A stretch of DNA of 64,000 nucleotides from Microcaldota archaeon. Its GTDB lineage: Archaea > Micrarchaeota > Micrarchaeia > Micrarchaeales > CABMGC01. The first letter of the stretch is position 1, and the number at the start of each line of letters is the position of its first letter. The notes under the pieces were generated by a model. It had not been told where the DNA came from and did no database searches. It was given only the letters and a program-made list of their open reading frames with translations. The stretch covers positions 1 through 64,000 of the forward strand of contig JAJZOD010000004.1 in NCBI GenBank assembly GCA_021852055.1, given 5' to 3'. Of this stretch, positions 1 through 64,000 are shown in pieces. The position numbers and the translations under genes were made by a program.

Positions 1-84
1 GCGGTGCAACAGGCATCGAAAAGCCGCATTGAAGAACTGAGAACCGATAAAACACATCCTTTGCAGGATGCAGTGATTGCATGA
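1..84 (+). pseudogene. tnpB: C-terminal end of TnpB (IS200/IS605-type), cut by window start
   Basis: The first 28 codons read in frame from the window edge to TGA. The peptide ends THPLQDAVIA and is almost identical to the last residues of the TnpB fragment at 20345-20802, which ends THPFLDAVIA. TnpB is the RNA-guided nuclease carried by IS200/IS605 elements. Only the tail is visible, so whether the gene is intact to the left cannot be told. It is followed at once by the element's right end (92-127). Identity rests on the match to the other copy, which keeps TnpB's zinc ribbon. Confidence 0.85.
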
Positions 85-91
85 ATGCAAA

Positions 92-127
92 GGAAGCCCA
101 CACCGTTCACGGGTGGGAGGATGTCAC
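92..127 (+). repeat. IS200/IS605-type right end (RE)
   Basis: Sequence GGAAGCCCACACC... ...GGATGTCAC, able to form an imperfect hairpin (CCCAC/GTGGG). Related copies are at 20809-20844 (+), 24965-25000 (-), 36227-36262 (-) and, more diverged, 40968-41000 (-). In this family the right end carries the transposase recognition hairpin, and transcripts across it form the TnpB guide RNA. The last base marks the junction with the interrupted pseudogene on the other side. Confidence 0.8.
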
Positions 128-598
128 CGTATAAATTAGAATCTATCAATTCAGATATTGATTCGTTTATCCTTGTGTTGTTCTTTGCTTCTACCTTATC
201 TTCATTTATTGATTTTCTAAGCTCTGAAAGAAGCTGCTTGAATTTCTGATAATCGCCTTCGTTGTTTATCCTGGAGGTGGAATCTGCTATGAATTCAGAT
301 AGCGTAGTTTTCCTTACTGAGAGATGATCGAATTTCTTTGAAATCCGTTCCAATGGTAATATAAGCTGTCTCACTCTTATATTTATGTCGGATATTTTCT
401 ATTAAACTTCTACAGATCTTTCTCCTGGGAAGCAAGTGTTGTTTTCAGCCTGCTTTCCTCAGCTTCTTTTGAGTTCAGGCTTTCTGAATTCAGGCTTTCG
501 TTCAGAGAGTTAGCCGTGCCTTTAGCAGTGTTTAGTTCCTTTCAAAGGACCTCTAGAGTATCAAGCTTTCCTTTGTGTATACTGTATTCTGACAGTTA
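128..598 (-). pseudogene. Decayed coiled-coil gene, paralogue of 60195-61415
   Basis: Translating the minus strand from about 385 down to 128 gives an uninterrupted stretch that aligns with the C-terminal part of the coiled-coil protein at 60195-61415: LPLERISKKFDHLSVRK here against LPLERPSRKLDHITVRK there, and SNLYG against SDLYS at the end. Further upstream (about 598-400) the coiled-coil reading continues in other frames with in-frame stops and at least one frameshift (SEYSIHKGKLDTLE resembles SEYSRISERISALK). The homology stops exactly at the TnpB element's right end. This looks like a duplicated gene that was disrupted by the insertion and then decayed. Confidence 0.75.
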
Positions 599-687
599 AT
601 CCTGAGCGAAAACAGCATAGCAAAGCCAAATCTGAGATTAATAACCTTTATTAAGATAAAGGTTTTACTCTTGATAGAATAGGCGAT

Positions 688-1095
688 ATGATGGCTAAGA
701 AAATATATATACTAGGGTTCGCTGCCTACGACTCGCCAGTTACCTACATCTTTTCGACAAGAGCTAAGGCAGATGCATTCGCAAAACGATACGTCAACAG
801 ATACGGCTGGAGTATAGAGTCGTATATTGTAGACCCTAAGAAAGTTAGCAAAAACGACGAGATGTGGTTTCTGAATACGCCTGAAGGCAAGGCACTCCAG
901 AAACGCGAAGAGAAGGAAAAGGCTAAATGGAGAGCTAGGGAAGCAAAAAAGACGCCGCTAGACGAGCTGATGGAAAGGTTTGATGCATATATTTCTGTTA
1001 ATACTACACATGCTAAACAGGATGTGGAAGTTTTACGATCGCTTAAAAAACAGATTAAAGAAGTGGTTGATGAAAAGCATAAGGTAAAAAAGTAA
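688..1095 (+). CDS. Hypothetical protein, 135 aa
   Basis: A 135-residue protein of no recognised family. The N-terminal half (IYILGFAAYDSPVTYIFST, then AKADAFAKRY) looks like a small alpha/beta fold. The C-terminal half is highly charged and probably helical, ending in a lysine-rich tail. There are two adjacent ATGs (688 and 691). An A/T-rich stretch about 30 bp upstream could be a TATA element. It stands alone between the decayed paralogue and purD, in accessory-looking DNA. The following 264 bases up to 1359 show no gene I can support. Confidence 0.6.
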   Translation: MMAKKIYILGFAAYDSPVTYIFSTRAKADAFAKRYVNRYGWSIESYIVDPKKVSKNDEMWFLNTPEGKALQKREEKEKAKWRAREAKKTPLDELMERFDAYISVNTTHAKQDVEVLRSLKKQIKEVVDEKHKVKK

Positions 1096-1359
1096 AATCA
1101 TAAAAATGTCAAATATTACACTTAAACATAATACGAGTCTAAGGTCAAAAAGTAAATTACGATGGTGATGGAATGAAAACAAACAAGAACATAAAAAAAA
1201 TAGAAATCGCATGAGCGACGGACAAAATTAATATAGTCCGGCCAAGGCATTTTTTATTCTGACGACATTGCTCTAGATTCAAAAAAACTTTTAGAAAAGG
1301 TTTTATCAAAAGTATCTTAAGAAATCTTCACCTAATTATGATGCGCAGTAATATTTCGA

Positions 1360-2715
1360 TTATTGACTTCTTCTCAATCTTGCCACATCTCTCCAGCCTA
1401 TATCATCACGATAATGTAAATTGTCTCCTTCTATTGACACATGACCAATCGCAGCATATGCTTTCAACCTTGCTTCTAATACGTTTCTACCCTCCCCAAC
1501 AATATAAAACAACCTTCCACCTGTAGCATAGTGTTTCCCATCCTGCACGGATACGCCTGCGCCGTATACTTCGATTCCTTCCATATTCATGACATTATCT
1601 AAACCATAAATCTGTTTTCCTATAACTGCAGAATAATCAGCAGGATAGCCTTTCGAAACACCGGCAACTACAACACGGGCCTTGCCATCTGATTGTATCG
1701 CATGGTCTTTTATTGTGTGCGTTACAACTGAATAACCAAGCTCCAAAATGTCATTTTTTATTCCCGGAACTATAACTTGCGCTTCTGGATCCCCCCAACG
1801 TGCATTCCATTCAACTATGTTAGGCACAAGCTTGTTTTGTTGATATTGTAATATTCCTCCAAGATAAAGTATACCTGTATATTGTCTTCCTTCTGTATAA
1901 AGACCTTTCACTATAGTATTGAATATATCTTCTGTTTTACTTGCTATGTGATCATTAATAACAAGGGGAGGGGTGCTACAGCCCATACCTCCAGTATTCG
2001 GTCCTTGGTCATTATTGTAGGCACGTTTATGATCCTGTGCATTTCCAAGAATCTTCACAGTAATACCATCAGTTATAGCAAATGAAGAAAACTCCTCAGC
2101 ATTAGAACTGTCTTCGTTACGCAGCCAATGCTCTATCAGAAAGGTTTTGCCTGCATTCCCAAAACTTGCCATTGATTTTATCGCATTAACCGCTTCTTTG
2201 AAAGTTTCTGCTGGTATAGAACCCTTACCTTTTGCAAGACCAGATGCCTTTACAAATACAGGAGTATCTTTAGGAAGACTTCGCATATACGCAATACCCT
2301 GTTCCTCACTGTTGCATATTTGGTATTTTGGCTGCGGTAAGGAATGCTTAGTACCGAGTTGTCTAGCATATGCCTTGCTCCATTCTATCTCGCCTGCGGC
2401 TTTTGTAGGTCCGAGAACACAAAGTGTCGCTACTTTCTTCCGCAATATATCCACAAGACCTTTAGCAACTGCATCATCCTGCGCTACATCTACAAAAGAT
2501 ACGCTATTCAATTTGCAAATCTTTACTATATCTGTGATTGAAGTGGTATTGACTGTTGGAAAAGTACGCACTGACTTGTCTGTACATATCTTCATAAGAT
2601 CGTTGCCAGGTATTGCTATAATGCTCTCGACATTATGACTCTTCGCGTATGCCCTAACCAAAGCTGCACCCCTACCGTCACAGTCTATTACTGCAACCCT
2701 TTCCTTGCGCGTCAT
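1360..2715 (-). CDS. purD: Phosphoribosylamine-glycine ligase (GAR synthetase)
   Basis: Catalyses ATP-dependent ligation of glycine to 5-phosphoribosylamine, the second step of purine synthesis. The ATP-grasp family is recognised from the glycine-rich lid FVKASGLAKGKG, the motif HKRAYNNDQGPNTGGMG and the GARS signature RWGDPEAQ near residue 310. The length (451 aa) is slightly above the usual 420-430. I chose the ATG at 2715: an in-frame ATG at 2733 exists, but a TATA-like TTTATAATTTAAAT at about 2741-2755 places the transcript start near 2720. No other purine genes adjoin it, so it is a lone pathway gene here. Signature position 2 is Trp rather than Phe/Leu, a mild deviation. Confidence 0.9.
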   Translation of the reverse strand: MTRKERVAVIDCDGRGAALVRAYAKSHNVESIIAIPGNDLMKICTDKSVRTFPTVNTTSITDIVKICKLNSVSFVDVAQDDAVAKGLVDILRKKVATLCVLGPTKAAGEIEWSKAYARQLGTKHSLPQPKYQICNSEEQGIAYMRSLPKDTPVFVKASGLAKGKGSIPAETFKEAVNAIKSMASFGNAGKTFLIEHWLRNEDSSNAEEFSSFAITDGITVKILGNAQDHKRAYNNDQGPNTGGMGCSTPPLVINDHIASKTEDIFNTIVKGLYTEGRQYTGILYLGGILQYQQNKLVPNIVEWNARWGDPEAQVIVPGIKNDILELGYSVVTHTIKDHAIQSDGKARVVVAGVSKGYPADYSAVIGKQIYGLDNVMNMEGIEVYGAGVSVQDGKHYATGGRLFYIVGEGRNVLEARLKAYAAIGHVSIEGDNLHYRDDIGWRDVARLRRSQ

Positions 2716-2733
2716 TGCATCATGCCTGCACAA

Positions 2734-3164
2734 AACTTGACGTTTATAATTTAAATAGTGATATCAAGCAAAGATAAGAGTTTAATAAACTTACGGCAAA
2801 TCAATCCCAAATAGGAGAATTTCACTATTCGCTAATCTTCAAAAAGGTATTCGGCATTTTTCAACAAATCAATTTTGGCGACTGAAATGAAATCAACTTA
2901 TGAACATTTGGTTTAGACTGTAGAAAATCTGCAAAAAGAGAACAAAGAACTGAAAGAGAACCAAGGGAGATAAGATTAAGAGATAGTAAAACTCAAAAAA
3001 GACCTCCACAAATATCTCTACTAGGTCATTGACTTTGTATATTGCAATTTTAATGGATTCTTACTATAAAATGTTTTAGTATTCTTGACTTGTGATTGAA
3101 AGCTTAATCATTTTATATTGCTGTAAGAGTTATAAGCTTTATTACACAAATTTATATTGGTTTA
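2734..3164. other. Gene-free stretch with possible transposase relic
   Basis: 431 bases without a supportable gene. On the plus strand around 2890-3025 the broken frames read like a coiled-coil segment (VENLQKENKELKEN, then EIVKLKKDLHKY). This resembles the leucine-zipper-like N-terminus of IS66-type transposases, but it is interrupted by stops. That is the only content I can suggest, with low confidence. The rest is A/T-rich and includes the promoter region of the next gene. Confidence 0.35.
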
Positions 3165-3992
3165 ATGAAAGTCTTAATCACCGGTGCAAATGGTTATCTT
3201 GGAGCTAGACTTATGAAAGACCTATCGGACTATTATGATGCTTATGGAACTTACCATAAAACTGGCCCCTCTAATAAGCTATTACAATTGGATATTGCTA
3301 ACAAACAAGAAGTAATTTATGCTGTGAATAAAATAAAGCCAGATTTAATAGTTCATGCTTCTGCCATACCTAACGAAAAGAAATGTGAACAGGACATTGC
3401 ACTTGCTAGAAGCGTAAATGTTGATGGTACAGCAAATATCGCTGAGGCTGCCAACGCGATAAATGCTAGTGTCGTATTTATTTCTTCCACTGCTGTGTTA
3501 GATCCTGAAAAATATGGCACATATGGAAAAACAAAATTTGAAGCGGAAAGAATTATTCAAAAAATGTGTAAAAATTATCTTATTTTAAGGCCTGGGCTTA
3601 TAATTGGACAGAGCCCTAATACAGAAAATGATAGATTCCATAATAAGCTTTTGAATAATATTGTGAAGAAAACTCCGGCAGTGTATGACAACGTTCAAAA
3701 GTATGAAGTTACTTGGGCTGGGCAATTAGGTGAGGTGATAATTAAAGCTAAAAAGAGGAATATTATTGATAAAATTATCCCAGTAGTAATTGATGATTAC
3801 AAGACTAGGTTTGAAATTGCCAGAGATATACTCCAGAAATTCAATATAAAAGTTGCATCTAAAGAGGAAGAAACTATTGTAGACTCAGGATGGGCCACTG
3901 CAAAAACATTGAAAGAGATGGATCTAAAAGTTTATAATTATACGGAAATAATAGGAAAAACAGTAGGAGAGATTAAAGAATATCTAAAATAG
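3165..3992 (+). CDS. NAD(P)-dependent sugar reductase/epimerase, RmlD-like
   Basis: An extended short-chain dehydrogenase of 275 aa. The N-terminal Rossmann motif GANGYLG (residues 7-13) binds NAD(P). The middle has the SST stretch (about residue 107) and YGKTK (about residues 120-124), which supply the catalytic Ser/Tyr/Lys. The overall pattern (HASAIPNEKKCEQD, LRPGLIIGQ) fits dTDP-4-dehydrorhamnose reductase-like proteins, which make nucleotide sugars for surface glycans. No rhamnose-pathway partner is adjacent, so the exact substrate is unknown. A TATA-like TTTATATTGG lies immediately upstream. The gene is more A/T-rich than its neighbours, which may point to transfer. Confidence 0.8.
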   Translation: MKVLITGANGYLGARLMKDLSDYYDAYGTYHKTGPSNKLLQLDIANKQEVIYAVNKIKPDLIVHASAIPNEKKCEQDIALARSVNVDGTANIAEAANAINASVVFISSTAVLDPEKYGTYGKTKFEAERIIQKMCKNYLILRPGLIIGQSPNTENDRFHNKLLNNIVKKTPAVYDNVQKYEVTWAGQLGEVIIKAKKRNIIDKIIPVVIDDYKTRFEIARDILQKFNIKVASKEEETIVDSGWATAKTLKEMDLKVYNYTEIIGKTVGEIKEYLK

Positions 3993-4223
3993 GTTTTCAA
4001 GACCGTTCACATACGTGTTATCGGGTTTTAAAGGCAAAAAAGTCAGCAGCAACAGTTAAATGATACTCCAAATGGTCCTAACGTGTATATTCTAACTATA
4101 AAACTTGCAGATAGAACCTTCACTTTAATCAAAAGGGGTAAAGCTCGATATCAACAAAATTAAGCAGATATTTAAGAATGTATATATAGGAAACAAACAA
4201 TTGCTGAATAATGGGTGATTTTA

Positions 4224-4631
4224 ATGGCAAACAAAAAAGGATTAAACAAGGAGGAAATAACAGCAATGAAGGAATATCTCAAAGAGAAGAATGCAAAGGT
4301 CAATGGTGAAGAGGCTGTGCTTTCTGCTATCGCTAAGATGAAGGAACCTGCTCGTTCAATGGCCAGGCGCGTGCATGAAATTGTCAAAGCAAGTGCTCCG
4401 GAACTTTCTCCTAGAACGTGGTATGGGATGCCAGCATATGCAAAAGGTGATAAGGTTATCTGCTTCTTCCAGGATGCGGGCAAGTTCAAGGCGAGATATT
4501 CAACGTTTGGTTTAACCGATAAGGCACACCTAGACGAAGGCAAAATGTGGCCTACTGGATTTGCACTGACCGGATTAACACATGCAGAAGAGGCAAAGAT
4601 TGCTGCTCTTGTAAAGAAAGCAGTGAGCTGA
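4224..4631 (+). CDS. DUF1801 / YdhG-like protein
   Basis: A 135-residue protein resembling the DUF1801 family, whose members have a frataxin-like alpha/beta fold. The visible signature is the central RTWYGMPAYAKGDKVICFF segment followed by KARYSTFGL. The N-terminal 50 residues are helical and charged. The function of the family is not settled. I chose ATG 4224; a GTG at 4215 is in frame just upstream. A TATA-like TATATATAGG lies about 30 bp upstream. It stands alone. Confidence 0.7.
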   Translation: MANKKGLNKEEITAMKEYLKEKNAKVNGEEAVLSAIAKMKEPARSMARRVHEIVKASAPELSPRTWYGMPAYAKGDKVICFFQDAGKFKARYSTFGLTDKAHLDEGKMWPTGFALTGLTHAEEAKIAALVKKAVS

Positions 4632-4686
4632 GAACCGATTTCGCAGAACAATGGGGAAAGGATTAAATAGAACATAGGCGAAAGCG

Positions 4687-5457
4687 ATGAGAAACGTGCA
4701 TAAAGTAGAGAAATGTGGTAATGGCATTGCTTCAACAGCATTAAGAAACCGTGAGTACATGAGCAGCATAATCAGGGCGCGCAGGCAGACCAGCTCTAGG
4801 AAAACGTGGGTCTTTGATTATGACGGAGTCATAGTGCCCGACTTCACTGCAAAGGACATTAAGCGCGGATATGAGAGGGCATATGACTTCATATCTGAAG
4901 CGCGCGGAGTCGACAGAAAAAAGGCGAAGAGGATGGTGGATGAAATCGAGAGGGAGCAGAAGGAGTACAAGGAGCCGCTGGTTTCTTCAGTCCACAGAAT
5001 AGTCCCAGAAGTACCGATACCACAGCTATTTAGGCACTTTTTTGTAGGTTATAAAAAAGACCACGGCCACTTTGGCAGGGATCCGTGGCTTGTATCGCAC
5101 CTTAACATATTGCACAGAAAAGGGATAGAAAAAACCATACTTACTAACACACCTGTCGCAGTAGTTTCAAGATCGATGGAAAGAAAAGGCATATCCGGAT
5201 ATTTTAAAGCAGTCATGGGCTGTGACAGCTTTGGTGGCGTGATGAAACCGAAGCCGGAGGCGTTCATGCTTGCTCTATTAAATTTAGGCATATCAGCAAA
5301 GGAAACCGTATTCATAGATAACTCTATCCAAAACATCCTTGTTGCAAGAGAGATGGGCATATTTTCGGTCCATATACACGGAGACGAATCCAGTGGCGTA
5401 GATGGAGCTGATATAAGTTATAGCAGTCTCAGAGAGTTCCTCGATGAGCACGCTTGA
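4687..5457 (+). CDS. HAD-superfamily hydrolase (phosphatase-like)
   Basis: The four HAD motifs are visible: DYDGV (motif I, nucleophile Asp), TNT (motif II), the Lys in KPKPEAF (motif III) and FIDNS (motif IV). HAD phosphatases hydrolyse small phosphorylated metabolites in the cytoplasm; the substrate is not predictable. It is clearly paralogous to the HAD gene at 43329-44090: both begin FDYDGV.VPD.TA...KR.Y and end IFSV.I.GD. ATG 4687 is favoured because a TATA-like TTAAATAG lies about 23 bp upstream (leaderless); ATG 4759 is possible. It ends 21 bp from the convergent PfkB gene. Confidence 0.82.
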   Translation: MRNVHKVEKCGNGIASTALRNREYMSSIIRARRQTSSRKTWVFDYDGVIVPDFTAKDIKRGYERAYDFISEARGVDRKKAKRMVDEIEREQKEYKEPLVSSVHRIVPEVPIPQLFRHFFVGYKKDHGHFGRDPWLVSHLNILHRKGIEKTILTNTPVAVVSRSMERKGISGYFKAVMGCDSFGGVMKPKPEAFMLALLNLGISAKETVFIDNSIQNILVAREMGIFSVHIHGDESSGVDGADISYSSLREFLDEHA

Positions 5458-5478
5458 GATGATTTCTGCGCTGCGGCC

Positions 5479-6411
5479 TCATCGGTTCTGCTTGCGCATG
5501 CGCTCCATTACATCGGCAATGCGCGGTATGTTGCTCTGGCATCCAAGCTTCTCTACAACAAACGATGCTGTTGCAGAAGCTATGTATGCAGAGCGCACAA
5601 TGTCTCCTGTCTTGAGATAGCTGGCTATAAATGCAGCAGCGTATGCATCGCCAGTACCTGTCGTGCCGACTACGGCCTTGGGCTTATATGCAGGTATGCT
5701 GATGGCATCGCTATTCGTGTATATCATACTGCCCTTGCTGCCACGCGTGACTATTACTGCCTTGATTCCGAACATAAGTTGAAGCCTGCTTGCATTGCAG
5801 CACAGCTTTTCCTGCAGCACCTCGGCCTCTTTTTCGTTAAGCAGCAGGAAATCGGTGTTGCGCAAACAACGGACTATGCTGTCCGTAGTATGGTAGGCTG
5901 TCTCGTGCGCTGGTGCATAGAAGTTGAGCGTTTTTGAAGTTGCAAGCGCCAACTCATTCAGCTTTTGTGTTCCGGATGTTGCGTACAATGCGGAGTACTT
6001 TGAGTTTTTCACAAAGCCCATGGCATGCTTTATATATGCATCAGAATCCTTTCCGAGATACGTGCCGTAGAAGAAGTTCCTGCTGTCCTGATTATCATTG
6101 AAGCTGTATGTAATCGGCACTTTTGAGCTCTTGCATTGAAACAGCCCCGATGTATCTGCACCTGCGCTGCTTAGATATTCATGGTAGCCTTTTGCCGCAA
6201 AGTCGCTTCCGGCAGGCCCTACAAGCAGAGTGTCGACATCGAATATCCTGGAGAACATTAGAAAATTTGCGCCTCTGCCGCCGAACGACTCTTTCAGTTC
6301 GTCGAGCTGCGTAGGGTGCTGCCCCTCTTTTAGCTCGTGGCTGGTGCCGTGTATGTCAATTGTCAGGCCGCCTAAGCACAGTATATCTGCTGCAATGGCG
6401 ATTTTACGCAT
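5479..6411 (-). CDS. PfkB-family carbohydrate/nucleoside kinase
   Basis: A 310-residue ribokinase-like kinase. The N-terminal substrate motif is GGRGAN (about residues 44-49) and the C-terminal PfkB signature is GTTGTGDAYAAAF, whose Asp is the catalytic base. TRGSKGS precedes it, as is usual. The family phosphorylates sugars or nucleosides using ATP; archaeal members with a GG.GAN motif include nucleoside kinases and sugar kinases, so the substrate is open. It converges on the HAD gene, and no other sugar-metabolism gene adjoins. Confidence 0.85.
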   Translation of the reverse strand: MRKIAIAADILCLGGLTIDIHGTSHELKEGQHPTQLDELKESFGGRGANFLMFSRIFDVDTLLVGPAGSDFAAKGYHEYLSSAGADTSGLFQCKSSKVPITYSFNDNQDSRNFFYGTYLGKDSDAYIKHAMGFVKNSKYSALYATSGTQKLNELALATSKTLNFYAPAHETAYHTTDSIVRCLRNTDFLLLNEKEAEVLQEKLCCNASRLQLMFGIKAVIVTRGSKGSMIYTNSDAISIPAYKPKAVVGTTGTGDAYAAAFIASYLKTGDIVRSAYIASATASFVVEKLGCQSNIPRIADVMERMRKQNR

Positions 6412-6551
6412 GCGTGATGCCTTCTTGATCGTTGCAACACCCGCTTAAATGTTGCACTGACCAATATTTATTGTTTTGTGTGGGCCCGCAGTGGCAAGAT
6501 GCAGGAAGCATATGTAAAACTGCTGGACTTGCAGCTTGCATGATGATTTTT

Positions 6552-6566
6552 ATTTGCAGGGGGAGA
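6552..6566. repeat. att-like direct repeat, distal copy
   Basis: ATTTGCAGGGGGAGA, identical over 15 bp to 7676-7690 within and next to the tRNA-Leu 3' end. Interpreted as the distal attachment-site copy made on integration. Identity is lost immediately after the core. Confidence 0.65.
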
Positions 6567-6579
6567 AACTAGACTCACA

Positions 6580-6616
6580 AACCCTTAGCGGGTTCGTGGA
6601 TTCAAATCTCGCTAGC
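6580..6616 (+). other. tRNA-like 3' half (relic)
   Basis: A perfect hairpin AACCC-TTAGC-GGGTT (6580-6594) is followed by CGTGGA, a T-loop-like TTCAAAT (6601-6607) and CTCGC. The layout resembles the long variable arm and T arm of a Leu/Ser tRNA, but the T stem pairs poorly and no matching acceptor or D arm is present. It may be a fragment of a tRNA target or chance. Confidence 0.3.
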
Positions 6617-6678
6617 TTTGAATCAGGATTACCGGTGTGATGGCTTGTTATGCAAAAAGTAATATAAATAAATCTAAG

Positions 6679-6696
6679 AGATATATTTATATATCT
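6679..6696. promoter_or_regulatory. Palindromic operator before the toxin-antitoxin pair
   Basis: A perfect inverted repeat AGATATAT-TT-ATATATCT lies 26 bp before the antitoxin ATG, overlapping the A/T-rich promoter. Antitoxins with winged-helix domains commonly repress their own operon through such a site. The role is inferred. Confidence 0.5.
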
Positions 6697-6722
6697 AATT
6701 GATATAAATATTATTGATATAC

Positions 6723-7001
6723 ATGACTTCAAAAACTCAAGTTCAGACGCAGATTCAACATTCACCTACTCTGAACACAGTACTTATGGTGGAACAAACT
6801 TTAAGGGATAGCAAAGAGGTACTCAAAATAGCAGAATTGAAAAGGAGGCTGCCAAGGAAAGTGATGCACGCAACTCTTCTTGAAATTTTAAATTACCTAC
6901 AAGAAAGTGGCAAGATACTGATAACTACAAAAGGAGTAGTGTGGACATACACTCCCAGCGATTTGATGGATAAGCTTAAGAAAGGAGGATTAGAGCTATG
7001 A
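6723..7001 (+). CDS. Winged-helix antitoxin-like protein
   Basis: A 92-residue basic protein. Residues 25-80 look like a winged helix: helices around KEVLKIAELKRRLPRKV and ATLLEILNYLQESGKILIT, then a beta wing GVVWTY. Its stop overlaps the next gene's start (ATGA, 6998-7001), so the two are translationally coupled, as in type II toxin-antitoxin operons. I chose ATG 6723 over a TTG at 6714. A palindrome in the promoter suggests autorepression. Assignment as antitoxin rests on position and fold, not on a recognised family. Confidence 0.7.
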   Translation: MTSKTQVQTQIQHSPTLNTVLMVEQTLRDSKEVLKIAELKRRLPRKVMHATLLEILNYLQESGKILITTKGVVWTYTPSDLMDKLKKGGLEL

Positions 7002-7363
7002 AGACGCCAAAAGTCATAAGGGTAATTCTCAAAGGCCAAGCCAAAGAGGCTTATGAAATGCTCTGCAAAGTTGTAGAAGAGCAGAAAGGCAAGGGCAGGA
7101 CAAACTCAGAAGAGATACAATTGCTGAAATCAATAAACAAGAAAGTAGAGCTTCTCAAGTATAATCAGGCATATGGACAAGGCATAGCAAAAGAACAGAT
7201 ACCGAAAGGTCTTGATGTTAATAATCTGTTCCGAATAGAACTTACTCACTATTGGAGGATGATATATACTATACGAACTAACGAAGTAGAGATAGTGAGT
7301 TTTATCCTGTACATAATAGATCACAAGGAATATGACAAGATATTAGGTTATAGAAAACAGTAG
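6998..7363 (+). CDS. RelE/ParE-like toxin
   Basis: A 121-residue protein whose C-terminal half has the RelE/ParE-like pattern: FRIELTHYWRMIYTI, then VEIVSFILYIIDHKEYDKILGY. This matches the family's paired beta strands with a conserved Arg/Lys and the final D.H..Y element. RelE-type toxins cleave mRNA on the ribosome. It overlaps the antitoxin by 4 bp and ends 3 bp from the convergent integrase remnant. The pair is the only cargo of the integrated element and may explain its retention by addiction. Confidence 0.75.
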   Translation: MKTPKVIRVILKGQAKEAYEMLCKVVEEQKGKGRTNSEEIQLLKSINKKVELLKYNQAYGQGIAKEQIPKGLDVNNLFRIELTHYWRMIYTIRTNEVEIVSFILYIIDHKEYDKILGYRKQ

Positions 7364-7366
7364 GTT

Positions 7367-7711
7367 CTAGATATTTCTTGAGAGCCTTGATTTCAGGCCA
7401 GAAGCTTCGCTAAGACCAAATGCGTTGTCTACCTCCTTGTATGGCTCCTCTTTTCTAGTGGTTATGTAGGTCGTGGTGGTGCTTGGGTCGCTATGCCTAG
7501 CGAACCTGCTTGTAAGCACCAGATTTCCGTTTGTCTGCTTGGCGAAGTTGATTATGACATAGTGCCTTAGGCTGTGGGTAGTCAGCCTGTGGAGGTGCCT
7601 TACGTTCCTGTTAGGGTTGGTTTCATCTGAGGTATCATATACCTCGTACAACCCTGCTTTGACGTCGTAGATTGAATTTGCAGGGGGAGAGATTTGAACT
7701 CTCGTATCCAC
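7367..7711 (-). pseudogene. C-terminal half of a tyrosine recombinase, int(C)
   Basis: The sequence contains the second catalytic box of tyrosine recombinases: HSLRHYVI (HxxR), FARHSDPS (His) and TTTTYI (nucleophile Tyr). The first catalytic Arg and the whole N-terminal domain are absent. The reading frame enters from the 3' end of tRNA-Leu: the first 12 codons of the open frame are tRNA sequence, so no genuine start codon exists. This is what remains when an SSV-type int gene is split by integration. The partner int(N) near 6552 is not recognisable. Probably non-functional in situ. Confidence 0.8.
7676..7690. repeat. att-like direct repeat, tRNA-proximal copy
   Basis: The same 15 bp as at 6552-6566. 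It covers the tRNA-Leu acceptor 3' strand and discriminator (7679-7690) plus three bases beyond, so the tRNA is intact after integration. Confidence 0.7.
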
Positions 7712-7764
7712 AAAGGAAACAAGCCCTGAACCTGTCGCATTTGGCCAAGCTCTGCCACCCCTGC
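7679..7764 (-). tRNA. tRNA-Leu(CAG)
   Basis: An 86-nt tRNA read on the minus strand. Acceptor GCAGGGG pairs with CCCCUGC, with A as discriminator. Anticodon stem ACAGG/CUUGU encloses loop UUCAGGG (anticodon CAG). The long variable arm typical of Leu, and T arm GAGAG-UUCAAAU-CUCUC, are present. CCA is not encoded. It serves as the attachment site of the small integrated element downstream. Confidence 0.93.
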
Positions 7765-7828
7765 GTGGTTTATATTATGCATAAGAAACGTATTTATATT
7801 GTGAATAGTGTATTAAATCTGTGTTTTT

Positions 7829-8998
7829 ATGATGATAGGATTAGTAGGCGCACCGAACAAAGGCAAGAGCACAATTTTCTCAGCGCTCACAATGCTTGAT
7901 GTACAAATTGCCGATTATCCGTTTACTACTATAAAACCGAATCTTGGAGTTACATACGCAACCAGGCAATGCGTCGAGAAAGAGCTTGGCGTGAAATGCA
8001 GGCCCAGGAATGGCTTATGCACCAATGGGATACGGCAGATTCCGGTAAATGTCGTTGACATAGCTGGACTTGTCCCAGGCGCAAGCATAGGCAAAGGCAT
8101 GGGAAATCAGTTCCTAAACGACATGTCGATGGCTGACGTTCTTGTCCAGGTTATAGATGCAAGCGGAAAAACAGACATGCATGGAAATGCCTCTGATTCC
8201 TCGGATCCTGCTGAAGAGGTAACCATGCTTCTTGATGAAATGGCACAGTGGCTGTCAACCATACTTGAAAGGCATATGCCCGGGCTTTCTAAAAAAGCTG
8301 ATGGTGTACATGCTGTCATGGATGTGCTGTCGAGCTTCAATGCCTCTGAAGAACAGATAAAATCCGCAATAAGGAATGCCAACATCTCTGATGCGTATGT
8401 ATCATGGGGGCAGGAATCAAGGATGAAATTTTCAATAGAATTCCTGAGGCTTAACAAACCCATTATAGTTGCTGCAAACAAACTTGATTTATGTCCGGCA
8501 GGAACTCTGGAAAGAATAAGAAAAAAACTTCCTGATTACAAAGTAGTAGGATGCTCCGGCGCCGTAGACCTTGCAGTGAGAAAAGCGGCAAAGGCAGGTG
8601 CCATACGCTACAGAAGCGATGAAGCATCATTTGATACAATAGGCAGCGTATCAGAAGACCAGAGAAAGGCACTGGATTATATGAGTGAGTATCTCAGGAA
8701 AAACAAGGGCACAGGAGTTCAGGAGCTTGTAAACACTGCAGTATTCGGGACAGCAATGAAGATTGTAGTGTACCCAGTCGAGAATGAGAATAAGTATACG
8801 GATCATTTCGGCAATGTGCTTCCTGATGCGCTTCTTTTGGGCAATGGCTCAACTGCACTAGACATGGCTCGGGTCATACATACAGACATTGCAGAGCACA
8901 TGCTGTATGCTGTTGATGCCAGAACAAAAAACAGGCTTGCGAAGGAGTACGTGCTGAATGATAATGATGTCATTAGAATAGTCAGCGCGGCGAAGTAG
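7829..8998 (+). CDS. YchF/Obg-like GTPase (archaeal)
   Basis: A 389-residue Obg-superfamily GTPase of the archaeal YchF/OLA1-like group. G1 is GAPNKGKST (residues 7-15), G3 is DIAGLV followed by the glycine-rich GASIGKGMGNQFL, and G4 is NKLD. The C-terminal region (about 300-389) fits the TGS-like domain. Proteins of this type bind ribosomes or other translation components. The start is one of two adjacent ATGs at 7829/7832, about 30 bp after a TATA-like TTTATATT. It diverges from tRNA-Leu and converges with the ABC exporter. Confidence 0.88.
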   Translation: MMIGLVGAPNKGKSTIFSALTMLDVQIADYPFTTIKPNLGVTYATRQCVEKELGVKCRPRNGLCTNGIRQIPVNVVDIAGLVPGASIGKGMGNQFLNDMSMADVLVQVIDASGKTDMHGNASDSSDPAEEVTMLLDEMAQWLSTILERHMPGLSKKADGVHAVMDVLSSFNASEEQIKSAIRNANISDAYVSWGQESRMKFSIEFLRLNKPIIVAANKLDLCPAGTLERIRKKLPDYKVVGCSGAVDLAVRKAAKAGAIRYRSDEASFDTIGSVSEDQRKALDYMSEYLRKNKGTGVQELVNTAVFGTAMKIVVYPVENENKYTDHFGNVLPDALLLGNGSTALDMARVIHTDIAEHMLYAVDARTKNRLAKEYVLNDNDVIRIVSAAK

Positions 8999-9718
8999 CT
9001 AGTCCTCACGCCACTTTGTGAAATATACTGCAATAATTAGAAACACTATTGTCTCAACCACAAGGATTATGACAGGATACCATGACATAGGAGCCAGCCC
9101 GAATGCTGCCTGCTCGAGCATTGCCGCTGAGGTCGTAGGCAGAAACATCATCACTGAGAGGACATTGCCATGCAGATATGTATATGGGTAGAATGTCGGT
9201 GCTATTGTAACGAGGAAGAATGAGAGTATTATGGATATGGCCCATATATTTGTGGTGTTTCGCATTATTCCAGTAATCCAGAATGCTATTGAGCTTGTTA
9301 TGAATGTTATAAGTATCCCGACAAGAATGCTCACTCCAAAAGCAGTAAACGACAGTATGCCAAAGTAGATGTCCATGGCTAAGAAAATCAGCAGGCTAGG
9401 CATAGACCACAGGAACTGAGCCGTTATCTCTCCAAAGAGATACTCTGCAGGCGAGGTCTTTGTAGATACAATTAGATCCTTGTATTTGTAATCGGACTTC
9501 ATGGGAGCTATCGCAGCTGCAAGGCTTATCCCGTTTATAGCAAGCACTGACACTATGCCACCTGCAAGGGCGTATGGAAGCAGTGCCGTATTAGACAGTA
9601 TGCTTACAACAAAAAGCAGCGATAGGGGGTAAACCATATTGGATATTATGTACCAATAGGTCATTTTTATGTCATTCAGGCCGACTATGGCGCGCATGAC
9701 TATGTAATTAGGATTCAA
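8999..9718 (-). CDS. ABC-2 type exporter permease
   Basis: A 239-residue integral membrane protein with about six hydrophobic segments and the ABC-2 layout (short cytoplasmic N-terminus, EYLFGEITAQF between TM2 and TM3). It overlaps the ATP-binding gene by 11 bp, so the two form an exporter operon. The substrate is unknown; such pairs often export drugs, lipids or glycans. Confidence 0.85.
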   Translation of the reverse strand: MNPNYIVMRAIVGLNDIKMTYWYIISNMVYPLSLLFVVSILSNTALLPYALAGGIVSVLAINGISLAAAIAPMKSDYKYKDLIVSTKTSPAEYLFGEITAQFLWSMPSLLIFLAMDIYFGILSFTAFGVSILVGILITFITSSIAFWITGIMRNTTNIWAISIILSFFLVTIAPTFYPYTYLHGNVLSVMMFLPTTSAAMLEQAAFGLAPMSWYPVIILVVETIVFLIIAVYFTKWRED

Positions 9719-10547
9719 TATCTACACCCATTTTTATGAACAAATCATCAAGCGTTATCTGCTTTACTATGTCTCCGCGCATGACAAACTGCTCCGCTTC
9801 CTTCTTTTTTGCGTAGGATACCCACATTCCTGCAACTTTCTTAGAGCCTTTTGATTTCCTTGCGCTTTCTATTCTTACCATGCCTGCAAAATCTCTTAGC
9901 AAATCGGATATTTTCCCTTGCGAAAGGACTTTGCCATGGTCCATCATTACAATTTCATCGGACAATGCCTGGGCTTCTTCCATGTAGTGGGTCGTTATTA
10001 TCACCTGGCCTTTTAGCTTCTTTATAGCAGACCATACCTCAAACCTTGAAAGAGGATCAAGGCCTGTAGTGGGCTCGTCGAGAATTACAAGTTCTGAATC
10101 TGCTGCAAGCGCCATAGCGACAAACACTTTTCGCTTCATGCCACCAGATAAGTCTTCAGATATATGATTTCTCCACTCCCATAATCCCACAGTTTTTAGT
10201 GCCTTTTCTGCCTTCTTGCTCGCCTCCGATATTCCGGCGCCCCTTGCGCCGAGGTACAGCCTGACGCTATCGAAGGCATTTCTATAGTAGATTAGGCGCG
10301 CCTCCTGCGGTATGCTCACTGTCATTTCCCTGATTGCAGAAACGTCGTTTATGATATCGTGGCCATTTACCAGTACCGTGCCAGAGGTAGGCAGCAGCTG
10401 TGTTGATAGAATGCGCAGCAGGGTGGTTTTGCCTGCGCCGTTTCTGCCTATTATGGAAGTCACTTTTTTATCGAGCATCAGATTGACGTCATTCAGGGCA
10501 TGTGTGCCGTTTGCGTAGGTTTTTTTTATGCCTTTTATGTCTATCAT
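9708..10547 (-). CDS. ABC transporter ATP-binding protein
   Basis: Walker A GRNGAGKTT, Q-loop region SIPQEARL, signature LSGGMKRK, Walker B LVILDEPTTGLDP and switch His (ITTH) are all visible in the first 210 residues. A C-terminal extension of about 60 residues with KKKEAEQFVMRGDIV fits exporter-type subunits. I chose ATG 10547, where the conserved N-terminus MIDIKGIKKTYANG begins; an upstream in-frame ATG (10619) would add an unlikely leader. It pairs with the permease 8999-9718. Confidence 0.92.
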   Translation of the reverse strand: MIDIKGIKKTYANGTHALNDVNLMLDKKVTSIIGRNGAGKTTLLRILSTQLLPTSGTVLVNGHDIINDVSAIREMTVSIPQEARLIYYRNAFDSVRLYLGARGAGISEASKKAEKALKTVGLWEWRNHISEDLSGGMKRKVFVAMALAADSELVILDEPTTGLDPLSRFEVWSAIKKLKGQVIITTHYMEEAQALSDEIVMMDHGKVLSQGKISDLLRDFAGMVRIESARKSKGSKKVAGMWVSYAKKKEAEQFVMRGDIVKQITLDDLFIKMGVDIES

Positions 10548-10661
10548 TATTATCAAGTAATTATTACCAAGTAATAGTAATACTTGCAAAGGTAATTTAT
10601 TAAAGGATGGCATTTGCAAACCAATATATACTTTTAACCAGATATTTTGTAGGATGGTGCA

Positions 10662-11597
10662 GTGAAGGTTTACAAACAGAACAACAAACTCGTTATATAC
10701 TTACCAATGGACCTCGCCAAGAGCTTGGGCATTGAGGAGGACGATGACCTTGATTACTTCAAGTATAATGAAAAGGCCTTTCTTATAGCCAAAAAGTCCG
10801 ACATAATAAGCATGCTCACAGGGTCAGCAGCAAAAGAAAAGGAGTCTGCATCTAATGCAGAATATCAAAGGGACGAGAGGCACGGCTTCGGAGAAGCACC
10901 AATGCTCTCTACTGAAGAGATATCAGTACTCAAGAAGCTAGACACGCTCAGGTACAATCAAAGATCGGTTGAGAATGTAGGAAAAATCCTGAATTCCGAA
11001 GAAAACGCCATGCTGCAAAACATGCTGAAGAAGAAGGTTGTAAGCCTGTTTAAGAAAGACGGAAAAACGCTTTACAGCATACCGAAAAATATATATGACA
11101 ACTTTCTGATGCGCAAGAAGGTGGCAAATGACCAAACATCTTTTCAGGGCAGGAGGCAGGATATGGTCCAGAGGCAAGGAGTTGCACGGCAGAATGAATA
11201 TGTTGCACAAAAGTCAAAGACTGCTTACAATAATTATGGCAACTATAATAAGCAGGCGTCGCCAGAGGTTTCAAGGCTTAATGAAGAGGGTTATATTGTG
11301 CTTCAGACAGAAAGCGAGGCCGCACGCGTATCGCTTATGTTTGAGGATAGCATAAGGCACGGCCAGGTTCTTGGAACCAGGTCTTTCGGAAACAAGAAGT
11401 TCTTTATAGTCACAAGAGAGTTTCTTGATAAGCACATACCTTCGATATTTAAAATGCTGAGGGAAGATCAGAAAAGGGTATCTGATATAGCAAAAACCGA
11501 AGGCATTGATGAGGATGCAGCACGTGCCATACTTTACATACTTGCTGAGAATGGCGACATAACAGAAAAAAGAAGGGATCTGTTCGCAATTGCCTGA
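10662..11597 (+). CDS. AbrB-like domain protein, function unknown
   Basis: A 311-residue protein. Residues 1-45 look like a swapped-hairpin AbrB/SpoVT domain: VYKQNNKLVIYLPMDLAKSL followed by GIEEDDDLDYF. The rest has a charged middle, a Gln/Asn/Tyr-rich linker (about residues 150-200) and a C-terminal helical region that could be a winged helix (IAKTEGIDEDAARAILYIL). It is probably DNA-binding. Start is GTG at 10662, about 35 bp after a TATATACTTTTA box. It diverges from the ABC exporter operon, which it might regulate. Confidence 0.65.
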   Translation: MKVYKQNNKLVIYLPMDLAKSLGIEEDDDLDYFKYNEKAFLIAKKSDIISMLTGSAAKEKESASNAEYQRDERHGFGEAPMLSTEEISVLKKLDTLRYNQRSVENVGKILNSEENAMLQNMLKKKVVSLFKKDGKTLYSIPKNIYDNFLMRKKVANDQTSFQGRRQDMVQRQGVARQNEYVAQKSKTAYNNYGNYNKQASPEVSRLNEEGYIVLQTESEAARVSLMFEDSIRHGQVLGTRSFGNKKFFIVTREFLDKHIPSIFKMLREDQKRVSDIAKTEGIDEDAARAILYILAENGDITEKRRDLFAIA

Positions 11598-11627
11598 TTA
11601 CAGAACTTTGCATGCCTGCAGTTCAGC

Positions 11628-11786
11628 TTAGGATATTGCTATGAAATGATCGAGGATTATTATCGCCACTGAAAATGCGAATATTGCTATAAGAAGAGTT
11701 TTAGGGTTGAACAGGTGCCCTTTTTCAGGTGCATCGTAGAAGCTTATTATACCAGCCTGTGATCTAGGACCCTGTATAGTTGCCAT
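11628..11786 (-). CDS. Sec61-beta-like translocon subunit
   Basis: A 52-residue protein, short but typical of archaeal Sec61-beta. It has a polar N-terminus with SQAGIISFYDAPEKG, then NPKTLL and a single C-terminal membrane span (IAIFAFSVAIIIL). In this family SQAGL.R and the P.T/K motif before the TM are the usual signature. It forms the third subunit of the SecYEG/Sec61 channel. ATG 11786 is preceded by a TATA-like stretch on the minus strand. Confidence 0.8.
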   Translation of the reverse strand: MATIQGPRSQAGIISFYDAPEKGHLFNPKTLLIAIFAFSVAIIILDHFIAIS

Positions 11787-11861
11787 AATAACCTATTTAC
11801 ATTCTCCAAAAAAATATAAAAAGGTACGCCTCATGTATGTATATCTAGTTTAGATGATTTT

Positions 11862-13583
11862 TTGCTCATAGGTTACATTATAACACTTGTTACTCTTGCC
11901 TCTTTTGTACTTATGCTCGCATTTGCAGTTAGAGACAGGAGAGACCTTTCAAGGATTTTAAAATTTGGCATTAACAGATATTCTGCAGCAGCGTTGGTTA
12001 TCATTGTATTGCTATTTGCACTGATTGCATTATTATTTATCCATCCGGTGGAGCAGCTTTACTTTGATGAAAATATATATCAGGGCGTAGCGCTGAACAT
12101 ACTTCATAGCGGAAATGCATTATGGTGTCAGTACGGCACAGGATACCTCCAGTCATGCTACGTGAACCAGCTTTATCATGATATAGTCGGGTATGATGTT
12201 TTCATAGCAGTGACATTTGCACTGTTCGGCGCAGGAGCTCAGACAGCATATGCACTCCAGCTTTTTGCAGGCATAATTTCAATAATCGGGGTCTTTCTTC
12301 TCGTATCGGTTCTCAGCGACAGAAAAGAAGTGGCGGTATTCTCTGCTGCCGTTTTTGCCTCAATTCCAGAACTTTTTATCTGGGTTAGGACACAAGCGGC
12401 TCCTGACGTTCCGTTCATGATGTTTACCATAATATCCTCACTCTTCTTTGTTGTTTTGGCAAAAAAACCGAGTTTCAACAAAATGATGATGTTCTTCATG
12501 TCACTTATTCTTGTTGTATACACAAGGGAGGAGGGTCTTTTGCTCATACCTGCATTTGCACTGCTGTACATCGCCTTCGGCAACAGTGGGATAAGGAGAA
12601 ATGCAAAGGATAAAATCTCTATTGCAAAACATGCACTGTCCGAACCGCTTCCGCTAATAGGAATCACAGTTTTCATACTGTTTCTTATGCCGATTTTATA
12701 TTACTCTGCATTGGAGCTTCAGTCGCCAAGCTACGGCAACTCCTCGAACCAGGCATTATTCTCGCTGGCCAACTTTGAAAATAATATTCAGCCGAACATA
12801 GGATTTATAACGGCAACTTCCGATACCGTATATCCTGAAGTTCCATCTGCGTTGCTTGTACCTTTGGCAGTTGTTGGAGCGATCGCAATTGCATTTTACG
12901 GAAAATGGAAAAACAGGTTTGGAATGTTGCTGCTTTTAGGGGTGCTTGCGTTCTCATATTTCATTTTTTACCCATTCTTTTATGCAGGAGCGTATAACTA
13001 TGGCGTAGATGTCAGGTTTGTCTTAGAGACACTGCCTTTTGTTGCAGTTCTATCTGGCTTCGGGATTTTCGGAATTGGCGCCGCCATCATTTATCTTATT
13101 CAGAGAATGGTAAAAAGGCACGTCAGGACTGTAATATTAAGTACTGCAGTATACTCAGTGCTGCTGGCAACGCTTGTGGTTTATCCGTTTTACGTTTACG
13201 CACCTAAAATAACAATACCGAGCAGCCAGATGCCGCAGGAGTCGTATCCAAGCAATGCGACCTCGTTCTTTTACAGCAACTACAACGCAGTTCCTTCCAA
13301 CTGCCTTGTTTTCAGCTTCACCCCGGATTTATGGTATGAATATAACAGAAGTGCAGCGCAAATAGGATACCTGAGCAGCGCAAACCAAAGCGTTTCTGAA
13401 AGTTTTAAGCAGAATTACAGCTGTTATGTATTTGACTATGATTACTGGTGCACTGTGCCACCGTATCAGGATACGCTCTGCAGCAACATAATGTCAAAAT
13501 ATAATACATCAGTAATAGCGTCTCAGAGCAACGGCAGGGGCTCTTATTTTGCTTTTTATCGGTTGCTTAACTACTCTCCTTGA
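11862..13583 (+). CDS. Membrane glycosyltransferase (PMT/ArnT-like, GT-C fold)
   Basis: A 573-residue protein with about 10-12 hydrophobic segments. The acidic motif FDEN in the first extracytoplasmic loop (about residues 68-71) and RTQAAPDVPF later fit GT-C glycosyltransferases that use a lipid-linked sugar donor, such as the PMT/ArnT/GT83 group. The C-terminal 150 residues after the last TM are extracytoplasmic, rich in Ser/Asn/Tyr, with several Cys. The start is uncertain: TTG 11862 is used because no ATG precedes; the next in-frame ATG lies about 16 codons in. It probably glycosylates surface lipids or proteins. Confidence 0.75.
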   Translation: MLIGYIITLVTLASFVLMLAFAVRDRRDLSRILKFGINRYSAAALVIIVLLFALIALLFIHPVEQLYFDENIYQGVALNILHSGNALWCQYGTGYLQSCYVNQLYHDIVGYDVFIAVTFALFGAGAQTAYALQLFAGIISIIGVFLLVSVLSDRKEVAVFSAAVFASIPELFIWVRTQAAPDVPFMMFTIISSLFFVVLAKKPSFNKMMMFFMSLILVVYTREEGLLLIPAFALLYIAFGNSGIRRNAKDKISIAKHALSEPLPLIGITVFILFLMPILYYSALELQSPSYGNSSNQALFSLANFENNIQPNIGFITATSDTVYPEVPSALLVPLAVVGAIAIAFYGKWKNRFGMLLLLGVLAFSYFIFYPFFYAGAYNYGVDVRFVLETLPFVAVLSGFGIFGIGAAIIYLIQRMVKRHVRTVILSTAVYSVLLATLVVYPFYVYAPKITIPSSQMPQESYPSNATSFFYSNYNAVPSNCLVFSFTPDLWYEYNRSAAQIGYLSSANQSVSESFKQNYSCYVFDYDYWCTVPPYQDTLCSNIMSKYNTSVIASQSNGRGSYFAFYRLLNYSP

Positions 13584-13587
13584 AAGG

Positions 13588-14376
13588 TCAGCTCTTGGAC
13601 TTTTTTATAATTATGGCCCGTAGTATAAGCATCAGCATAAGCAGGATAACGATAATTAAAAAGGCGTAAAATAAATCAATAAAATTATAGCCGTTGCCCG
13701 AAGATGCTGTGCTTACTATGCTTATGCCGGTCATTGCAGCATAATTTATACCGTCTGAGTTGTAATTTGACACAATGGCGCCTGAATACGAACCTTCAAC
13801 TGCACTGCTAAGCTGAAATGATGCATTTGCAGTAGTGAAAGGTGATATCGTGAGGCGTACATACTTCGGAGAGCTGTACGAAAATCCCGATGGTAGGATA
13901 AGGCTTATGTTGTCATTTATAGCAGATGCACCGATATTGTGGGCATACACATTTACAGTATAATCATATCCTGATGAGTGGATTTGATAGGATAGCGTAA
14001 TGTTGTTCGGTGCGTTACTGCCATATTTTAACAGGCAGGGAAACACCGCACTGAATTCAGAAGAGGATTGGGAATAATCTACATCGAAGTAACTTACATA
14101 ACTGCCGTTTGATTGTGGAGCGCTTATCATTGCATTAAATCTTAGAGCCTGCCCAGGGTCTATGCTTCCTGCAGAGTAGTTTTCAAAATTGTTATGCCAG
14201 GGAAGATTTAGGATTACAGATATCGCAGATGCGGTGGAGTTGCCACTGTTGGATAGGTTGAATATCACAAGTCCGTTGCCGGATTGCTGAGTGCATGCGC
14301 CCGTAAGCGTTACAGTGCCTGAATAAACAACACCAAATAAAAATGGGACTATGAAGAATAATGCAGCATTTTTCAT
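13588..14376 (-). CDS. Secreted, membrane-anchored beta-rich surface protein
   Basis: A 262-residue protein with an N-terminal signal peptide (FFIVPFLFGVVYSG), an exported Ser/Asn-rich region with repeated beta-sandwich-like segments (NNITLSYQIHSSG..., NIGASAINDNISLILPSGF) resembling CARDB/DUF11-type repeats, and a C-terminal TM (FLIIVILLMLMLILRAI) with a basic cytoplasmic tail. Likely a cell-surface protein. It converges on the glycosyltransferase, 4 bp away. Confidence 0.65.
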   Translation of the reverse strand: MKNAALFFIVPFLFGVVYSGTVTLTGACTQQSGNGLVIFNLSNSGNSTASAISVILNLPWHNNFENYSAGSIDPGQALRFNAMISAPQSNGSYVSYFDVDYSQSSSEFSAVFPCLLKYGSNAPNNITLSYQIHSSGYDYTVNVYAHNIGASAINDNISLILPSGFSYSSPKYVRLTISPFTTANASFQLSSAVEGSYSGAIVSNYNSDGINYAAMTGISIVSTASSGNGYNFIDLFYAFLIIVILLMLMLILRAIIIKKSKS

Positions 14377-14473
14377 CGGTGCTCACCTATTGTTAACAGA
14401 ACATCAATCTTTATTGGAAACCTCTGCCATGGCTTCTGTCTCCGCAGTTAATGCTTGCTTTCGCATGCAACCA

Positions 14474-14501
14474 TAGTTATAATATTGTAGTTATAATATT
14501 G
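14474..14501. repeat. 14-bp perfect tandem duplication in promoter region
   Basis: TAGTTATAATATTG occurs twice head to tail, 50-77 bp before the rio1 start, in the divergent region with the surface-protein gene. It could be a protein-binding site or a slippage product. Confidence 0.6.
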
Positions 14502-14550
14502 ATTGTATAATATAAACAACACATATAAACAAATATAAAAGTATGATTTG

Positions 14551-15342
14551 ATGGCAAGACGGCTTGGAAAACGGAAACAGAAGAGCAGGGAGGAGTTTGT
14601 ACTGAAAGAGAGAAATAAGATAAGCGACGTTATAACAGATGACAGGACACTGCAGAATCTGCGAAAGATGTTCAGTCGGAAGGTGGTATCAGAAGTCTCT
14701 TTCCTTATCTCTACAGGTAAAGAAGCAGACGTTTACGTTGCGCATTCGGGAGACGCAGTGGAGAAAAGGTTCGTGGCGCTTAAGGTTTTTAGGATAGAGA
14801 CATCAAGCTTCGCAAAAAGGATAGATTATATAACAGGAGACCCGAGATTTGACAAAGTAAAAAATGACTTGTACAATATGGCGATAGTATGGTGCAAGAA
14901 GGAGTACAGTAACCTCAGGATAGCCCATGATGCAGGGATTGATGTGCCTGAGCCATACGGCTTTGTTGGGAACATGTTGGCAATGGAATTTATAGGCGAC
15001 GATAGTGGGACACCGGCAAAGCGCCTGAAGGATACCGATCTTGACCAGCCGCAGAAGGTGCTTCACAGAATATTGGGCTTTATGGAAAAGCTCAACAAGG
15101 TCAATCTGGTGCACGCCGACCTTAGCGAATACAACGTACTTATGAGCTCTGGCAAGCCTTACATAATAGACATGGGGCAGGCGGTCATGCTCGGCCATCC
15201 CAAGTATGCCGAATTTATGGAACGCGACGTCATAAACATACTGCACTACTTCAGGAAGAGATATGCTATTGACATGGATTATGAGGTCGTTTTGGAAAAA
15301 CTCAATTCGAACAGCGGACAGGACGCTTATGTTAAGGCATAA
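14551..15342 (+). CDS. rio1: RIO1-family serine protein kinase
   Basis: A 263-residue atypical kinase. The nucleotide loop is STGKEADVYVA, the catalytic Lys is in ALKVFRIE, the catalytic loop is HADLSEYNVL and the metal-binding motif is IIDMGQAV. RIO1 takes part in small-subunit ribosome maturation in archaea and eukaryotes. I chose ATG 14551; a TTG directly before it is in frame. A TATA-like ATATAAACAAATATAAAAG lies about 25 bp upstream. It is followed after 32 bp by the amino-acid kinase gene in the same direction. Confidence 0.95.
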   Translation: MARRLGKRKQKSREEFVLKERNKISDVITDDRTLQNLRKMFSRKVVSEVSFLISTGKEADVYVAHSGDAVEKRFVALKVFRIETSSFAKRIDYITGDPRFDKVKNDLYNMAIVWCKKEYSNLRIAHDAGIDVPEPYGFVGNMLAMEFIGDDSGTPAKRLKDTDLDQPQKVLHRILGFMEKLNKVNLVHADLSEYNVLMSSGKPYIIDMGQAVMLGHPKYAEFMERDVINILHYFRKRYAIDMDYEVVLEKLNSNSGQDAYVKA

Positions 15343-15374
15343 ATATCATAAAAACACTATTATGTAAAGATTTT

Positions 15375-16265
15375 ATGGCAGGCATTGTACACAAGGCCAG
15401 AGCTTCAAAAATGCAGCGCTCTTTTGAACAGTTGTTTAGAGGCCTGAACATCGACAATCAGGAGCAGAAGGATAAGGTCGTGCAGCTTGCAGACAGTTAC
15501 AGATCTGGAGGAGGGGCTGTGGTAAAAGTTGGCGGTTCAGCGCTTAGCGAGCAGTGTGGTCCTAAAATATTTGAACACATAAAAATTCTTGACGGCCTTG
15601 AGATCCCTCTTGTCATAGTCCACGGGGGCGGGAAGGACATAGATGAAGAGATGAAGAGGAGCGGATTGGAGATTAAGAAAATCCGCGGACAGAGGATTAC
15701 GGATGAACGCACTGTAGAGATATTGAAGAGGGTAATGTCAGGCATAGGCTTCAGGATTACGCAGTCTTTGATAGAACAGGATATAGACGCACAGCACCTG
15801 CTTGGACACGGTGGCATTCTGAAAGTCGAGGCTATGTCAAAAGAGCTGCTTTATGTTGGCAGGGTAGCAATGGTTAAGACAAAGGGCATACTGGCTCTTG
15901 CAAAGGAGGGTATGGTTCCTGTAATAACACCGCTCGGGTTCAAGGACGATCATGTATACAACATAAATGCAGATGTTGCATGCAGTAAGATTGCAGTGAG
16001 CATAAACGCAAGAAAGATAATTTTCGTTACTAATGTAGATGGCATATTTGATGGGAGCTCATGGAGAAGCAGTGTGACCGTAGATGAGATTTTAAAGATG
16101 GTTGCCGAGGATAAGATAACAAGCGGCATGATACCGAAGGTTGAGGCGGTTATTGAAGCAGTAATGGGTGGATTGTCTGCAAGCATCGTCAATGGCAACA
16201 AAGAAAATGCGCTGCTTGCGCACTTGTTCGGTTTTAACGGTTCTGGCACAGAAATTGATGAGTAA
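15375..16265 (+). CDS. Acetylglutamate kinase-like amino acid kinase
   Basis: A 296-residue amino-acid-kinase-fold enzyme. The motifs are VKVGGSAL near residue 50, VHGGGKDID (phosphate-binding), KIRGQRITDERTVEI (substrate loop as in N-acetylglutamate kinase), NINADVACSKIA and FVTNVDGI, with GGM-like SGMIPKVEA. The family phosphorylates N-acetylglutamate (arginine synthesis) or the LysW-bound form (LysZ). An N-terminal extension of about 45 residues is unusual. No other arginine or lysine gene is nearby. Same strand as rio1, 32 bp after it. Confidence 0.8.
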   Translation: MAGIVHKARASKMQRSFEQLFRGLNIDNQEQKDKVVQLADSYRSGGGAVVKVGGSALSEQCGPKIFEHIKILDGLEIPLVIVHGGGKDIDEEMKRSGLEIKKIRGQRITDERTVEILKRVMSGIGFRITQSLIEQDIDAQHLLGHGGILKVEAMSKELLYVGRVAMVKTKGILALAKEGMVPVITPLGFKDDHVYNINADVACSKIAVSINARKIIFVTNVDGIFDGSSWRSSVTVDEILKMVAEDKITSGMIPKVEAVIEAVMGGLSASIVNGNKENALLAHLFGFNGSGTEIDE

Positions 16266-16266
16266 A

Positions 16267-16575
16267 TCAGGCAGGAACTTCATAGCCTTTTGATTTGAGG
16301 AGTGTTTTGTCCATTATGCTGTACCGCCATACTATATCGCCTCGCTGATCCCCTTGGACAACCCACGGCTTTACAAGTACTATATCATTTTCCTTTATCC
16401 AGAACCTGCGCTTTAGCCTGCCTGGTATTGAACATGTGCGCTCTTTCTTGTCGGAGCAGAAAACTATAAAATTGGTAGCGCCTGAAACTTTTGTCACAAC
16501 ACCTATGACCTCGTTTTCCCGCGGCAGCGCAAGCGTATGCGGAGTGTTGTCCGAAGGTTTTTTGCTATAGCCCAT
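16267..16575 (-). CDS. Translation initiation factor aIF1A
   Basis: A 102-residue S1/OB-fold protein. LPRENEVIGVV, CSDKKERTCSIPGRLKRRFWI and DIVLVKPW match eIF1A/aIF1A, including the conserved RRFWI. It helps scanning and start-site selection on the small subunit. It lies 4 bp after aIF2-beta on the same strand, forming a translation-initiation operon, and converges with the amino-acid kinase. Confidence 0.93.
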   Translation of the reverse strand: MGYSKKPSDNTPHTLALPRENEVIGVVTKVSGATNFIVFCSDKKERTCSIPGRLKRRFWIKENDIVLVKPWVVQGDQRGDIVWRYSIMDKTLLKSKGYEVPA

Positions 16576-16579
16576 GAAA

Positions 16580-16987
16580 TCAGTAGCTCTTTACGGTATA
16601 CCTAGCGCCGCAGGCCTCGCATATCATTGTTACATAGCCGCGCTCCCTGCCACCGAAATGGGTGTCAGGCTTGTGGCACTCTTTGCATATAACATAAGTG
16701 TCAAAGTAGCTTTTTATCTTAACATTAAGATTTTGTGCGTTTATCTTCGCATTTATCTCGAGGACTGCGCCATTTATGCTTATTGGCGCTGCAAGCTCCT
16801 TTGTAAGATACTTCGCTATGTCTTCCTTGCTTCTTCTAGCTTTGTCTGCAATCTGGTCTATGTTCTTAAGAAGTGTCTTGCTGCCCTGTATTAGTGAATC
16901 TGCAACTGGAATCTCAAAGTCCACTTTCTCTGCAGAGAGCGTAGGAAGCTCTGAAAATGCCTTATTCAGTAACTGCTCATAATTCAT
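16580..16987 (-). CDS. Translation initiation factor aIF2 subunit beta
   Basis: A 135-residue protein. An N-terminal helical region for binding aIF2-gamma is followed by an alpha/beta domain and a C-terminal C4 zinc finger (CKEC...CEAC, about residues 100-127) with the conserved KPDTHF between them. It is part of the heterotrimer that brings initiator tRNA to the ribosome. I chose ATG 16987 over a GTG at 16996. It heads the operon with aIF1A. Confidence 0.93.
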   Translation of the reverse strand: MNYEQLLNKAFSELPTLSAEKVDFEIPVADSLIQGSKTLLKNIDQIADKARRSKEDIAKYLTKELAAPISINGAVLEINAKINAQNLNVKIKSYFDTYVICKECHKPDTHFGGRERGYVTMICEACGARYTVKSY

Positions 16988-17157
16988 AAATGCCACATGA
17001 TCAGTATCTCTTAAGACGTAAAGTTATTAATACCTGCTGCATTCTGCACACAGAACAAAAAGTTTATTGTGATTGTAGAACCTATTATTTGGCACTAGAA
17101 GATGTTGGTTTGAACATATGAAAGCTTTATTAATATAGTCTTTTATTCTTAGGTATT

Positions 17158-17970
17158 ATGGCAATTGAAAACTCGCCTAGCGGCCCATATAACAGCTACG
17201 ATCAGATTAGACCTAGCCAAGATAAGACAGGCGAAGGCAACAGAGCTGAAAACAATGCGGGCGCAGGAATGAACGCGCGGACTGCACCTGATAATCCTTT
17301 AGAACAGCAACAGAACATTTTTGACAAGATTCAAGAGAGGAAGAGCAGCAACGATATCCCAGATGACAGCATTATAGCCAGATATCTTATCCCGATTGTG
17401 GTAGTAATATTTGTAGCTGCATTTATCATTGTATTTTTTGCAGACAACATGTTTCAGGGAAACGCCGGAAGCACAGGCAACTACTTTATGAGCGAAGGCC
17501 AGGCGCTTTCACTCGGATTGAACATAAACCAAAGCAATATTTTAAACTTCACTGCAAAAAACGGCTCTCTGCAGAAAATAGTGAATTCAAGTGCAGGCAC
17601 GCAGCCATTTCTCAATGACAACGTTACGGAAGGCTGGTTTTACTTATATGACAATCCAAAAATGGATGAAGGAGTCACTGGGTGGGTGTGGAAAACTGCT
17701 AAGCCAGAGTATATATACGCACAGGAGCTTAAATCGGCAACAACCGGTTCGGGTGGAGTAAAGTTCAATGTAACAAATGCAAGCCTTGACGGCCTGACAT
17801 ATTCGTTTGAATCAGCTCATAGCTCAATTCAAATTCAGAATGCCATTAGTTACAGCACGATATTCATAGGCTACAACAGCGGCGCCGTTTATATAGTGGA
17901 TGTTATTGCGCAAACGAATCTCAACATTACGGCAGGCGAGCTTGCCGGCCTGATAATCAATGACACCTGA
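17158..17970 (+). CDS. Single-pass membrane protein, unknown
   Basis: A 270-residue protein. Residues 1-75 are Asn/Gly/Asp-rich and polar. One TM segment follows (YLIPIVVVIFVAAFIIVFF, about 77-96), then an extracytoplasmic domain of about 170 residues with Ser/Asn/Thr-rich beta strands. There is no signal peptide before the TM, so it is probably N-in, C-out. It is not a recognised family. It diverges from the aIF2-beta operon and lies directly upstream of the SRP RNA. Confidence 0.65.
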   Translation: MAIENSPSGPYNSYDQIRPSQDKTGEGNRAENNAGAGMNARTAPDNPLEQQQNIFDKIQERKSSNDIPDDSIIARYLIPIVVVIFVAAFIIVFFADNMFQGNAGSTGNYFMSEGQALSLGLNINQSNILNFTAKNGSLQKIVNSSAGTQPFLNDNVTEGWFYLYDNPKMDEGVTGWVWKTAKPEYIYAQELKSATTGSGGVKFNVTNASLDGLTYSFESAHSSIQIQNAISYSTIFIGYNSGAVYIVDVIAQTNLNITAGELAGLIINDT

Positions 17971-17994
17971 TTTTAGGGTTTGCTTGTTTCCCCA

Positions 17995-18345
17995 CTGTGA
18001 AGGGAACACTGCTAAGCCTTAATAATCTTGGCTGCGCAGTTATAACGCAGCAGAAAGGCGGGAAGCTAGGGGTTTCCCATACCGCAAATCCCCTTTAGGC
18101 GGGCCGTATGCCGGCAGAGTAGCGCATGCTAATGCAGGGTCCATACCGGAGTGTTGACGCTCTGCCTTCAGTGGTGGTTTTACGTATAAACCGGGCCAGG
18201 CCGGAAGGAGCAACCCTAAGTATATAGCATTTGGCGTTTGTGCCATAAGCGTACAAAAAACTATGCTCTGAAGATACAGGGCCGAGCTCAGGTGTGGATA
18301 AACCCTTCACACGCATGCACCGCAACGCAGGCTTCTGCTGCACTA
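17995..18345 (+). ncRNA. Signal recognition particle (7S) RNA
   Basis: The conserved S-domain helix 8 core is GGGCCAGGCCGGAAGGAGCA at about 18198-18217. The rest folds as archaeal SRP RNA: hairpins for helices 3 and 4 (AGCC/GGCT and GCTGCG/CGCAGC, 18015-18047), then a long helix 5 formed by GCAGCAGAA/TTCTGCTGC (18044/18331), AGGGGTTT/AAACCCTT (18069/18301) and CAGAG/CTCTG. A helix-6-like hairpin precedes helix 8. The ends are estimated from pairing, good to perhaps 20 nt. The RNA scaffolds SRP19 and SRP54 for targeting membrane proteins. Confidence 0.9.
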
Positions 18346-18432
18346 TGTTTGAAAAATAATCTTAAAGGGCATTGCTTGAATAACGTGGTTGTGCATCAAA
18401 AGAGGAAGGGTAGGGGCCATAGGCATCGCTTA

Positions 18433-18630
18433 ATGTTGAATTTCTTAAGGACCACAAAGGTTGGCTACGACAACTACGCATGGATCTGGTGGATTGTAAG
18501 TCTGAGCGTCATAATAGGAAACTCTTTATTCGGGCTTGTCGGAGTCAGTGCCATAGTATTCTCATTTGCGCTTTTTTACATACTCGGAATTTTACACAAG
18601 CACGTTGTAAGCAGGGCAGGCACAGACTGA
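18433..18630 (+). CDS. Small two-span membrane protein
   Basis: A 65-residue protein with two hydrophobic segments (WIWWIVSLSVIIG and LVGVSAIVFSFALFYILGIL) joined by a short turn and ending in a basic tail. Unknown family. The open frame extends upstream to 18238, but that part is SRP RNA and its bounding region, so I start at ATG 18433. A purine-rich GAGGAAGG lies about 35 bp upstream. Confidence 0.5.
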   Translation: MLNFLRTTKVGYDNYAWIWWIVSLSVIIGNSLFGLVGVSAIVFSFALFYILGILHKHVVSRAGTD

Positions 18631-18677
18631 CAGTTTTTGTGAAGGCTTAAATAGGGTTGCGTGCAAATAATCCATGA

Positions 18678-18795
18678 GCCAGGGTCGCCTAGTGGTACAG
18701 GAGATGGCGATGGCTGTGCCTGCACTAAATGGCGGCAGCCTGCTAAGCTGTTCGGCCGGTTCCGGCCCCTGCGAGTTCGATTCTCGCCCCTGGCG
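18678..18795 (+). tRNA. tRNA-Ser(GCU) with a non-canonical intron
   Basis: Acceptor GCCAGGG/CCCUGGC, anticodon stem GCAGC/GCUGU with loop CUGCUAA (anticodon GCU), long variable arm CGGCCGG-UUC-CGGCC, and T arm GCGAG-UUCGAUU-CUCGC. The gene is 118 nt. Removing about 31 nt (near 18701-18731) restores a normal D arm GCC-UAGUGGUACA-GGC and an 87-nt tRNA. The intron therefore lies in the D stem, around position 24/25, not at the usual 37/38 site. The exact cut is ambiguous by one base because of a repeated G. Confidence 0.9.
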
Positions 18796-18879
18796 TATGA
18801 TATTACATGACACCTTGCATTCTTTCAAATGAAGCGTGCAAAAGAATAAAAGGTTAAATGAGCAAAAGAAAATGATTGG

Positions 18880-19689
18880 ATGTCGGCAAAAATAGGCATA
18901 ATAGGAGGTTCTGGCTTTTACTCGATGTTGGAAGATCCCCAGTTCATGGCCGTAGAAAGCGATTATGGCGAAACGAGCGATGATATAGCTGTTGGCACAA
19001 TAAACGGAAAGGAGGTTGCGTTCATACCTAGGCATGCTGCAGAACACACAATAACTCCGCAGAACGTTCCTTATCGCGCAAATATAGACGTAATGTCAAA
19101 GCTAGGCGTGAAAAGGATAATAGCCACAAATGCAGTAGGATCCCTTAAGGCAGAGTACGCCCCTGGAGACTTTGTGATATTTGACCAATTCGTCAATATG
19201 ACCAGCTGCAGAAATGATACATTTTACGACAAACAGGTTGTTGCACATGTGAGCACCGCAGACCCTTACTGCAGTGAGCTGCGCAGCATTGCATCTTCTG
19301 AAGCAAAGACGCTTGGCATAAATGTGCACGATGCAGGCACAGTCGTAGTAGTTGAAGGGCCCAGATTCTCAACACGTGCAGAGTCCAGGTTCTTCAGGGC
19401 GCAGGGCTTCGATGTGATAAATATGACACAGTATCCGGAAGCGGCGCTTGCAAGAGAGAAAGGCATATGCTATGTCGGCATAGGCATAGTTACAGATTAT
19501 GATGCAGGCCTTGAAGGCGATTCTGGAATAAAGCCGGTGAGCGCTGATATTATTAACGAGGTTTTTGCAAAAAGCATTGAGAAGATGCATAAACTAGTGA
19601 TGAGGATTATAGAAGCCACGCCAGACACTGCATCATGCAGCTGCTCAACGGCTCTAGACGGAGCCATAATGACAAAGCACATCAGGTAA
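18880..19689 (+). CDS. S-methyl-5'-thioadenosine phosphorylase (MTAP/PNP family)
   Basis: A 269-residue purine nucleoside phosphorylase. GIIGGSGFY at the N-terminus, TNAVGSL, VEGPRFSTRAESRFFR and NMTQYPEAALARE (with the Met that contacts ribose) are hallmarks, and TDYD near residue 206 resembles the base-binding Asp motif of the MTAP branch. It splits 5'-methylthioadenosine to adenine and methylthioribose-1-phosphate, recycling the by-product of polyamine synthesis; a spermidine-synthase-like gene lies 3.6 kb away. A closely related 6-oxopurine phosphorylase cannot be excluded. Confidence 0.88.
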   Translation: MSAKIGIIGGSGFYSMLEDPQFMAVESDYGETSDDIAVGTINGKEVAFIPRHAAEHTITPQNVPYRANIDVMSKLGVKRIIATNAVGSLKAEYAPGDFVIFDQFVNMTSCRNDTFYDKQVVAHVSTADPYCSELRSIASSEAKTLGINVHDAGTVVVVEGPRFSTRAESRFFRAQGFDVINMTQYPEAALAREKGICYVGIGIVTDYDAGLEGDSGIKPVSADIINEVFAKSIEKMHKLVMRIIEATPDTASCSCSTALDGAIMTKHIR

Positions 19690-19729
19690 GTAATGACAGA
19701 AGACCAAGCAAGAAGTTATAGGGAATAAG

Positions 19730-20260
19730 ATGGCGGCATTGAAAACAGCAGTGAGAATACGGAGATATTCAAATCACGACAGGGCTGTAATAGAGCGTAT
19801 GTTTGAGAATTTCCAGGACTATCTGGCTTCTGTTGATGACATTAGGCGCCTTGTGCGCAAGAATGCGCTAAGGAGATTGGACTACGGCCGTGCTTATCTT
19901 AATAAGACGCTTAAGGACATAAGTGAGAACAATGGCGTATTTTATGTTGCAGAAAACAGCAGAGGCATAGTAGGCTTTGTTGCAGCGCGTATGGTCAAGC
20001 AGGACAAAATAGATGCAATAGAAATAGGCAGGAAGGAAAGCATTGGAGAGATTACAGAGTTGTATGTCACGCAATCACAGCGCGGTAAAGGCACTGCACA
20101 GAAATTAATGGGTATTGCGGAAAAGTACCTGAATGATAAAGGGTGCACACACATGAAGCTTAACGTTTTTGCCCCGAACATGCGGGCACGCAGATTTTAC
20201 CAAAAATTAGGGTATACGGAGCGTATGCTAGAGCTGGGAAAATACAATTTAACAAAGTGA
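19730..20260 (+). CDS. GNAT N-acetyltransferase
   Basis: A 176-residue GNAT-fold enzyme. The acetyl-CoA motif is QRGKGTAQKLM (about residues 113-123), preceded by the strand EITELYVT and followed by NVFAPNMRARRFYQKLGY. The same architecture, with similar motifs (EITDIYID, VFAPNKNAREFYKRLGY), is seen in the gene at 34503-35036, so they are paralogues or one is a mobile copy. The substrate is unknown. The stop codon overlaps the left end of the IS605-type remnant. Confidence 0.85.
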   Translation: MAALKTAVRIRRYSNHDRAVIERMFENFQDYLASVDDIRRLVRKNALRRLDYGRAYLNKTLKDISENNGVFYVAENSRGIVGFVAARMVKQDKIDAIEIGRKESIGEITELYVTQSQRGKGTAQKLMGIAEKYLNDKGCTHMKLNVFAPNMRARRFYQKLGYTERMLELGKYNLTK

Positions 20261-20844
20261 GTGGGAAATCACACGTGCTTTGGCTGTTGGATGAGAGCGA
20301 ACTGCAAAAATAAGTTATATAAACATAAATAACGATGTAAACAATATGGATGTCACAAGAGCATACAAATTCAGGCTATACCTCGATTGTGGCAGAGAAT
20401 TTGAAGGTACAGAATATGGTAAAAAATCATAGGTTCGCAAAGTCAATAAATTATGCTTCATGGAACAGGTTTATCCAAATGCTTTCATACAAGGCTGAGA
20501 GTGCTGGCATGAAAGTTATAGAAGCAGACCCAAAGAATACAACAAAGACATGCAATAACTGTGGCAATACTCAAAGTATGCCGATTTCAAAAAAAATCTA
20601 TTATTGCGAAGTCTGTGATCTAACAGAAGACAGAGATATAAATGCATCAATAAACATATTGCACAGAGCAACTACTCTCGGGCAGAGGGGAAGTCACACT
20701 CAGGGAGATATGGCCTCTGCTGTGCAACAGGCATCGAAAAGCCGCATCGAAGAACTGAGAACCGATAAAACACATCCTTTTCTGGATGCAGTGATTGCAT
20801 GACTCAGAGGAAGCCCACACCTTTTACGGATGAGAGGATGTCAC
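20257..20844 (+). mobile_element. Internally deleted IS200/IS605-type element
   Basis: A left-end hairpin GTGAGTGGGAAATCACAC (20257-20274) and right end GGAAGCCCAC...GATGTCAC (20809-20844) frame a 588-bp element with an internally deleted tnpB. No tnpA is present. Related left-end motifs occur at 25252-25279 and 40993-41018 (both minus). Such truncated derivatives can be mobilised in trans by a full-length relative. Confidence 0.75.
20345..20802 (+). pseudogene. tnpB: tnpB with large internal deletion
   Basis: ATG 20345 starts a typical TnpB N-terminus (VTRAYKFRLYLD), but after about 14 codons the sequence jumps, with a frame change, to the C-terminal third beginning IVAENLKVQNM. The retained part has the RuvC Glu in AENL, the zinc ribbon CNNCGN...YYCEVC, and DRDINASINI with the last RuvC Asp. 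Missing are the wedge and REC regions and the first RuvC Asp, so it cannot be an active nuclease. About 140 C-terminal residues remain open. The tail matches the fragment at 1-84. Confidence 0.85.
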
Positions 20845-21431
20845 ACGAACAAAAGGATAAAGAAGAATACATTTCAGAGCCTTCTGCTTATGGAATTAGT
20901 CCTGATTCCAATAAACTTAAAGCACTTTATAAGAACATTGAAGATGACAAACTTATAAAGGCTATAAAAACCCTTGAGCAGAAGATCCTTGACATTGAGA
21001 ACGTCCCGTCTGTTGACCAAGACATAGAGCGGATAGCAGAGCAGTTGGGCGACGGAGATAAGAAAGAACGTAGATCTGGAGATACAGGAAGAGGCGGCAT
21101 ACTCAAAATGCTGCTGCAGGACTTTGTCGAGTTGCTCAAGGTGCCGTATGGGTCTATTGGATATCTTATAATGTCAGATGGCGAATCGATAAAGCACTTA
21201 TATGGTGTCGACACCAACAGCGACTTCTACGCAATGGTTGACGGCACAAGGCTAAGGATATCGTCGTGGAGACTCGAAAGGATGAATGTGGCTGGGGGCG
21301 GCAAGAGGTTCCTTGGCGAAGAGGGCGCAATGCTTGATAATCCTGCAGAAACGCCAGGAAACGAGAGGCTTGCTGATGACGCCATAAACGAGATAATAGA
21401 TTCCATAAGGGATATGCTCTCCAGTGCTTAA
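20838..21431 (+). CDS. Hypothetical protein, start donated by an IS end
   Basis: A 197-residue protein, unknown. The N-terminal third is charged and helical (LKALYKNIEDDKLIKAIKTLE). The centre has ILKMLLQDFVELLKVPYGSIGYLIMSDGESIKHLYGVD, possibly an alpha/beta domain. The C-terminus is acidic. The first ATG (20838) lies inside the terminal GGATGTCAC of the IS605-type right end, so the insertion either replaced the original start or trimmed the 5' end. It might be a truncated gene. Confidence 0.6.
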   Translation: MSHEQKDKEEYISEPSAYGISPDSNKLKALYKNIEDDKLIKAIKTLEQKILDIENVPSVDQDIERIAEQLGDGDKKERRSGDTGRGGILKMLLQDFVELLKVPYGSIGYLIMSDGESIKHLYGVDTNSDFYAMVDGTRLRISSWRLERMNVAGGGKRFLGEEGAMLDNPAETPGNERLADDAINEIIDSIRDMLSSA

Positions 21432-21599
21432 TATGCAGTTACAACAAAGGATATGCAATACAGAATAGGCAAGGTAGCATTACAGTGTGGCGTCGTACTG
21501 AAGTTGCATAGAAAAGTTTAAGAATGTAAAAATAATTACTTATTTACTACTTTTGAAGACTTCTGTTGGCAAGCGCAATTATTATGCATAGGTAATATT

Positions 21600-22667
21600 A
21601 TGAGGTTTAGAAGCAATGCCGATTCTAAGAAAACGCAGCGCATGCTTGATGCGATAAAAGACTTGAAACGCGAGCATTATGTAGGTACAGCAGAAGTCTT
21701 TGTAGGAATAAAGCAGAGAGATGAATTCAGGGAGAACCCTGCAATAATCGCAGACGCAATAAATGAAAGCGTGAAGGAGGAACTGGCCAAACACGGGCAC
21801 ATGGGTCCGTTAATGTATATGGCCAGGCCGGAGATAATAATAGGTGTTATTGATGGTATGCATGATGCCGTCTTCATTCTAAATGATGTCCTCAACAGAT
21901 TTTATTCCAGCAATAGCACAGAACATTCAATCGATGTTATGGATCTATTCAGTGCAAAAGGCTATTATCTATTCGGATACGGTAAGGAGGGTGACAGAAC
22001 TCCTGGAGAGATTCTGGGCTTTGATCCTACGTTTGATACAAGATCTGTGTTTGGCGGGAATCTTATGGTTGATTCAGAGTTGAACCCGATACATAGCAGG
22101 ATATTTGACGGCCCTAAGACGCAGGATGATGCAAACAAGAAGATTATCGAGGTCATGGTTCCTATATTCATTGAAGCGCAAAGCATAGACATGAACGATA
22201 AGATATTCGGTGCGTTCGCAGCCAGAAGGCTTTTCGGTTTGCTGCCCCTGCATGATGATGAGAGAAACGGACTGTTGGCCTTGATTAACGATATCGATTG
22301 GGATTATTTGCTTTCTGAAAAGAATATGATCAGGGTAGAGCAGGAGATGTTGAAGGAGGGCTTCTCGGTCTACGGCAAGATAGAAAGAGCATTTGCAGAT
22401 GGGATAGACAAGAGGCGCGATATGCGCTTGGAGATTCTTAATGACATAATCACAGAATGCAGAGATTTTGATATGGATTATAAGAATATACTTGAAGTAT
22501 GGGAAAATAAGGCTGCGCAGGCAGAGGATAATGTTGCGAGATTAAAACGTTGCCTTGCACCGGAAAGCATTATAGGAAAAAGCGAACATTCTTTGAAGTG
22601 CGCAAGCTACGTAGTGCAGATTCTGAGAGAGGAAAGAGGATGGGGCGAAAAACAGCTCGAACGGTAA
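21600..22667 (+). CDS. Hypothetical protein, 355 aa
   Basis: A soluble, acidic 355-residue protein with no recognised motif. Apart from a central region with several Gly and Asp residues (GYGKEGDRTPGEILGFDPTFDTRSVFGG) it appears helical. The C-terminal 100 residues are strongly charged. ATG 21600 follows an A/T-rich region. It is followed by the convergent tRNA-Arg. No operon partner. Confidence 0.6.
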   Translation: MRFRSNADSKKTQRMLDAIKDLKREHYVGTAEVFVGIKQRDEFRENPAIIADAINESVKEELAKHGHMGPLMYMARPEIIIGVIDGMHDAVFILNDVLNRFYSSNSTEHSIDVMDLFSAKGYYLFGYGKEGDRTPGEILGFDPTFDTRSVFGGNLMVDSELNPIHSRIFDGPKTQDDANKKIIEVMVPIFIEAQSIDMNDKIFGAFAARRLFGLLPLHDDERNGLLALINDIDWDYLLSEKNMIRVEQEMLKEGFSVYGKIERAFADGIDKRRDMRLEILNDIITECRDFDMDYKNILEVWENKAAQAEDNVARLKRCLAPESIIGKSEHSLKCASYVVQILREERGWGEKQLER

Positions 22668-22730
22668 GAGTACAGATGGGAGTAAACTGGCACTGGCTTA
22701 CAGCACTTGATTATAATCATAGTTTAATAG

Positions 22731-22805
22731 CGGGCACGGCGGGATTTGAACCCGCAACCCTCGGCTCCGCAAGCCGATGCGCTATCCAAGTTACGCCACG
22801 TGCCC
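22731..22805 (-). tRNA. tRNA-Arg(GCG)
   Basis: 75 nt on the minus strand. Acceptor GGGCACG/CGUGCCC, discriminator G, anticodon stem UCGGC/GCCGA with loop UUGCGGA (anticodon GCG), T arm GCGGG-UUCAAAU-CCCGC. No intron; CCA not encoded. Confidence 0.95.
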
Positions 22806-22915
22806 TTAAGCAAACCTTTTATATCTTTGTTCACAAAGACTTTATACATTTGCGGAAACACGGTACGGCGGTTTATGCATGCATTTTTATTTAAAGTGAC
22901 ATTTAAAGTGATAAT

Positions 22916-23080
22916 ATGCCAAATATAGGAAAGATATGCACATCATGCGGCAAGCTTACTGACAATTATGCCATATTCAAGTGCCCTGACTGCGGCAAGA
23001 TTGACATAGTCAGATGCGACCAGTGCAGGCTTGACCACGTGAAATACGTATGCGTCGAATGCAAATTTGAGGGACCGTGA
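22916..23080 (+). CDS. Zinc-ribbon RNA-binding protein (aEF1-beta partner)
   Basis: A 54-residue protein with four CxxC knuckles (CTSC, CPDC, CDQC, CVEC), matching the small archaeal Zn-ribbon protein regularly encoded next to elongation factor 1-beta. It is thought to act in translation. Its TGA stop overlaps the next ATG (TGATG at 23078-23082), so the two are translationally coupled. Short but well supported by this context. Confidence 0.88.
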   Translation: MPNIGKICTSCGKLTDNYAIFKCPDCGKIDIVRCDQCRLDHVKYVCVECKFEGP

Positions 23081-23322
23081 TGGGAAACGTAGCTACTTTA
23101 TTCAAGGTTTACGTAGATTCAGGTGCAGAGGAATCGGTAAGTAGTGGAATTAAGAAAATGAAACCTAAGAGCCTGCAGCTTGAGGAGGTCGCATTCGGCA
23201 TCAAAGTAATAAAGGTACTTTTTGTTCATACAGACGAAGAGGGAAGTACGCCTTATGAAGAGAAGCTCAAGGGCATAAAAGGGGTCAATGAGGTAGAGGT
23301 AGAGGAGCAGACTCTCCTGTAG
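23080..23322 (+). CDS. Elongation factor 1-beta (aEF1B)
   Basis: An 80-residue protein of the archaeal EF-1-beta family, a ferredoxin-like fold that exchanges GDP on aEF1A. Residues VATLFKVYVD, the central LEEVAFGIKVIKVLFV and the C-terminal VNEVEVEEQT fit the family core. The start ATG 23080 overlaps the stop of the zinc-ribbon gene. Ends 3 bp from a convergent gene. Confidence 0.9.
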   Translation: MGNVATLFKVYVDSGAEESVSSGIKKMKPKSLQLEEVAFGIKVIKVLFVHTDEEGSTPYEEKLKGIKGVNEVEVEEQTLL

Positions 23323-23325
23323 CTG

Positions 23326-24111
23326 CTATCTGCTATCCCAATGTTTTTCTGTTGCACCACGTTCCATGTTCTCATAGTTTGATACTATCATTGATTTGTA
23401 CGACCCAGCGCCTATGCTCGAGCGTATTTTATCAACTATCTCCTCCTTTTTAAGGCTTTTTGAACAGATTATTATGCTGTTTGAGGTTATTCCCCTTGCA
23501 TTTATCAGATATACTGAGAAGTGCTCTGACAATATATTGACATAATTCTCGAGCATGCCTCCATGTCTCATTGTACTTATGTAATTGATTGCCAATATTC
23601 CGGCGCCTTTTAAAGCGTTGGAGGCATTGCGTACGAACTGCGCAGTAAGAAACTGCGCAGGTATTGTATCAACGTCATAGGCGTCCAGGATTATTATATC
23701 ATAAGCTGCCCTTTTCTTACTCAAAAGCACAGCTCCATCGCCAATCACTATCTTTGTTGCAGGGTTAAGCCCAAAAAATCTTTTTGACATGTCTGCAATA
23801 TTTGCATCGACTTCGAATATCTCAAGCTGCACCCTGCTGCCAAAATTTGCACTAATCTGATGCGCTATGGTTCCTCCGCCGAGGCCTATCATAAGCACTC
23901 TCGGATTTTCAAATACGTATGCTAGTGGAGGGAACATATCCCAGTACTCCATAGTGTAATCAGAATTTTTCATTACTAAGGATTGTATTGTGCCGTTTAT
24001 TGTGAATGTTTTTTGAGTATGGTTTTCGCTTATTTCAATGTTTCTGCCGCTGCTGCGCATGCTCATCTTTTTGTTTTCCTTGTAAAAAAAGCGCTTTATT
24101 ATATTGTTCAC
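23326..24111 (-). CDS. Spermidine synthase-like aminopropyltransferase
   Basis: A 261-residue Rossmann-fold enzyme with the polyamine synthase pattern: GLGGGTIAHQI (SAM/dcSAM binding), EVDANI, VIGDG and LDAYDVDTIP. The N-terminal beta domain is short (about 70 residues), and the active-site Asp appears in DAYD. It could make spermidine from putrescine and decarboxylated SAM, consistent with the MTA phosphorylase at 18880, but spermidine-synthase-like methyltransferases look similar. First of a minus-strand run with DUF99 and rpoL. Confidence 0.7.
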   Translation of the reverse strand: MNNIIKRFFYKENKKMSMRSSGRNIEISENHTQKTFTINGTIQSLVMKNSDYTMEYWDMFPPLAYVFENPRVLMIGLGGGTIAHQISANFGSRVQLEIFEVDANIADMSKRFFGLNPATKIVIGDGAVLLSKKRAAYDIIILDAYDVDTIPAQFLTAQFVRNASNALKGAGILAINYISTMRHGGMLENYVNILSEHFSVYLINARGITSNSIIICSKSLKKEEIVDKIRSSIGAGSYKSMIVSNYENMERGATEKHWDSR

Positions 24112-24126
24112 GCAATTACCGGTATT

Positions 24127-24672
24127 TTATATCCTGCCATTTGATTCGCCAGTTACAATGCCACTCGCAATCATATGGGCAAGCCTGAGCATTTCCAGGC
24201 ATACGGGCATAAGATCCTGAACATGATCGCAATCATTGTTTATAAACTGTGCGTAATAGCCTTGGAGTTTCCTTATTTTTATTGCCTTGGAAAGGCGTTC
24301 GAACGTTTTTGTGCTGGCCTTTGCGCCCTTTCTTTTTATGGCAGTTTTGAGAAGCAGTTTCCTGGGCCTTTTCCGGGTTATTGCAATAACTGGAAGCATA
24401 AGCTCATCACGCAGCCTTGCTATATCCACAACATTAAGACCAGCAAACGTTACGCCATTCAACGCTATTGCTTTTACCTGGGCCTTAAACCTTGAGCCTT
24501 TAAATGCGCGTATAATCATTTCGGTAGCATCGCTGCCGTCTACTGCAACGTTGAATGAGATGACGCCCTCCACTGTACCTTTTCGGCCTACAACTCCGAC
24601 AACCATCGAACATGAATCCGTGCTTTTAAAAGGAGAATCATCGAAAGCAGCTACACGCGAGCCTGATTTCAT
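24127..24672 (-). CDS. DUF99 family protein (endonuclease V-like fold)
   Basis: A 181-residue archaeal protein. The N-terminus GSRVAAFDDSPF and the middle AIALNGVTFAGLNVVDI with LPVIAITRKRP are the DUF99 pattern. Family members have an endonuclease V-like fold, but their activity is uncertain. It lies 8 bp downstream of rpoL on the same strand, and 15 bp before the spermidine-synthase-like gene. Confidence 0.78.
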   Translation of the reverse strand: MKSGSRVAAFDDSPFKSTDSCSMVVGVVGRKGTVEGVISFNVAVDGSDATEMIIRAFKGSRFKAQVKAIALNGVTFAGLNVVDIARLRDELMLPVIAITRKRPRKLLLKTAIKRKGAKASTKTFERLSKAIKIRKLQGYYAQFINNDCDHVQDLMPVCLEMLRLAHMIASGIVTGESNGRI

Positions 24673-24680
24673 GCACCTGC

Positions 24681-24956
24681 CTATTTCTTTGCCTGCTTCG
24701 GCAGCTGCGACACTGCATCCTTAATATCCTCTTCAAGATCGTCTAGGGCCTTTAATAGAATAGGCCTGACGCTCTTGCTGGCCTTTATCACAAGCCTTGG
24801 ATGCCCTATCTCCGGATGCTCGCGGATTACGCCTGCAAACTCCACGCCTGTGCTGTTTATGAGTTTGTCTTTTATAATCTCAGCTATGCCTCTGTCTGCA
24901 TCCTCGAACTCCAGTATTATGCTTTTCGGCTCTTCCTCAATTATATTAAGCTTCAT
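24681..24956 (-). CDS. rpoL: DNA-directed RNA polymerase subunit L (Rpb11-like)
   Basis: A 91-residue RpoL, which pairs with RpoD to nucleate polymerase assembly. The sequence fits KLNIIEEEPKSIILEFE, then the polymerase dimerisation motif region IKDKLINSTGVEFAGVI and HPEIGHPRLVI. I chose ATG 24956; upstream in-frame codons belong to a decayed insertion element whose right end stops 9 bp before this ATG. The insertion may therefore have displaced the native promoter. Confidence 0.85.
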   Translation of the reverse strand: MKLNIIEEEPKSIILEFEDADRGIAEIIKDKLINSTGVEFAGVIREHPEIGHPRLVIKASKSVRPILLKALDDLEEDIKDAVSQLPKQAKK

Positions 24957-24964
24957 ATTACCAC

Positions 24965-25279
24965 GTGACATCTTCCCGCCCGTGAACGGTGTGGGCTTCC
25001 CAACTGAAAACCAATAATAACATAGAACAAAAAGGCATATATATGTTTGCAACAAAATCGTATTATACGGCGGGACACATCGAAATTTACGCTCAGGGAA
25101 ATAATGTAAGACCTCAGATTTCCAGTGAGGCGGTTGTCCATGAACTGAGAACATACCAACTGAAAACCAAGTATGAAGTCCACGAATCCCTGATGGAAAA
25201 ATGGGATTCTTCTGTTTATTTGCGGTTCGCTTTCATCCCATGCATAAATGATGTGAGATTTCCCGCTCACGCTGTTAAC
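24965..25279 (-). mobile_element. Decayed IS200/IS605-type element(s) upstream of rpoL
   Basis: A minus-strand right end (24965-25000) and minus-strand left-end hairpin (25252-25279, GTGAGCGGGAAATCTCAC on that strand) frame 315 bp. On the plus strand inside, about 25062-25215, the frame reads GHIEIYAQGNNVRPQ...EVHESLMEKWDSS, resembling the C-terminal tail of a different TnpB followed by its own right end. CCAACTGAAAACCAA is repeated directly at 25000 and 25157. Two relics of opposite orientation appear nested. No intact gene. Confidence 0.55.
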
Positions 25280-25362
25280 ATGTTTGGTATTTATATATCT
25301 AGAAAGGTATAAAGCCTGTTTGTTGCAGAAAAATTCAGGGCTTTGGCTGGATAGTTGGAACA

Positions 25363-26736
25363 ATGGTAATAAAAACATTCGCAAAAGCAAAGGAGTATCT
25401 TGAGTCAAGAATTCCGGTAGGTGTCCCTGATTCAAACATATACGGATTAGAACGGATACGTTTGCTTCTCGAGGTTATGAGAAATCCGCAAGATGCGTAT
25501 CCTACGGTTCATGTAGGCGGTACTGCAGGAAAAGGCTCAACATGCACAGTACTCTCACATATTCTAAACTGCGCGGGGTACAGGGTAGGCCTGCACGTGT
25601 CCCCGCACATTCAGGATATACGGGAGCGGGAACAGGTTAACGGCAGACTCGTGAGCGAGGACAAATTCGTGAAGCTTACAAATTATGTAAAACAGTGCTC
25701 TGAGGAAGTCGCCAATAACAGCGGATATGGCATGCCCACCTATTTTGAGATGCTTGTTGCCATGTCGTTCCAGCATTTCAAGGATGAAAAAGTAGACATT
25801 GCAGTAATAGAGGTAGGGCTTGGAGGCAGGCTTGACGGCACAAATGTAATAAACCCGAAAGTTGCAATCATAACCAATGTTGGACTTGACCATATGGAGA
25901 TACTCGGGAATACTGTTGAAAGCATAGCATCTGAAAAGACAGGAATAATAAAGGAGGGCATAGATGTAGTTTCTGGGGTAAGCGCGCCTTCGGTTGTAAG
26001 GATTGTGAAGAACCGTGCAAAAACAATGCACTGCAGACTCGACTTGCTTTATAAGGATATATCTTATACAATAAGAGAACACAGCACAGGAAGGAGCGTT
26101 TTTGACATTAATGTGCGCGGAATTAATTTTGAGAAGCTTGACACCGGCCTTCTTGGTGAACACCAAATGCAGAATATTGCGTTGGCAGTTGATGCGGCAC
26201 TCATGCTTGGAGAGCACGGCTTTGTCATAAAAGAGCAGGACATTAGAACTGCAATAAGGACATCAGCTGTACCGGGAAGATTTGAAACATTAGCCTATTC
26301 TCCAAGAATAATACTCGACGGCGCACATAATCAGATGAAAGCACATGCTCTTGTAAGCACACTGAAGGAGTACTGCAAGGGCATGCATATAAGGGTTGTA
26401 TTTGCAGCAAAAAAAGACAAGAGGGCAGGGGAGATCATATCCGAATTGTCCGAAATAACAGATAAATTTTATTTTACGCGGTTCGGTGTTGCAACAGACT
26501 TTGGAAAACGAATGGCTTACAGTCCGCAGAGCCTTGCGGCATTTGCAACCTCAGATTTTGAAGTATTTGATAAGCCTGGCAGGGCCTTGGAAAGAGCAAT
26601 ACAGGAGTCTGGCAAGTCAGACGTTATATGCATCACCGGGTCGCTGTACCTTGTAGGTGAACTTCGCAGTTATATGTTAGAAAAGAAACGTAATTTTGAG
26701 GTAACATTTAACCGCAGAATTGATTCTAGTAAGTAA
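25363..26736 (+). CDS. folC: Folylpolyglutamate / dihydrofolate synthase-like ligase
   Basis: A 457-residue Mur-ligase-fold enzyme. P-loop GGTAGKGSTC (about residues 51-60), the Omega-loop HVSPHIQDIREREQVNG, VIEVGLGGRLDGTNVI, TNVGLDHMEILG and the C-terminal LDGAHN are all FolC hallmarks. It adds glutamate to folate-like C1 carriers. Archaea may use it on modified pterins. Start ATG 25363. The stop is 30 bp before the next gene. Confidence 0.88.
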   Translation: MVIKTFAKAKEYLESRIPVGVPDSNIYGLERIRLLLEVMRNPQDAYPTVHVGGTAGKGSTCTVLSHILNCAGYRVGLHVSPHIQDIREREQVNGRLVSEDKFVKLTNYVKQCSEEVANNSGYGMPTYFEMLVAMSFQHFKDEKVDIAVIEVGLGGRLDGTNVINPKVAIITNVGLDHMEILGNTVESIASEKTGIIKEGIDVVSGVSAPSVVRIVKNRAKTMHCRLDLLYKDISYTIREHSTGRSVFDINVRGINFEKLDTGLLGEHQMQNIALAVDAALMLGEHGFVIKEQDIRTAIRTSAVPGRFETLAYSPRIILDGAHNQMKAHALVSTLKEYCKGMHIRVVFAAKKDKRAGEIISELSEITDKFYFTRFGVATDFGKRMAYSPQSLAAFATSDFEVFDKPGRALERAIQESGKSDVICITGSLYLVGELRSYMLEKKRNFEVTFNRRIDSSK

Positions 26737-26765
26737 TATATATCATAAAAAACATACTTATATGC

Positions 26766-28502
26766 ATGAGTTTTAGGTTTAGTGTAAAGACAAACTTAGG
26801 AAATTTCTTATGCACGCCAGTACAGACAGCCGCAAAGGTAGATTCAGAGCGCGGCAAGGAGTACATATTTGTAGGGTACCTCAGGAAAGGAGACAGGGTA
26901 TATGTAAGCAAGGTAGGTGCAGAACAAATTACGCTGGAAGACCATATTATACCGACACTGTGGTCTAGGTCGAGGGAGTACAGAGAGGACAGGAGGCAGG
27001 TTTTTAAATCCGGGACAACGGAAGTTCCGCGTGAAACATGGCTTAGCCATTATTTGAATTCGATTGCAGAAACCTCCAACGGAGCTACGGAAGCTGCAAG
27101 GCTTATACACGATGCAGTGCGCGTGATGCCTGAAGAACTTCGTTACTCGTATTCGGGAGTTGCGGCGTGGCTCAATAACGAAGTTATGTTTCCTGAGAAG
27201 CCAGAGGTGCTTCTTAAGCTGGCGGACGTTTTCCATGCACCGGTTTTGAGGGAGTGGACTTTGAGTATAATGAACCAGAATCAGATGCCGGTGAAGAGAT
27301 TAAGAATTATACACAGACAGATAAGGGCAAACTTGGCAAAGCCCATCGGAACACAAGGCAAATCCAGTACATTGGCGGATAGCGAAGATAAACATGCAGA
27401 AGAAAACCCACAGGCACACGTAAATGTTGGAAACTTAATCGGATTGATAAGGAGAGAATACGGGGAACATTCCTTAAGCGAGTTCGTAACTGTCGCGGAG
27501 GTCCTTGAGAATCCGCTACAGGTATCCACTGACAGTAAAAATGACGGAAGTGATCCTGCGCCTTCAGGCAGTTATGGTTTAAGCAGGAGGATTATAGGAT
27601 TTTCGTATACCAAGCCAGAGGAGCGATTAAACGTAATCGGAAAGTACGGTGAAGGGGCAGAAAGTAGCAAAAAATTAGAGATGGCTCTTTTACAGAGAAA
27701 AGAGTTAGCATGTGCACTTATGGAGCGGTTTAAACAGATTTTAAGTCCGATAGAAAGTGAGTGGATAGGCAGGTATGGCTATGATGATAAAAAAACATAC
27801 AATATAATTAACGGTGTGTTTTCAAATGCCTTGCTGTTAGGTAATACAAGCGCCGTAGGCCTTACAATTGATGAAATGAACATGTATAGGATAATTGCAA
27901 GCAGCAGGAAGGAACGTGATTTTATAAGAGGATTGCTTAATTTGACTGATAAGGATAGATTTTATGCAATGTTAAACGAGCATTGGAGAAAAATCGATTG
28001 TTCTGGCAGCATTGGCCCTTACAGAGAGCTTATAAACAGAATATACAACGATTCAGTTGTAGAGAAGTTTGTTGTAAGCAGAGAAGGGTTTCTCAGTATA
28101 TATGGTATCGATATTGATGGTATCAGGCATGTTCTCTCAAGCACTTTGGAGAATTTTAAATATTGGGGTAAAGAACAGCTCGTCCAGTCAATAGAACAAG
28201 AAATTAAGCATATTAAAAAAGTGTATCAGCATATTTCTGAGGATGCAGAATTCAACAGAATAATAAGCAGGGAAAAGGAGCTGCATATACCATTTGTGTT
28301 TAAATATGCACAGAGTGGTGGTTATTTGAGTGAGAGGAACTTTGAGCATGTTAAGAAACTGATGTTAGCATACGGTATCAAAACAATACCGAAAATTGAA
28401 TTCAAAATCAGTATTACAACCAACCAAAATCCACATTTAAATACAATGAATCCAGAGATTAGCATCCTGACAACGGACATGAATAGCTTTTACTCTTTGT
28501 AA
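26766..28502 (+). CDS. Large hypothetical protein, 578 aa
   Basis: A soluble protein with no motif I recognise. Residues 1-60 may be a small beta domain (FRFSVKTNLGNFLCTPV). Residues 95-195 are helical and include MPEELRYSYSGVAAWLNNEV, which could be a helix-turn-helix. A Ser/Asp/Glu linker follows (about 196-280), then a mostly helical C-terminal half (LLNLTDKDRFYAMLNEHW). No membrane span or signal. Start ATG 26766, about 25 bp after a TATA-like ATATATCATAAAA. It shares the folC direction but has its own promoter. Confidence 0.6.
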   Translation: MSFRFSVKTNLGNFLCTPVQTAAKVDSERGKEYIFVGYLRKGDRVYVSKVGAEQITLEDHIIPTLWSRSREYREDRRQVFKSGTTEVPRETWLSHYLNSIAETSNGATEAARLIHDAVRVMPEELRYSYSGVAAWLNNEVMFPEKPEVLLKLADVFHAPVLREWTLSIMNQNQMPVKRLRIIHRQIRANLAKPIGTQGKSSTLADSEDKHAEENPQAHVNVGNLIGLIRREYGEHSLSEFVTVAEVLENPLQVSTDSKNDGSDPAPSGSYGLSRRIIGFSYTKPEERLNVIGKYGEGAESSKKLEMALLQRKELACALMERFKQILSPIESEWIGRYGYDDKKTYNIINGVFSNALLLGNTSAVGLTIDEMNMYRIIASSRKERDFIRGLLNLTDKDRFYAMLNEHWRKIDCSGSIGPYRELINRIYNDSVVEKFVVSREGFLSIYGIDIDGIRHVLSSTLENFKYWGKEQLVQSIEQEIKHIKKVYQHISEDAEFNRIISREKELHIPFVFKYAQSGGYLSERNFEHVKKLMLAYGIKTIPKIEFKISITTNQNPHLNTMNPEISILTTDMNSFYSL

Positions 28503-28597
28503 ATTCAGTTTGTTCAGTTTGCTTTCCTTAGCAATAACGCATTGATTTTATAAATCGCTCTGCGTAGCAGCACCGCCAGAACGCATGTTTTATGTTG

Positions 28598-29065
28598 TCA
28601 ATGGAGTTTTTTCCCAATGCCGCTTCTTATTTTTTCTGCAGTTGCACTTAACTCTTCGGTGTTTTTTTGAGGGCCAAGCTGCGTGGTTATGTATCCTGGA
28701 TATCCTTCAAAGTAAATCCTCTTTTCTGCCCATATTTCCTCAAATTTCTCTTTTATCCCATGTACTGGATAAAGCTTAATGTGGAGATGGTTTATACCCA
28801 AACCTTCAACAACAAGCACTGTCCTTTTTGTCTTCAGGCCTTTGTCTAAAAGCTTCCCTACCTTCTTTGCTGCAAGCATGACTTCGGAGTACTCTGAATC
28901 CGGCATGTCAAATGCATAAGAATCAAAATGCGTTTTTGTGATTACAAGCGTAACCCCCTCCATGTTTGGATTTATGTCAAGAATTGCTATGTGCTTCTCA
29001 TCCTCCCATATCTTTATAGAGGGCATATCTCCTGCTATTATTTTACAGAAAATGCAGTTTTCCAT
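28598..29065 (-). CDS. HIT-family hydrolase
   Basis: A 155-residue histidine-triad protein. CIFCKIIAGDMPS at the N-terminus, then D.NP...G.TLVI.K and NHLHIKLYPVHG. The catalytic middle His is kept (HLH); the last His of the triad position is Lys, as in one HIT subgroup. These enzymes hydrolyse nucleotide phosphoramidates or dinucleotides. The C-terminal 30 residues extend beyond the core. Confidence 0.85.
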   Translation of the reverse strand: MENCIFCKIIAGDMPSIKIWEDEKHIAILDINPNMEGVTLVITKTHFDSYAFDMPDSEYSEVMLAAKKVGKLLDKGLKTKRTVLVVEGLGINHLHIKLYPVHGIKEKFEEIWAEKRIYFEGYPGYITTQLGPQKNTEELSATAEKIRSGIGKKLH

Positions 29066-29166
29066 TTAATCAGCTGTCAACAGCAATTAGACTGAGTATA
29101 AATTAATATGTTTTTGGGTGTTGCCGGGTTTGCGTGGGCAGCTGCTGCAGTATAACACGCGCTTAA

Positions 29167-30897
29167 TCATCTTTTCTTTAGGAATTTCAGCAGGTTCTCG
29201 GTATTTAGGGTGTTTATCACATCGTTCTTTTCAAGCCAGCCGCGCCTTGCAGTGCCTACACCGTAACGCATAAACATTAGATGCTGAGTCCGGTGCGAAT
29301 CAGTGTTTATTGAAAACTTTAGTCCGTACTCCCTTGCCTTGATTATGCTTTCATCATTGAGATCAAGCCGCTCTGGCTGACTGTTTACCTCCATTACAAC
29401 ATTGTTGTCTTTGGCGGCCTGGAATACCTTATCAAGATCAAGCTTTATCGGCTCCCTCGAATTTATCAAACGGCTCGTTGGATGCGCTATTATGTCAACA
29501 TCGCCGCTCTCTATGCAGCTTACAAGTCGCCTAGTCATGGATTCCTTGTCCATGTTCAGGCTCGTGTGTATGCTTGCAAGGACATAATCCATCTCTTTTA
29601 AAGCAGATTTACTAAAATCCAGGCTTCCGTCTTTGAGTATATCAGTCTCGGCGCTCTTAAACACAGTTATCTGTTTGCCTATCTTGTCATTCACTTTTTC
29701 TATCTCGTTTACATACTTTGCGAACCTTTGCTCGTCCATTCCGCGAGCTATGTACTCGCTTTTGGAATGATCCGTCATGCCTATATATTTATAGCCGAGC
29801 TTCAATGCCGCCAAAGCCATATCTTCTATGGTATCTGCACCGTCGCTGTTTGTGGAATGGACATGAAGATCTCCGCAAATGTCGCCCAATGCTACAGGCA
29901 CCGGCAGCTTGTCTTGAAGCGCAAGGTCTATCTCCCCACGATCCTCGCGCATTTCAGGCACAGGATACGCCATGCCCAGAATCTTGTATATCTCTGCCTC
30001 GTTTTGGCTTTCTATTATCTTTTCCCTTCTGTCGAACAGGCCATACTCATTGAGCTTGTAGCCCTTCTTTATGGCTATCTGCCGAACCTTGACATTGTGG
30101 CTCTTGTTGCCTATAAAGTACTGCATCGCAGCCCCAAAGCTTTCTTTTGGCACTACGCGTATATCGCAGCTTAAACCTATCTTAAGCCATACAGTGGATT
30201 TTGTCGGGCCTTTGAGAAGTACGCTTTCCACTTCATCGATCCTGGTAGCGAAGTCCATTGCCTCCTCTGGCTTCTCAGATATTATTAGTATGTCCAAATC
30301 CCCGACTGTTTCCTTCATGCGACGGGATGAGCCGGCTATCTCTGCACGCTCTACAAGCTTTGATTCAAGAAGCTTATGCAGTATAGCCTCAGCTTCTGGG
30401 AGCGCAGTGCCGAGAAGCATGCGGCTTGATGCAGCTTCAACTGAGGCTACGCCTTTCTTCAGCACGTCCTCGCTCTTTTCGCCGAAACCTTCGATGCTTC
30501 GTACCTTGTTTTTCTTTATGGCTTCCTGGAGGCCTTTCATGTCTTTTATGCCGAGCTCCTTATACAGCTTAAATGCTTTTTTAGAGCCAAGACCGCGCAC
30601 TTTTGTTAGGCTGGTGAAATCTATGGGATACTTTTTCTTCAGCTCATCATACTTCTTTATGTGCCCGGTTTTTACATACTCCTCTATCTTCTTTGCCAGG
30701 CCCTCTCCTATGCCTGAAAACTCCATAAGGCCTTTTATGCCCTTTTTGTTTAGTATGCCTGCAACATCCTCCTGAAGTTCCCTTATTGTCAGTGCTGCCT
30801 TGCGGTATGCACGTATCTCAAATATGCGCTTGCTGTCTTCTATCTCTATTATGTCAGCTATCTCATCGAAAATTTCCCCAATTCTCTTGTTTTCCAA
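29167..30897 (-). CDS. polX: Family X DNA polymerase with PHP domain (PolX)
   Basis: A 576-residue PolX. The N-terminal 8-kDa-like helix-hairpin-helix region includes FSGIGEGLAKKIEEYV and VRGLGSKKAFKLYKELG. The palm has GSSRRMKETVGDLDILI with the catalytic Asp pair. The C-terminal PHP domain starts GDLHVHSTNSDG with further metal ligands in GMTDHS and SAETDIL. It fills short gaps in base-excision repair; PHP supplies 3'-5' exonuclease or phosphatase activity. It lies 8 bp downstream of cca. Confidence 0.93.
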   Translation of the reverse strand: MENKRIGEIFDEIADIIEIEDSKRIFEIRAYRKAALTIRELQEDVAGILNKKGIKGLMEFSGIGEGLAKKIEEYVKTGHIKKYDELKKKYPIDFTSLTKVRGLGSKKAFKLYKELGIKDMKGLQEAIKKNKVRSIEGFGEKSEDVLKKGVASVEAASSRMLLGTALPEAEAILHKLLESKLVERAEIAGSSRRMKETVGDLDILIISEKPEEAMDFATRIDEVESVLLKGPTKSTVWLKIGLSCDIRVVPKESFGAAMQYFIGNKSHNVKVRQIAIKKGYKLNEYGLFDRREKIIESQNEAEIYKILGMAYPVPEMREDRGEIDLALQDKLPVPVALGDICGDLHVHSTNSDGADTIEDMALAALKLGYKYIGMTDHSKSEYIARGMDEQRFAKYVNEIEKVNDKIGKQITVFKSAETDILKDGSLDFSKSALKEMDYVLASIHTSLNMDKESMTRRLVSCIESGDVDIIAHPTSRLINSREPIKLDLDKVFQAAKDNNVVMEVNSQPERLDLNDESIIKAREYGLKFSINTDSHRTQHLMFMRYGVGTARRGWLEKNDVINTLNTENLLKFLKKR

Positions 30898-30905
30898 TAA
30901 ACCAT

Positions 30906-32282
30906 CTATACACTGAGCCGGCCCATAAGCTCGGTATAGGCTCCCTCAGCATACTCCTTTGGTATCTTATCAACAAATAATTTTGCGCCTTTGAGGTTTA
31001 TCTCCTTTCTTTTCGATATTTTATTGCCTTTTATTACAGACCTTAGCACGGCTTCCAGTGTTTTGTATTTGTTAGGCTCAAGGGCATGCAGAGACCCGTC
31101 CTTTATTGTCAATCCCAAGGCATTTTTATGGCTGCGCAGGAAGTTCTCAGCAGCATACCTCCTAAATGCATCAGGGCCTTTCAACAGCCTTGCTCCTATT
31201 TTCTCATCCGGAGCAATAAAAAGTAGAAAGCCCTTTGTGCTACTAATCCATGGCACTATAAGATAAACTTTAAAGCCAAACCTTGATATATAGTCCGCAA
31301 GTATTTCTGATTCTCTGCGCAGCTGCGGCCATATCACATCCTCGCTTTTGTTAGGTACGTTGAGGACAAGGAGAAAAGACCGCATGCTCATTTCTTTTAT
31401 GAAATTGTTTACAAGACCTCCCACTTTAGTTGATGAAAAGCCTCCCCCGTAGAACTCTTTTATATCAGGCTTTTCGATGAATCTTCTTGCAGCAATGACA
31501 AACCTTGACAGTGAATCTATTGATGCCCCTGCAGCCACATTCCTTTCAGGGTCCACAGGGTCTACAACAACAAACTCGCTGCTGAAGCGTTCTGCCAGTT
31601 CTTTGTCATTAGAGTGGCCTTTCTTTGTGTCCAGGACAACCGGCAGCTGAAATGACGATGCACTTTTTAGAAGGGACTCGAGTGAGCCGAAGTAGTATAT
31701 CAGGAGCTCGCAGAGATATCCGGAGAAGCCTGAAGTTTTTACTTCTGCACCGTATATATTGTGGGCTTTGAGAAAATATTTCAGCAGGCGCACGTCGTTC
31801 CTCTGCTTGTCAGTTAAATTGGAATTTATGAACTCCGTGTGCAGAGGCGTCCTGTCAACAGAAGTAGCAAGGCGTTCTATGTTGTCTATCTTCAGTGCCG
31901 GCACTACATCCACTTTTATGCCGCGGGATTTGATAAAAAGCTGCACGTAGGGATGCTCTGCATATTTTATCTCGTATTTGTCGGATTTGCTTTTTCCGAT
32001 GACTTTTTTGCCATACGACAGTCCGAGCTTTATCAGTTCGCTGCGCTTTGTATTTTGCGGAAACAGCAGAAACAGGTCGATGTCGGAATCTCCTTTGAGA
32101 TTTGTGCTTTTTGATATCGAACCGGTAACGCGCAGCTCAACGTATGGGGGCACTATTTTCCTGAGCCTTTCCATAAGCCAGTTTACATTTGATACTGTCT
32201 GCCTCACTTCATTTTTAGTTGGGATAATCTCGGGAAGAACCCTTTTGAATACGTCCCTTGCCTTCCTGCTTTTTGCATCCAT
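30906..32282 (-). CDS. cca: CCA-adding tRNA nucleotidyltransferase (class I, archaeal)
   Basis: A 458-residue class I enzyme. Its active site is visible as GSISKSTNLKGDSDIDLFLLFP (Gly-Ser ... DxD, about residues 54-75), then VDVVPAL with the third carboxylate. The length fits the archaeal family. Needed because tRNAs here do not encode CCA. Likely co-transcribed with polX. Confidence 0.93.
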   Translation of the reverse strand: MDAKSRKARDVFKRVLPEIIPTKNEVRQTVSNVNWLMERLRKIVPPYVELRVTGSISKSTNLKGDSDIDLFLLFPQNTKRSELIKLGLSYGKKVIGKSKSDKYEIKYAEHPYVQLFIKSRGIKVDVVPALKIDNIERLATSVDRTPLHTEFINSNLTDKQRNDVRLLKYFLKAHNIYGAEVKTSGFSGYLCELLIYYFGSLESLLKSASSFQLPVVLDTKKGHSNDKELAERFSSEFVVVDPVDPERNVAAGASIDSLSRFVIAARRFIEKPDIKEFYGGGFSSTKVGGLVNNFIKEMSMRSFLLVLNVPNKSEDVIWPQLRRESEILADYISRFGFKVYLIVPWISSTKGFLLFIAPDEKIGARLLKGPDAFRRYAAENFLRSHKNALGLTIKDGSLHALEPNKYKTLEAVLRSVIKGNKISKRKEINLKGAKLFVDKIPKEYAEGAYTELMGRLSV

Positions 32283-32325
32283 ACAAACATGATTATTAAC
32301 TATAGCTATATAAAGAAACTATATG

Positions 32326-32670
32326 TCATTGCCTTTTCTGCTGGGCATTCTGCTTATGGTCCTGTGCCTGCAGGCCGTCCGATTTATCTTCAATGTTTAT
32401 CTTTGTTCCGATTAGTGATATTTTGTATCCTATACTTGCAAACAGGAACAGTATCAGGACCTCTATAATATAGTATGAACTCGTCCTTATTGAACTGCTG
32501 GCGTTTGAAGTGAGAGCGCTTATAGACGCATTTATATTGGCGCTTTGCTGTTGCTGCGGCTGCAGGGCGTTTGCTGCCTGAACATCGGTGTAGACAGTAT
32601 ACCCTAGATACAGAGCCAAAAGTATGATTGCCACTCCCACAATTATGAGCACATCCCCTTTGTAAGACAT
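32326..32670 (-). CDS. Small two-span membrane protein
   Basis: A 114-residue protein with one TM near the N-terminus (VLIIVGVAIILLALYLGYTVY), a Gln/Asn/Ser-rich extracytoplasmic loop (about residues 30-65), a second TM (YIIEVLILFLFASIGYKI) and a polar tail. I chose ATG 32670 (SYKGDVL follows); an in-frame ATG at 32724 would add 18 residues. Function unknown. Confidence 0.6.
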   Translation of the reverse strand: MSYKGDVLIIVGVAIILLALYLGYTVYTDVQAANALQPQQQQSANINASISALTSNASSSIRTSSYYIIEVLILFLFASIGYKISLIGTKINIEDKSDGLQAQDHKQNAQQKRQ

Positions 32671-32789
32671 AATACCACAATTATATTTCGTAGTAGCGCT
32701 TATTAATATTATTGTAACCTTCAATTAAAAGAATCAATTAAAAGAAGTCAAGAATGTTTATAAGAACCATTGGATAGATTATATGGCAT

Positions 32790-32899
32790 GGGCTCTTAGC
32801 TCAGGAGCAGAGCGTTCCGTTCGCAAGGAATTTCTTAAAAGAGATTTCATCAAGGATCGAAAAACGGAAAGGTCGCGGGTGCGAATCCCGCAGAGTCCA
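32790..32899 (+). tRNA. tRNA-Ala(CGC) with intron
   Basis: 110 nt. Acceptor GGGCUCU/AGAGUCC carries the G3:U70 pair that specifies Ala, with A discriminator. Anticodon stem UUCCG/CGGAA, loop UUCGCA + A, anticodon CGC. A 38-nt intron at 32826-32863 interrupts at the canonical 37/38 position. Mature length 72 nt with a short D loop. Confidence 0.93.
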
Positions 32900-32900
32900 T

Positions 32901-32923
32901 AAAACTTCTTGGGAAGAAGTTTT
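32901..32923 (+). terminator. Hairpin directly after tRNA-Ala
   Basis: A perfect 10-bp stem AAAACTTCTT-GGG-AAGAAGTTTT starts 2 bp after the tRNA, ending in a short T run. A second hairpin AAGCCCGC-TT-GCGGGCTT is at 32953-32970. Either could aid termination or 3' processing; archaeal terminators are usually simple T tracts, so the role is inferred. Confidence 0.45.
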
Positions 32924-33020
32924 ATCAAGAAGCTGAAGTAGAATCAAGAGACAAGCCCGCTTGCGGGCTTGGTACAGTTATACAGTTATAGGTAGATTTG
33001 CACCATATTGTTTTATACCA

Positions 33021-33242
33021 TTAATTTATTATCTCAACAGTTTTTTCTCTGGCCTTTGCCCCGTGTATTATAGACACGTTTGCCTTTTTCACTTTGAAAT
33101 ATGACGCAAGTATTTTAACGACTGCCATATTTGCATTCCCTTCGATTGGTTTTTCTCTTATCTTGAGTTTATAACTTCCTTGGCCTGTTAGTTCAACAGA
33201 CTCTGTTTTTGAATTTGGGATTACCCTGATTTTTATTATCAT
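33021..33242 (-). CDS. DUF167 family protein
   Basis: A 73-residue protein of the DUF167/YggU family. IRVIPNSKTESVELTG at the N-terminus, then KLKIREKPIEGNAN and VSIIHGAKAREKTVEI are characteristic. Small alpha/beta fold; function unknown. Stands alone. Confidence 0.88.
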   Translation of the reverse strand: MIIKIRVIPNSKTESVELTGQGSYKLKIREKPIEGNANMAVVKILASYFKVKKANVSIIHGAKAREKTVEIIN

Positions 33243-33328
33243 TTAGATCATGCCCGAAACTGCCTTGGTTTGAAACAATGTCAACACAATAAAACAACAT
33301 ATAGATTTTGTAAAATTTAATTGCACTA

Positions 33329-33979
33329 TTATGCTCCCAGCTTAAGTACATGTTCTAGAAGTACCTCTTCAGGCTGTGCCCCTTCTAGGTGCACAGAATC
33401 ATTAATGACGGTTCTAGGCACTCCCATTACATTATACTGAGTTGACAGTTCCATGAATTCCTGGGCTTCTATCATAGCTGCGCGTATCCTGCTGTTCTCC
33501 ATGGCAAACTGATGCGCCAACCGGACTGCGCCTGGGCAGTAAGGGCATGAAGGCGTCACAAATACTTTTATATCGATCGGTTTACTAACCTTCTTAAGCT
33601 GTTCCTTTGTTGTATCGGACAGACTTGTTACGCCTTTTGAAGCTTCTATTATATCCTCAACGAGCGATGAAAATTCATAACCGGCAGGTATCCCAAAATA
33701 GAGCACATTGTATATCTTCTTGCCGCCCACAACGATAGCAGGAACCTTATCTACACCCAAAAACTTAGCCTCCTTCTGGTTTTTGTTTATGTCGTACACA
33801 GTTAGGGTAATCCTCTTATCAAGCTCCGACAACTCTTTCACGAGTTCCATAGTTGCCTTGCAGTATGGGCACTTCTCGCTGGATAAATCATGAAAAAGGA
33901 ACAGATTTACGTTCCCAGACATTTCCTTAGCAAAAACTTCCGATACCTGTTTCTTGTTCTCATCATTGATAAAAACCAT
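33329..33979 (-). CDS. Protein disulfide oxidoreductase (tandem glutaredoxin fold)
   Basis: A 216-residue PDO. Two thioredoxin folds each carry a CPYC active site: the first near residue 37 (KCPYCKATM), the second near 144 (SCPYCPGA), with cis-Pro motifs VPAIV and VPRTV. These enzymes make or rearrange disulfides in cytoplasmic proteins in archaea. The next gene upstream is the PadR regulator on the same strand, 38 bp away. Confidence 0.92.
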   Translation of the reverse strand: MVFINDENKKQVSEVFAKEMSGNVNLFLFHDLSSEKCPYCKATMELVKELSELDKRITLTVYDINKNQKEAKFLGVDKVPAIVVGGKKIYNVLYFGIPAGYEFSSLVEDIIEASKGVTSLSDTTKEQLKKVSKPIDIKVFVTPSCPYCPGAVRLAHQFAMENSRIRAAMIEAQEFMELSTQYNVMGVPRTVINDSVHLEGAQPEEVLLEHVLKLGA

Positions 33980-34017
33980 TCAATCTCCTCATTATCATAA
34001 ACGCAAGAACAGTGCAA

Positions 34018-34377
34018 TCAGTCGAAGAGGTCCTTCAGTCTCCGCATGCCTCCAAACCATTCCTCCTCAAACTCCTTGTATCCAACAATTGCTTCACTGC
34101 CGCCACTGGTTATCTTATATTGCCTTCGTGCCTTCTCGCCTTTTGATCCCAAAGATACAGGGCGTATGTAACTATTCTTGCTCAACCATGCAAGTGAAGG
34201 ATACACTGCAGCAGGCCCTGGTTTCCACAGCCCATGTGACCTATTTGATATCTCTTCCATTATTTCAAAGCCATGCATGGGCCTTTTCGATAACAGAAAA
34301 AGTATGTACGGTTTCAGCATGCCCTGAGGTATCATGTTGACCTTAAAAGGGCCGCATTTGCAATATCTTGCCGCCAT
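34018..34377 (-). CDS. PadR-family transcriptional regulator
   Basis: A 119-residue winged-helix regulator. MLKPYILFLLSKRPMHGFEIMEEI and GPAAVYPSLAWLSKNSYI are the PadR pattern, followed by the wing RRQYKIT. The N-terminus has two Cys (CKC) that could bind metal or sense redox. I chose ATG 34377, after an in-frame TTG. A perfect palindrome (34386-34407) sits 9 bp upstream, a likely autoregulatory operator. It may also control the disulfide oxidoreductase downstream. Confidence 0.85.
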   Translation of the reverse strand: MAARYCKCGPFKVNMIPQGMLKPYILFLLSKRPMHGFEIMEEISNRSHGLWKPGPAAVYPSLAWLSKNSYIRPVSLGSKGEKARRQYKITSGGSEAIVGYKEFEEEWFGGMRRLKDLFD

Positions 34378-34385
34378 CAAATCAG

Positions 34386-34407
34386 CATATATCGGTTCTG
34401 ATATATG
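34386..34407. promoter_or_regulatory. Palindromic operator of padR
   Basis: CATATATC-GGTTCT-GATATATG, a perfect 8-bp inverted repeat with a 6-bp spacer, directly before the PadR start. PadR dimers bind such ATAT-rich palindromes. Overlaps the promoter. Confidence 0.65.
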
Positions 34408-34453
34408 TTCTTATATAGAAATAGATATATAACACTTTGTATGCGATGGGCTT

Positions 34454-34503
34454 TGCTCAAAAAGTAGATTCTGCTCAGAAAGTCTGAATCTTGCTCATAA
34501 AGT
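34454..34503 (+). repeat. Three iteron-like TGCTCANAAAGT repeats, left
   Basis: TGCTCAAAAAGT (34454), TGCTCAGAAAGT (34472) and TGCTCATAAAGT (34492), at 18- and 20-bp spacing. The last touches the stop codon of the GNAT gene. Identical motifs recur at the other end of the segment. Confidence 0.75.
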
Positions 34504-35036
34504 TATACATCCTTAGAGAATTCAAGGCTAGCTTCGCTGTAGCCCAATCGTTTATAGAACTCCCTTGCATTCTTGTTCGGCGCAAATACACCAACTATTA
34601 TCTCTTTGCATCCTATTTCCTTTAGATACGATTCGGCAGTTTCCATTAGTCTTGCTCCGATATTGTTCCCCCTATATTCCGAATCGATATAGATGTCAGT
34701 TATCTCGCCACGCTTTTGCGGCCTCTTGAATATGGCAGCTTCTTCTCCGTATGGTTTTAGGGCTAATGCTATTGTAAAGCCCACCATCTTGCCATTCGCC
34801 TCAGCAACATAAAGAACCCCCTCACTTCGCTTTATTCTATCGAGAGCCTGATGTAGTGAGGCTTTGGCATAATCTGGTTTTAACGCACTCATCTTAGGCG
34901 GCTTTGGGTCTATAGAAAACATGAATTTTTGAAACTCATCAAACAGGAAGATTAACTGATAATCGTCCTTTTTCTCGTATTTGCGTATAATTATCTTAGT
35001 AGTCTGATTTGTTTTTTCCTTTGTTTTATTCGGCAT
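34503..35036 (-). CDS. GNAT N-acetyltransferase in the iteron-flanked element
   Basis: A 177-residue GNAT enzyme. GEITDIYIDSEYRGNNIGARLM holds the acetyl-CoA loop, followed by VFAPNKNAREFYKRLGY. Paralogous to 19730-20260, whose corresponding segments are EITELYVTQSQRGKGTAQKL and VFAPNMRARRFYQKLGY. It follows a 55-aa gene by 4 bp on the same strand, forming a two-gene operon. Within the candidate mobile element it would be cargo; an antibiotic- or toxin-modifying role is possible but not shown. Confidence 0.85.
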   Translation of the reverse strand: MPNKTKEKTNQTTKIIIRKYEKKDDYQLIFLFDEFQKFMFSIDPKPPKMSALKPDYAKASLHQALDRIKRSEGVLYVAEANGKMVGFTIALALKPYGEEAAIFKRPQKRGEITDIYIDSEYRGNNIGARLMETAESYLKEIGCKEIIVGVFAPNKNAREFYKRLGYSEASLEFSKDV

Positions 35037-35040
35037 AAAA

Positions 35041-35208
35041 TCACGAATCCTCTTCTATCCTGACCTTAACAGTCTTTCCAACATATTCGGCGAGTTCTGG
35101 CGAGCGTATATTTATTGCTCCGTAGGCGTAGCTCTTCGATTTACCACCGACCTCCTTTTTATCCGTGGTTTTATGCACTTTAACCTTGAATATCGCAATA
35201 GCCTTCAT
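35041..35208 (-). CDS. Small protein, possible AbrB/DUF2080-like
   Basis: A 55-residue basic protein: IAIFKVKVHKTT at the N-terminus, then SYAYGAINIRSPELAEYVGKTVKVRI. The G.I.I....L..YVGK.VKV pattern resembles AbrB-like swapped-hairpin proteins such as the transposon-encoded DUF2080 group. ATG 35208 is followed in 4 bp by the GNAT gene. The upstream region has three operator-like repeats. Possibly the regulator of its own operon. Confidence 0.6.
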   Translation of the reverse strand: MKAIAIFKVKVHKTTDKKEVGGKSKSYAYGAINIRSPELAEYVGKTVKVRIEEDS

Positions 35209-35222
35209 CTAACCTATAATTA

Positions 35223-35313
35223 TTCTGTATAGAAAGATATATATCCGTCTCTGATAGCTCTTCTATACAAAAAGGCATATATACTTTAAGCTCTCTATAT
35301 TCTGTATAGAAAG
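35223..35313. promoter_or_regulatory. Divergent control region with three TTCTGTATAGAAAG-like repeats
   Basis: TTCTGTATAGAAAG at 35223-35236 and again at 35300-35313, and the related inverted form CTTCTATACAAAAA at 35260-35273. Each is a near-palindrome around TATA. The region separates the minus-strand 55-aa/GNAT operon from plus-strand ORFs starting 35322. Two A/T-rich TATATAT boxes lie beside the repeats. Likely a shared operator. Confidence 0.55.
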
Positions 35314-35321
35314 GTATTGGT

Positions 35322-35488
35322 ATGCAAATACAAGAACTCTTGCAGATAAGGAAGCAGAAGGGCTTAGAAATAGCCAAAGCAGGTAAAGTCAGATACGAAC
35401 AGGGTAAGTGGAAAGTTCCCTCGCAAAGTTCAACGTAGAAAAGATAGAGGGAGACCCGATAAAATATCTCGTATCTGGTAAGCAATAA
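35322..35488 (+). pseudogene. Relic of a SWIM-domain transposase N-terminus
   Basis: ATG 35322 begins IQELLQIRKQKGLEIAKAGK and continues KWKVPSQS, the start typical of archaeal transposases with an N-terminal SWIM zinc finger (KGLEIAK...W.VPSQS). The frame stops at 35438; a +1 shift continues KFNVEKIEGDPIKYLVSGKQ to 35488. The zinc-binding CxC...CxH and the catalytic domain are absent. A frameshifted leftover. The intact first 38 codons might still be translated from the nearby promoter. Confidence 0.5.
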
Positions 35489-35520
35489 ACCAAACCCTAC
35501 TTCTTTTAGGAGGTAATAAC

Positions 35521-35616
35521 ATGGCACCAGATACAAATGACCCATTTTTGGTTCTTCCTCACACGTTTTTTCATAACACATTCAGATACATAGAAAAACC
35601 AAGTGCTATGGAATAG
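35521..35616 (+). CDS. 31-aa ORF with a strong ribosome binding site
   Basis: ATG 35521 is preceded by AGGAGGT at 35508-35514, an unusually good Shine-Dalgarno in this genome, which supports translation. The peptide (APDTNDPFLVLPHTFFHNTF) is not recognised. It may be a remnant of a longer protein or a genuine microprotein of the element. Confidence 0.4.
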   Translation: MAPDTNDPFLVLPHTFFHNTFRYIEKPSAME

Positions 35617-35643
35617 TGGGAAGAACTGAAATATTACCGTTTT

Positions 35644-35907
35644 GTGGCACTTTTCATAATAGAGCTTCAATCGGAGTTACCGATAGACAAAAGAATCGCT
35701 GCAACATCAAGACGTGCTTTAACCAGCTTCATGGATAAAATGAAGCAAGAACAGGCACAATACAGCATAGGCGGCGAGAACCTTCTTAAATTCTTTGAGA
35801 ATATGCTTCTCGTAGAAGAAGACAAAGGCCTCAACGCCCTTAGCGATGATGAATCTGTTATTGCTGTTGCTGACAAATTACATTCAACTTCCATAACACC
35901 ACCTTGA
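35644..35907 (+). CDS. Hypothetical 87-aa protein
   Basis: A helical, charged protein starting with GTG 35644. The middle reads MDKMKQEQAQYSIGGENLLKFFENMLLVEEDKG. No family recognised. Its TGA stop overlaps the next start codon (TTGA at 35904), suggesting coupling. In the iteron-flanked element. Confidence 0.45.
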   Translation: MALFIIELQSELPIDKRIAATSRRALTSFMDKMKQEQAQYSIGGENLLKFFENMLLVEEDKGLNALSDDESVIAVADKLHSTSITPP

Positions 35908-36113
35908 TAGTGAATACTGACGCTAAAAGAAACATATTTGAGACGGCAGGCTATCAATATTACGGTATTCAGAGAGATAAGGAGATTTTCGAGAAAGACA
36001 TACTATTTGCTATACGAGACATAAGAGAGACCAAAGGTTATCTTGAAGCTAACTACCCTGAGATATGCAAAATAGTTAGAGAAAAGAGAACATTACAGAT
36101 GTTCCAGATATAA
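35904..36113 (+). CDS. Hypothetical 69-aa protein
   Basis: A charged helical protein (IFEKDILFAIRDIRETKGYLEANYPEI). Start is TTG 35904, overlapping the previous stop, or GTG 35910. It ends 2 bp before the right-hand iteron cluster. No family recognised. Position and coupling suggest it works with the 87-aa protein. Confidence 0.4.
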   Translation: MIVNTDAKRNIFETAGYQYYGIQRDKEIFEKDILFAIRDIRETKGYLEANYPEICKIVREKRTLQMFQI

Positions 36114-36114
36114 C

Positions 36115-36172
36115 TGCTCATAAAGTATTCATTCTGCTCAAGAAGTCGCTTTTATGAGCAAGTTTGTGAGCA
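36115..36172. repeat. Iteron-like repeats, right: two direct and two inverted
   Basis: TGCTCATAAAGT (36115) and TGCTCAAGAAGT (36135) read on the plus strand; on the minus strand TGCTCATAAAAG (36149-36160) and TGCTCACAAACT (36161-36172) follow. Together with the left cluster this makes seven copies. Confidence 0.7.
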
Positions 36173-36226
36173 AAGCCCATGCGATGACCATTTACAACAA
36201 TATCTAATTTTTAGGAGATATGCTGC

Positions 36227-36399
36227 GTGGCATCCTTCCACCCGTAAATGGCGTGGGCTTCCTTGCTGCGATTAGGTAATAAAACCATATTTGTAAGCGT
36301 AGCGGCCAACGCAACCCCTTGGCTTTGCATCTTCCGCTTACCCTCCAGATTGCTTTTTATCTCAGCATATGCCCGGAGCCCTGCAGGCGTATGCCCAGT
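36227..36399 (-). pseudogene. tnpB: TnpB C-terminal fragment plus right end
   Basis: On the minus strand 36399-36227 one open frame reads TGHTPAGLRAYAEIKSNLEG and ends SKEAHAIYGWKDAT. This is the usual tail of an archaeal TnpB running into its right-end hairpin (GGAAGCCCACGCC...GATGCCAC at 36227-36262). The rest of tnpB is missing. It lies between the iteron-flanked element and the amino-acid permease. Confidence 0.65.
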
Positions 36400-36447
36400 C
36401 TATTTTCAGCACGATATTGATATTTTGCATTTCCACTGACTGCGGTG

Positions 36448-37770
36448 TCAGCTGAAAAGCCTTAGACGCGGTATCCTCTTGTTTTCAACCTCGGTGAGCG
36501 CGTAGTATATTACTATAAGTGATATGACCAGTATAACATTTATTACAAAGGCCTCGTGCGGAAGCCCATACATGAATAACATCAGCATCGCTATTGTTAT
36601 TATCTGCAGGTAAGGGTAGAGGAAAAGCCTCGCGCCATCAGTCTTGTGGCGCTTGTGGAAGTGCATAAGAGCTATCATAGACATTATGTATGAGAACAGA
36701 AGGCCGAAGTTTGATATCGCCGCTATAATATACACGTTTCCTGCAAAAAGCATTATCACGGCTATAAATACAGTTGCGAGTATGCTGTTTGCCGCAACAT
36801 CCTTTTGCTTATTGTACTTTCTGAATATTCGCGGCAGGAGTCCGTCCTTGCTTATCTGGTACATGACTCGCGACGCCGCCATTACCATTGCTATCGTAGC
36901 AGAGGCGGTAGCTATCAGCGCACCTATGCTTACAAGGATGAACAGCCAACTAGGGGCATGAGCAGCCGACAGCGCAGAAGTAAGTGGATTTGCAGTTATA
37001 CCATAAGAAGAGGCAGGCATTAGCAGCATGAGGCCGAATATTACAAGGACGTATATTACTATGCTTATGACCACTGCTGCAATTATGGCCTTTGCGGCTT
37101 TTTGTGCTCCACCGCTTACCTTAGAGGTGAAGGTGCTTACTGTCTGGAAGCCAGTATATGCAAAGAATATTGCTATGCTTGCTTCTAGTATGTTGTTTAT
37201 TATTGACCCGCTTGCGCCGCCGGTTAAGAAATTTGACGGGCTGAAGTGCCCGGTCCCGAATGCAAAAAATATTGCAAATGCAACAAATATCAAGAGTATC
37301 ATTATCTTTGTTATAACTAGCATGGTATCTGTATGCGCCGCATTTTTAATCCCGCGGAGGTTTAGCAGGCCTACTGCAGCTATGAGTGCTATTGAAAAAA
37401 TGTAGCTGTAGCCTGAGAATGAGCTGCCAAGCAGCCCGGAAAGCGTGGCACCAAAACCGAGTGAGACTACAGATACTGCTGTGGCGAAGCTGAAGTAAAG
37501 CAGTATGCCGGTTATAAAGCCCAGCTCGCTCCCGAATGCACCATATACATAAGAGTAAGAAGCCCCCTTTGCATTTGGCATTATACTGCCCAGCACTCCG
37601 AAATTCAGGGCAACCGAAAGCGCAACAATCCCAACAATTAAGAAGGCAGGTATGGCGTATGGTCCAGCTATTGATATTACTGTGCCGCTGAGGACAAAGA
37701 TGCCTGCGCCTATTATCGCACCCAACGCTACAGCAGTTGCTGCAACTACCCCTATCTTGTTTCCAGGCAT
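36448..37770 (-). CDS. Amino acid permease (APC superfamily)
   Basis: A 440-residue transporter with about 12 TM segments. TM1 has the APC signature GAIIGAGIFVLSG with the unwound Gly stretch that binds the amino-acid backbone. Substrate unknown. Start ATG 37770. Single gene; no periplasmic partner. Confidence 0.9.
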   Translation of the reverse strand: MPGNKIGVVAATAVALGAIIGAGIFVLSGTVISIAGPYAIPAFLIVGIVALSVALNFGVLGSIMPNAKGASYSYVYGAFGSELGFITGILLYFSFATAVSVVSLGFGATLSGLLGSSFSGYSYIFSIALIAAVGLLNLRGIKNAAHTDTMLVITKIMILLIFVAFAIFFAFGTGHFSPSNFLTGGASGSIINNILEASIAIFFAYTGFQTVSTFTSKVSGGAQKAAKAIIAAVVISIVIYVLVIFGLMLLMPASSYGITANPLTSALSAAHAPSWLFILVSIGALIATASATIAMVMAASRVMYQISKDGLLPRIFRKYNKQKDVAANSILATVFIAVIMLFAGNVYIIAAISNFGLLFSYIMSMIALMHFHKRHKTDGARLFLYPYLQIITIAMLMLFMYGLPHEAFVINVILVISLIVIYYALTEVENKRIPRLRLFS

Positions 37771-37887
37771 GGATTAATAATGCAATTAACAATTTTAAAG
37801 GTATTTATACAGGGATTTGTTTGATGCTGCGTCTAACGCTTCAGTGCAGGGAGCTGTTAGCATAGCTAGACAGTTTGTTCACGCTCA

Positions 37888-38211
37888 TCAAAATCTGAAT
37901 CTTACCTTGTTGTCTTTTATCACTATTGCAATGAGCGCTGCAGCTATGACAAGTGTAGCTGCAGCAGAAAGTATCAGAGGTATTGACATTATAGCCAGGC
38001 CGTACGCAAGCCACAGCACCTGCCCTGCGCTTAAGGAACCGAGCCAGTAAAAAGATATCTCTTCTGCATGCTTTGCCTTCCATACCTTATGTATCTCAGG
38101 CAGTAGCGATACTGTAGTAAGCAATGCAGCAATGTACCCTATAATTTCTATAATGAATATATAAACACCGATTGAGATTTTGTTGCGTGTAAGATGCATG
38201 AGCATATGCAT
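37888..38211 (-). CDS. SemiSWEET-like sugar transporter
   Basis: A 107-residue protein with three TM helices (IEIIGYIAALLTTVSLLP, SFYWLGSLSAGQVLWLAYGLA, LILSAAATLVIAAALIAIVI) and the PQ-loop-type motif LLPEIHKVWKAKHAEEIS. A half-transporter that works as a dimer; in this family it moves sugars or amino acids. The start is uncertain among closely spaced ATGs at 38211 and just after. Confidence 0.8.
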   Translation of the reverse strand: MHMLMHLTRNKISIGVYIFIIEIIGYIAALLTTVSLLPEIHKVWKAKHAEEISFYWLGSLSAGQVLWLAYGLAIMSIPLILSAAATLVIAAALIAIVIKDNKVRFRF

Positions 38212-38310
38212 GGGCTTTACGTCATATGCAGAACTGCATATAATGATTATAAAGCCAGCAGATTATAAATAAGCATCTAGAAGATTAAAAGATAGGACCA
38301 GGTATGTAAT

Positions 38311-40050
38311 ATGTCAAGCATCAATGTAAGGATTGCAGGAGCGAACGGCGACGGGGTAGAATCCAGCGGCACACTGCTTTTGAAGGTTGCTGCAAACGAT
38401 GGTTTGCAGGTGTTCGGCTATCGAGGCTACCAGTCAATAATACGCGGCGGCCATGTTTGGTTCCAGGTCCGCGTAGGCGATGGTGCAGAGAGGCTGCTCA
38501 GCCACGGTGAAGGCATAGACGTGCTTGTTGCTCTGAACCAGGATGCCATAAAGAACCAGAGAAGCCACCTTAATGCAGGTGCATCGATAATATACGATCC
38601 TACCAAAATCAATGTGCAGGAGATTGACCCTGCAACGTATAAACTCCTGCCGATCCCATTACTTGATATTGCAGTGAAGGAAAGCGGCGACCCTATAATG
38701 AGGAATACTGTCGCAATAGGCGCAGTCATAAAGCTTATTGGAATAAACATGTCTGTTTTTGAGGATGTGATAAAGCGCATGTTCGGAAGGAAGGGAGACG
38801 CTGTGGTGAAAAGCAACGTCAGCGTAGCTTCAAAAGGCTACTCGCACGAAGGCATCTCTACAGTATACAGCCTGAAAAGCGATGGCAAGGCGAGATACAC
38901 AATGGATGGAAATACGGCCCTGGCAATAGGTGCTTATGCATCAGACTGCAAGTTCTATTCGGCATATCCGATGACGCCAGCAAGCGGCATACTTCATTGG
39001 TTTGCAGCGCATGATAACAAAGGCGTTCTATTCAAACAGACAGAGGATGAGATAGCGGCAATAAACATGGCCATAGGCGCATCATTTAGCGGAGTGCGTG
39101 CCATGACAGGCTCTAGCGGCGGTGGGTTCTCGCTCATGGTCGAAGCCTTAGGCTTCGCAGGAATGATTGAAACGCCGCTTGTTGTTGTAGAAGTACAGAG
39201 GACTGGCCCAAGCACAGGCCTTCCGACAAAAACAGAGCAGGCAGACCTTTTGTTCGTAATGCATGCTTCGCAAGGAGAGTATCCGCGCATAGTTGTAGCT
39301 CCCCGTGACATAGACGAGTGCTTTACTGTAGCAGTACAGGCTTTCAATCTCGCTGACAAATACCAGTGCCCTGTAATAATCATATCGGATTTGTTCCTTG
39401 CCGAGCATTTTGAGAGCGTAGATGGCTTCGATATAGATTCCGTAAGGATTGACAGGGGCAAGATGGTGATGTCGGTTCCTGAAGGAACGCGCTTCAAGAG
39501 GTATGAGTACTCTGATGATGGAGTATCCCCTAGGGCAATACCTGGCACAAAGGGCACAGAGTTCATAGCAGGAAGCGACGAGCATGACGAATACGGCGAC
39601 CTTGTGAGCGATGCATTCTCAGGAATAGATGAATATGTAGATATCAGGGTAAAAATGCACGACAAGCGCATGCGGAAGATGGATGTTATGCTTAAAAACG
39701 AAAACCTCTTTGTCCCTAGCATAGAGAACCCTAATGCAAAGCAGTTTCTAGTCACGTGGGGCTCTACAACGATGGCAGCCAGGGAGGCAGTAAAAATCCT
39801 GAACAGCAAAGGACTTGACTTTGGCGTTATATCGTTCAGCTACCTGCTTCCGCTTGATAAGCAGAAGACAAGCGAACTTCTCAAGGGCAAAAAGCTCATT
39901 GATGTTGAATGCAACTATACTGCACAGCTAGCGCAGGTGATAATGATGAACACCGGGATAGACATAAAGGATAGGATACTCAAGTATGATGGAGAGGCTA
40001 TAACAGGACATGAAATAGCTGCCAAGGCAGAGCAGCTGCTCAAAAGGTGA
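38311..40050 (+). CDS. 2-oxoacid:ferredoxin oxidoreductase, fused gamma-alpha subunit
   Basis: A 579-residue subunit. The first 180 residues are the gamma domain (RIAGANGDGVESSG, YQSIIRGGHVWFQVRV). The alpha domain follows with YPMTPASGILHW, corresponding to the YPITPSS motif, then SGGGFSLMVEALGFAGM. It decarboxylates 2-oxoacids to acyl-CoA, reducing ferredoxin. It overlaps the beta subunit region (1-bp gap). The fused arrangement matches two-subunit archaeal enzymes; no ferredoxin-like delta domain is present. Confidence 0.93.
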   Translation: MSSINVRIAGANGDGVESSGTLLLKVAANDGLQVFGYRGYQSIIRGGHVWFQVRVGDGAERLLSHGEGIDVLVALNQDAIKNQRSHLNAGASIIYDPTKINVQEIDPATYKLLPIPLLDIAVKESGDPIMRNTVAIGAVIKLIGINMSVFEDVIKRMFGRKGDAVVKSNVSVASKGYSHEGISTVYSLKSDGKARYTMDGNTALAIGAYASDCKFYSAYPMTPASGILHWFAAHDNKGVLFKQTEDEIAAINMAIGASFSGVRAMTGSSGGGFSLMVEALGFAGMIETPLVVVEVQRTGPSTGLPTKTEQADLLFVMHASQGEYPRIVVAPRDIDECFTVAVQAFNLADKYQCPVIIISDLFLAEHFESVDGFDIDSVRIDRGKMVMSVPEGTRFKRYEYSDDGVSPRAIPGTKGTEFIAGSDEHDEYGDLVSDAFSGIDEYVDIRVKMHDKRMRKMDVMLKNENLFVPSIENPNAKQFLVTWGSTTMAAREAVKILNSKGLDFGVISFSYLLPLDKQKTSELLKGKKLIDVECNYTAQLAQVIMMNTGIDIKDRILKYDGEAITGHEIAAKAEQLLKR

Positions 40051-40051
40051 T

Positions 40052-40963
40052 ATGATGGGAGAAACAATACCACAAACCAACGCAGCTGCACCAAAGGCAA
40101 AACAGGTATACACCTCAAAGAATAAGCCAATATGGTGTCCTGGATGCGGAGATTTTGGTGTATTTGCTTCGATAAACAAGGCGATGCAAGAGCTCGGTAT
40201 AGAAAAACAGAATGTTGCCATAGTTTCAGGAATCGGATGCAGCTCTGCAATGCCGCACACATTCAGCACATATGGGGTGCACAGCCTTCACGGCAGGCTT
40301 CTTCCTGTAGCTACTGGCCTTAAGCTTGCAAACCACGGCCTTACAGTTATAGGCACAGGAGGCGACGGAGACGGCTACGGCATAGGCGGAGGGCACCTTG
40401 TGCACTCGGCAAGGCGCAACATAGACATAACATACATAATAATGGATAATGAAACATACGGCCTGACTACTGGGCAGACATCGCCTACTGCATTGATGGG
40501 GCACAAGACAAAGTCAACGCCTTTTGGAGTGATAGAGATGCCTATAAATCCAATAGCCCTTGCCATAAGCGCAGGCGCAACATATGTTGCAAGAGGTTTT
40601 TCCGGTGATCCGGTGCAGCTTGCACAGCTTATTAAAGGAGGCATCGAGCACAGAGGTTTTGCGTTAATTGATGTATTCAGCCCGTGCGTTACATTCAACA
40701 AAGACAACACATTTGAATGGTTCAGGCAGAGGGTGTACAAACTTGAGAGTCAGGGCCATGATCCTTCAAACCTTGACATGGCAATGCAGAGGGCGTTTGA
40801 AGATGTTAAAACACAGTATGAGAAGATTCCAGTAGGCTTGTTTTACAAGGTAGAGAGACCGACATACGGCGACCTTGAGATATCCTTGAAAGACGGCCCG
40901 CTGGTAAAACAGGCGGCTCATACAAAAGAACAGGTCCAATCGCTAATAGAGGAGAACAGGTAA
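40052..40963 (+). CDS. 2-oxoacid:ferredoxin oxidoreductase, beta subunit
   Basis: A 303-residue thiamine-diphosphate-binding subunit. The iron-sulfur and TPP motifs are visible: WCPGCGDFGV, SGIGCSS and GDGDGYGIGGGHL. It pairs with the subunit directly upstream. Start is ATG 40052, with ATG 40055 adjacent. The gene is followed 5 bp after its stop by an IS605-type end relic. Confidence 0.93.
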   Translation: MMGETIPQTNAAAPKAKQVYTSKNKPIWCPGCGDFGVFASINKAMQELGIEKQNVAIVSGIGCSSAMPHTFSTYGVHSLHGRLLPVATGLKLANHGLTVIGTGGDGDGYGIGGGHLVHSARRNIDITYIIMDNETYGLTTGQTSPTALMGHKTKSTPFGVIEMPINPIALAISAGATYVARGFSGDPVQLAQLIKGGIEHRGFALIDVFSPCVTFNKDNTFEWFRQRVYKLESQGHDPSNLDMAMQRAFEDVKTQYEKIPVGLFYKVERPTYGDLEISLKDGPLVKQAAHTKEQVQSLIEENR

Positions 40964-40967
40964 GCGT

Positions 40968-41018
40968 GTGGCATCTCCAACCCGGAATCGGCGTGGAATT
41001 TCACGCTCACGTTGTTAA
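40968..41018 (-). repeat. Fused IS605-type right and left ends (about 50-bp relic)
   Basis: On the minus strand 41018-40993 reads a left-end motif (GTGAGCGTGAAATTCCAC) and 41000-40968 a right-end-like sequence (CACGCC...GATGCCAC). The two ends are joined with no interior, between the oxidoreductase beta gene and the convergent kinase gene. Confidence 0.5.
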
Positions 41019-41022
41019 TCGG

Positions 41023-41814
41023 TCATGCCTTTATTTTAGTGCCTATGCTGTTGCCCTTAAGGGTCTTTGCCAAATTCCCAGGCACAGCAATGTTTATTAT
41101 CTGGCATGCTGCACCAGTTTCTCTCGACATATTGTATAGGTACTTGAGCTTGCTCTTCATGCCGCCGGTTACGTCAACCTTTGTTGAAGATCCTGCGTAG
41201 TTCAGTATCTCGTTTATGTTGCCTTTGTCTACTCTTTTTATCAATTTCGCGCCATTATTGAGCTTTGGATCAGAATCGAATATACCATCTACGTCAGTGC
41301 CTATGATTATCTTTTTGGGCTTGATGATCGATGAAACATGCCTGAACACCTCTTCTGTAGAAGCAATGCTAAAGCCCTTCTCGCTGTCAACAACCACATC
41401 GCCGTAGGTTATCGGGAGGAATCCGAGGCTTAGAGCAGTCTTCATGGGCGACAGATCCCACTTCGCTATTTTGCCGTTTTTCGACAGTGCACCAGAAGAT
41501 GGCGCAAAAGAGAGGGGATTCACTCCGGATGAAACAGCGCAATCAAGCACAATCCTGTGCAGCCTTGCAGCTGCATCCTGCGTTATTGAAGCGCCTTTCA
41601 CGCTGTTCGGGTTTATCATGCCCTGGTTGACCTTGTATTTGTGTGCAGGTATATGCGCGAATGAACCGCTTCCATGGCCAACGATGATATGCCTGCCGTG
41701 GAGGTAGGGCTTTATCTCATTGAATATCCGTTTTATCTCTGCAGGCTTTGCCGTGTTTGCCTTCCTTATGTTGGTTATCGTGCTGCCTCCTATTTTTATA
41801 AGGTAGTTGTCCAT
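41023..41814 (-). CDS. ipk: Isopentenyl phosphate kinase
   Basis: A 263-residue amino-acid-kinase-fold enzyme that converts isopentenyl phosphate to isopentenyl diphosphate. KIGGSTIT at the N-terminus, GHGSGSFAHIPAHKY (the His is the catalytic residue of IPK), ITYGDVV, IIGTDVDGIFDSDP and VDVTGGM fit. The usual GSFGH is GSFAH here. I chose ATG 41814; 41838 would overlap the decarboxylase by 14 bp. Directly downstream of the decarboxylase gene. Confidence 0.88.
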   Translation of the reverse strand: MDNYLIKIGGSTITNIRKANTAKPAEIKRIFNEIKPYLHGRHIIVGHGSGSFAHIPAHKYKVNQGMINPNSVKGASITQDAAARLHRIVLDCAVSSGVNPLSFAPSSGALSKNGKIAKWDLSPMKTALSLGFLPITYGDVVVDSEKGFSIASTEEVFRHVSSIIKPKKIIIGTDVDGIFDSDPKLNNGAKLIKRVDKGNINEILNYAGSSTKVDVTGGMKSKLKYLYNMSRETGAACQIINIAVPGNLAKTLKGNSIGTKIKA

Positions 41815-41824
41815 TTCATCAGCA

Positions 41825-42910
41825 TTAATGTTTAGCATGCTTTGGTTTTAATGCTTTCTCGTCAATAAGGCTGCCGTCTTCTCTCAGAAGCCGCGGGCCT
41901 TTGCCCATGTGTGATTCAAGCGCCTTTCGTACCACGCCTGTGTGCTCAAGCATCTCGTTTACTCTCTTCCTGTATTTTTCAGTGGTTATTATGTGGGCAT
42001 TTGGGCCGGCATCGAATGTATAGCCTGCTATGCACTTGCCTTCTGTATCATTCATATCGTGTATGCCGTAGATTATCTCTTTTGACGCATCAGTAAGGTA
42101 CATTATTGGAGGCCACGTGTCCAGCATTGTAGCATGCATATTGTTGCTGTCACGCATTATAGTCATTGAAAGCATGTCAATGTCCCTGTCTTTTACGGCT
42201 TTTTCTATATCATAGATGCCTTTTTCTGCAAACTTAGGCCTTGCAGTGTACAGGACACTTGTCTTTACTGTTGCAGCATGGCCTATGCTTGATGACACCT
42301 TCTTTTTTGACGGGTCTACTATTGCGATTATGTCTATGAGTTCAGGCCAGTATGTCTCATCGAACACCTGCTCTGCGTACGAGTCCGTGCCATCGGCTTT
42401 AGATCCTTTGTTCCATTTCACTATGCCGCCAAACAGGCTCCTGCAGGCGCTGCCGCTTATCTGTCTTGCAATTATCGACATGTCTTTTAAGGACATTTTG
42501 AGATTTAGTGCATTTGAAAGCGCAAAAACTAGAGTTGCTGCGCCAGATGCGCTGGATGCTATCCCTGCACTTGACGGGAAGCTGTTCTCCGATACTATTA
42601 GCGCATTTTCTTTGGTCCCTGAAAGTTTTCTCATGTAATCCAATGTTCTCTTGAGGTATGCTGACTTCTCCGGGATGTTCTCCCCACTTACGGCTTCTTC
42701 AATACCATTTATGTAAAGAGTGTCTTTGCTTAGCTTATCGGAAAAAATAAGGCTTGTCCTAGTCGATAGTGTTTCGTCAAGTGTCATGCTTATGCTGGAG
42801 TTGTTGGGAGTATTAAGCCCAGTGTAGTCCCTCTTGCCCCAGTATTTTATTAAGGCTATGTTTGGCGTGCCCACAGCAGTAGTAACAGCACTCGTTGCAT
42901 GTTTTGCCAT
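41825..42910 (-). CDS. Mevalonate (di)phosphate decarboxylase
   Basis: A 361-residue GHMP-family decarboxylase. NIALIKYWGKRD, PNNSSISMTLDETLST, SSAGIASSASGAA and the active-site SGSACRSLFGGIVKW are characteristic. With isopentenyl phosphate kinase next to it, it probably acts on mevalonate-5-phosphate. The true start is ATG 42910 (AKHATSAVTTAVG); open sequence further upstream belongs to a decayed LUD gene on the other strand. Confidence 0.88.
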   Translation of the reverse strand: MAKHATSAVTTAVGTPNIALIKYWGKRDYTGLNTPNNSSISMTLDETLSTRTSLIFSDKLSKDTLYINGIEEAVSGENIPEKSAYLKRTLDYMRKLSGTKENALIVSENSFPSSAGIASSASGAATLVFALSNALNLKMSLKDMSIIARQISGSACRSLFGGIVKWNKGSKADGTDSYAEQVFDETYWPELIDIIAIVDPSKKKVSSSIGHAATVKTSVLYTARPKFAEKGIYDIEKAVKDRDIDMLSMTIMRDSNNMHATMLDTWPPIMYLTDASKEIIYGIHDMNDTEGKCIAGYTFDAGPNAHIITTEKYRKRVNEMLEHTGVVRKALESHMGKGPRLLREDGSLIDEKALKPKHAKH

Positions 42911-42965
42911 ATTACCAACATTGTAAATATTATTTTCTAATATGTCACCAACATATAAAACATCT

Positions 42966-43360
42966 TTGGTGATATCGAGTCTGGGACAAAAGTCGGCTAT
43001 AACCCATCCTGAAAAGGAGCTGTTGAAGGCGAGAAGGATGGGCTCCATAGTGCAATATGCCGTAGGAAGCGTGCATGCTGTCACAGAGGATGGAAGGCTG
43101 ATGCATCGGCGTCCGGGAGCCAGCATGCTCCATATGCTTACACCGCTGACCGCATAGTCCTCGTAGTAGGTACGCAAAAGATAGTGAAGAATCTTGATGA
43201 GGCTTTCAAACGCACATAGGAGCACGTCGTGCCATTGGAAGACGACAGGATGAAAAAGGCCTACAGCATGAATACGTCATTAAACAAGATACTCACAATA
43301 AACAAGGAACAGCCCAGCAGGATAAAGATTATTCTTGTAAGGGAGAGATTGGGATTCTGA
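42966..43360 (+). pseudogene. LUD-domain protein (lactate utilisation LutC-like), decayed
   Basis: The plus strand reads KARRMGSIVQYAVGSVHAVTEDG in one frame (to about 43100), then after a frame change RIVLVVGTQKIVKNLDEAF, an internal TAG, and VVPLEDDRMKKAYSMNTSLN...ILVRERLGF ending at 43360. The order and motifs match the C-terminal half of LUD/DUF162 proteins. The N-terminal half is missing. Its end overlaps the HAD gene on the opposite strand by 32 bp. Dead gene. Confidence 0.7.
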
Positions 43361-44090
43361 TGAATTTATTTGCCGCCAACATGTACCGGCCTATCTTAAG
43401 GAAATCTGTCACAGTGGCAAAAATGAGATTTGCACATACATGTTCAGCGGTGTCCAGTCTATCCCCAGTTATATAAACCGAAAAAATTCCCATGTCAACA
43501 GCAGCGGTTACGTTTGCTGCAGAGTTATCTACGAATACAACCTCTTCAGTAGTGGAACTCATTCGTTTTAAAGCCAGATTAAATGCTTCTGGTGATGGCT
43601 TGAAGACGCCATTAAGATGATCGCACCCGATAACATCGGAAAAATATTGCGCGATTCCTTTGGCCTGCATGGAAGAGATTACCTCTTTTTCTATGTTATT
43701 GGTAAATACGAAGCTGTCAATGCCTCCTCTGTATAGATCCCTGAGTTGAATGGCGAGATCCTTGTCGTAATCAAAACGGCGCTCGTCATTTTTGTAGCTA
43801 CCGAATACCGCATTGAAAACCTCTGGCACCGATAGCTCTGGAAACTCCCTATGCATTACGGCTATCAACGGCTCCCTGATTCCAGGGAATTTTTCCTCCC
43901 GCAGTTTGCGCAATAGTGCTATAGCGTCAGCCATCGGCAGGTTATACCTTGTGGAGAGAAGACATTCTGCTGTACTATACGCACGCTTGAGTTGTTCAGC
44001 AGTGATATCCGGTACAAGTACGCCGTCATAGTCAAAGAGGTACTTTTTTTTCTTGCATAGCTCCATGATTCCCTGCTTTTTATTTGTCAT
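43329..44090 (-). CDS. HAD-superfamily hydrolase, accessory operon
   Basis: A 253-residue HAD phosphatase. Motif I FDYDGV, motif II TNN, motif III KPSPEAF, motif IV VFVDNS. Paralogue of 4687-5457. Last gene of a four-gene minus-strand operon: it overlaps the histidine-phosphatase-like gene by 11 bp. Start uncertain among 44108, 44090 and 44066. The C-terminal tail (LAANKFIRIPISPLQE) runs into the LUD pseudogene. It probably removes phosphate from the pathway's intermediate. Confidence 0.8.
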   Translation of the reverse strand: MTNKKQGIMELCKKKKYLFDYDGVLVPDITAEQLKRAYSTAECLLSTRYNLPMADAIALLRKLREEKFPGIREPLIAVMHREFPELSVPEVFNAVFGSYKNDERRFDYDKDLAIQLRDLYRGGIDSFVFTNNIEKEVISSMQAKGIAQYFSDVIGCDHLNGVFKPSPEAFNLALKRMSSTTEEVVFVDNSAANVTAAVDMGIFSVYITGDRLDTAEHVCANLIFATVTDFLKIGRYMLAANKFIRIPISPLQE

Positions 44091-44751
44091 TGTGATCATC
44101 ACAGCCACTTCTCAGATACCTGTCAAACATGAATTTTCCTTCGTTTAACCTTGCCGAAAATCCTTCGCAAAAGCCGAACATTGATGAATCCTCATTAAAA
44201 TATTTGAGGAATAAACCGGCATCATGCGAGATGGCGTTTCTCCTTAAGTAAATCTCTACGAATTTTATAAAGAATCCATGGGAGACCAGCACAGCAGCTT
44301 CTCCATCCAAATCCCTGACATGATTCAGAAGATTTATTGCCCTGTTAACTACATCAGGATATTTTTCAGTAAGCCTGTTCTTTGCAAGCGCCTCTGCAAA
44401 ACTTCTCCTTGCTTTTATTATGTCTGGCTTGTCTCCTGTCCCGAAGAATGCCGTCTTTGACATCACCTGACTCATCTCGTATCTTATCTCATGGAGCAGG
44501 TCTAGCTTGAGGGGATACTTTGTGAGCAACGAAGCAGTTTGAAATGAACGCCTGTCATTTGCACAGAGAATAGAGGTCCCCCCTACTGGACTGGTTAATG
44601 GAGGATTGCACGGTTTGGCTTCGGGAGTTATACCAACGTCTATAGTGTTTGTAGCAACAGCGTCAAAGCTATCGTAGAGGTCCTTTCCATCGAGCAGGTA
44701 GCTATACGATGCAGGTCTGATTAAATAAAAGAGATCAGTCATGACATTCAC
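44080..44751 (-). CDS. Histidine-phosphatase-like protein lacking the RHG motif
   Basis: A 223-residue protein with the histidine phosphatase order: LIRPASYSY where LxRHGxT is expected, ANDRRSFQTASLL (the second Arg and TA), EIRYEMSQ (Glu) and VLVSHGFFIKF (second His). The phosphorylated His of RHG is replaced by Pro, so phosphatase activity by the normal mechanism is unlikely. It may be a binding protein or use altered chemistry. It overlaps its upstream gene by 4 bp (ATGA), so it is translationally coupled. Confidence 0.65.
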   Translation of the reverse strand: MNVMTDLFYLIRPASYSYLLDGKDLYDSFDAVATNTIDVGITPEAKPCNPPLTSPVGGTSILCANDRRSFQTASLLTKYPLKLDLLHEIRYEMSQVMSKTAFFGTGDKPDIIKARRSFAEALAKNRLTEKYPDVVNRAINLLNHVRDLDGEAAVLVSHGFFIKFVEIYLRRNAISHDAGLFLKYFNEDSSMFGFCEGFSARLNEGKFMFDRYLRSGCDDHNDK

Positions 44752-45834
44752 CGATCAACGGGGTAGCTTATCACGGAAAGGATTGTTTCTGGTTCATCAG
44801 GCAAGCGCAACCGTTCATGCTTCTGGAAGGCATTAAGATAATCTAGGTTGGGTGTTCCATAGTTCATTATCAGTGGAGGGGGAGATCTCTTTCGCATTAA
44901 ATATGCAAGAGCCGCATATTGAGCCATGTATCTTATCGTTAACTCGTTGCTCTTTTCAGGTCTTCCAAGCAAACTATGATACTTTTTACCCCTTCTGGAT
45001 GAGATATCAGATATCTCGTGTCTTAGTCTGTCGTCTCCGGACATCATCCCTTTTATGAGACTTTCAAACCTGTATTGCGTCTCCCTGAAAGCAACTCCAA
45101 GAAAATCAGAGAAGGTATGTACGGAGGTTGTGTTTCTGCTCTCCTCGTTCAGTCCATTATCTATGGCGATCGCAGAATCCCTGCAGCAGTTTTGATAAAA
45201 CCGGATGTCGTTTCTTGCTGATCTTTCTATAATCTCTGGTATGTCATCCTCGGTATCTGCGATAAGGATGCGTATTTTCAGTTTTATTGCATCTCTTGTG
45301 ATGTTCCTGAAGATGCCCAGGATCATTCTTGTCGCCTTCATGGCTCCTACGGCTTCTCGGCCGATCCCATGGCCAATGCCGTCTTCTGAGTAATCCGGAC
45401 ACACAGGTGCAATAATCTCTAAGGGCTCTGTATATTTACCACCCACTCGCATTGCAAGTGCTTCTATCAATGCGTCTTTTTGCTTTTCGTCCTCTGGAAG
45501 GAGTTCTTTTGCCTTTAACTCCGAGACGATGCCGCCCAGGGATAAGGATATTCCTTTTCCTCTTTCCGTGAAAGTGTTTCTAGACACGTCCTTAGGGAAA
45601 AGTTTCGCCAGGCGTTTAAGCAAATATTGTTGTTCTGAACATTTACTTTTGAATATACTCCCAGAAGGCGCCTCTTGCTGAAGGTCTCTCAGAGCAAATC
45701 TGTAAGGGCCAGGATTATCCGTGCCACCGTAATTGAGCAGTTATGTGGTTTGCATTTCTAAGCGCATCCTTGGCGAGCCTTAGTGCGCAATCTGTCTCTC
45801 TTCCAACCCCTGTTATTTTCTTATTTGCTTCCAT
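44748..45834 (-). CDS. Unknown protein, 361 aa after correcting a frameshift
   Basis: An open frame from 45834 (MEANKKITGVGRETD) covers 33 codons and is then shifted by one base at about 45735. The continuing frame reads NYGGTDNPGPYRFALRDLQQ without a start of its own and runs to 44748. I treat it as one gene with an indel or programmed +1 shift. The main part contains EIIAPVCPDYSEDGIGHGIGREAV, ILIADTEDDIPEI, FYQNCCRDSA and a final RYMAQYAALAYLMRKR...PLIMNYGTPNLDYL. No family recognised. Without the upstream part it would begin at TTG 45623. Confidence 0.55.
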
Positions 45835-45895
45835 CTAATTCACCATATTCAGCGCTAAGTCCTCCAGGTATGTTCTTTTGAACTGCGCCGTTAGT

Positions 45896-46240
45896 TTATT
45901 CAGCATGTCCATCAAGATCCCTTAACAACCGCAACTTCTCGCGTGCATGGCCGGAGTCTATAGACCTCTCAGCAAGGGCTATCCCAGTTTTTATGCTACT
46001 GGCAAGTCCTCTGACATATATCGCGGTGCCTGCATTTAGGGTTGAAGGGGATATTCCGTGTTCCTCGTTCATCTCACGCAGCACAGAAGTGGCGCTTGCG
46101 TTACAGCAGTTCAGAGCGTATCTGAGCACCACTACCTTGTTGTAGTTAAGTTCGCGCAGCAGAAGAAGCCTTAGGATATCTGCACTGCCTCCGCTAGCTT
46201 TGCAGGTGCTGACCTGCACGCGCCCTGTTTGCGTAGCCAT
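45896..46240 (-). CDS. Small helical protein, first of accessory operon
   Basis: A 114-residue protein, helical, with SADILRLLLLRELNYNKVVVLRYAL and VLREMNEEHGISPSTLNAGTAIYVRGL. A DNA-binding role is possible but not established. ATG 46240 is preceded by an A/T-rich region with TATTTAAGC. It lies 61 bp upstream of the frameshifted gene on the same strand. Confidence 0.5.
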   Translation of the reverse strand: MATQTGRVQVSTCKASGGSADILRLLLLRELNYNKVVVLRYALNCCNASATSVLREMNEEHGISPSTLNAGTAIYVRGLASSIKTGIALAERSIDSGHAREKLRLLRDLDGHAE

Positions 46241-46370
46241 TGGCGAGACATCACATCATCCTGCATTACTTCATGTAGGACAGATATTTAAGCACAGTAG
46301 TCAACTGAAGTTGTCCAATAAATACTGAAAAGTAGATAAGGTTTCTGCTACCCCTTTTGAAAACCTTACT

Positions 46371-46898
46371 TCATACCAAAAACATGTTGTAAACAACTGC
46401 TTTCATAAGCAGTTCCTTCTCTTTCATATCAGACCTTTTTGAAAATGTGTACTCCCCGAATGCTCTTTTGAATACAGAAATCATACTCTCTACGAGTGAC
46501 CTTTCATAATAGCCACTATCATTCTTCCACTGTTCTTCATTTTCTTTTCGTATGTTCTCTGGAGGAATCTTGTGGAACCTATGACTGCGCTTCTTATTTA
46601 CACCAAGTTGTTCTATAACATTCTTCCTTCTGTATTTGCTCTTGCCACCTACTGAGGTTATACGAACTGGTATCCTAGCCCTTATGCCCTTCTTGTCACA
46701 ATACTCAAAGTTTTTGTTAGAATCATATGCACCATCTGCAGTGGTACTCTTAACATCGTTCATTTCAGTTATAGGGTTTATCAACTCAATGAACATTCTT
46801 GGATCGGCCACGTAATTTTCAGTTACCTCGACATTGAGGATTTTGTGAGTTTTTCTATCTATTGCAATGTGCATCTTTTCCCAGATTTTTACTTTCAA
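46371..46898 (-). pseudogene. IS5-type transposase, C-terminal half
   Basis: A 175-residue open frame with the IS4/IS5-type DDE core: HIAIDRKTHKILNVEVT with the first Asp already outside or degenerate, TADGAYDS (second Asp) and RSLVESMISVFKRAFGEY (Y-(2)-R-(3)-E-(6)-K region). The N-terminal half, including the DNA-binding domain, is missing: its frame starts 4 bp from the end of mevalonate kinase. A truncated copy, probably inactive. It marks one edge of the accessory region. Confidence 0.8.
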
Positions 46899-46902
46899 GG
46901 CA

Positions 46903-47925
46903 CTAATCCTTAGTTAGAAACTCCTTTGCACCCTTCTCTGATATATGCACCTTGTTACACTTAAACCCTGCATTGTCCAGTTCAAGAATAAGCTTCTCAT
47001 CGAAGTCTTTGACTAGAGCTATTGCAATGCCTCCGCCGCCTCCTCCGCTCAGTTTTGCCCCATATGCGTTATGTTTTTTTGCAATACCAACTGCCTTGTC
47101 GAGATTCTTGCTTGATACATCAAGTTTTTTCAGGAGTTCATGATCCCTGAACATCAGTCTGCCAAGTTTTTCCATATCGTTTGTTGATAACGCTTCCAGA
47201 CCTTTAATGGAGCACTCATTTATCTCGTCAAGTATACTGTTGGTCTCTTTTTCCCGTTCTGCGAGAAGCTCTGCAACCCTGCCGACAGTCTCTGATGTCG
47301 GTTTCTTTGGACCGGTATTTATTATTAGAAGTTTAGGCTTTGCAGAGAACTCGTGTTTTGAGAAGCTGCCATCTTTATTGAAGCTCACGTACCCACCGTA
47401 ATAGGAAGTGCTGACATCTATCCTGCCTGCACCTTCGCTTAGATGCGATACTCGCTCTCCGTCCCTGGCTATGTCGATTGCCTCGACATCACTCACCTTT
47501 ACACCGAGAACCTTAAGGAGCAGAACGGTGAATGCAACGTAGCACGAGGCGCTGCTAGCTAGGCCACTTTGCTTTGGTATTGACGAGTTTATGCTGACTA
47601 CACCGGAAGGCACTTTGTTATACTTGGAGCAGACGGTGGCTGCAATTGTTACGTACGGAAGAAGGTCTTTTCCGATTGCCTCGTTGTCTTTAAAGTACGA
47701 GGTTATGCCTGTTCTCTTCAAGTAGTTCTCGCTTATCAATGAGAGTGCCTTTTTATTCAGGGATATTCTATTGCCAAGATCCTTAAGCAGTATCTCAAAC
47801 CCTTCCTTGCTGCTTTCGAATGACGCATATGCATAGAGCTCCACTGCCACTGCAACGGCAACCCTTTTGTGGACTACGGCATGCTCTCCAAGCAACTTGA
47901 CAACTGCAGGAGCTCTTACTTCCAT
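46903..47925 (-). CDS. mvk: Mevalonate kinase
   Basis: A 340-residue GHMP kinase. APAVVKLLGEHAVVHKR at the N-terminus, the ATP-binding PKQSGLASSASCYVA, GRIDVSTSYYGGYVSF and C-terminal YGAKLSGGGGGGIAIA are the family hallmarks. It makes mevalonate-5-phosphate for isoprenoid lipids. On the same strand as the decarboxylase and isopentenyl phosphate kinase but separated from them by about 4 kb of accessory DNA. Confidence 0.93.
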   Translation of the reverse strand: MEVRAPAVVKLLGEHAVVHKRVAVAVAVELYAYASFESSKEGFEILLKDLGNRISLNKKALSLISENYLKRTGITSYFKDNEAIGKDLLPYVTIAATVCSKYNKVPSGVVSINSSIPKQSGLASSASCYVAFTVLLLKVLGVKVSDVEAIDIARDGERVSHLSEGAGRIDVSTSYYGGYVSFNKDGSFSKHEFSAKPKLLIINTGPKKPTSETVGRVAELLAEREKETNSILDEINECSIKGLEALSTNDMEKLGRLMFRDHELLKKLDVSSKNLDKAVGIAKKHNAYGAKLSGGGGGGIAIALVKDFDEKLILELDNAGFKCNKVHISEKGAKEFLTKD

Positions 47926-48332
47926 GAGTAATAATTGCGAGAGGAATTTAATATACTTTCTTCAGAATAGCGCGAGAAACAGGATTGTATGAAATAAGAG
48001 GCTTCACCCCTTATAAACCTCAACATGTGCGCCTTATCTACTTCGCAGGGGGTATCAAGGCACTTGGCAGCACTTCGCTGATTAGTTGAACAATCTCTTT
48101 TACCGTTGATTATCCCCTCTCAAAATATCCTGTCTTTATATGTAATCATTTATCTTGTTCTACCAGACGGGACCGACGCTGTTTTTGCTGTACTGGCATC
48201 CCCATAATCTTCTACTTAAGTAGTTTATGGAACCCTTGCATCTTCTGAAAGATTACCGAAGCGGAGTGGCTCTTCAAGATTTGGATTACATTGCAACAGT
48301 AAATGTATTCGAGCGGTTAAGCTTACGCCTAT
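47926..48332. other. Intergenic, no supported gene
   Basis: 407 bases. The mevalonate kinase promoter lies at its left. On the minus strand around 48170-48300 a broken reading (NPNLEEPLRFGNLSEDARVP) resembles a transposase N-terminus weakly, but stops interrupt it. Nothing firm. Confidence 0.4.
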
Positions 48333-49292
48333 TCATCGGCCTCTGCGCAGCGATTCTCTAAGTGGGTTGATAAGATAGTTGAATCTGTTCCTTGTGCGCT
48401 CATCAGACACTGAGTGCAACATGTCATACGGGAATTCATCGCCATTTACTCCTGAGACAAATCCAAGTATGCACTCCACAACCCGATCATGATATCCCCC
48501 TTCTAGTATGCCGAATATTTTTGTTCCGGATTTCTTCAGCATCCTGCCAAGCTCGTAAAAACCGCGTTCGGTGTAGCGAAGCTTGAGCAGTTTGTCGTCT
48601 CTATGGCCATCTACGCCCAAGGATACACCTATCACATCAGGCCTGAACTCCATTGATGCATGAAGTATTAGGTCGACTGAAGTTATGAGAAGATCATCGG
48701 CTGCACCCTTGGGCACAAGTATATTGACTGAAGTAGCCTTGCCATTCTTGTGTGTTATACCGGAGTGGCGTATGGTTTGTGGCCATGCATTTTCCTGATC
48801 AACAGAGGAATACATTGTATTTCGGTAATAACCCTTCTCATTAAGTATCTCCTGTGTGCCATCACCATGGTGGCCATCAACATCAATAACAAGGACTCTG
48901 GATCCTTTATTAGCAAGATGTAAGGCAGCTATGGCCATATTATTGAAAAAACAGAATCCGCTTGCCCTGTTTGCAGCAGCATGATGTCCAGGGGGTCTTA
49001 CAGCTGCAAAGTTGTTGCTGAGCGCAGCATCTACACTCAGCCCAACACCAAGGACAGCAGAGAGGTAAGTTTCTCTTGTAGTGTCAACTTCAGCCATGTG
49101 TTCATTTCTCCTAGATGCCTCTTTAATCAAATCAACATACTCTTTACTATGGACAGTAAGTATAGCTCTACTGCCGTTTGTATCGGGCTTAGAATCAGGC
49201 ACGATATCGGATAATTTTGACAGCCGATAAGGCCCTTCTACTTCAGAACCCTGATTATGTAGAAGCATCTTTTTATTGAATAGTATTTTCAT
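48333..49292 (-). CDS. Histone deacetylase-family amidohydrolase
   Basis: A 319-residue arginase/deacetylase-fold enzyme. AAVRPPGHHA (charge-relay His pair), VIDVDGHHGDGTQEIL (zinc ligands), SLGVDGHRDD and ILEGGYHDRV (catalytic Tyr region) are all conserved. Relatives deacetylate lysines of chromatin proteins, acetylpolyamines, or acetoin-pathway products. Single gene. A polyamine substrate is possible given the spermidine-synthase-like gene elsewhere in the window. Confidence 0.92.
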   Translation of the reverse strand: MKILFNKKMLLHNQGSEVEGPYRLSKLSDIVPDSKPDTNGSRAILTVHSKEYVDLIKEASRRNEHMAEVDTTRETYLSAVLGVGLSVDAALSNNFAAVRPPGHHAAANRASGFCFFNNMAIAALHLANKGSRVLVIDVDGHHGDGTQEILNEKGYYRNTMYSSVDQENAWPQTIRHSGITHKNGKATSVNILVPKGAADDLLITSVDLILHASMEFRPDVIGVSLGVDGHRDDKLLKLRYTERGFYELGRMLKKSGTKIFGILEGGYHDRVVECILGFVSGVNGDEFPYDMLHSVSDERTRNRFNYLINPLRESLRRGR

Positions 49293-49862
49293 ATCTGCAC
49301 AGTTATTAGTTGAAGTTTCAGATATTTATAACATTAAGTCCTAACTCCGCGAATAGTTGGTAATATGTATCTCAAGTGTTTCAATGAGATTGGAAGTTTC
49401 CTTTGGTATCTCTGAAGTAATCCAAGTATTACCAGTCTTCAGTTTATGTATTCACTCAAGATGCAACAAGACACTGAGTATAGACACTTATTTTTCTAGT
49501 TTTAGGATCTCTGACTATGAAGGTAGTCATCTGACTTAGAGTGTAGGTTAAAGCCTCCAGTCAATATTTGAGTTAATTAAGATTATTTTCAAGATTGGAT
49601 TCAAAAATTATAACGTAGTTCTTTAGCGACTTTCTCTTCTTTTCCTTTCTCCAATCAAGATAAAGATTTTTATCAGAACATAGAACAGAATGGACGCTTA
49701 TATAGGTTTCATACTATTACCTGCATGAACTTAGGATGTAAGCAAGAATCATTCGAGTAACATAGGACGGATCGTTGTTCGCATTGAAGTTGAAACACAC
49801 TTATATACACAACAATATAACTGCACTTAGTATGAGCTTAATATTATGATAACTAAGTAGTA
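49293..49862. other. Gene-poor stretch with a possible decayed small ORF
   Basis: 570 bases, A/T-rich. On the minus strand between about 49530 and 49365 two frames together read TTFIVRDPKTRKISVYTQC and KLKTGNTWITSEIPKETSNL, with stops between. This might be a dead small gene. The rest shows nothing I can support. Confidence 0.35.
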
Positions 49863-50594
49863 TTATAATTTCTGTGCGCTTATCAAAACGACTCTAGGTA
49901 TATCCTTAAGTTCTACATATTCGGGAACCGACTTTAATAGTTTGGTATTTGTTGACAGTTCTTTTACGTACTTTACTGACAATCTGTTTTTTATAATAAC
50001 GTTAATCAGTTCCTCAAACCTATGATGATAGAAAGGTGTGGTCCTTTTAGCCATAGTCAAATTATATTCTCCTTTGAAATTTTTAAAATAGTCTTTAACA
50101 TTTAGTATCTTATCATTCTTTTTTCCTGTAAATTTCTCATATAAGTAGTAGTTCATGGAGAAAAAGGGATGTGTGGTCATAAGGTAGAATCTTCCGTTTT
50201 TCTTCAGTATTCTAGAAATTTCCTTTAATATTGAGTTAAGATTATTTGTTTCGTTAAATACAAATGTACAGTACACTATGTCAAAACTGTTAGAGCTTAG
50301 GGGCAATTGCTTCCTTACGTCTGCTTTTATAAATATTACGTGTTTGTCTGTGATGTGATCCTTTGCAAATTTTAGAAAAACCTCACTAAAGTCAATACCA
50401 TAAATTCTTTTTGGCTTATATCTTAGTAATTTTACTATTAAACTGCCATTTCCGCAGCCTAAATCAGCTATAGACTTATTTTTAATCGGCTTAGATATCT
50501 TCAACAAAAATGGAAATAACAGAAGTTCTCTATTCGGATCCTTGTTAAGTCCATAAGTAGTATTCCAATGTTGCTGCCAACTCAGTTTATCCAT
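49863..50594 (-). CDS. SAM-dependent methyltransferase
   Basis: A 243-residue class I methyltransferase. SIADLGCGNGSLIVKLL is motif I, IYGIDFSEVFLKFA motif II, FIKADVRKQLPL the next, and FDIVYCTFVFNETNNL with ILKKNGRFYLMTTHPFF the late motifs. Substrate unknown. It is A/T-richer than nearby genes, compatible with recent acquisition. Single gene; 5' of the surface protein on the same strand. Confidence 0.85.
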   Translation of the reverse strand: MDKLSWQQHWNTTYGLNKDPNRELLLFPFLLKISKPIKNKSIADLGCGNGSLIVKLLRYKPKRIYGIDFSEVFLKFAKDHITDKHVIFIKADVRKQLPLSSNSFDIVYCTFVFNETNNLNSILKEISRILKKNGRFYLMTTHPFFSMNYYLYEKFTGKKNDKILNVKDYFKNFKGEYNLTMAKRTTPFYHHRFEELINVIIKNRLSVKYVKELSTNTKLLKSVPEYVELKDIPRVVLISAQKL

Positions 50595-50798
50595 TTAATC
50601 ATCTAATCATTATGAATATATAGTTTTATACCTATTTCTTGATATATTGTTAATACAACTCCAACCAGATATTGTGATAACTTTAATCGGGATTCGGTCC
50701 CTAAAGACAGGTACCGATGGATATGACTATGCACCAAGAGCTGCAAAACCTCGCGCCGTTGAACCTGTATCCCAAAATGATAAATCTTCTATGATCTT

Positions 50799-53561
50799 CT
50801 ATGAAACTGTTATGGTTGTCGGTGCACTGTTTGCCTGTTGTTGTGGGAATTGCGCGTTACCTGTATCGGTTGCCACTACAATGAAATTGTAGTTTCCGCC
50901 AGAAAGGAAGGTAGGTGTGGTATATATCGACGAAGTAGCGCCAGGTATTTTTGTATATCCTGACAAACCTGGATATTCCTCGTACCACTGGTAAGTGTAA
51001 GGAGGCACTCCTCCAGCAGCAGTTGCATAAAGCGTGACTGTGCTGCCCATTGTTGATATGTAATTTTGAGACGCAACGGCACTCACCATAAGCTGGCTTC
51101 CAATAGGGTTTGCTACTGAAAGCAGTGTGCCGCCTTCAGTAGGCAGTGGAAAAGAATACGCTTCGGACGCAAATCCATTATGTTCGACGTTGCCTCCAAA
51201 TACGTTGAAGAGGGAATAATAGCTATAAGAACCGATGTGACCTGCACCACCGGAGTCTACATAATCACCACCTACACACGCTGTAATGCCATCAATACCT
51301 GAAACCACACTTTCCATAGAACTGCAGGCTATATTCATAAGTGGGTCATCTCCAGGCTGTATGCCTGAGCTAACCCATGACCATGCACCTATGCCATCGG
51401 ACGTAAGAGGGGCATATACGTAGAATCCATAGCCTACACAGAAAATGTAAGGCGTGGATGTTCCTACGGAATTGCAACTTAACTGCCAATTTCTAACATA
51501 ATTATTGCCATAAGCCATCCATTCATTAACGCCTTGCATACCAGTAGTTTGATACCACGAACCTATCCCATTTGGCGTAAGTTGAGCGTAATAGAAATTG
51601 GCACCATTAGAATCTCCACCATTGCCGTTGTTGTAATAACCACCAACGCAGTATATCCTATCTACTCCGCTAACTACTGCCGAAACGCAGCTTCCAGGCC
51701 CAGCACTTCCTGGATATGAAGTTGTTTGCGTCCAAGTACCTATTCCAACAACCACATTATTCTTAATATAAATAGGCGCGTAGTATGCATATGTATCGCT
51801 TATGCTACCTCCTGCGCCGCCACCACCGCCTGCACCTCCTCCGCCAACGCAGTATATGTAACTATTTCCTCCGGATGTTGTGTTTGTTACACAGTTTACC
51901 GACCCGCCGCTTATCGGGTAGGGAGTAGTCTGAACCCAAGTACCTATGCCATCTGCAGTAAGTGGAGCTATGTACGTGTTGTCTATATACCCTGGGCCTT
52001 GTTGTAGATAACCACCTACACAAATAGCATAACTATCGATGACCGTGCATCCGAAATTAGTCGGCATATAAGTATCGTAGTAAGAACCAGGATAGAGATT
52101 TAATGGATAACTGGTAGAAGGATAGGGTGTCGTACCATGCCATTGACTATAACCCGTAACCGCCGAGGAATTAAGGTAAGGGTATAGCTCACCGTCCAGC
52201 CCAACTACTCCGTAGTAAGCATTTGTGTTACCTGCAGTAGTTCCCCAATTTGTTTTGTCCTCCCCTGGCCACGGACCGATGCAACCGCCACCATAGTAAG
52301 AACAACCTATCATTCCGCCGAAATAGTACAAATAGCCAAGAACGCTTGGCGTGGGTGGTATATTGCTGAATTGCTGCAGAACATTCAACTGCACTGGCGT
52401 TGGATACGCTTTATCATTGAGACTGTCTGTAACTATTGCACAGTAGTAGTAGACACCCGATGAAGACTGCGATGCCGTGTACGTGCTTTGAATCGCACCC
52501 GATATATAAGAATCAAGGTTACAATTCGGGCTTGTGCCACTGAGCCACTGATATGTGTAAGGAGGTACACCTCCAGATATTGTCAAAGTAAATGTTTGTT
52601 GTTGGTTTACCTGCACTGTAGCAGTGGAAGGAGAGATTGTCGCGTATAATTGCGGCAGAACATTCAACTGCGCTGGCGTTGGATACGCTTTATCATTGAG
52701 ACTGTCTGTAACTATTGCACAGTAGTAGTAGACACCCGATGAAGACTGCGATGCCGTGTACGTGCTTTGAATCGCACCCGATATATAAGAATCAAGGTTA
52801 CAATTCGGGCTTGTGCCACTGAGCCACTGATATGTGTAAGGAGGTACACCTCCAGATATTGTCAAAGTAAATGTTTGTTGTTGGTTTACCTGCACTGTAG
52901 CAGTGGAAGGAGAGATTGTCGCGTATAATTGCTGTACAGAAACTGTAGTTGTGGAGGTGGTAGTTGAAGTTGTAGTTGAAGTTGATGTTGAAGTGGTAGT
53001 TGAAGTTGTTGTAGTTGAAGAAGTGGTGCTTGTTGTGCTTGATGGCATAGGCGTAGCGTAAGCGGCAGCAGAGCCCGAAGTATTTATTAAAGGTAGAGAT
53101 GTGTAGTTGCTGCAGGAAAGGTTCTTGCACTCGAAATATTGTAAGTAAAATGTAGGTTGCAGCTCTGAACCTGGAGTTACCGACAGGTCTACTGATACAG
53201 CACACGTTGCAGATGCACCTGCCTTGAGTATGTTGCCTGTTGCTGTTGTATTGCACTGCCCTGCAATATATTTGCTGCCAGATGACATTGAAGCATAGAA
53301 CGCAGGATCGCCCGGCAGGTATATGGAACTGCCTAGGTTGTTTGTAAACGCAATTTCAATGTCTGTTGCAACTGAATTTGTTGTTATTAACATTTGATAG
53401 CAGTACAGATTTGGAGTTATGTAGCAGTAGGATGGACTGTATGTCGATGGCTTCAAAGGCACAGCAAACATGTAAACGGCAATAATCACAGCTATGAGTA
53501 TCAGTATAGCCGCAGCATACTGCGACAAGAACTCCATTGAAGACTGTAATCTTAGATTCAA
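50799..53561 (-). CDS. Large pilin-like surface protein with Ig-like repeats
   Basis: A 920-residue exported protein. It starts with a short polar stretch and a long hydrophobic helix (residues about 8-33: FLSQYAAAILILIAVIIAVYMF), like archaeal type IV pilin/class III signal sequences. A Thr/Ser-rich linker (STTTSTTTSTST, about 175-205) follows, then two near-identical 93-residue Ig-like modules (TISGGVPPYTYQWLSG), a Kelch-like region of repeated GIGTWTQTT...YCVGG units and a C-terminal PPYTYQWYEE module. Probably adhesion or an S-layer-associated role. Confidence 0.75.
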   Translation of the reverse strand: MNLRLQSSMEFLSQYAAAILILIAVIIAVYMFAVPLKPSTYSPSYCYITPNLYCYQMLITTNSVATDIEIAFTNNLGSSIYLPGDPAFYASMSSGSKYIAGQCNTTATGNILKAGASATCAVSVDLSVTPGSELQPTFYLQYFECKNLSCSNYTSLPLINTSGSAAAYATPMPSSTTSTTSSTTTTSTTTSTSTSTTTSTTTSTTTVSVQQLYATISPSTATVQVNQQQTFTLTISGGVPPYTYQWLSGTSPNCNLDSYISGAIQSTYTASQSSSGVYYYCAIVTDSLNDKAYPTPAQLNVLPQLYATISPSTATVQVNQQQTFTLTISGGVPPYTYQWLSGTSPNCNLDSYISGAIQSTYTASQSSSGVYYYCAIVTDSLNDKAYPTPVQLNVLQQFSNIPPTPSVLGYLYYFGGMIGCSYYGGGCIGPWPGEDKTNWGTTAGNTNAYYGVVGLDGELYPYLNSSAVTGYSQWHGTTPYPSTSYPLNLYPGSYYDTYMPTNFGCTVIDSYAICVGGYLQQGPGYIDNTYIAPLTADGIGTWVQTTPYPISGGSVNCVTNTTSGGNSYIYCVGGGGAGGGGGAGGSISDTYAYYAPIYIKNNVVVGIGTWTQTTSYPGSAGPGSCVSAVVSGVDRIYCVGGYYNNGNGGDSNGANFYYAQLTPNGIGSWYQTTGMQGVNEWMAYGNNYVRNWQLSCNSVGTSTPYIFCVGYGFYVYAPLTSDGIGAWSWVSSGIQPGDDPLMNIACSSMESVVSGIDGITACVGGDYVDSGGAGHIGSYSYYSLFNVFGGNVEHNGFASEAYSFPLPTEGGTLLSVANPIGSQLMVSAVASQNYISTMGSTVTLYATAAGGVPPYTYQWYEEYPGLSGYTKIPGATSSIYTTPTFLSGGNYNFIVVATDTGNAQFPQQQANSAPTTITVS
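52380..52937 (-). repeat. 279-bp tandem duplication inside the surface protein gene
   Basis: 52380-52658 and 52659-52937 are the same 279-bp unit head to tail. By eye only one internal base differs (a C/T on the coding strand that gives TPVQLNV versus TPAQLNV), apart from the outer edges. The unit codes for one 93-residue Ig-like module, so the frame is kept. Recent duplication or gene conversion. Confidence 0.9.
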
Positions 53562-53916
53562 AGTTGCACCATAAGTAATCTAAGTAATAAATAGGGTAGT
53601 TTTTATATGTTTCGGCGTTTATGCACCACGATTTAAGCAGCTTTGAATACTGTTTATCGAATGGAATCGCATTTGAAGTATGTTGCATTCTGTGCAATAA
53701 ATTCTATGCAATAAATATACTGTAGCTATATATCTGATTGTCATGTGCTTGGATATACTTGAATATTTGGTAGGTTGGAGGATTTATTCCGGAAAAGGAA
53801 AATACGGTATAGTTAAATATATAAGTCGCGTTTGCGTATAATCTATCGCAAGGATTATCCAGAACTTTTATAAGGCGCAATGCATACGATGATTTTTCTA
53901 GGAGAGGAAGGACTTT
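53562..53916. other. Intergenic divergent promoter region
   Basis: 355 bases between the surface-protein and MFS genes, which diverge. It contains A/T-rich blocks (GTTAAATATATAAGTCGCG near 53812; AATAAATAGGG near 53587) suitable as TATA boxes, and a purine-rich GAGAGGAAGG before the MFS start. No gene seen. Confidence 0.5.
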
Positions 53917-55326
53917 ATGAAAAATGAGAACAGGATATTATCAGTGTTGGTTATAGGCACTCTTATGGCGTCTATAGATTCAACTATTGTGCTTCTGGCG
54001 CTGCCTGCCATAACACAAGCACTACATGCCAACCTTTACTCATCGATATGGATCATACTTATTTATATCCTTGTAATTGCAGTAGCGACTACACAGCTCG
54101 GCAGGCTTGGGGATATATTTGGCAGGAGCAACATTTTCAACCTGGGCTTTGCTGTATTCACCATAGGCTCAGCGATGTGCGGCTTTTCAGGTGACATAAC
54201 AACATTGGTACTTTCAAGGGTTGTGCAGGGTGTGGGCGGAGCAATGGTGCAGGCGAATAGTGGGGCGATAGTTGCAGACACATTTGAACCGCATAGAAGG
54301 GGCAGGGCTTTCGGATTTACTGCATTCGGCTACAACATAGGCGCACTGCTCGGCATAGTCCTAGGAGGCACTATAACTACATTTGTGGGTTGGCAGTACA
54401 TATTCTTCATAAATGTCCCTATAGGGATAATTGCGGTGATTTTGGGGGTTGTGTATATCAAGGATAAAAACAGGGTAACAGAAAGGTTGGACATAATTGG
54501 CATGCTCTTGTTTGCAGCGTCACTGGTGCTTATATCTTATGCTATGATAGATTTTGCATCTTTCGGGGTTTCTGCTTCAAATCTTGCAATGTTAATATCA
54601 GGATTTGCTGTGCTTGCCGGATTTATACTGTTTGAGAGGCGTGAAAGGTACCCAATGCTCAACTTCAAGATATTCAAGAGCAGAATACTCAAATATTCCA
54701 TGTCTGCCTCTTTTCTGCAGTCTCTCGGGTACATGTCAGTGGTGTTTGTAGTTATTTTATACCTTCAGGGTATACGAGGCCTTAATCCGTTTGCTGCGTC
54801 TGTGCTACTTATACCTGGGTATATAGTTGGCAGTATGGCTGCGCCGTATATGGGCAGATTATCCGATAAATTTGGCGCAAGGATAATAGCTACAGTAGGC
54901 ATAACGCTGATGTGCATTGCAATATTTGTATACCTATCGCTAGGACAGTACACTTCTTATTATATAATCATGCTTGCGACCATATTTTCTGGAATAGGCG
55001 GCGCTATGTTCTGGCCTGCAAACACAAGCACAATAATGGCGCATGCTGCGCAGAACCAGTATGGAAGCACTTCAGGCTTCCTTAGAACAGCATCAAACGT
55101 TGGGATGCTGGGCAGCTTTGTCATTGCAATTACTGCTGCTTCGATAGCAATACCAAGAGCTGCAGCCTTTGGAATATTCTTAGGAACATCGAAGCTTATA
55201 GGAGGGGTTTCTGTGGGATTTTTGCATGGCATAGATGCAGCACTTATTGTATCATTTTCAATATTGATAATTGCAGGGCTCCTGTCATTTGCGCGAGGCA
55301 AGGAAGACAGAAGAGCAGGAGAATGA
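53917..55326 (+). CDS. MFS multidrug exporter (DHA2/EmrB-like)
   Basis: A 469-residue transporter with about 14 TM segments. Motif A LGRLGDIFGRSNIF in the first cytoplasmic loop, motif C around GAMVQANSGAIVADTF and GALLGIVLGGTITTFVGW are visible. Proton-driven efflux of toxic compounds is the usual role. Start ATG 53917, with purine-rich GAGAGGAAGG just upstream. It ends 57 bp before the phosphoglycerate mutase gene. Confidence 0.9.
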   Translation: MKNENRILSVLVIGTLMASIDSTIVLLALPAITQALHANLYSSIWIILIYILVIAVATTQLGRLGDIFGRSNIFNLGFAVFTIGSAMCGFSGDITTLVLSRVVQGVGGAMVQANSGAIVADTFEPHRRGRAFGFTAFGYNIGALLGIVLGGTITTFVGWQYIFFINVPIGIIAVILGVVYIKDKNRVTERLDIIGMLLFAASLVLISYAMIDFASFGVSASNLAMLISGFAVLAGFILFERRERYPMLNFKIFKSRILKYSMSASFLQSLGYMSVVFVVILYLQGIRGLNPFAASVLLIPGYIVGSMAAPYMGRLSDKFGARIIATVGITLMCIAIFVYLSLGQYTSYYIIMLATIFSGIGGAMFWPANTSTIMAHAAQNQYGSTSGFLRTASNVGMLGSFVIAITAASIAIPRAAAFGIFLGTSKLIGGVSVGFLHGIDAALIVSFSILIIAGLLSFARGKEDRRAGE

Positions 55327-55382
55327 CGTAGAGTATAAATATAAAATATAAATAGCAAAGTTTATCCAAATGGATGATTATA

Positions 55383-56900
55383 ATGCACAAACCCGTTGTT
55401 GTTGTGATAAGGGATGGCTGGGGTTATAGGAAAGAGCAGGAGTTTAATGCCACTATTTTGGGAGACAATAGATTTACAGAAGGGCTGATGAAGCAGTACC
55501 CGAACACGCTGCTTGATGCGTCTGGCGAGGCAGTAGGCCTTCCAGAAGGCTATCAGGGAAACTCTGAAGTTGGGCATATGACAATAGGGGCAGGACGGAT
55601 ATTCTTCCAGTCATTGCCTCGCATAAACAAGGACATAGCTACCGGTGCATTTTTCAGGAATGGCGCTCTTCTCGGCGCAGTCGAGAACTGCAAGAGGAAC
55701 GGCACTACGCTGCATGTTATCGGACTGCTTCAGAAGGAGGGCGTGCACGCACACATGGACCACTGCATAGCAGTACTTGAGCTGTGCAAAAGGGAGGGCC
55801 TTAAAGACGTTGCTTTGCATGTGATATCCGATGGCCGGGACTCACCCGTAAACAGCACAATTAAGAATGTAATAGAGCTGAAAAAGCAGATTGATGAGAA
55901 AGGCGTTGGAAGAATAGCAACAATAGAAGGCAGATATTATGCAATGGACAGGGACAAGAGGTGGGACAGAACGAAGGCAGCCTATGATTGCATAGTTGAA
56001 GCAAAATCTGATTTCGTGTTTGAGGATCCTGTCATTTGCATGGAGCAGTGCTATGCATCTGGGGAAACTGACGAGTTCATAAAGCCAAGAAAGGCAGTTT
56101 GGTACAACGGCTTCGGGAAAAACGACAGCGTTATATTTTATAACTTCAGGACTGACAGGACGCGACAGCTCACAATGGCTATTGTAGAGGATGAATTTGA
56201 TGGATGGAAGCGTGATCCTGACGATGTGTACTTTGTAGCAATGACAGAATTTTATGCGCCTATGAACAGAAGGGCGCATATTGCATATCCGCCAGAGCCT
56301 GTGACCAATCTGCTCGGGGACATGATATCGAAGAACGGGCTCAAGCAGCTTAGGATAAGTGAAACAGAAAAGTATGCGCATGTTACTTTCTTCTTCAATG
56401 GCCAGGTGGAGAAGGCCAGCCCCGGAGAGGACAGGATACTTGTGCCAAGCCCAAAAGTTGCCACATATGACTTAAAACCTGAGATGTCTGCTTATGAGTT
56501 GGGCGACAGGATAGTAAAGGAGATGGGCCGTGGAGTATATGATGTCATCATAACAAATTTCGTCAATGCCGATATGGTAGGGCATACAGGGGTATGGGAT
56601 GCCATACTCAAAGCTGTCAAGGCTGTTGATGACAACGTTAAAAAAGTAGTTGATGAGACATTAAGGCAGGAGGGGGTGGCTCTTATCTTGGCTGACCATG
56701 GCTGCATAGAAGATAAAACAGAAAACATGCGCACAAGCCATACTAAGAGCAAGGTGCCTTTTGTTTTGGTAAGCAACGATCCTATGCTTAAATCGGTCAA
56801 GCTGAAGGACGGCCGCGGACTACAGGATGTAGCGCCTACAGTGCTAAGGCTTCTCAACATAGAAAAACCCCAGGAGATGACAGGGGAGAGCCTGTTCTGA
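55383..56900 (+). CDS. gpmI: Cofactor-independent phosphoglycerate mutase
   Basis: A 505-residue alkaline-phosphatase-superfamily enzyme. VVVIRDGWGY (metal Asp), the catalytic Ser in GNSEVGHMTIGAGR, ISDGRDSPVN and the C-terminal metal motifs NADMVGHTG and ADHGCIED match the long GpmI form. It interconverts 3- and 2-phosphoglycerate. Many archaea use the shorter ApgM instead. I chose ATG 55383 (HKPVVVVIRDGWG); ATG 55374 is in frame. Enolase, the next glycolytic step, is encoded about 1 kb downstream. Confidence 0.92.
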   Translation: MHKPVVVVIRDGWGYRKEQEFNATILGDNRFTEGLMKQYPNTLLDASGEAVGLPEGYQGNSEVGHMTIGAGRIFFQSLPRINKDIATGAFFRNGALLGAVENCKRNGTTLHVIGLLQKEGVHAHMDHCIAVLELCKREGLKDVALHVISDGRDSPVNSTIKNVIELKKQIDEKGVGRIATIEGRYYAMDRDKRWDRTKAAYDCIVEAKSDFVFEDPVICMEQCYASGETDEFIKPRKAVWYNGFGKNDSVIFYNFRTDRTRQLTMAIVEDEFDGWKRDPDDVYFVAMTEFYAPMNRRAHIAYPPEPVTNLLGDMISKNGLKQLRISETEKYAHVTFFFNGQVEKASPGEDRILVPSPKVATYDLKPEMSAYELGDRIVKEMGRGVYDVIITNFVNADMVGHTGVWDAILKAVKAVDDNVKKVVDETLRQEGVALILADHGCIEDKTENMRTSHTKSKVPFVLVSNDPMLKSVKLKDGRGLQDVAPTVLRLLNIEKPQEMTGESLF

Positions 56901-56973
56901 TTACAGCGCACAGACCAAAGCCCAGATAGCCATTTATATGTGGGAATACATATAATATATTCAAGATGAGCTT

Positions 56974-57855
56974 ATGGCAGAGCCTGCAGAAAGGGCTGGA
57001 AGGGCGTATAAAACTTACATGAACGCAGGCAGAAACTCTATTTACAGGGCGCTTTCTGCAGTAGGCCCGGAAAATTTGTTGCGCGTAGTACTGGATAATG
57101 CAGAATCGAATAGGATATCGGATATACAATCGCTTCAGAGAATCGTAAATCTGAAGAAAGGCGCAGGGGGTTCTGATATCTCATCTCCTGAACTGGCAAC
57201 AGCACTGACGCTTGTGAATAGAGACGTTGCAGCATATTGGGAATGCATACGCTTATTCCCTTCAGAATTTTACTCGCACGGCCGCACCATGCTTCTTGAT
57301 TTCATGACTAATGTAGTCATGAACGGAAAAAATCTTGCAGTTGAATACCACTCTTTTTCTGTCAAACTTGCAGGCGTCGAAAACAAGTTTAGGGGAGAGA
57401 CCTTGGGGCGTGACTTGGAAAAGAGGAAGGCAGCATACAAGGACAGCGGATTGATTGTGGTGTTAGCGTCTGACATCAATCCTGAAAAATTGCAGAATGC
57501 CACTGGAATTGATGTCATGTCATTCTGCGATTACTACATAAGTGCAAGAGATAGAAGTGTGACTGACAATTCAGGGACCACGCACATGCACGCAAACACA
57601 CCCAGAATTGAGAGAAAGGCATTTGAGGCTAGTTTCTTTGAGGTGTTCAAGAGAAATCCTTCAGAATCATCGGTAAGGCTCGGAACTTACCATGCACTGC
57701 TCTCGCATGTTTTGCTCAGCATAACCCAAAATACAGCAGCAGTAAGGCTCAAAGACAAAGACTTCAGTGAGGCATTGGGCAGTTATCTCAGATTGAAGGT
57801 GTGGCCCAGGATAATGGAAGGCCCGCCTGCGCCGCCTGAACCGGCAAGATGGTAA
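56974..57855 (+). CDS. Hypothetical protein, 293 aa
   Basis: A mostly helical soluble protein (PENLLRVVLDNAESNRISDIQSLQRIV; LLDFMTNVVMNGKNLAVEYHSF) with a proline-rich tail ending PPAPPEPARW. No family recognised. ATG 56974 follows a TATA-like TTTATATG. It lies between gpmI and enolase and converges with enolase, 6 bp apart, so its function may be unrelated to glycolysis. Confidence 0.6.
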   Translation: MAEPAERAGRAYKTYMNAGRNSIYRALSAVGPENLLRVVLDNAESNRISDIQSLQRIVNLKKGAGGSDISSPELATALTLVNRDVAAYWECIRLFPSEFYSHGRTMLLDFMTNVVMNGKNLAVEYHSFSVKLAGVENKFRGETLGRDLEKRKAAYKDSGLIVVLASDINPEKLQNATGIDVMSFCDYYISARDRSVTDNSGTTHMHANTPRIERKAFEASFFEVFKRNPSESSVRLGTYHALLSHVLLSITQNTAAVRLKDKDFSEALGSYLRLKVWPRIMEGPPAPPEPARW

Positions 57856-57861
57856 AAGAGA

Positions 57862-59070
57862 CTATTGGCTTTTATTCAGCTTCTCCTCTATTCGTATTAG
57901 CTCGTTATGCTTTGCGGTCCTCTCCCCGCCTATTGTGCCAGTCTTTATGTACTCTATCCCGAGGCCAACGGCAAGATGTGCAATTGTAGCATCTTCGGTT
58001 TCGCCGCTTCTGTGCGATATTATAGTCTTATAATTGTTGTGCTTGGCGAGCTCCACAGTCTCAATCATGTCTGACAGTGTGCCTATTTGGTTCGGCTTTA
58101 TAAGTATGGCGTTGCCTGCCCCTATGCTTATGCCTTTCTGCAGCCGCACCTTGTTGGTAACAAAAAGGTCATCGCCTATTATCATTGTATCTTTCCCTAT
58201 CCTTTTCGTCAGTTCTGCAAATCCGTCGAAATCTGACTCGTCAAGCGGATCTTCCAATGACATTACACCGAACCTTTCAGCGAGATCTGCCATGAAATCT
58301 ATCTGTTCCTCCTTCGAAAGCCTCTTGTCTTTGTAGGTATATGAACCATCTTCGCAGAACTCCGAAGCTGCAAGGTCTATTGCTGGACCTATTTTAACTC
58401 CTGTGTTTTCAGATGCAGAGCGTATGGCACTTGAAAGCAGTTCAAGAGCTTCCATATCGGATAACGGCGCTACCCATGCCTTTTCGTCACCGAGGCCTAG
58501 GCTTAAATCAGGAAATTTTAAGCGTATCAGCTCTCCTGTTTTTTTGTGCACTGCTACATTTGCAAATGCCGAATCTGAGTAGCACTTGCCGCTGGCTATT
58601 GATAGGAACTCCTGCATTGTTGTGCCATTTATAGCGTGCTTGCCGCCGCCGATTATATTGCCCATTGGCTTTGGCAGCGACACTGTCTTTCCAGATGACA
58701 GCGACTGGTACAGTTCTATGTTGTCCGATTTTGCAGATGCTTTTGCATATGCAAGCGATGCTGCAACTGCTATGTTGCCACCTACCCTGCTTAAGTTGTC
58801 TGTGCCGTCGGCCTCATGCAGCATCGAGTCGAAGCCTTTCTGATCAGACAAGCGCATGCCTGTGGCCATCTTTGAAACTCTAGCAAAGCCAATTATGCCC
58901 TGCGCTATGCCTCCTTCGGGATAATCCCTGACTTCGAATGTGCCCTTGCTTGCACCGCTAGGCGCAGCCGCCCGGCCAGTGATGTTGTTTGATATTATGT
59001 CAACCTCAACTGTAGGGTTACCCCTCGAATCTATTATCTTCCTTATCTTTGCTTCGGAAATCTCTGCCAT
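57862..59070 (-). CDS. eno: Enolase
   Basis: A 402-residue enolase. The N-terminal IRKIIDSRGNPTVEVDI and APSGASKGTFE loop, MSLEDPLDESDFDGF (metal Glu/Asp), MIIGDDLFVTN and ILIKPNQIGTLS with the catalytic Lys, then SHRSGETEDATIAHLAVG are all present. Converts 2-phosphoglycerate to phosphoenolpyruvate. Start ATG 59070; longer in-frame extensions exist but do not match the family. Confidence 0.95.
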   Translation of the reverse strand: MAEISEAKIRKIIDSRGNPTVEVDIISNNITGRAAAPSGASKGTFEVRDYPEGGIAQGIIGFARVSKMATGMRLSDQKGFDSMLHEADGTDNLSRVGGNIAVAASLAYAKASAKSDNIELYQSLSSGKTVSLPKPMGNIIGGGKHAINGTTMQEFLSIASGKCYSDSAFANVAVHKKTGELIRLKFPDLSLGLGDEKAWVAPLSDMEALELLSSAIRSASENTGVKIGPAIDLAASEFCEDGSYTYKDKRLSKEEQIDFMADLAERFGVMSLEDPLDESDFDGFAELTKRIGKDTMIIGDDLFVTNKVRLQKGISIGAGNAILIKPNQIGTLSDMIETVELAKHNNYKTIISHRSGETEDATIAHLAVGLGIEYIKTGTIGGERTAKHNELIRIEEKLNKSQ

Positions 59071-59186
59071 AACCACACCTGTTTCAATATTTTCAGCATT
59101 TTTCAGCATGCTTGCGTATAGTACAATTATTTTGAATACGCAGTCAATTATATTAAATGTTGAGTTTATTATTAGCCGGTGATAAT

Positions 59187-59507
59187 ATGGATTTTTCAGA
59201 ATATCAGACAAGCGCAAAACGCACTGCGATATATCCGGGCAGGCTTGATGGCAGGGTGTACTACCCTGCCCTAGGGCTTGCAGGCGAAGTCGGTGAGCTT
59301 CTAAACAAGATAAAGAAGCAGGCCAGGGACGGCAAGGTGCTTGATAAAAATGAGATCGCTGGTGAACTTGGAGACGTGCTGTGGTATGTGTCGCAGATAG
59401 CAGAGGAGCTGGGGTTGCGCCTTGAGGATGTCGCTGCGCACAATATTGAAAAGCTCAGAAGCAGAGATGAGAGGGGTGTGATAAATGGCAGCGGAGATGA
59501 AAGATAG
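59187..59507 (+). CDS. MazG-like nucleotide pyrophosphohydrolase
   Basis: A 106-residue all-alpha protein. GLAGEVGELLNKIKKQ and EIAGELGDVLWYVSQIAEELGL carry the EExxE...EXXD metal motifs of MazG. Such enzymes hydrolyse (d)NTPs or house-clean altered nucleotides. Start ATG 59187, divergent from enolase. Its 3' end overlaps the start of the CYTH gene by 23 bp. Confidence 0.88.
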   Translation: MDFSEYQTSAKRTAIYPGRLDGRVYYPALGLAGEVGELLNKIKKQARDGKVLDKNEIAGELGDVLWYVSQIAEELGLRLEDVAAHNIEKLRSRDERGVINGSGDER

Positions 59508-60102
59508 CATGCAGAAAGGCACTACAGTGCGTGTCATAAACATTGACAAGGCCGAGGTGCTTAATAGGTTGAAACATCTGAAAGCTAAGGCTCATCCTAG
59601 ATACATTTCAAAGAGCGTTACATTCGAGGTAAGTGCAGGAAACACTGACTATCTGAACGAGAGCGAAAAAAAGCGCAGTATGTGGATGAAAATAAGCGAG
59701 GACAATGGCAGAACAATAATCGTCCTCAGGCATGTGCCATCATCTAAACAGATGCCGAAAAAGCACACAATAAATGCAAGTGATTTTCTAACTGCAGTGA
59801 GAATATCAAAGCTTATCTTGCACGGCATTGATTATAGCTATCTTGAGATAAAGAGGGAGCCATACTCTGCAGACGGCTGCACTATTACCATTGTTGAAAG
59901 GCCGTGCCTCAAGCCAGAAGTTGAGATAAGTTCACTCACAAAGGCCATGGCCATGAAAATGTACAGGAAACTTGGAATAAAAGGCGAGATAGGCCTCGGA
60001 GTAAACGTCCCTGAAAGCGTATACTACAAACTTATGGGTTTTGATTTCGAGATGGTTAAAAATCATTACAATAAAAAGCTTGACAGGCTTCTGAATGAGT
60101 AA
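59485..60102 (+). CDS. CYTH-domain-like protein
   Basis: A 205-residue protein with a beta-barrel-like pattern of alternating charged strands: SKSVTFEV, MWMKISEDNGRTIIVLRHV, YSYLEIKREPY, CTITIVERPC and PEVEISSLTKAMAMKMYRKLGI. This resembles CYTH/triphosphate tunnel proteins such as thiamine-triphosphatase-like enzymes. The usual ExExK is only partly visible. It overlaps the MazG gene by 23 bp, so both may act on nucleotide triphosphates. Confidence 0.55.
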   Translation: MAAEMKDSMQKGTTVRVINIDKAEVLNRLKHLKAKAHPRYISKSVTFEVSAGNTDYLNESEKKRSMWMKISEDNGRTIIVLRHVPSSKQMPKKHTINASDFLTAVRISKLILHGIDYSYLEIKREPYSADGCTITIVERPCLKPEVEISSLTKAMAMKMYRKLGIKGEIGLGVNVPESVYYKLMGFDFEMVKNHYNKKLDRLLNE

Positions 60103-60194
60103 GCGCAGTAACATCCAGATTTAGTTGAAGCATGGTAATAATAATCGCTTTGGCATTCAGCAGGAAAATGATGCTGCGACAGACTAAGAAGGCA

Positions 60195-61415
60195 CTACAG
60201 CAATATAAGTATCTGCTTGCGGTAATATTCCATAAACATAGCCTCTATCTCCTGTTTTGTAGGATTTATAGATTTTGAAAGCTCCACGGATTTTGTTTCC
60301 ATAATCCTTACCTCCTCTTTTGATTTGCCCAGTGATATCTTGCCTTTTCTGGTTTCTGCGAGAGCACCCTCCATTATCATTATCTCACGTTCTATGTCGG
60401 AGTGCTTCTGCTGCAACGCTTTGAACGACACTAACATAGAATACAGATCTGAGTTTAGGGTCTCCGATATTATGTCAAGTGTGCTCTCCCTGTTTTTAAT
60501 GTCTATGCTGCCTGCCTCTATGTTTTTCTTGAGCTCTTTTACCAAGTCGACAAATTCAACATATGCTTCCTTATTGGTTATGTTTGACATAGGATCTGTA
60601 ATCATCGGATAAAGAAGGCGCTTTCTTACAGTTATGTGATCCAGCTTCCTGGAAGGCCGCTCCAGAGGCAGAGTAATCTTGCTTATGTTTGCGGACAGCT
60701 TTGAAAGCGACAACTCTGTCTGGGGTAGTTCTAATTTTTTCTCTGATATCTTTACGAGCAGCGATGCCTCTTCTGCCTCAACCTTGCCTGTAATATCTTT
60801 GCTTTTGTCTTGATTAAATGCAGCCGCTGCCTCTTTCAGGGCCTTGGATTCTTCTATTAATGATTTGAGTGCGGATATCCTCTCGGATATTCTTGAATAC
60901 TCCGATGCTGGACCTGCACGCCTCGATATCTCGGTGCGCAAAGCCTCCCTATGACGCTCCAATGTTGAAAAACTGCGCTTTATCCTTGCAAGATGATTGG
61001 CATAGCAGTACATTATTGTCTTGAAGGTAGCGTTTACCCCCAAAACCTCGTTTGTGACATCATCAACTTTTGACAACAGCTCATTGTATCGGTCATAGGT
61101 TGTCTGGGCTCTTCCAGGGGTCAGATCAATCTTGTCCATTGTATGCCGTAATGCTTTGGCGTATGAAGATTTTTGGCTTTTTAAAGAAGCAATATTTGGG
61201 AAGTACAGGTCTTGAACATATGGCTCTGCATCCAGCACATCCAGTGACGCACAGGCATCCAGAAACTCTGACACCGAATTTCGCATACCGAGTATTTCGG
61301 CTTCGGCTCTGGCTTCAAGATTGCCAGATTTGTGTTCGAAAGAGGATAGCGCCAAGGCTTCAAGCTCATGTATGGAAACTTTTTCTGGCTCTGCAGGTTT
61401 TTTGCCGAAAAACAA
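60195..61415 (-). CDS. Coiled-coil protein, intact paralogue of the left-edge pseudogene
   Basis: A 406-residue protein, almost wholly helical with long coiled-coil stretches (IEESKALKEAAAAFNQDKSK; LAETRKGKISLGKSKEEVRI). No membrane span. I chose TTG 61415 (FFGKKPAEPEKVSIHELEA) because an A/T-rich box TTTATAATAA lies about 25 bp upstream; the upstream frame overlaps the divergent gene's promoter. Homologous to 128-598. Possibly cytoskeletal or chromosome-associated, but unknown. Confidence 0.65.
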   Translation of the reverse strand: MFFGKKPAEPEKVSIHELEALALSSFEHKSGNLEARAEAEILGMRNSVSEFLDACASLDVLDAEPYVQDLYFPNIASLKSQKSSYAKALRHTMDKIDLTPGRAQTTYDRYNELLSKVDDVTNEVLGVNATFKTIMYCYANHLARIKRSFSTLERHREALRTEISRRAGPASEYSRISERISALKSLIEESKALKEAAAAFNQDKSKDITGKVEAEEASLLVKISEKKLELPQTELSLSKLSANISKITLPLERPSRKLDHITVRKRLLYPMITDPMSNITNKEAYVEFVDLVKELKKNIEAGSIDIKNRESTLDIISETLNSDLYSMLVSFKALQQKHSDIEREIMIMEGALAETRKGKISLGKSKEEVRIMETKSVELSKSINPTKQEIEAMFMEYYRKQILILL

Positions 61416-61500
61416 CGTTACACCTTTTTTCTTGTAAATGCTTATTATAAAACATTGCAAATTAATAAATAAACACTCTTCCGAAACAATAATGGTCTGT

Positions 61501-61842
61501 ATGAGCGAACTTGACAATGCAATGGATGTCCTAGATGCACTTGAGGAGAGAAAAAGAGGTGCAGGACAGCCGCCGGGAACGAGTGGGCAGCGCGGCAGGG
61601 TTCTAGTCGGAAAGGTTGAGCATTATTATGAAAAGGCCGGAGTTGCTGCAGTAAAGCTCGAGGGCACTCTACGCATAGGCGACATTGTGGAGTTGGGGGA
61701 TGAGGAGGAGGCCGTACGTCAGAGGATTGCAAGCATGCAGATAGACAGACAGGATGTAGAAGAGGCATATAACGGTGACTTTGTAGGCATAAAGACAAAG
61801 TACCGCATAGCAGAAGGAGTGCCAGTATACAAAATTGAATGA
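61501..61842 (+). CDS. EF-Tu domain-2-like small protein
   Basis: A 113-residue protein. After a Gly/Pro-rich N-terminus (about 35 residues), residues GRVLVGKVEHYYEKAGVAAVKLEGTLRIGDIVEL and YNGDFVGIKTKYRI fit the beta-barrel of translation factor domain 2. It has no G domain. It may bind RNA or ribosomes. Start ATG 61501; ATG 61492 is in frame. Confidence 0.65.
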   Translation: MSELDNAMDVLDALEERKRGAGQPPGTSGQRGRVLVGKVEHYYEKAGVAAVKLEGTLRIGDIVELGDEEEAVRQRIASMQIDRQDVEEAYNGDFVGIKTKYRIAEGVPVYKIE

Positions 61843-61999
61843 TTACTCGTTTTTTGATAATTTTGATGATTATAGGCAATAGCAGGAACAGGCACTGACT
61901 ACTTTAGGAATTTATTTACGTATTGCGTATCTCCCTGCCTTGCCATCTTTATTTCAGGCTTTCGGGCAATTTGACTGCTACCCCAATGCAACACAAAAG

Positions 62000-62584
62000 T
62001 TATCTTCTACGCTTTTGTTTTTTGGTGATCTCCTTTTCCATCTTACGGTACATATCCTTTATCAGGATAAGCATTAGTACTGCCACAGCAACTATCGCTA
62101 TTACAGGTATTATAATTGCGAGCACGCCGTTTATGTAGTCCTTCTGGGCAGCCGCATAGACCTCCAGTATAAGCACAAGAAGTATGCACGATATATAAAC
62201 ACCGCCGACCATCAGCGCGTTGAAGTACTGATTCACCCAGTAGCCTTTCCTTGCAGATGAGATGTTTTTAATGCTGGCATAAAAAAATGGTATGTTCACA
62301 AGATAAGGATACTTATTGAGAAGCTTGAATCTGTAGTAGGAGACTACGAGTATTATTCCGGGTACTACGCTGAATATAAGGGCTATTATAAGAAGTATTG
62401 AACTGAACCCGTATGAAGATGCTGCGCCGTTCCACCCGAAATGCAGGGGTATTATTGTAGGCAGAAGTATTAGAGACATAATGCCTACAATCCATATAGA
62501 TATAAGCTCAGCAAGCAGAAATGAGAACAGAGACCTGCCAATTCTGTCAAAGGGCACCTTCTTGAACTTTATTTTTGCCATCAT
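62000..62584 (-). CDS. Multi-span membrane protein (DUF1648-like N-terminus)
   Basis: A 194-residue protein with about five TM segments. The first loop LPTIIPLHFGWNGAASSYGF matches the DUF1648 pattern (P..IP.HF...G). Basic cytoplasmic tail (KKQKRRR). Function unknown; some relatives sense peptides or act with cell-wall regulators. Start ATG 62584/62581. Confidence 0.65.
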   Translation of the reverse strand: MMAKIKFKKVPFDRIGRSLFSFLLAELISIWIVGIMSLILLPTIIPLHFGWNGAASSYGFSSILLIIALIFSVVPGIILVVSYYRFKLLNKYPYLVNIPFFYASIKNISSARKGYWVNQYFNALMVGGVYISCILLVLILEVYAAAQKDYINGVLAIIIPVIAIVAVAVLMLILIKDMYRKMEKEITKKQKRRR

Positions 62585-62602
62585 ACCACTTTTTCCATTT
62601 AC

Positions 62603-63031
62603 CTATAAATCTAAAGATTTATTAATGCTTCCGATTGAAATTTGGGATCCTAGCTTAAGGCCGAGCCTTCTTGCGCTGCCAGAGTTCATCTCGAGAACAT
62701 AAAATGAGCTGTACTTAGGCAGATAGGATTTGCATCCGAATACTGATTTGCATGGCTTTGCATTCTCATACATATCAACTACCTCGCCGCTTTTTGACAG
62801 CCAGAATATATCTATGCTGAAACGCATGTTTAGCATCCAGATGCTGTGACGTGCGTATCGCATAGGAAGGAATAGCATTGCTTCATTGTCATACAGTTTG
62901 TCCCGGTACATCAGCCCGATCATCTGCTTCTTTGCAGAGTCTGCCATGTACACCTTTATCTTTTTATTTTTGTAGCTTATGTGTGATACATTAAAATGCG
63001 TATGATTGTACAGCAGTTTTGTAAAGCACAT
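62603..63031 (-). CDS. DUF192 family protein
   Basis: A 142-residue protein of the DUF192 (COG1430) family: VYMADSAKKQMIGLMYRDKL, AMLFLPMRYARHSIWMLNMRFSIDIFWL and EVVDMYENAKPC.S with YVLEMNSGSARRLGLKLGSQI. Family function is unknown; members are often secreted. I chose ATG 63031; the open frame extends upstream into the aldehyde dehydrogenase gene. Four bases separate them. Confidence 0.88.
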   Translation of the reverse strand: MCFTKLLYNHTHFNVSHISYKNKKIKVYMADSAKKQMIGLMYRDKLYDNEAMLFLPMRYARHSIWMLNMRFSIDIFWLSKSGEVVDMYENAKPCKSVFGCKSYLPKYSSFYVLEMNSGSARRLGLKLGSQISIGSINKSLDL

Positions 63032-63035
63032 TTCA

Positions 63036-64000
63036 CTACCTTGATACGGATTGGCTCTGCTCACGCATGAACTGCTGCAGATAGTTCCTGCTGCCAGTAC
63101 CCTTTCCTGTGATGCCGCTGCCTTTCCATCCGACAAAGGTGTGAGCCCCGATTATAGCACCAGTTGTAGCGCTTTCCAGCCTATTCACATAAACTACGCC
63201 TATATTTATTTTATTGAAGAACTGTTTAATCTCTGGTCTTTTCCTGCTGTAAAGGCCCGCAGTTAACCCGTATTCGGAGTCATTTGCCTTTGCTATGGCT
63301 TCATCGAATTTATAGTAGGTGTCTAGAAGCAGAACAGGTAGAAACAACTCCTTGTGCATGAGCTCGTTTGAGTGATCTGCTTCTGCAACAACGGGCTCGA
63401 CATATAGGCCACGCTTACCGCTTTCAACAATATTGCCACCGAATATCAGCCTGCAGCTCCTCTTTATCTCCTCGACTGCACTTGTGTATCGGTCTAATGC
63501 CTTGCTGCTTATCAGTGGTCCGATGAAGTTCTCTTTTTTTAGGGGGTCGCCTATCTTCATTCTTTTTGTTCTCTCGAGAAGCTTGCCTATGAACTCTTCC
63601 TTGACAGATTCGTGGACATAGACACGTGAGCACGCGCTGCACTTCTGGCCTGAAAAGCCGAAAGCTGCGCTTGCGATACCCTCTGCTGCAGCATCAAGAT
63701 CAGCATATTTTGAAACTATTGCAGGGTTCTTGCCCCCCATCTCTACAACAAAAACTCGTTGTTTGCCTTCTGAATAGCTTTTTGATATCATGGACATGCC
63801 TGTTGCCCTTGAGCCTGTGAAGACAACACCGCTTACATTTATGTTTGAGGACAGCTCTGCACCAACCTCGGAACCCGGACCTGTGATGTAGTTGAACACA
63901 CCGTCTGGCACGCCTGCATCCTTGAACAGTCTGTAAAGAAGCAGGCCGGTCAACATGGACATGTTGTCTGTAGATGATGGCTTGAATACAACAGTATTTC
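63036..64000 (-). CDS. Aldehyde dehydrogenase (P5C dehydrogenase-like), 5' end outside window
   Basis: At least 321 residues, open to the window end. TVVFKPSSTDN (NAD loop), FTGSRATGMSMISKS, the catalytic Glu in VVEMGGKNP, the nucleophile Cys in FGFSGQKCSACSR and ELFLPVLLLDTYY are present. FGFSGQKCSAC is close to delta-1-pyrroline-5-carboxylate dehydrogenases. The N-terminal NAD-binding third lies beyond 64000. Probably co-transcribed with the DUF192 gene. Confidence 0.88.
   Translation of the reverse strand, partial: NTVVFKPSSTDNMSMLTGLLLYRLFKDAGVPDGVFNYITGPGSEVGAELSSNINVSGVVFTGSRATGMSMISKSYSEGKQRVFVVEMGGKNPAIVSKYADLDAAAEGIASAAFGFSGQKCSACSRVYVHESVKEEFIGKLLERTKRMKIGDPLKKENFIGPLISSKALDRYTSAVEEIKRSCRLIFGGNIVESGKRGLYVEPVVAEADHSNELMHKELFLPVLLLDTYYKFDEAIAKANDSEYGLTAGLYSRKRPEIKQFFNKINIGVVYVNRLESATTGAIIGAHTFVGWKGSGITGKGTGSRNYLQQFMREQSQSVSR

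Follow-up and report, generated by a model that had tools for sequence, protein, structure and literature searches.

Downstream of a tRNA-Leu(CAG) gene in a Microcaldota archaeon, positions 6552-7678 of the 64,000-nt stretch of DNA analyzed here (the window) hold, within 1.1 kb, the remains of an integrase gene, a palindrome, and a toxin-antitoxin (TA) operon whose two genes are coupled. The segment reads as the relic, probably dead, of an element made of a TA pair and an integrase gene (int) that is split by its own integration into two parts, int(N) and int(C). It is very likely that the relic belongs, in degenerate form, to a large family of small elements of this kind found across Micrarchaeota, that its self-splitting int has decayed, and that its TA operon was kept, probably through the poisoning of cells that lose it. 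The relic is modest in itself; the family behind it is the interesting part. A broader proposition, which we favor with a good deal less assurance, is that Micrarchaeota evolved suicidal integration independently, with a XerA-like enzyme and at many tRNAs, and that the smallest members of the family consist of int and TA only, leaving TA-only fossils behind. The features of the region are as follows.

6552-6566, minus strand: attR core repeat, the outer boundary of the element
6552-6620, minus strand: attR with a remnant of int(N), identified by the family-specific terminus (C-terminal part of the MARNIGVKQLGN.LKPLAGSRVQISPPAN segment; start-codon region lost)
6565-6611, plus strand: micro-inversion of the attR core, placed by alignment scores, with breakpoints ambiguous over 6565-6567 and 6608-6611 at GAGA/TCTC
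6679-6696, no strand: palindrome AGATATATTTATATATCT, likely operator, overlapping a TATA-like stretch 27-44 nt upstream of the antitoxin ATG
6723-7001, plus strand: antitoxin, 92 aa, predicted winged helix, its stop overlapping the toxin start (ATGA)
6998-7363, plus strand: RelE/ParE-superfamily toxin, 121 aa, its 3' end convergent with int across a 3-nt gap
7367-7678, minus strand: int(C) remnant, in which the ~10 codons that follow the tRNA run directly into the final ~100 integrase codons
7650-7657, minus strand: deletion scar, the 8-bp repeat GCAGGGTT, placed by alignment to int of the same-genus genome G005
7676-7690, minus strand: attL core at the tRNA 3' end, an exact repeat with 6552-6566
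7679-7764, minus strand: tRNA-Leu(CAG), the integration target, intact (ARAGORN; Rfam tRNA, 45 bits; synteny with the GTPase gene in many relatives)
7829-8998: core GTPase gene, divergent to tRNA-Leu(CAG)

An integrated element at tRNA-Leu(CAG)

The ends of the element are marked by two exact copies of a 15-nt repeat, ATTTGCAGGGGGAGA, at 6552-6566 and 7676-7690. The target is the 3' part of the tRNA gene, which has been restored, so that an intact tRNA-Leu(CAG) stands at attL and the 15-nt core at attR. The exact pair, the intact tRNA, and an attR terminus specific to the family bear out the sequence-only reading of this DNA, which had described a tRNA-Leu integrated element with 15-bp att repeats. 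That reading had also raised two doubts, that the repeat might be common in the genome and that int(C) might belong to a host recombinase gene. Neither applies: the 14-mer TTTGCAGGGGGAGA occurs exactly at only two sites in the 1.02-Mb genome, the element's two ends at 6552 and 7676, and the integrase is a member of a mobile family. Copies of the 14-mer with one mismatch lie at C2:49026 and C14:76817, the latter inside a related tRNA-Leu element.

The divergent arrangement of tRNA-Leu(CAG) and the GTPase gene is conserved in many relatives. A search for the empty site had been proposed, and at least 14 relatives indeed carry neither int nor TA at this position. The same site is occupied in G023 by a TA element with a decayed int, and in locus L105 by an element of 3.7 kb whose int is near-full, with one frameshift, and whose attR matches at 42/42. 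The proposed search for free or full-length relatives was thus answered in part, by the longer relative L105; IMG/VR, searched for free or viral forms by int and by toxin, yielded no relative.

Related TA operons also occur with no tRNA or int nearby (L070, L072, L074), as they might if the operon in the window were a host or free-standing one that lies beside a tRNA gene between chance repeats, with no mobile element involved. We give this very little credence, given the empty sites in relatives, the att repeat with its family-specific attR terminus, and DNA homology that crosses the toxin/int junction (window 7307-7658 against L049, 78.7% over 352 nt).

A larger island to the left of 6552 was considered and rejected; no further att copy was found there, and 6552 was therefore kept as the boundary. 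Directly outside it lies a pfkB-type sugar kinase gene (5479-6411) that lacks a homologue in 40 relatives and may have been acquired separately. Far from the element, at about 52376-52700 of the window, there is a direct repeat with a 279-nt spacing (15-mers repeated between ~52376 and 52655).

Decay of the integrase gene and of the outer end

An ORF at 7367-7711 on the minus strand runs through the tRNA 3' end and carries at its end a tyrosine-recombinase C-terminus (PHROG_216 integrase, 1e-7). The remnant is 82-85% identical to full-length integrases and keeps the HxxR, H, and Y boxes but has lost the GLRIGE box with the catalytic Arg, and also the Lys region, so that the R-K-HxxR-H-Y set of a functional tyrosine recombinase is incomplete. 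In the int of G005, a genome of the same genus, GCAGGGTT or a near copy stands on both sides of ~0.56 kb that is missing from the window, and most of int(C) was lost by deletion between these repeats. The earlier description of an int(C) reading through the tRNA 3' end is accordingly right as to the read-through but not as to an intact half. The dN/dS of the remnant against G005 is 0.26, as compared with 0.07 between two full-length integrases. Because the lost ~0.56 kb includes the catalytic Arg and Lys, the element is probably dead.

The outer end has been rearranged as well. Leu-targeting elements share a common attR terminus, ATGGCTAGGAATATAGGCGTGAAACAGCTAGGAAACACTCTCAAACCCTTAGCGGGTTCGAGAGTTCAAATCTCTCCCCCTGCA, and in the window 6566-6552 (minus strand) is canonical while the next ~45 bp match the same terminus on the opposite strand. 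Undoing a single inversion raises the score against family ends from 36 (minus) or 56 (plus) to 85; among 293 control sites at which inversions were freely allowed, the best score was 29. The int(N) half, once described as not recognizable, thus becomes recognizable when the ~45-bp inversion is undone. The inversion also accounts for a puzzling tRNA-like piece on the plus strand and fixes the outer boundary. Two other interpretations of this segment were discarded: a tRNA-Leu(TAG) pseudogene or split-tRNA half at 6573-6610 (plus strand), where the sequence preceding the variable arm is element terminus and not tRNA, and the use of GTGTGAAATATGGCTAGGAA and GCGTGAAACAGCTAGGAA as direct-repeat arm sites, these being mostly int(N) coding sequence.

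An element in G079, with a TA 89% identical to that of the window, has a canonical attR and keeps ~1.2 kb between the antitoxin and attR, so cargo at this position was probably lost from the window element too. With the int deletion, the probable loss of cargo, and the inversion of ~45 bp of the attR core, self-excision would no longer be expected. Might the element still be mobilized in trans, as a non-autonomous passenger of a related element's integrase? Close relatives of its TA do lie at tRNA-Leu genes of distant genera beside a decayed or missing int (L249, L251, L069), and the rescue of suicidal integrases by a related integrase has been discussed (PMC8371274). That said, the attR core of the window is inverted and every int copy found in this genome looks broken, which makes mobilization unlikely and leaves a dead relic as the preferred reading.

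A probably self-splitting integrase gene

Integrase relatives are present in 24 of 40 related genomes, many of them full-length (~276-340 aa) and directly 3' of tRNA genes. The tRNA 3' end is read through by 66 of the 77 integrases with an assigned tRNA. An ordinary unsplit integrase, suggested by the open ORF in integrated relatives, was overturned by a circular-junction test, in which the attR and attL of the same element were joined as in the circle for the 26 elements with both ends. The int frame is open for at least 60 nt upstream of the att join in 25 of the 26 (6 and 5 for the other two frames), and in 20 elements an ATG in the int frame precedes the join by 60-95 nt, against 2 and 0 in the others. 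The N-termini of int(N) are conserved by target, being MARNIGVKQLGN.LKPLAGSRVQISPPAN in Leu elements and M(K/E)LENDDKxGQGRGAFNPATRVQIP in Glu elements. As the int frame is continuous across the joined att, integration cuts int, with int(N) ending up at attR and int(C) beside the tRNA; judged by its sequences, the family has the SSV-type architecture, with attP inside int and the gene split on integration.

In the circle, a short int(N) of ~26-30 codons would provide the start codon, and presumably the promoter, and its frame would continue through att into int(C). Recombination with the 3' end of the tRNA gene would then leave the tRNA intact, with int(C) beside it and int(N) stranded at attR, and the splitting would silence the integrase. 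We infer the reaction and the silencing; the architecture comes from the sequence.

In five further elements, targeted to tRNA-Pro, Arg, or Val, the whole of int lies within the element; in the tRNA-Pro and Arg elements L061, L140, L141, and L145 it starts ~250 nt inside. (In L061, L140, and L141, all at tRNA-Pro, the tRNA 3' end is spanned by a different small ORF.) These four loci, and L139, whose int ORF contains an ATG 65 nt past the tRNA, give some substance to the view that the window holds the relic of a classical element of the pNOB8/lambda type, with an int contained entirely within it and left whole by integration. The window int, however, belongs to the Leu clade. Integrases of this clade run through the tRNA, and in most elements with both ends known their frame is continuous with a conserved, ATG-started int(N) at attR (MARNIGVKQLG...). 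A classical ancestor is thus quite improbable, and a self-splitting one is preferred.

The proteins themselves are of another kind than the SSV integrases. PF00589 was found in 9 of 10 integrases tested and PF16795 in none, and the nearest solved chains to the family integrases are XerC/XerA-like. PF16795 was absent from the 40 relatives searched and was found in 3 of 14 control genomes. The label "SSV-type" therefore holds for the architecture, with its open junctions and int(N) remnant, but not for the protein family, which is PF00589/XerA-like and not PF16795. This difference suggests an independent origin of suicidal integration in the family.

The toxin-antitoxin operon

The translationally coupled operon is apparently the functional part left of the element. 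It shows the layout of a type II TA system, with small overlapping genes, the antitoxin first, and a palindrome kept in homologous operons. This palindrome has perfect 8-bp arms and recurs at about the same position upstream of three homologous operons (G010:C78, G010:C3, G013), being imperfect in G032. Searches of Pfam, NCBIfam, and PADLOC with the window TA proteins gave no match. ParE_toxin (PF05016) is matched by 9 of 13 members of the toxin family (best 1.1e-6), the window toxin itself being without a Pfam match, and Foldseek aligns the AF2 model of the window toxin (pLDDT 80.7) with YoeB, PfiT, ParE, and archaeal RelE structures (best E 7e-4, probability 1.00). The antitoxin is modeled by AF2 as HHH-EE (pLDDT 76.9); a winged-helix fold is predicted from weak Foldseek matches to winged-helix proteins and weak wHTH matches in sequence searches. 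The ATGA overlap, the RelE fold and PF05016 family, and the conserved palindrome agree with the coupled RelE-like toxin operon and palindromic operator first proposed from the letters.

We infer type II function, that is, growth inhibition and its neutralization, from the operon structure and the fold. Judging by its fold, the RelE/ParE-type toxin is probably a ribosome-dependent mRNase, and the winged-helix antitoxin probably neutralizes the toxin and binds to the palindrome that lies over the antitoxin's own promoter.

Against G150, dN/dS is 0.09 for the toxin and 0.12 for the antitoxin, and against G010 it is 0.03 for both. The TA is under strong purifying selection, though these values (0.03-0.12) also span time spent on mobile ancestors. 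The toxin family is present in 69 of 164 genomes of the order. Across genera and families the TA DNA is 84-91% identical (88-91% in G150 and G079), far more alike than the host GTPase, whose protein identity in other genera and families is only ~50-60%; the TA has thus spread horizontally.

Hosts, cargo, and the smallest members of the family

A scan of GTDB genomes gave 133 family loci, of which 80 were kept; these come from MAGs labeled Candidatus Micrarchaeota or Micrarchaeaceae, with a few labeled Marsarchaeota or bacterium. The elements target tRNA-Leu, Glu, Gln, Ala, Val, Pro, Arg, and Ser, among other tRNAs, and int clades largely follow the target. Measured by tRNA 3'-end repeats, the elements range from ~0.9 to 7.4 kb. 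Mobility in these MAGs is judged by comparison alone, no free circle or activity having been observed, and no paper describing Micrarchaeota int-TA elements was found in the open-access literature.

A TA pair of varying type directly after int is common in the family. The element L139 (JAJZKP010000029.1), at tRNA-Glu, is complete in 1768 bp, with an int of 276 aa, a toxin, an antitoxin, and a 64/64 att repeat. L093 (1845 bp) combines int with a DUF2283/DUF4258 pair and another small gene, and L052 (1927 bp) combines it with a ParE-type toxin and a small partner. HicAB is found in larger elements (L090, L094), as is a PIN toxin (L082). The relic in the window is not the smallest possible, as had been supposed: sister relics measure 879, 958, and 1058 bp, and complete int+TA elements 1.77-1.93 kb.

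At several tRNAs an intact TA accompanies an int that is deleted, frameshifted, or absent (L067, L069, L073, L251, L264, L277, L286, L068, L268). The locus search was TA-based and favors loci with an intact TA, which biases these counts, so the recurrence of a TA with a broken int is only suggestive. Broken TA copies also occur, with a frameshifted toxin in L063 and L096, a truncation in L076, a stop in the antitoxin in L075, and a further case in L289. In L063 and L096 the integrase frame is open beside the frameshifted toxin, the reverse pattern of decay. The 1058-bp TA-only relic at tRNA-Leu(TAG) in L069 (6076-7219) has its operon inverted, pointing away from the tRNA, unlike all others.

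The genome of the window contains other related elements. At C14:75131-83200 (L077, 5132-13190), tRNA-Leu(TAG) is followed by three attR copies (+1612, +3892, +7925), which mark related elements arranged in tandem; this array has a broken int and a further intact TA pair. A third related element lies at tRNA-Glu (C10:1-1450, L060), with a TA pair and an int that lacks its N-terminal part; the contig ends inside it.

Why the operon persists

The proposal that the relic has been retained by addiction fits an intact TA beside a dead int and is plausible but unproven. The TA would then have been kept because cells losing it are poisoned, which is the probable reason for its survival. Addiction is not absolute, since some TA copies are broken (L063, L096, L076, L075). 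The TA may instead be kept for a benefit to the host, such as defense against viruses or against rival elements that use this tRNA, and not by punished loss. Strong purifying selection on the TA would suit such a role, as would the differing TA types beside int in sister elements (HicAB, a ParE pair, DUF2283/DUF4258, a PIN toxin) and the tandem elements at tRNA-Leu(TAG) of this genome, which imply contested sites. Yet PADLOC gives no match and hence no defense association, and TA-only relics are scattered and lineage-specific. Host benefit is accordingly possible but doubtful, and addiction is retained as the working explanation.

Comparison with known systems

Self-splitting integrases have so far been regarded as a single archaeal invention within one integrase superfamily, described mostly from hyperthermophiles. 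In a review of archaeal tyrosine recombinases (PMC8371274), where neither Micrarchaeota nor DPANN is mentioned, the suicidal integrases are placed in PF16795 families and a single origin is inferred for them. If a XerA-like self-splitting family does exist in DPANN, the trait is convergent, and its evolution can be tested because members with an unsplit int sit in the same tree. The smallest complete members of the family would then be minimal selfish elements that, once inserted, close off their own way out and are not easily lost. Complete int+TA elements of less than 2 kb provide a natural, pared-down setting in which to test the addiction hypothesis, because no other cargo can account for their persistence; the window element illustrates the end state of such elements and a route to it.

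The suicidal integrases of SSV1/SSV2, pTN3, and pT26-2 resemble those described here in that attP lies inside int and integration at a tRNA splits the gene to both borders. They have been assigned to Phage_integr_3 (PF16795), whereas the present family is PF00589/XerA-like, its hosts are DPANN, and its whole elements measure ~1.8-7 kb. Thaumarchaeota have cryptic integrated elements that are likewise small, reside in host genomes, and carry an integrase with few other genes, the smallest (2.6 kb) comprising int, a wHTH protein, and two unknown genes (PMC6563490); compared by description, the smallest intact elements here are shorter (1.77-1.93 kb) and hold int+TA only. The TA of the window shares with YefM-YoeB and archaeal RelBE an antitoxin-first coupled operon, a palindromic operator, and a RelE-fold toxin, but differs from them in its larger toxin (121 aa, with an extra helical N-terminal part) and in an antitoxin predicted to be a winged helix.
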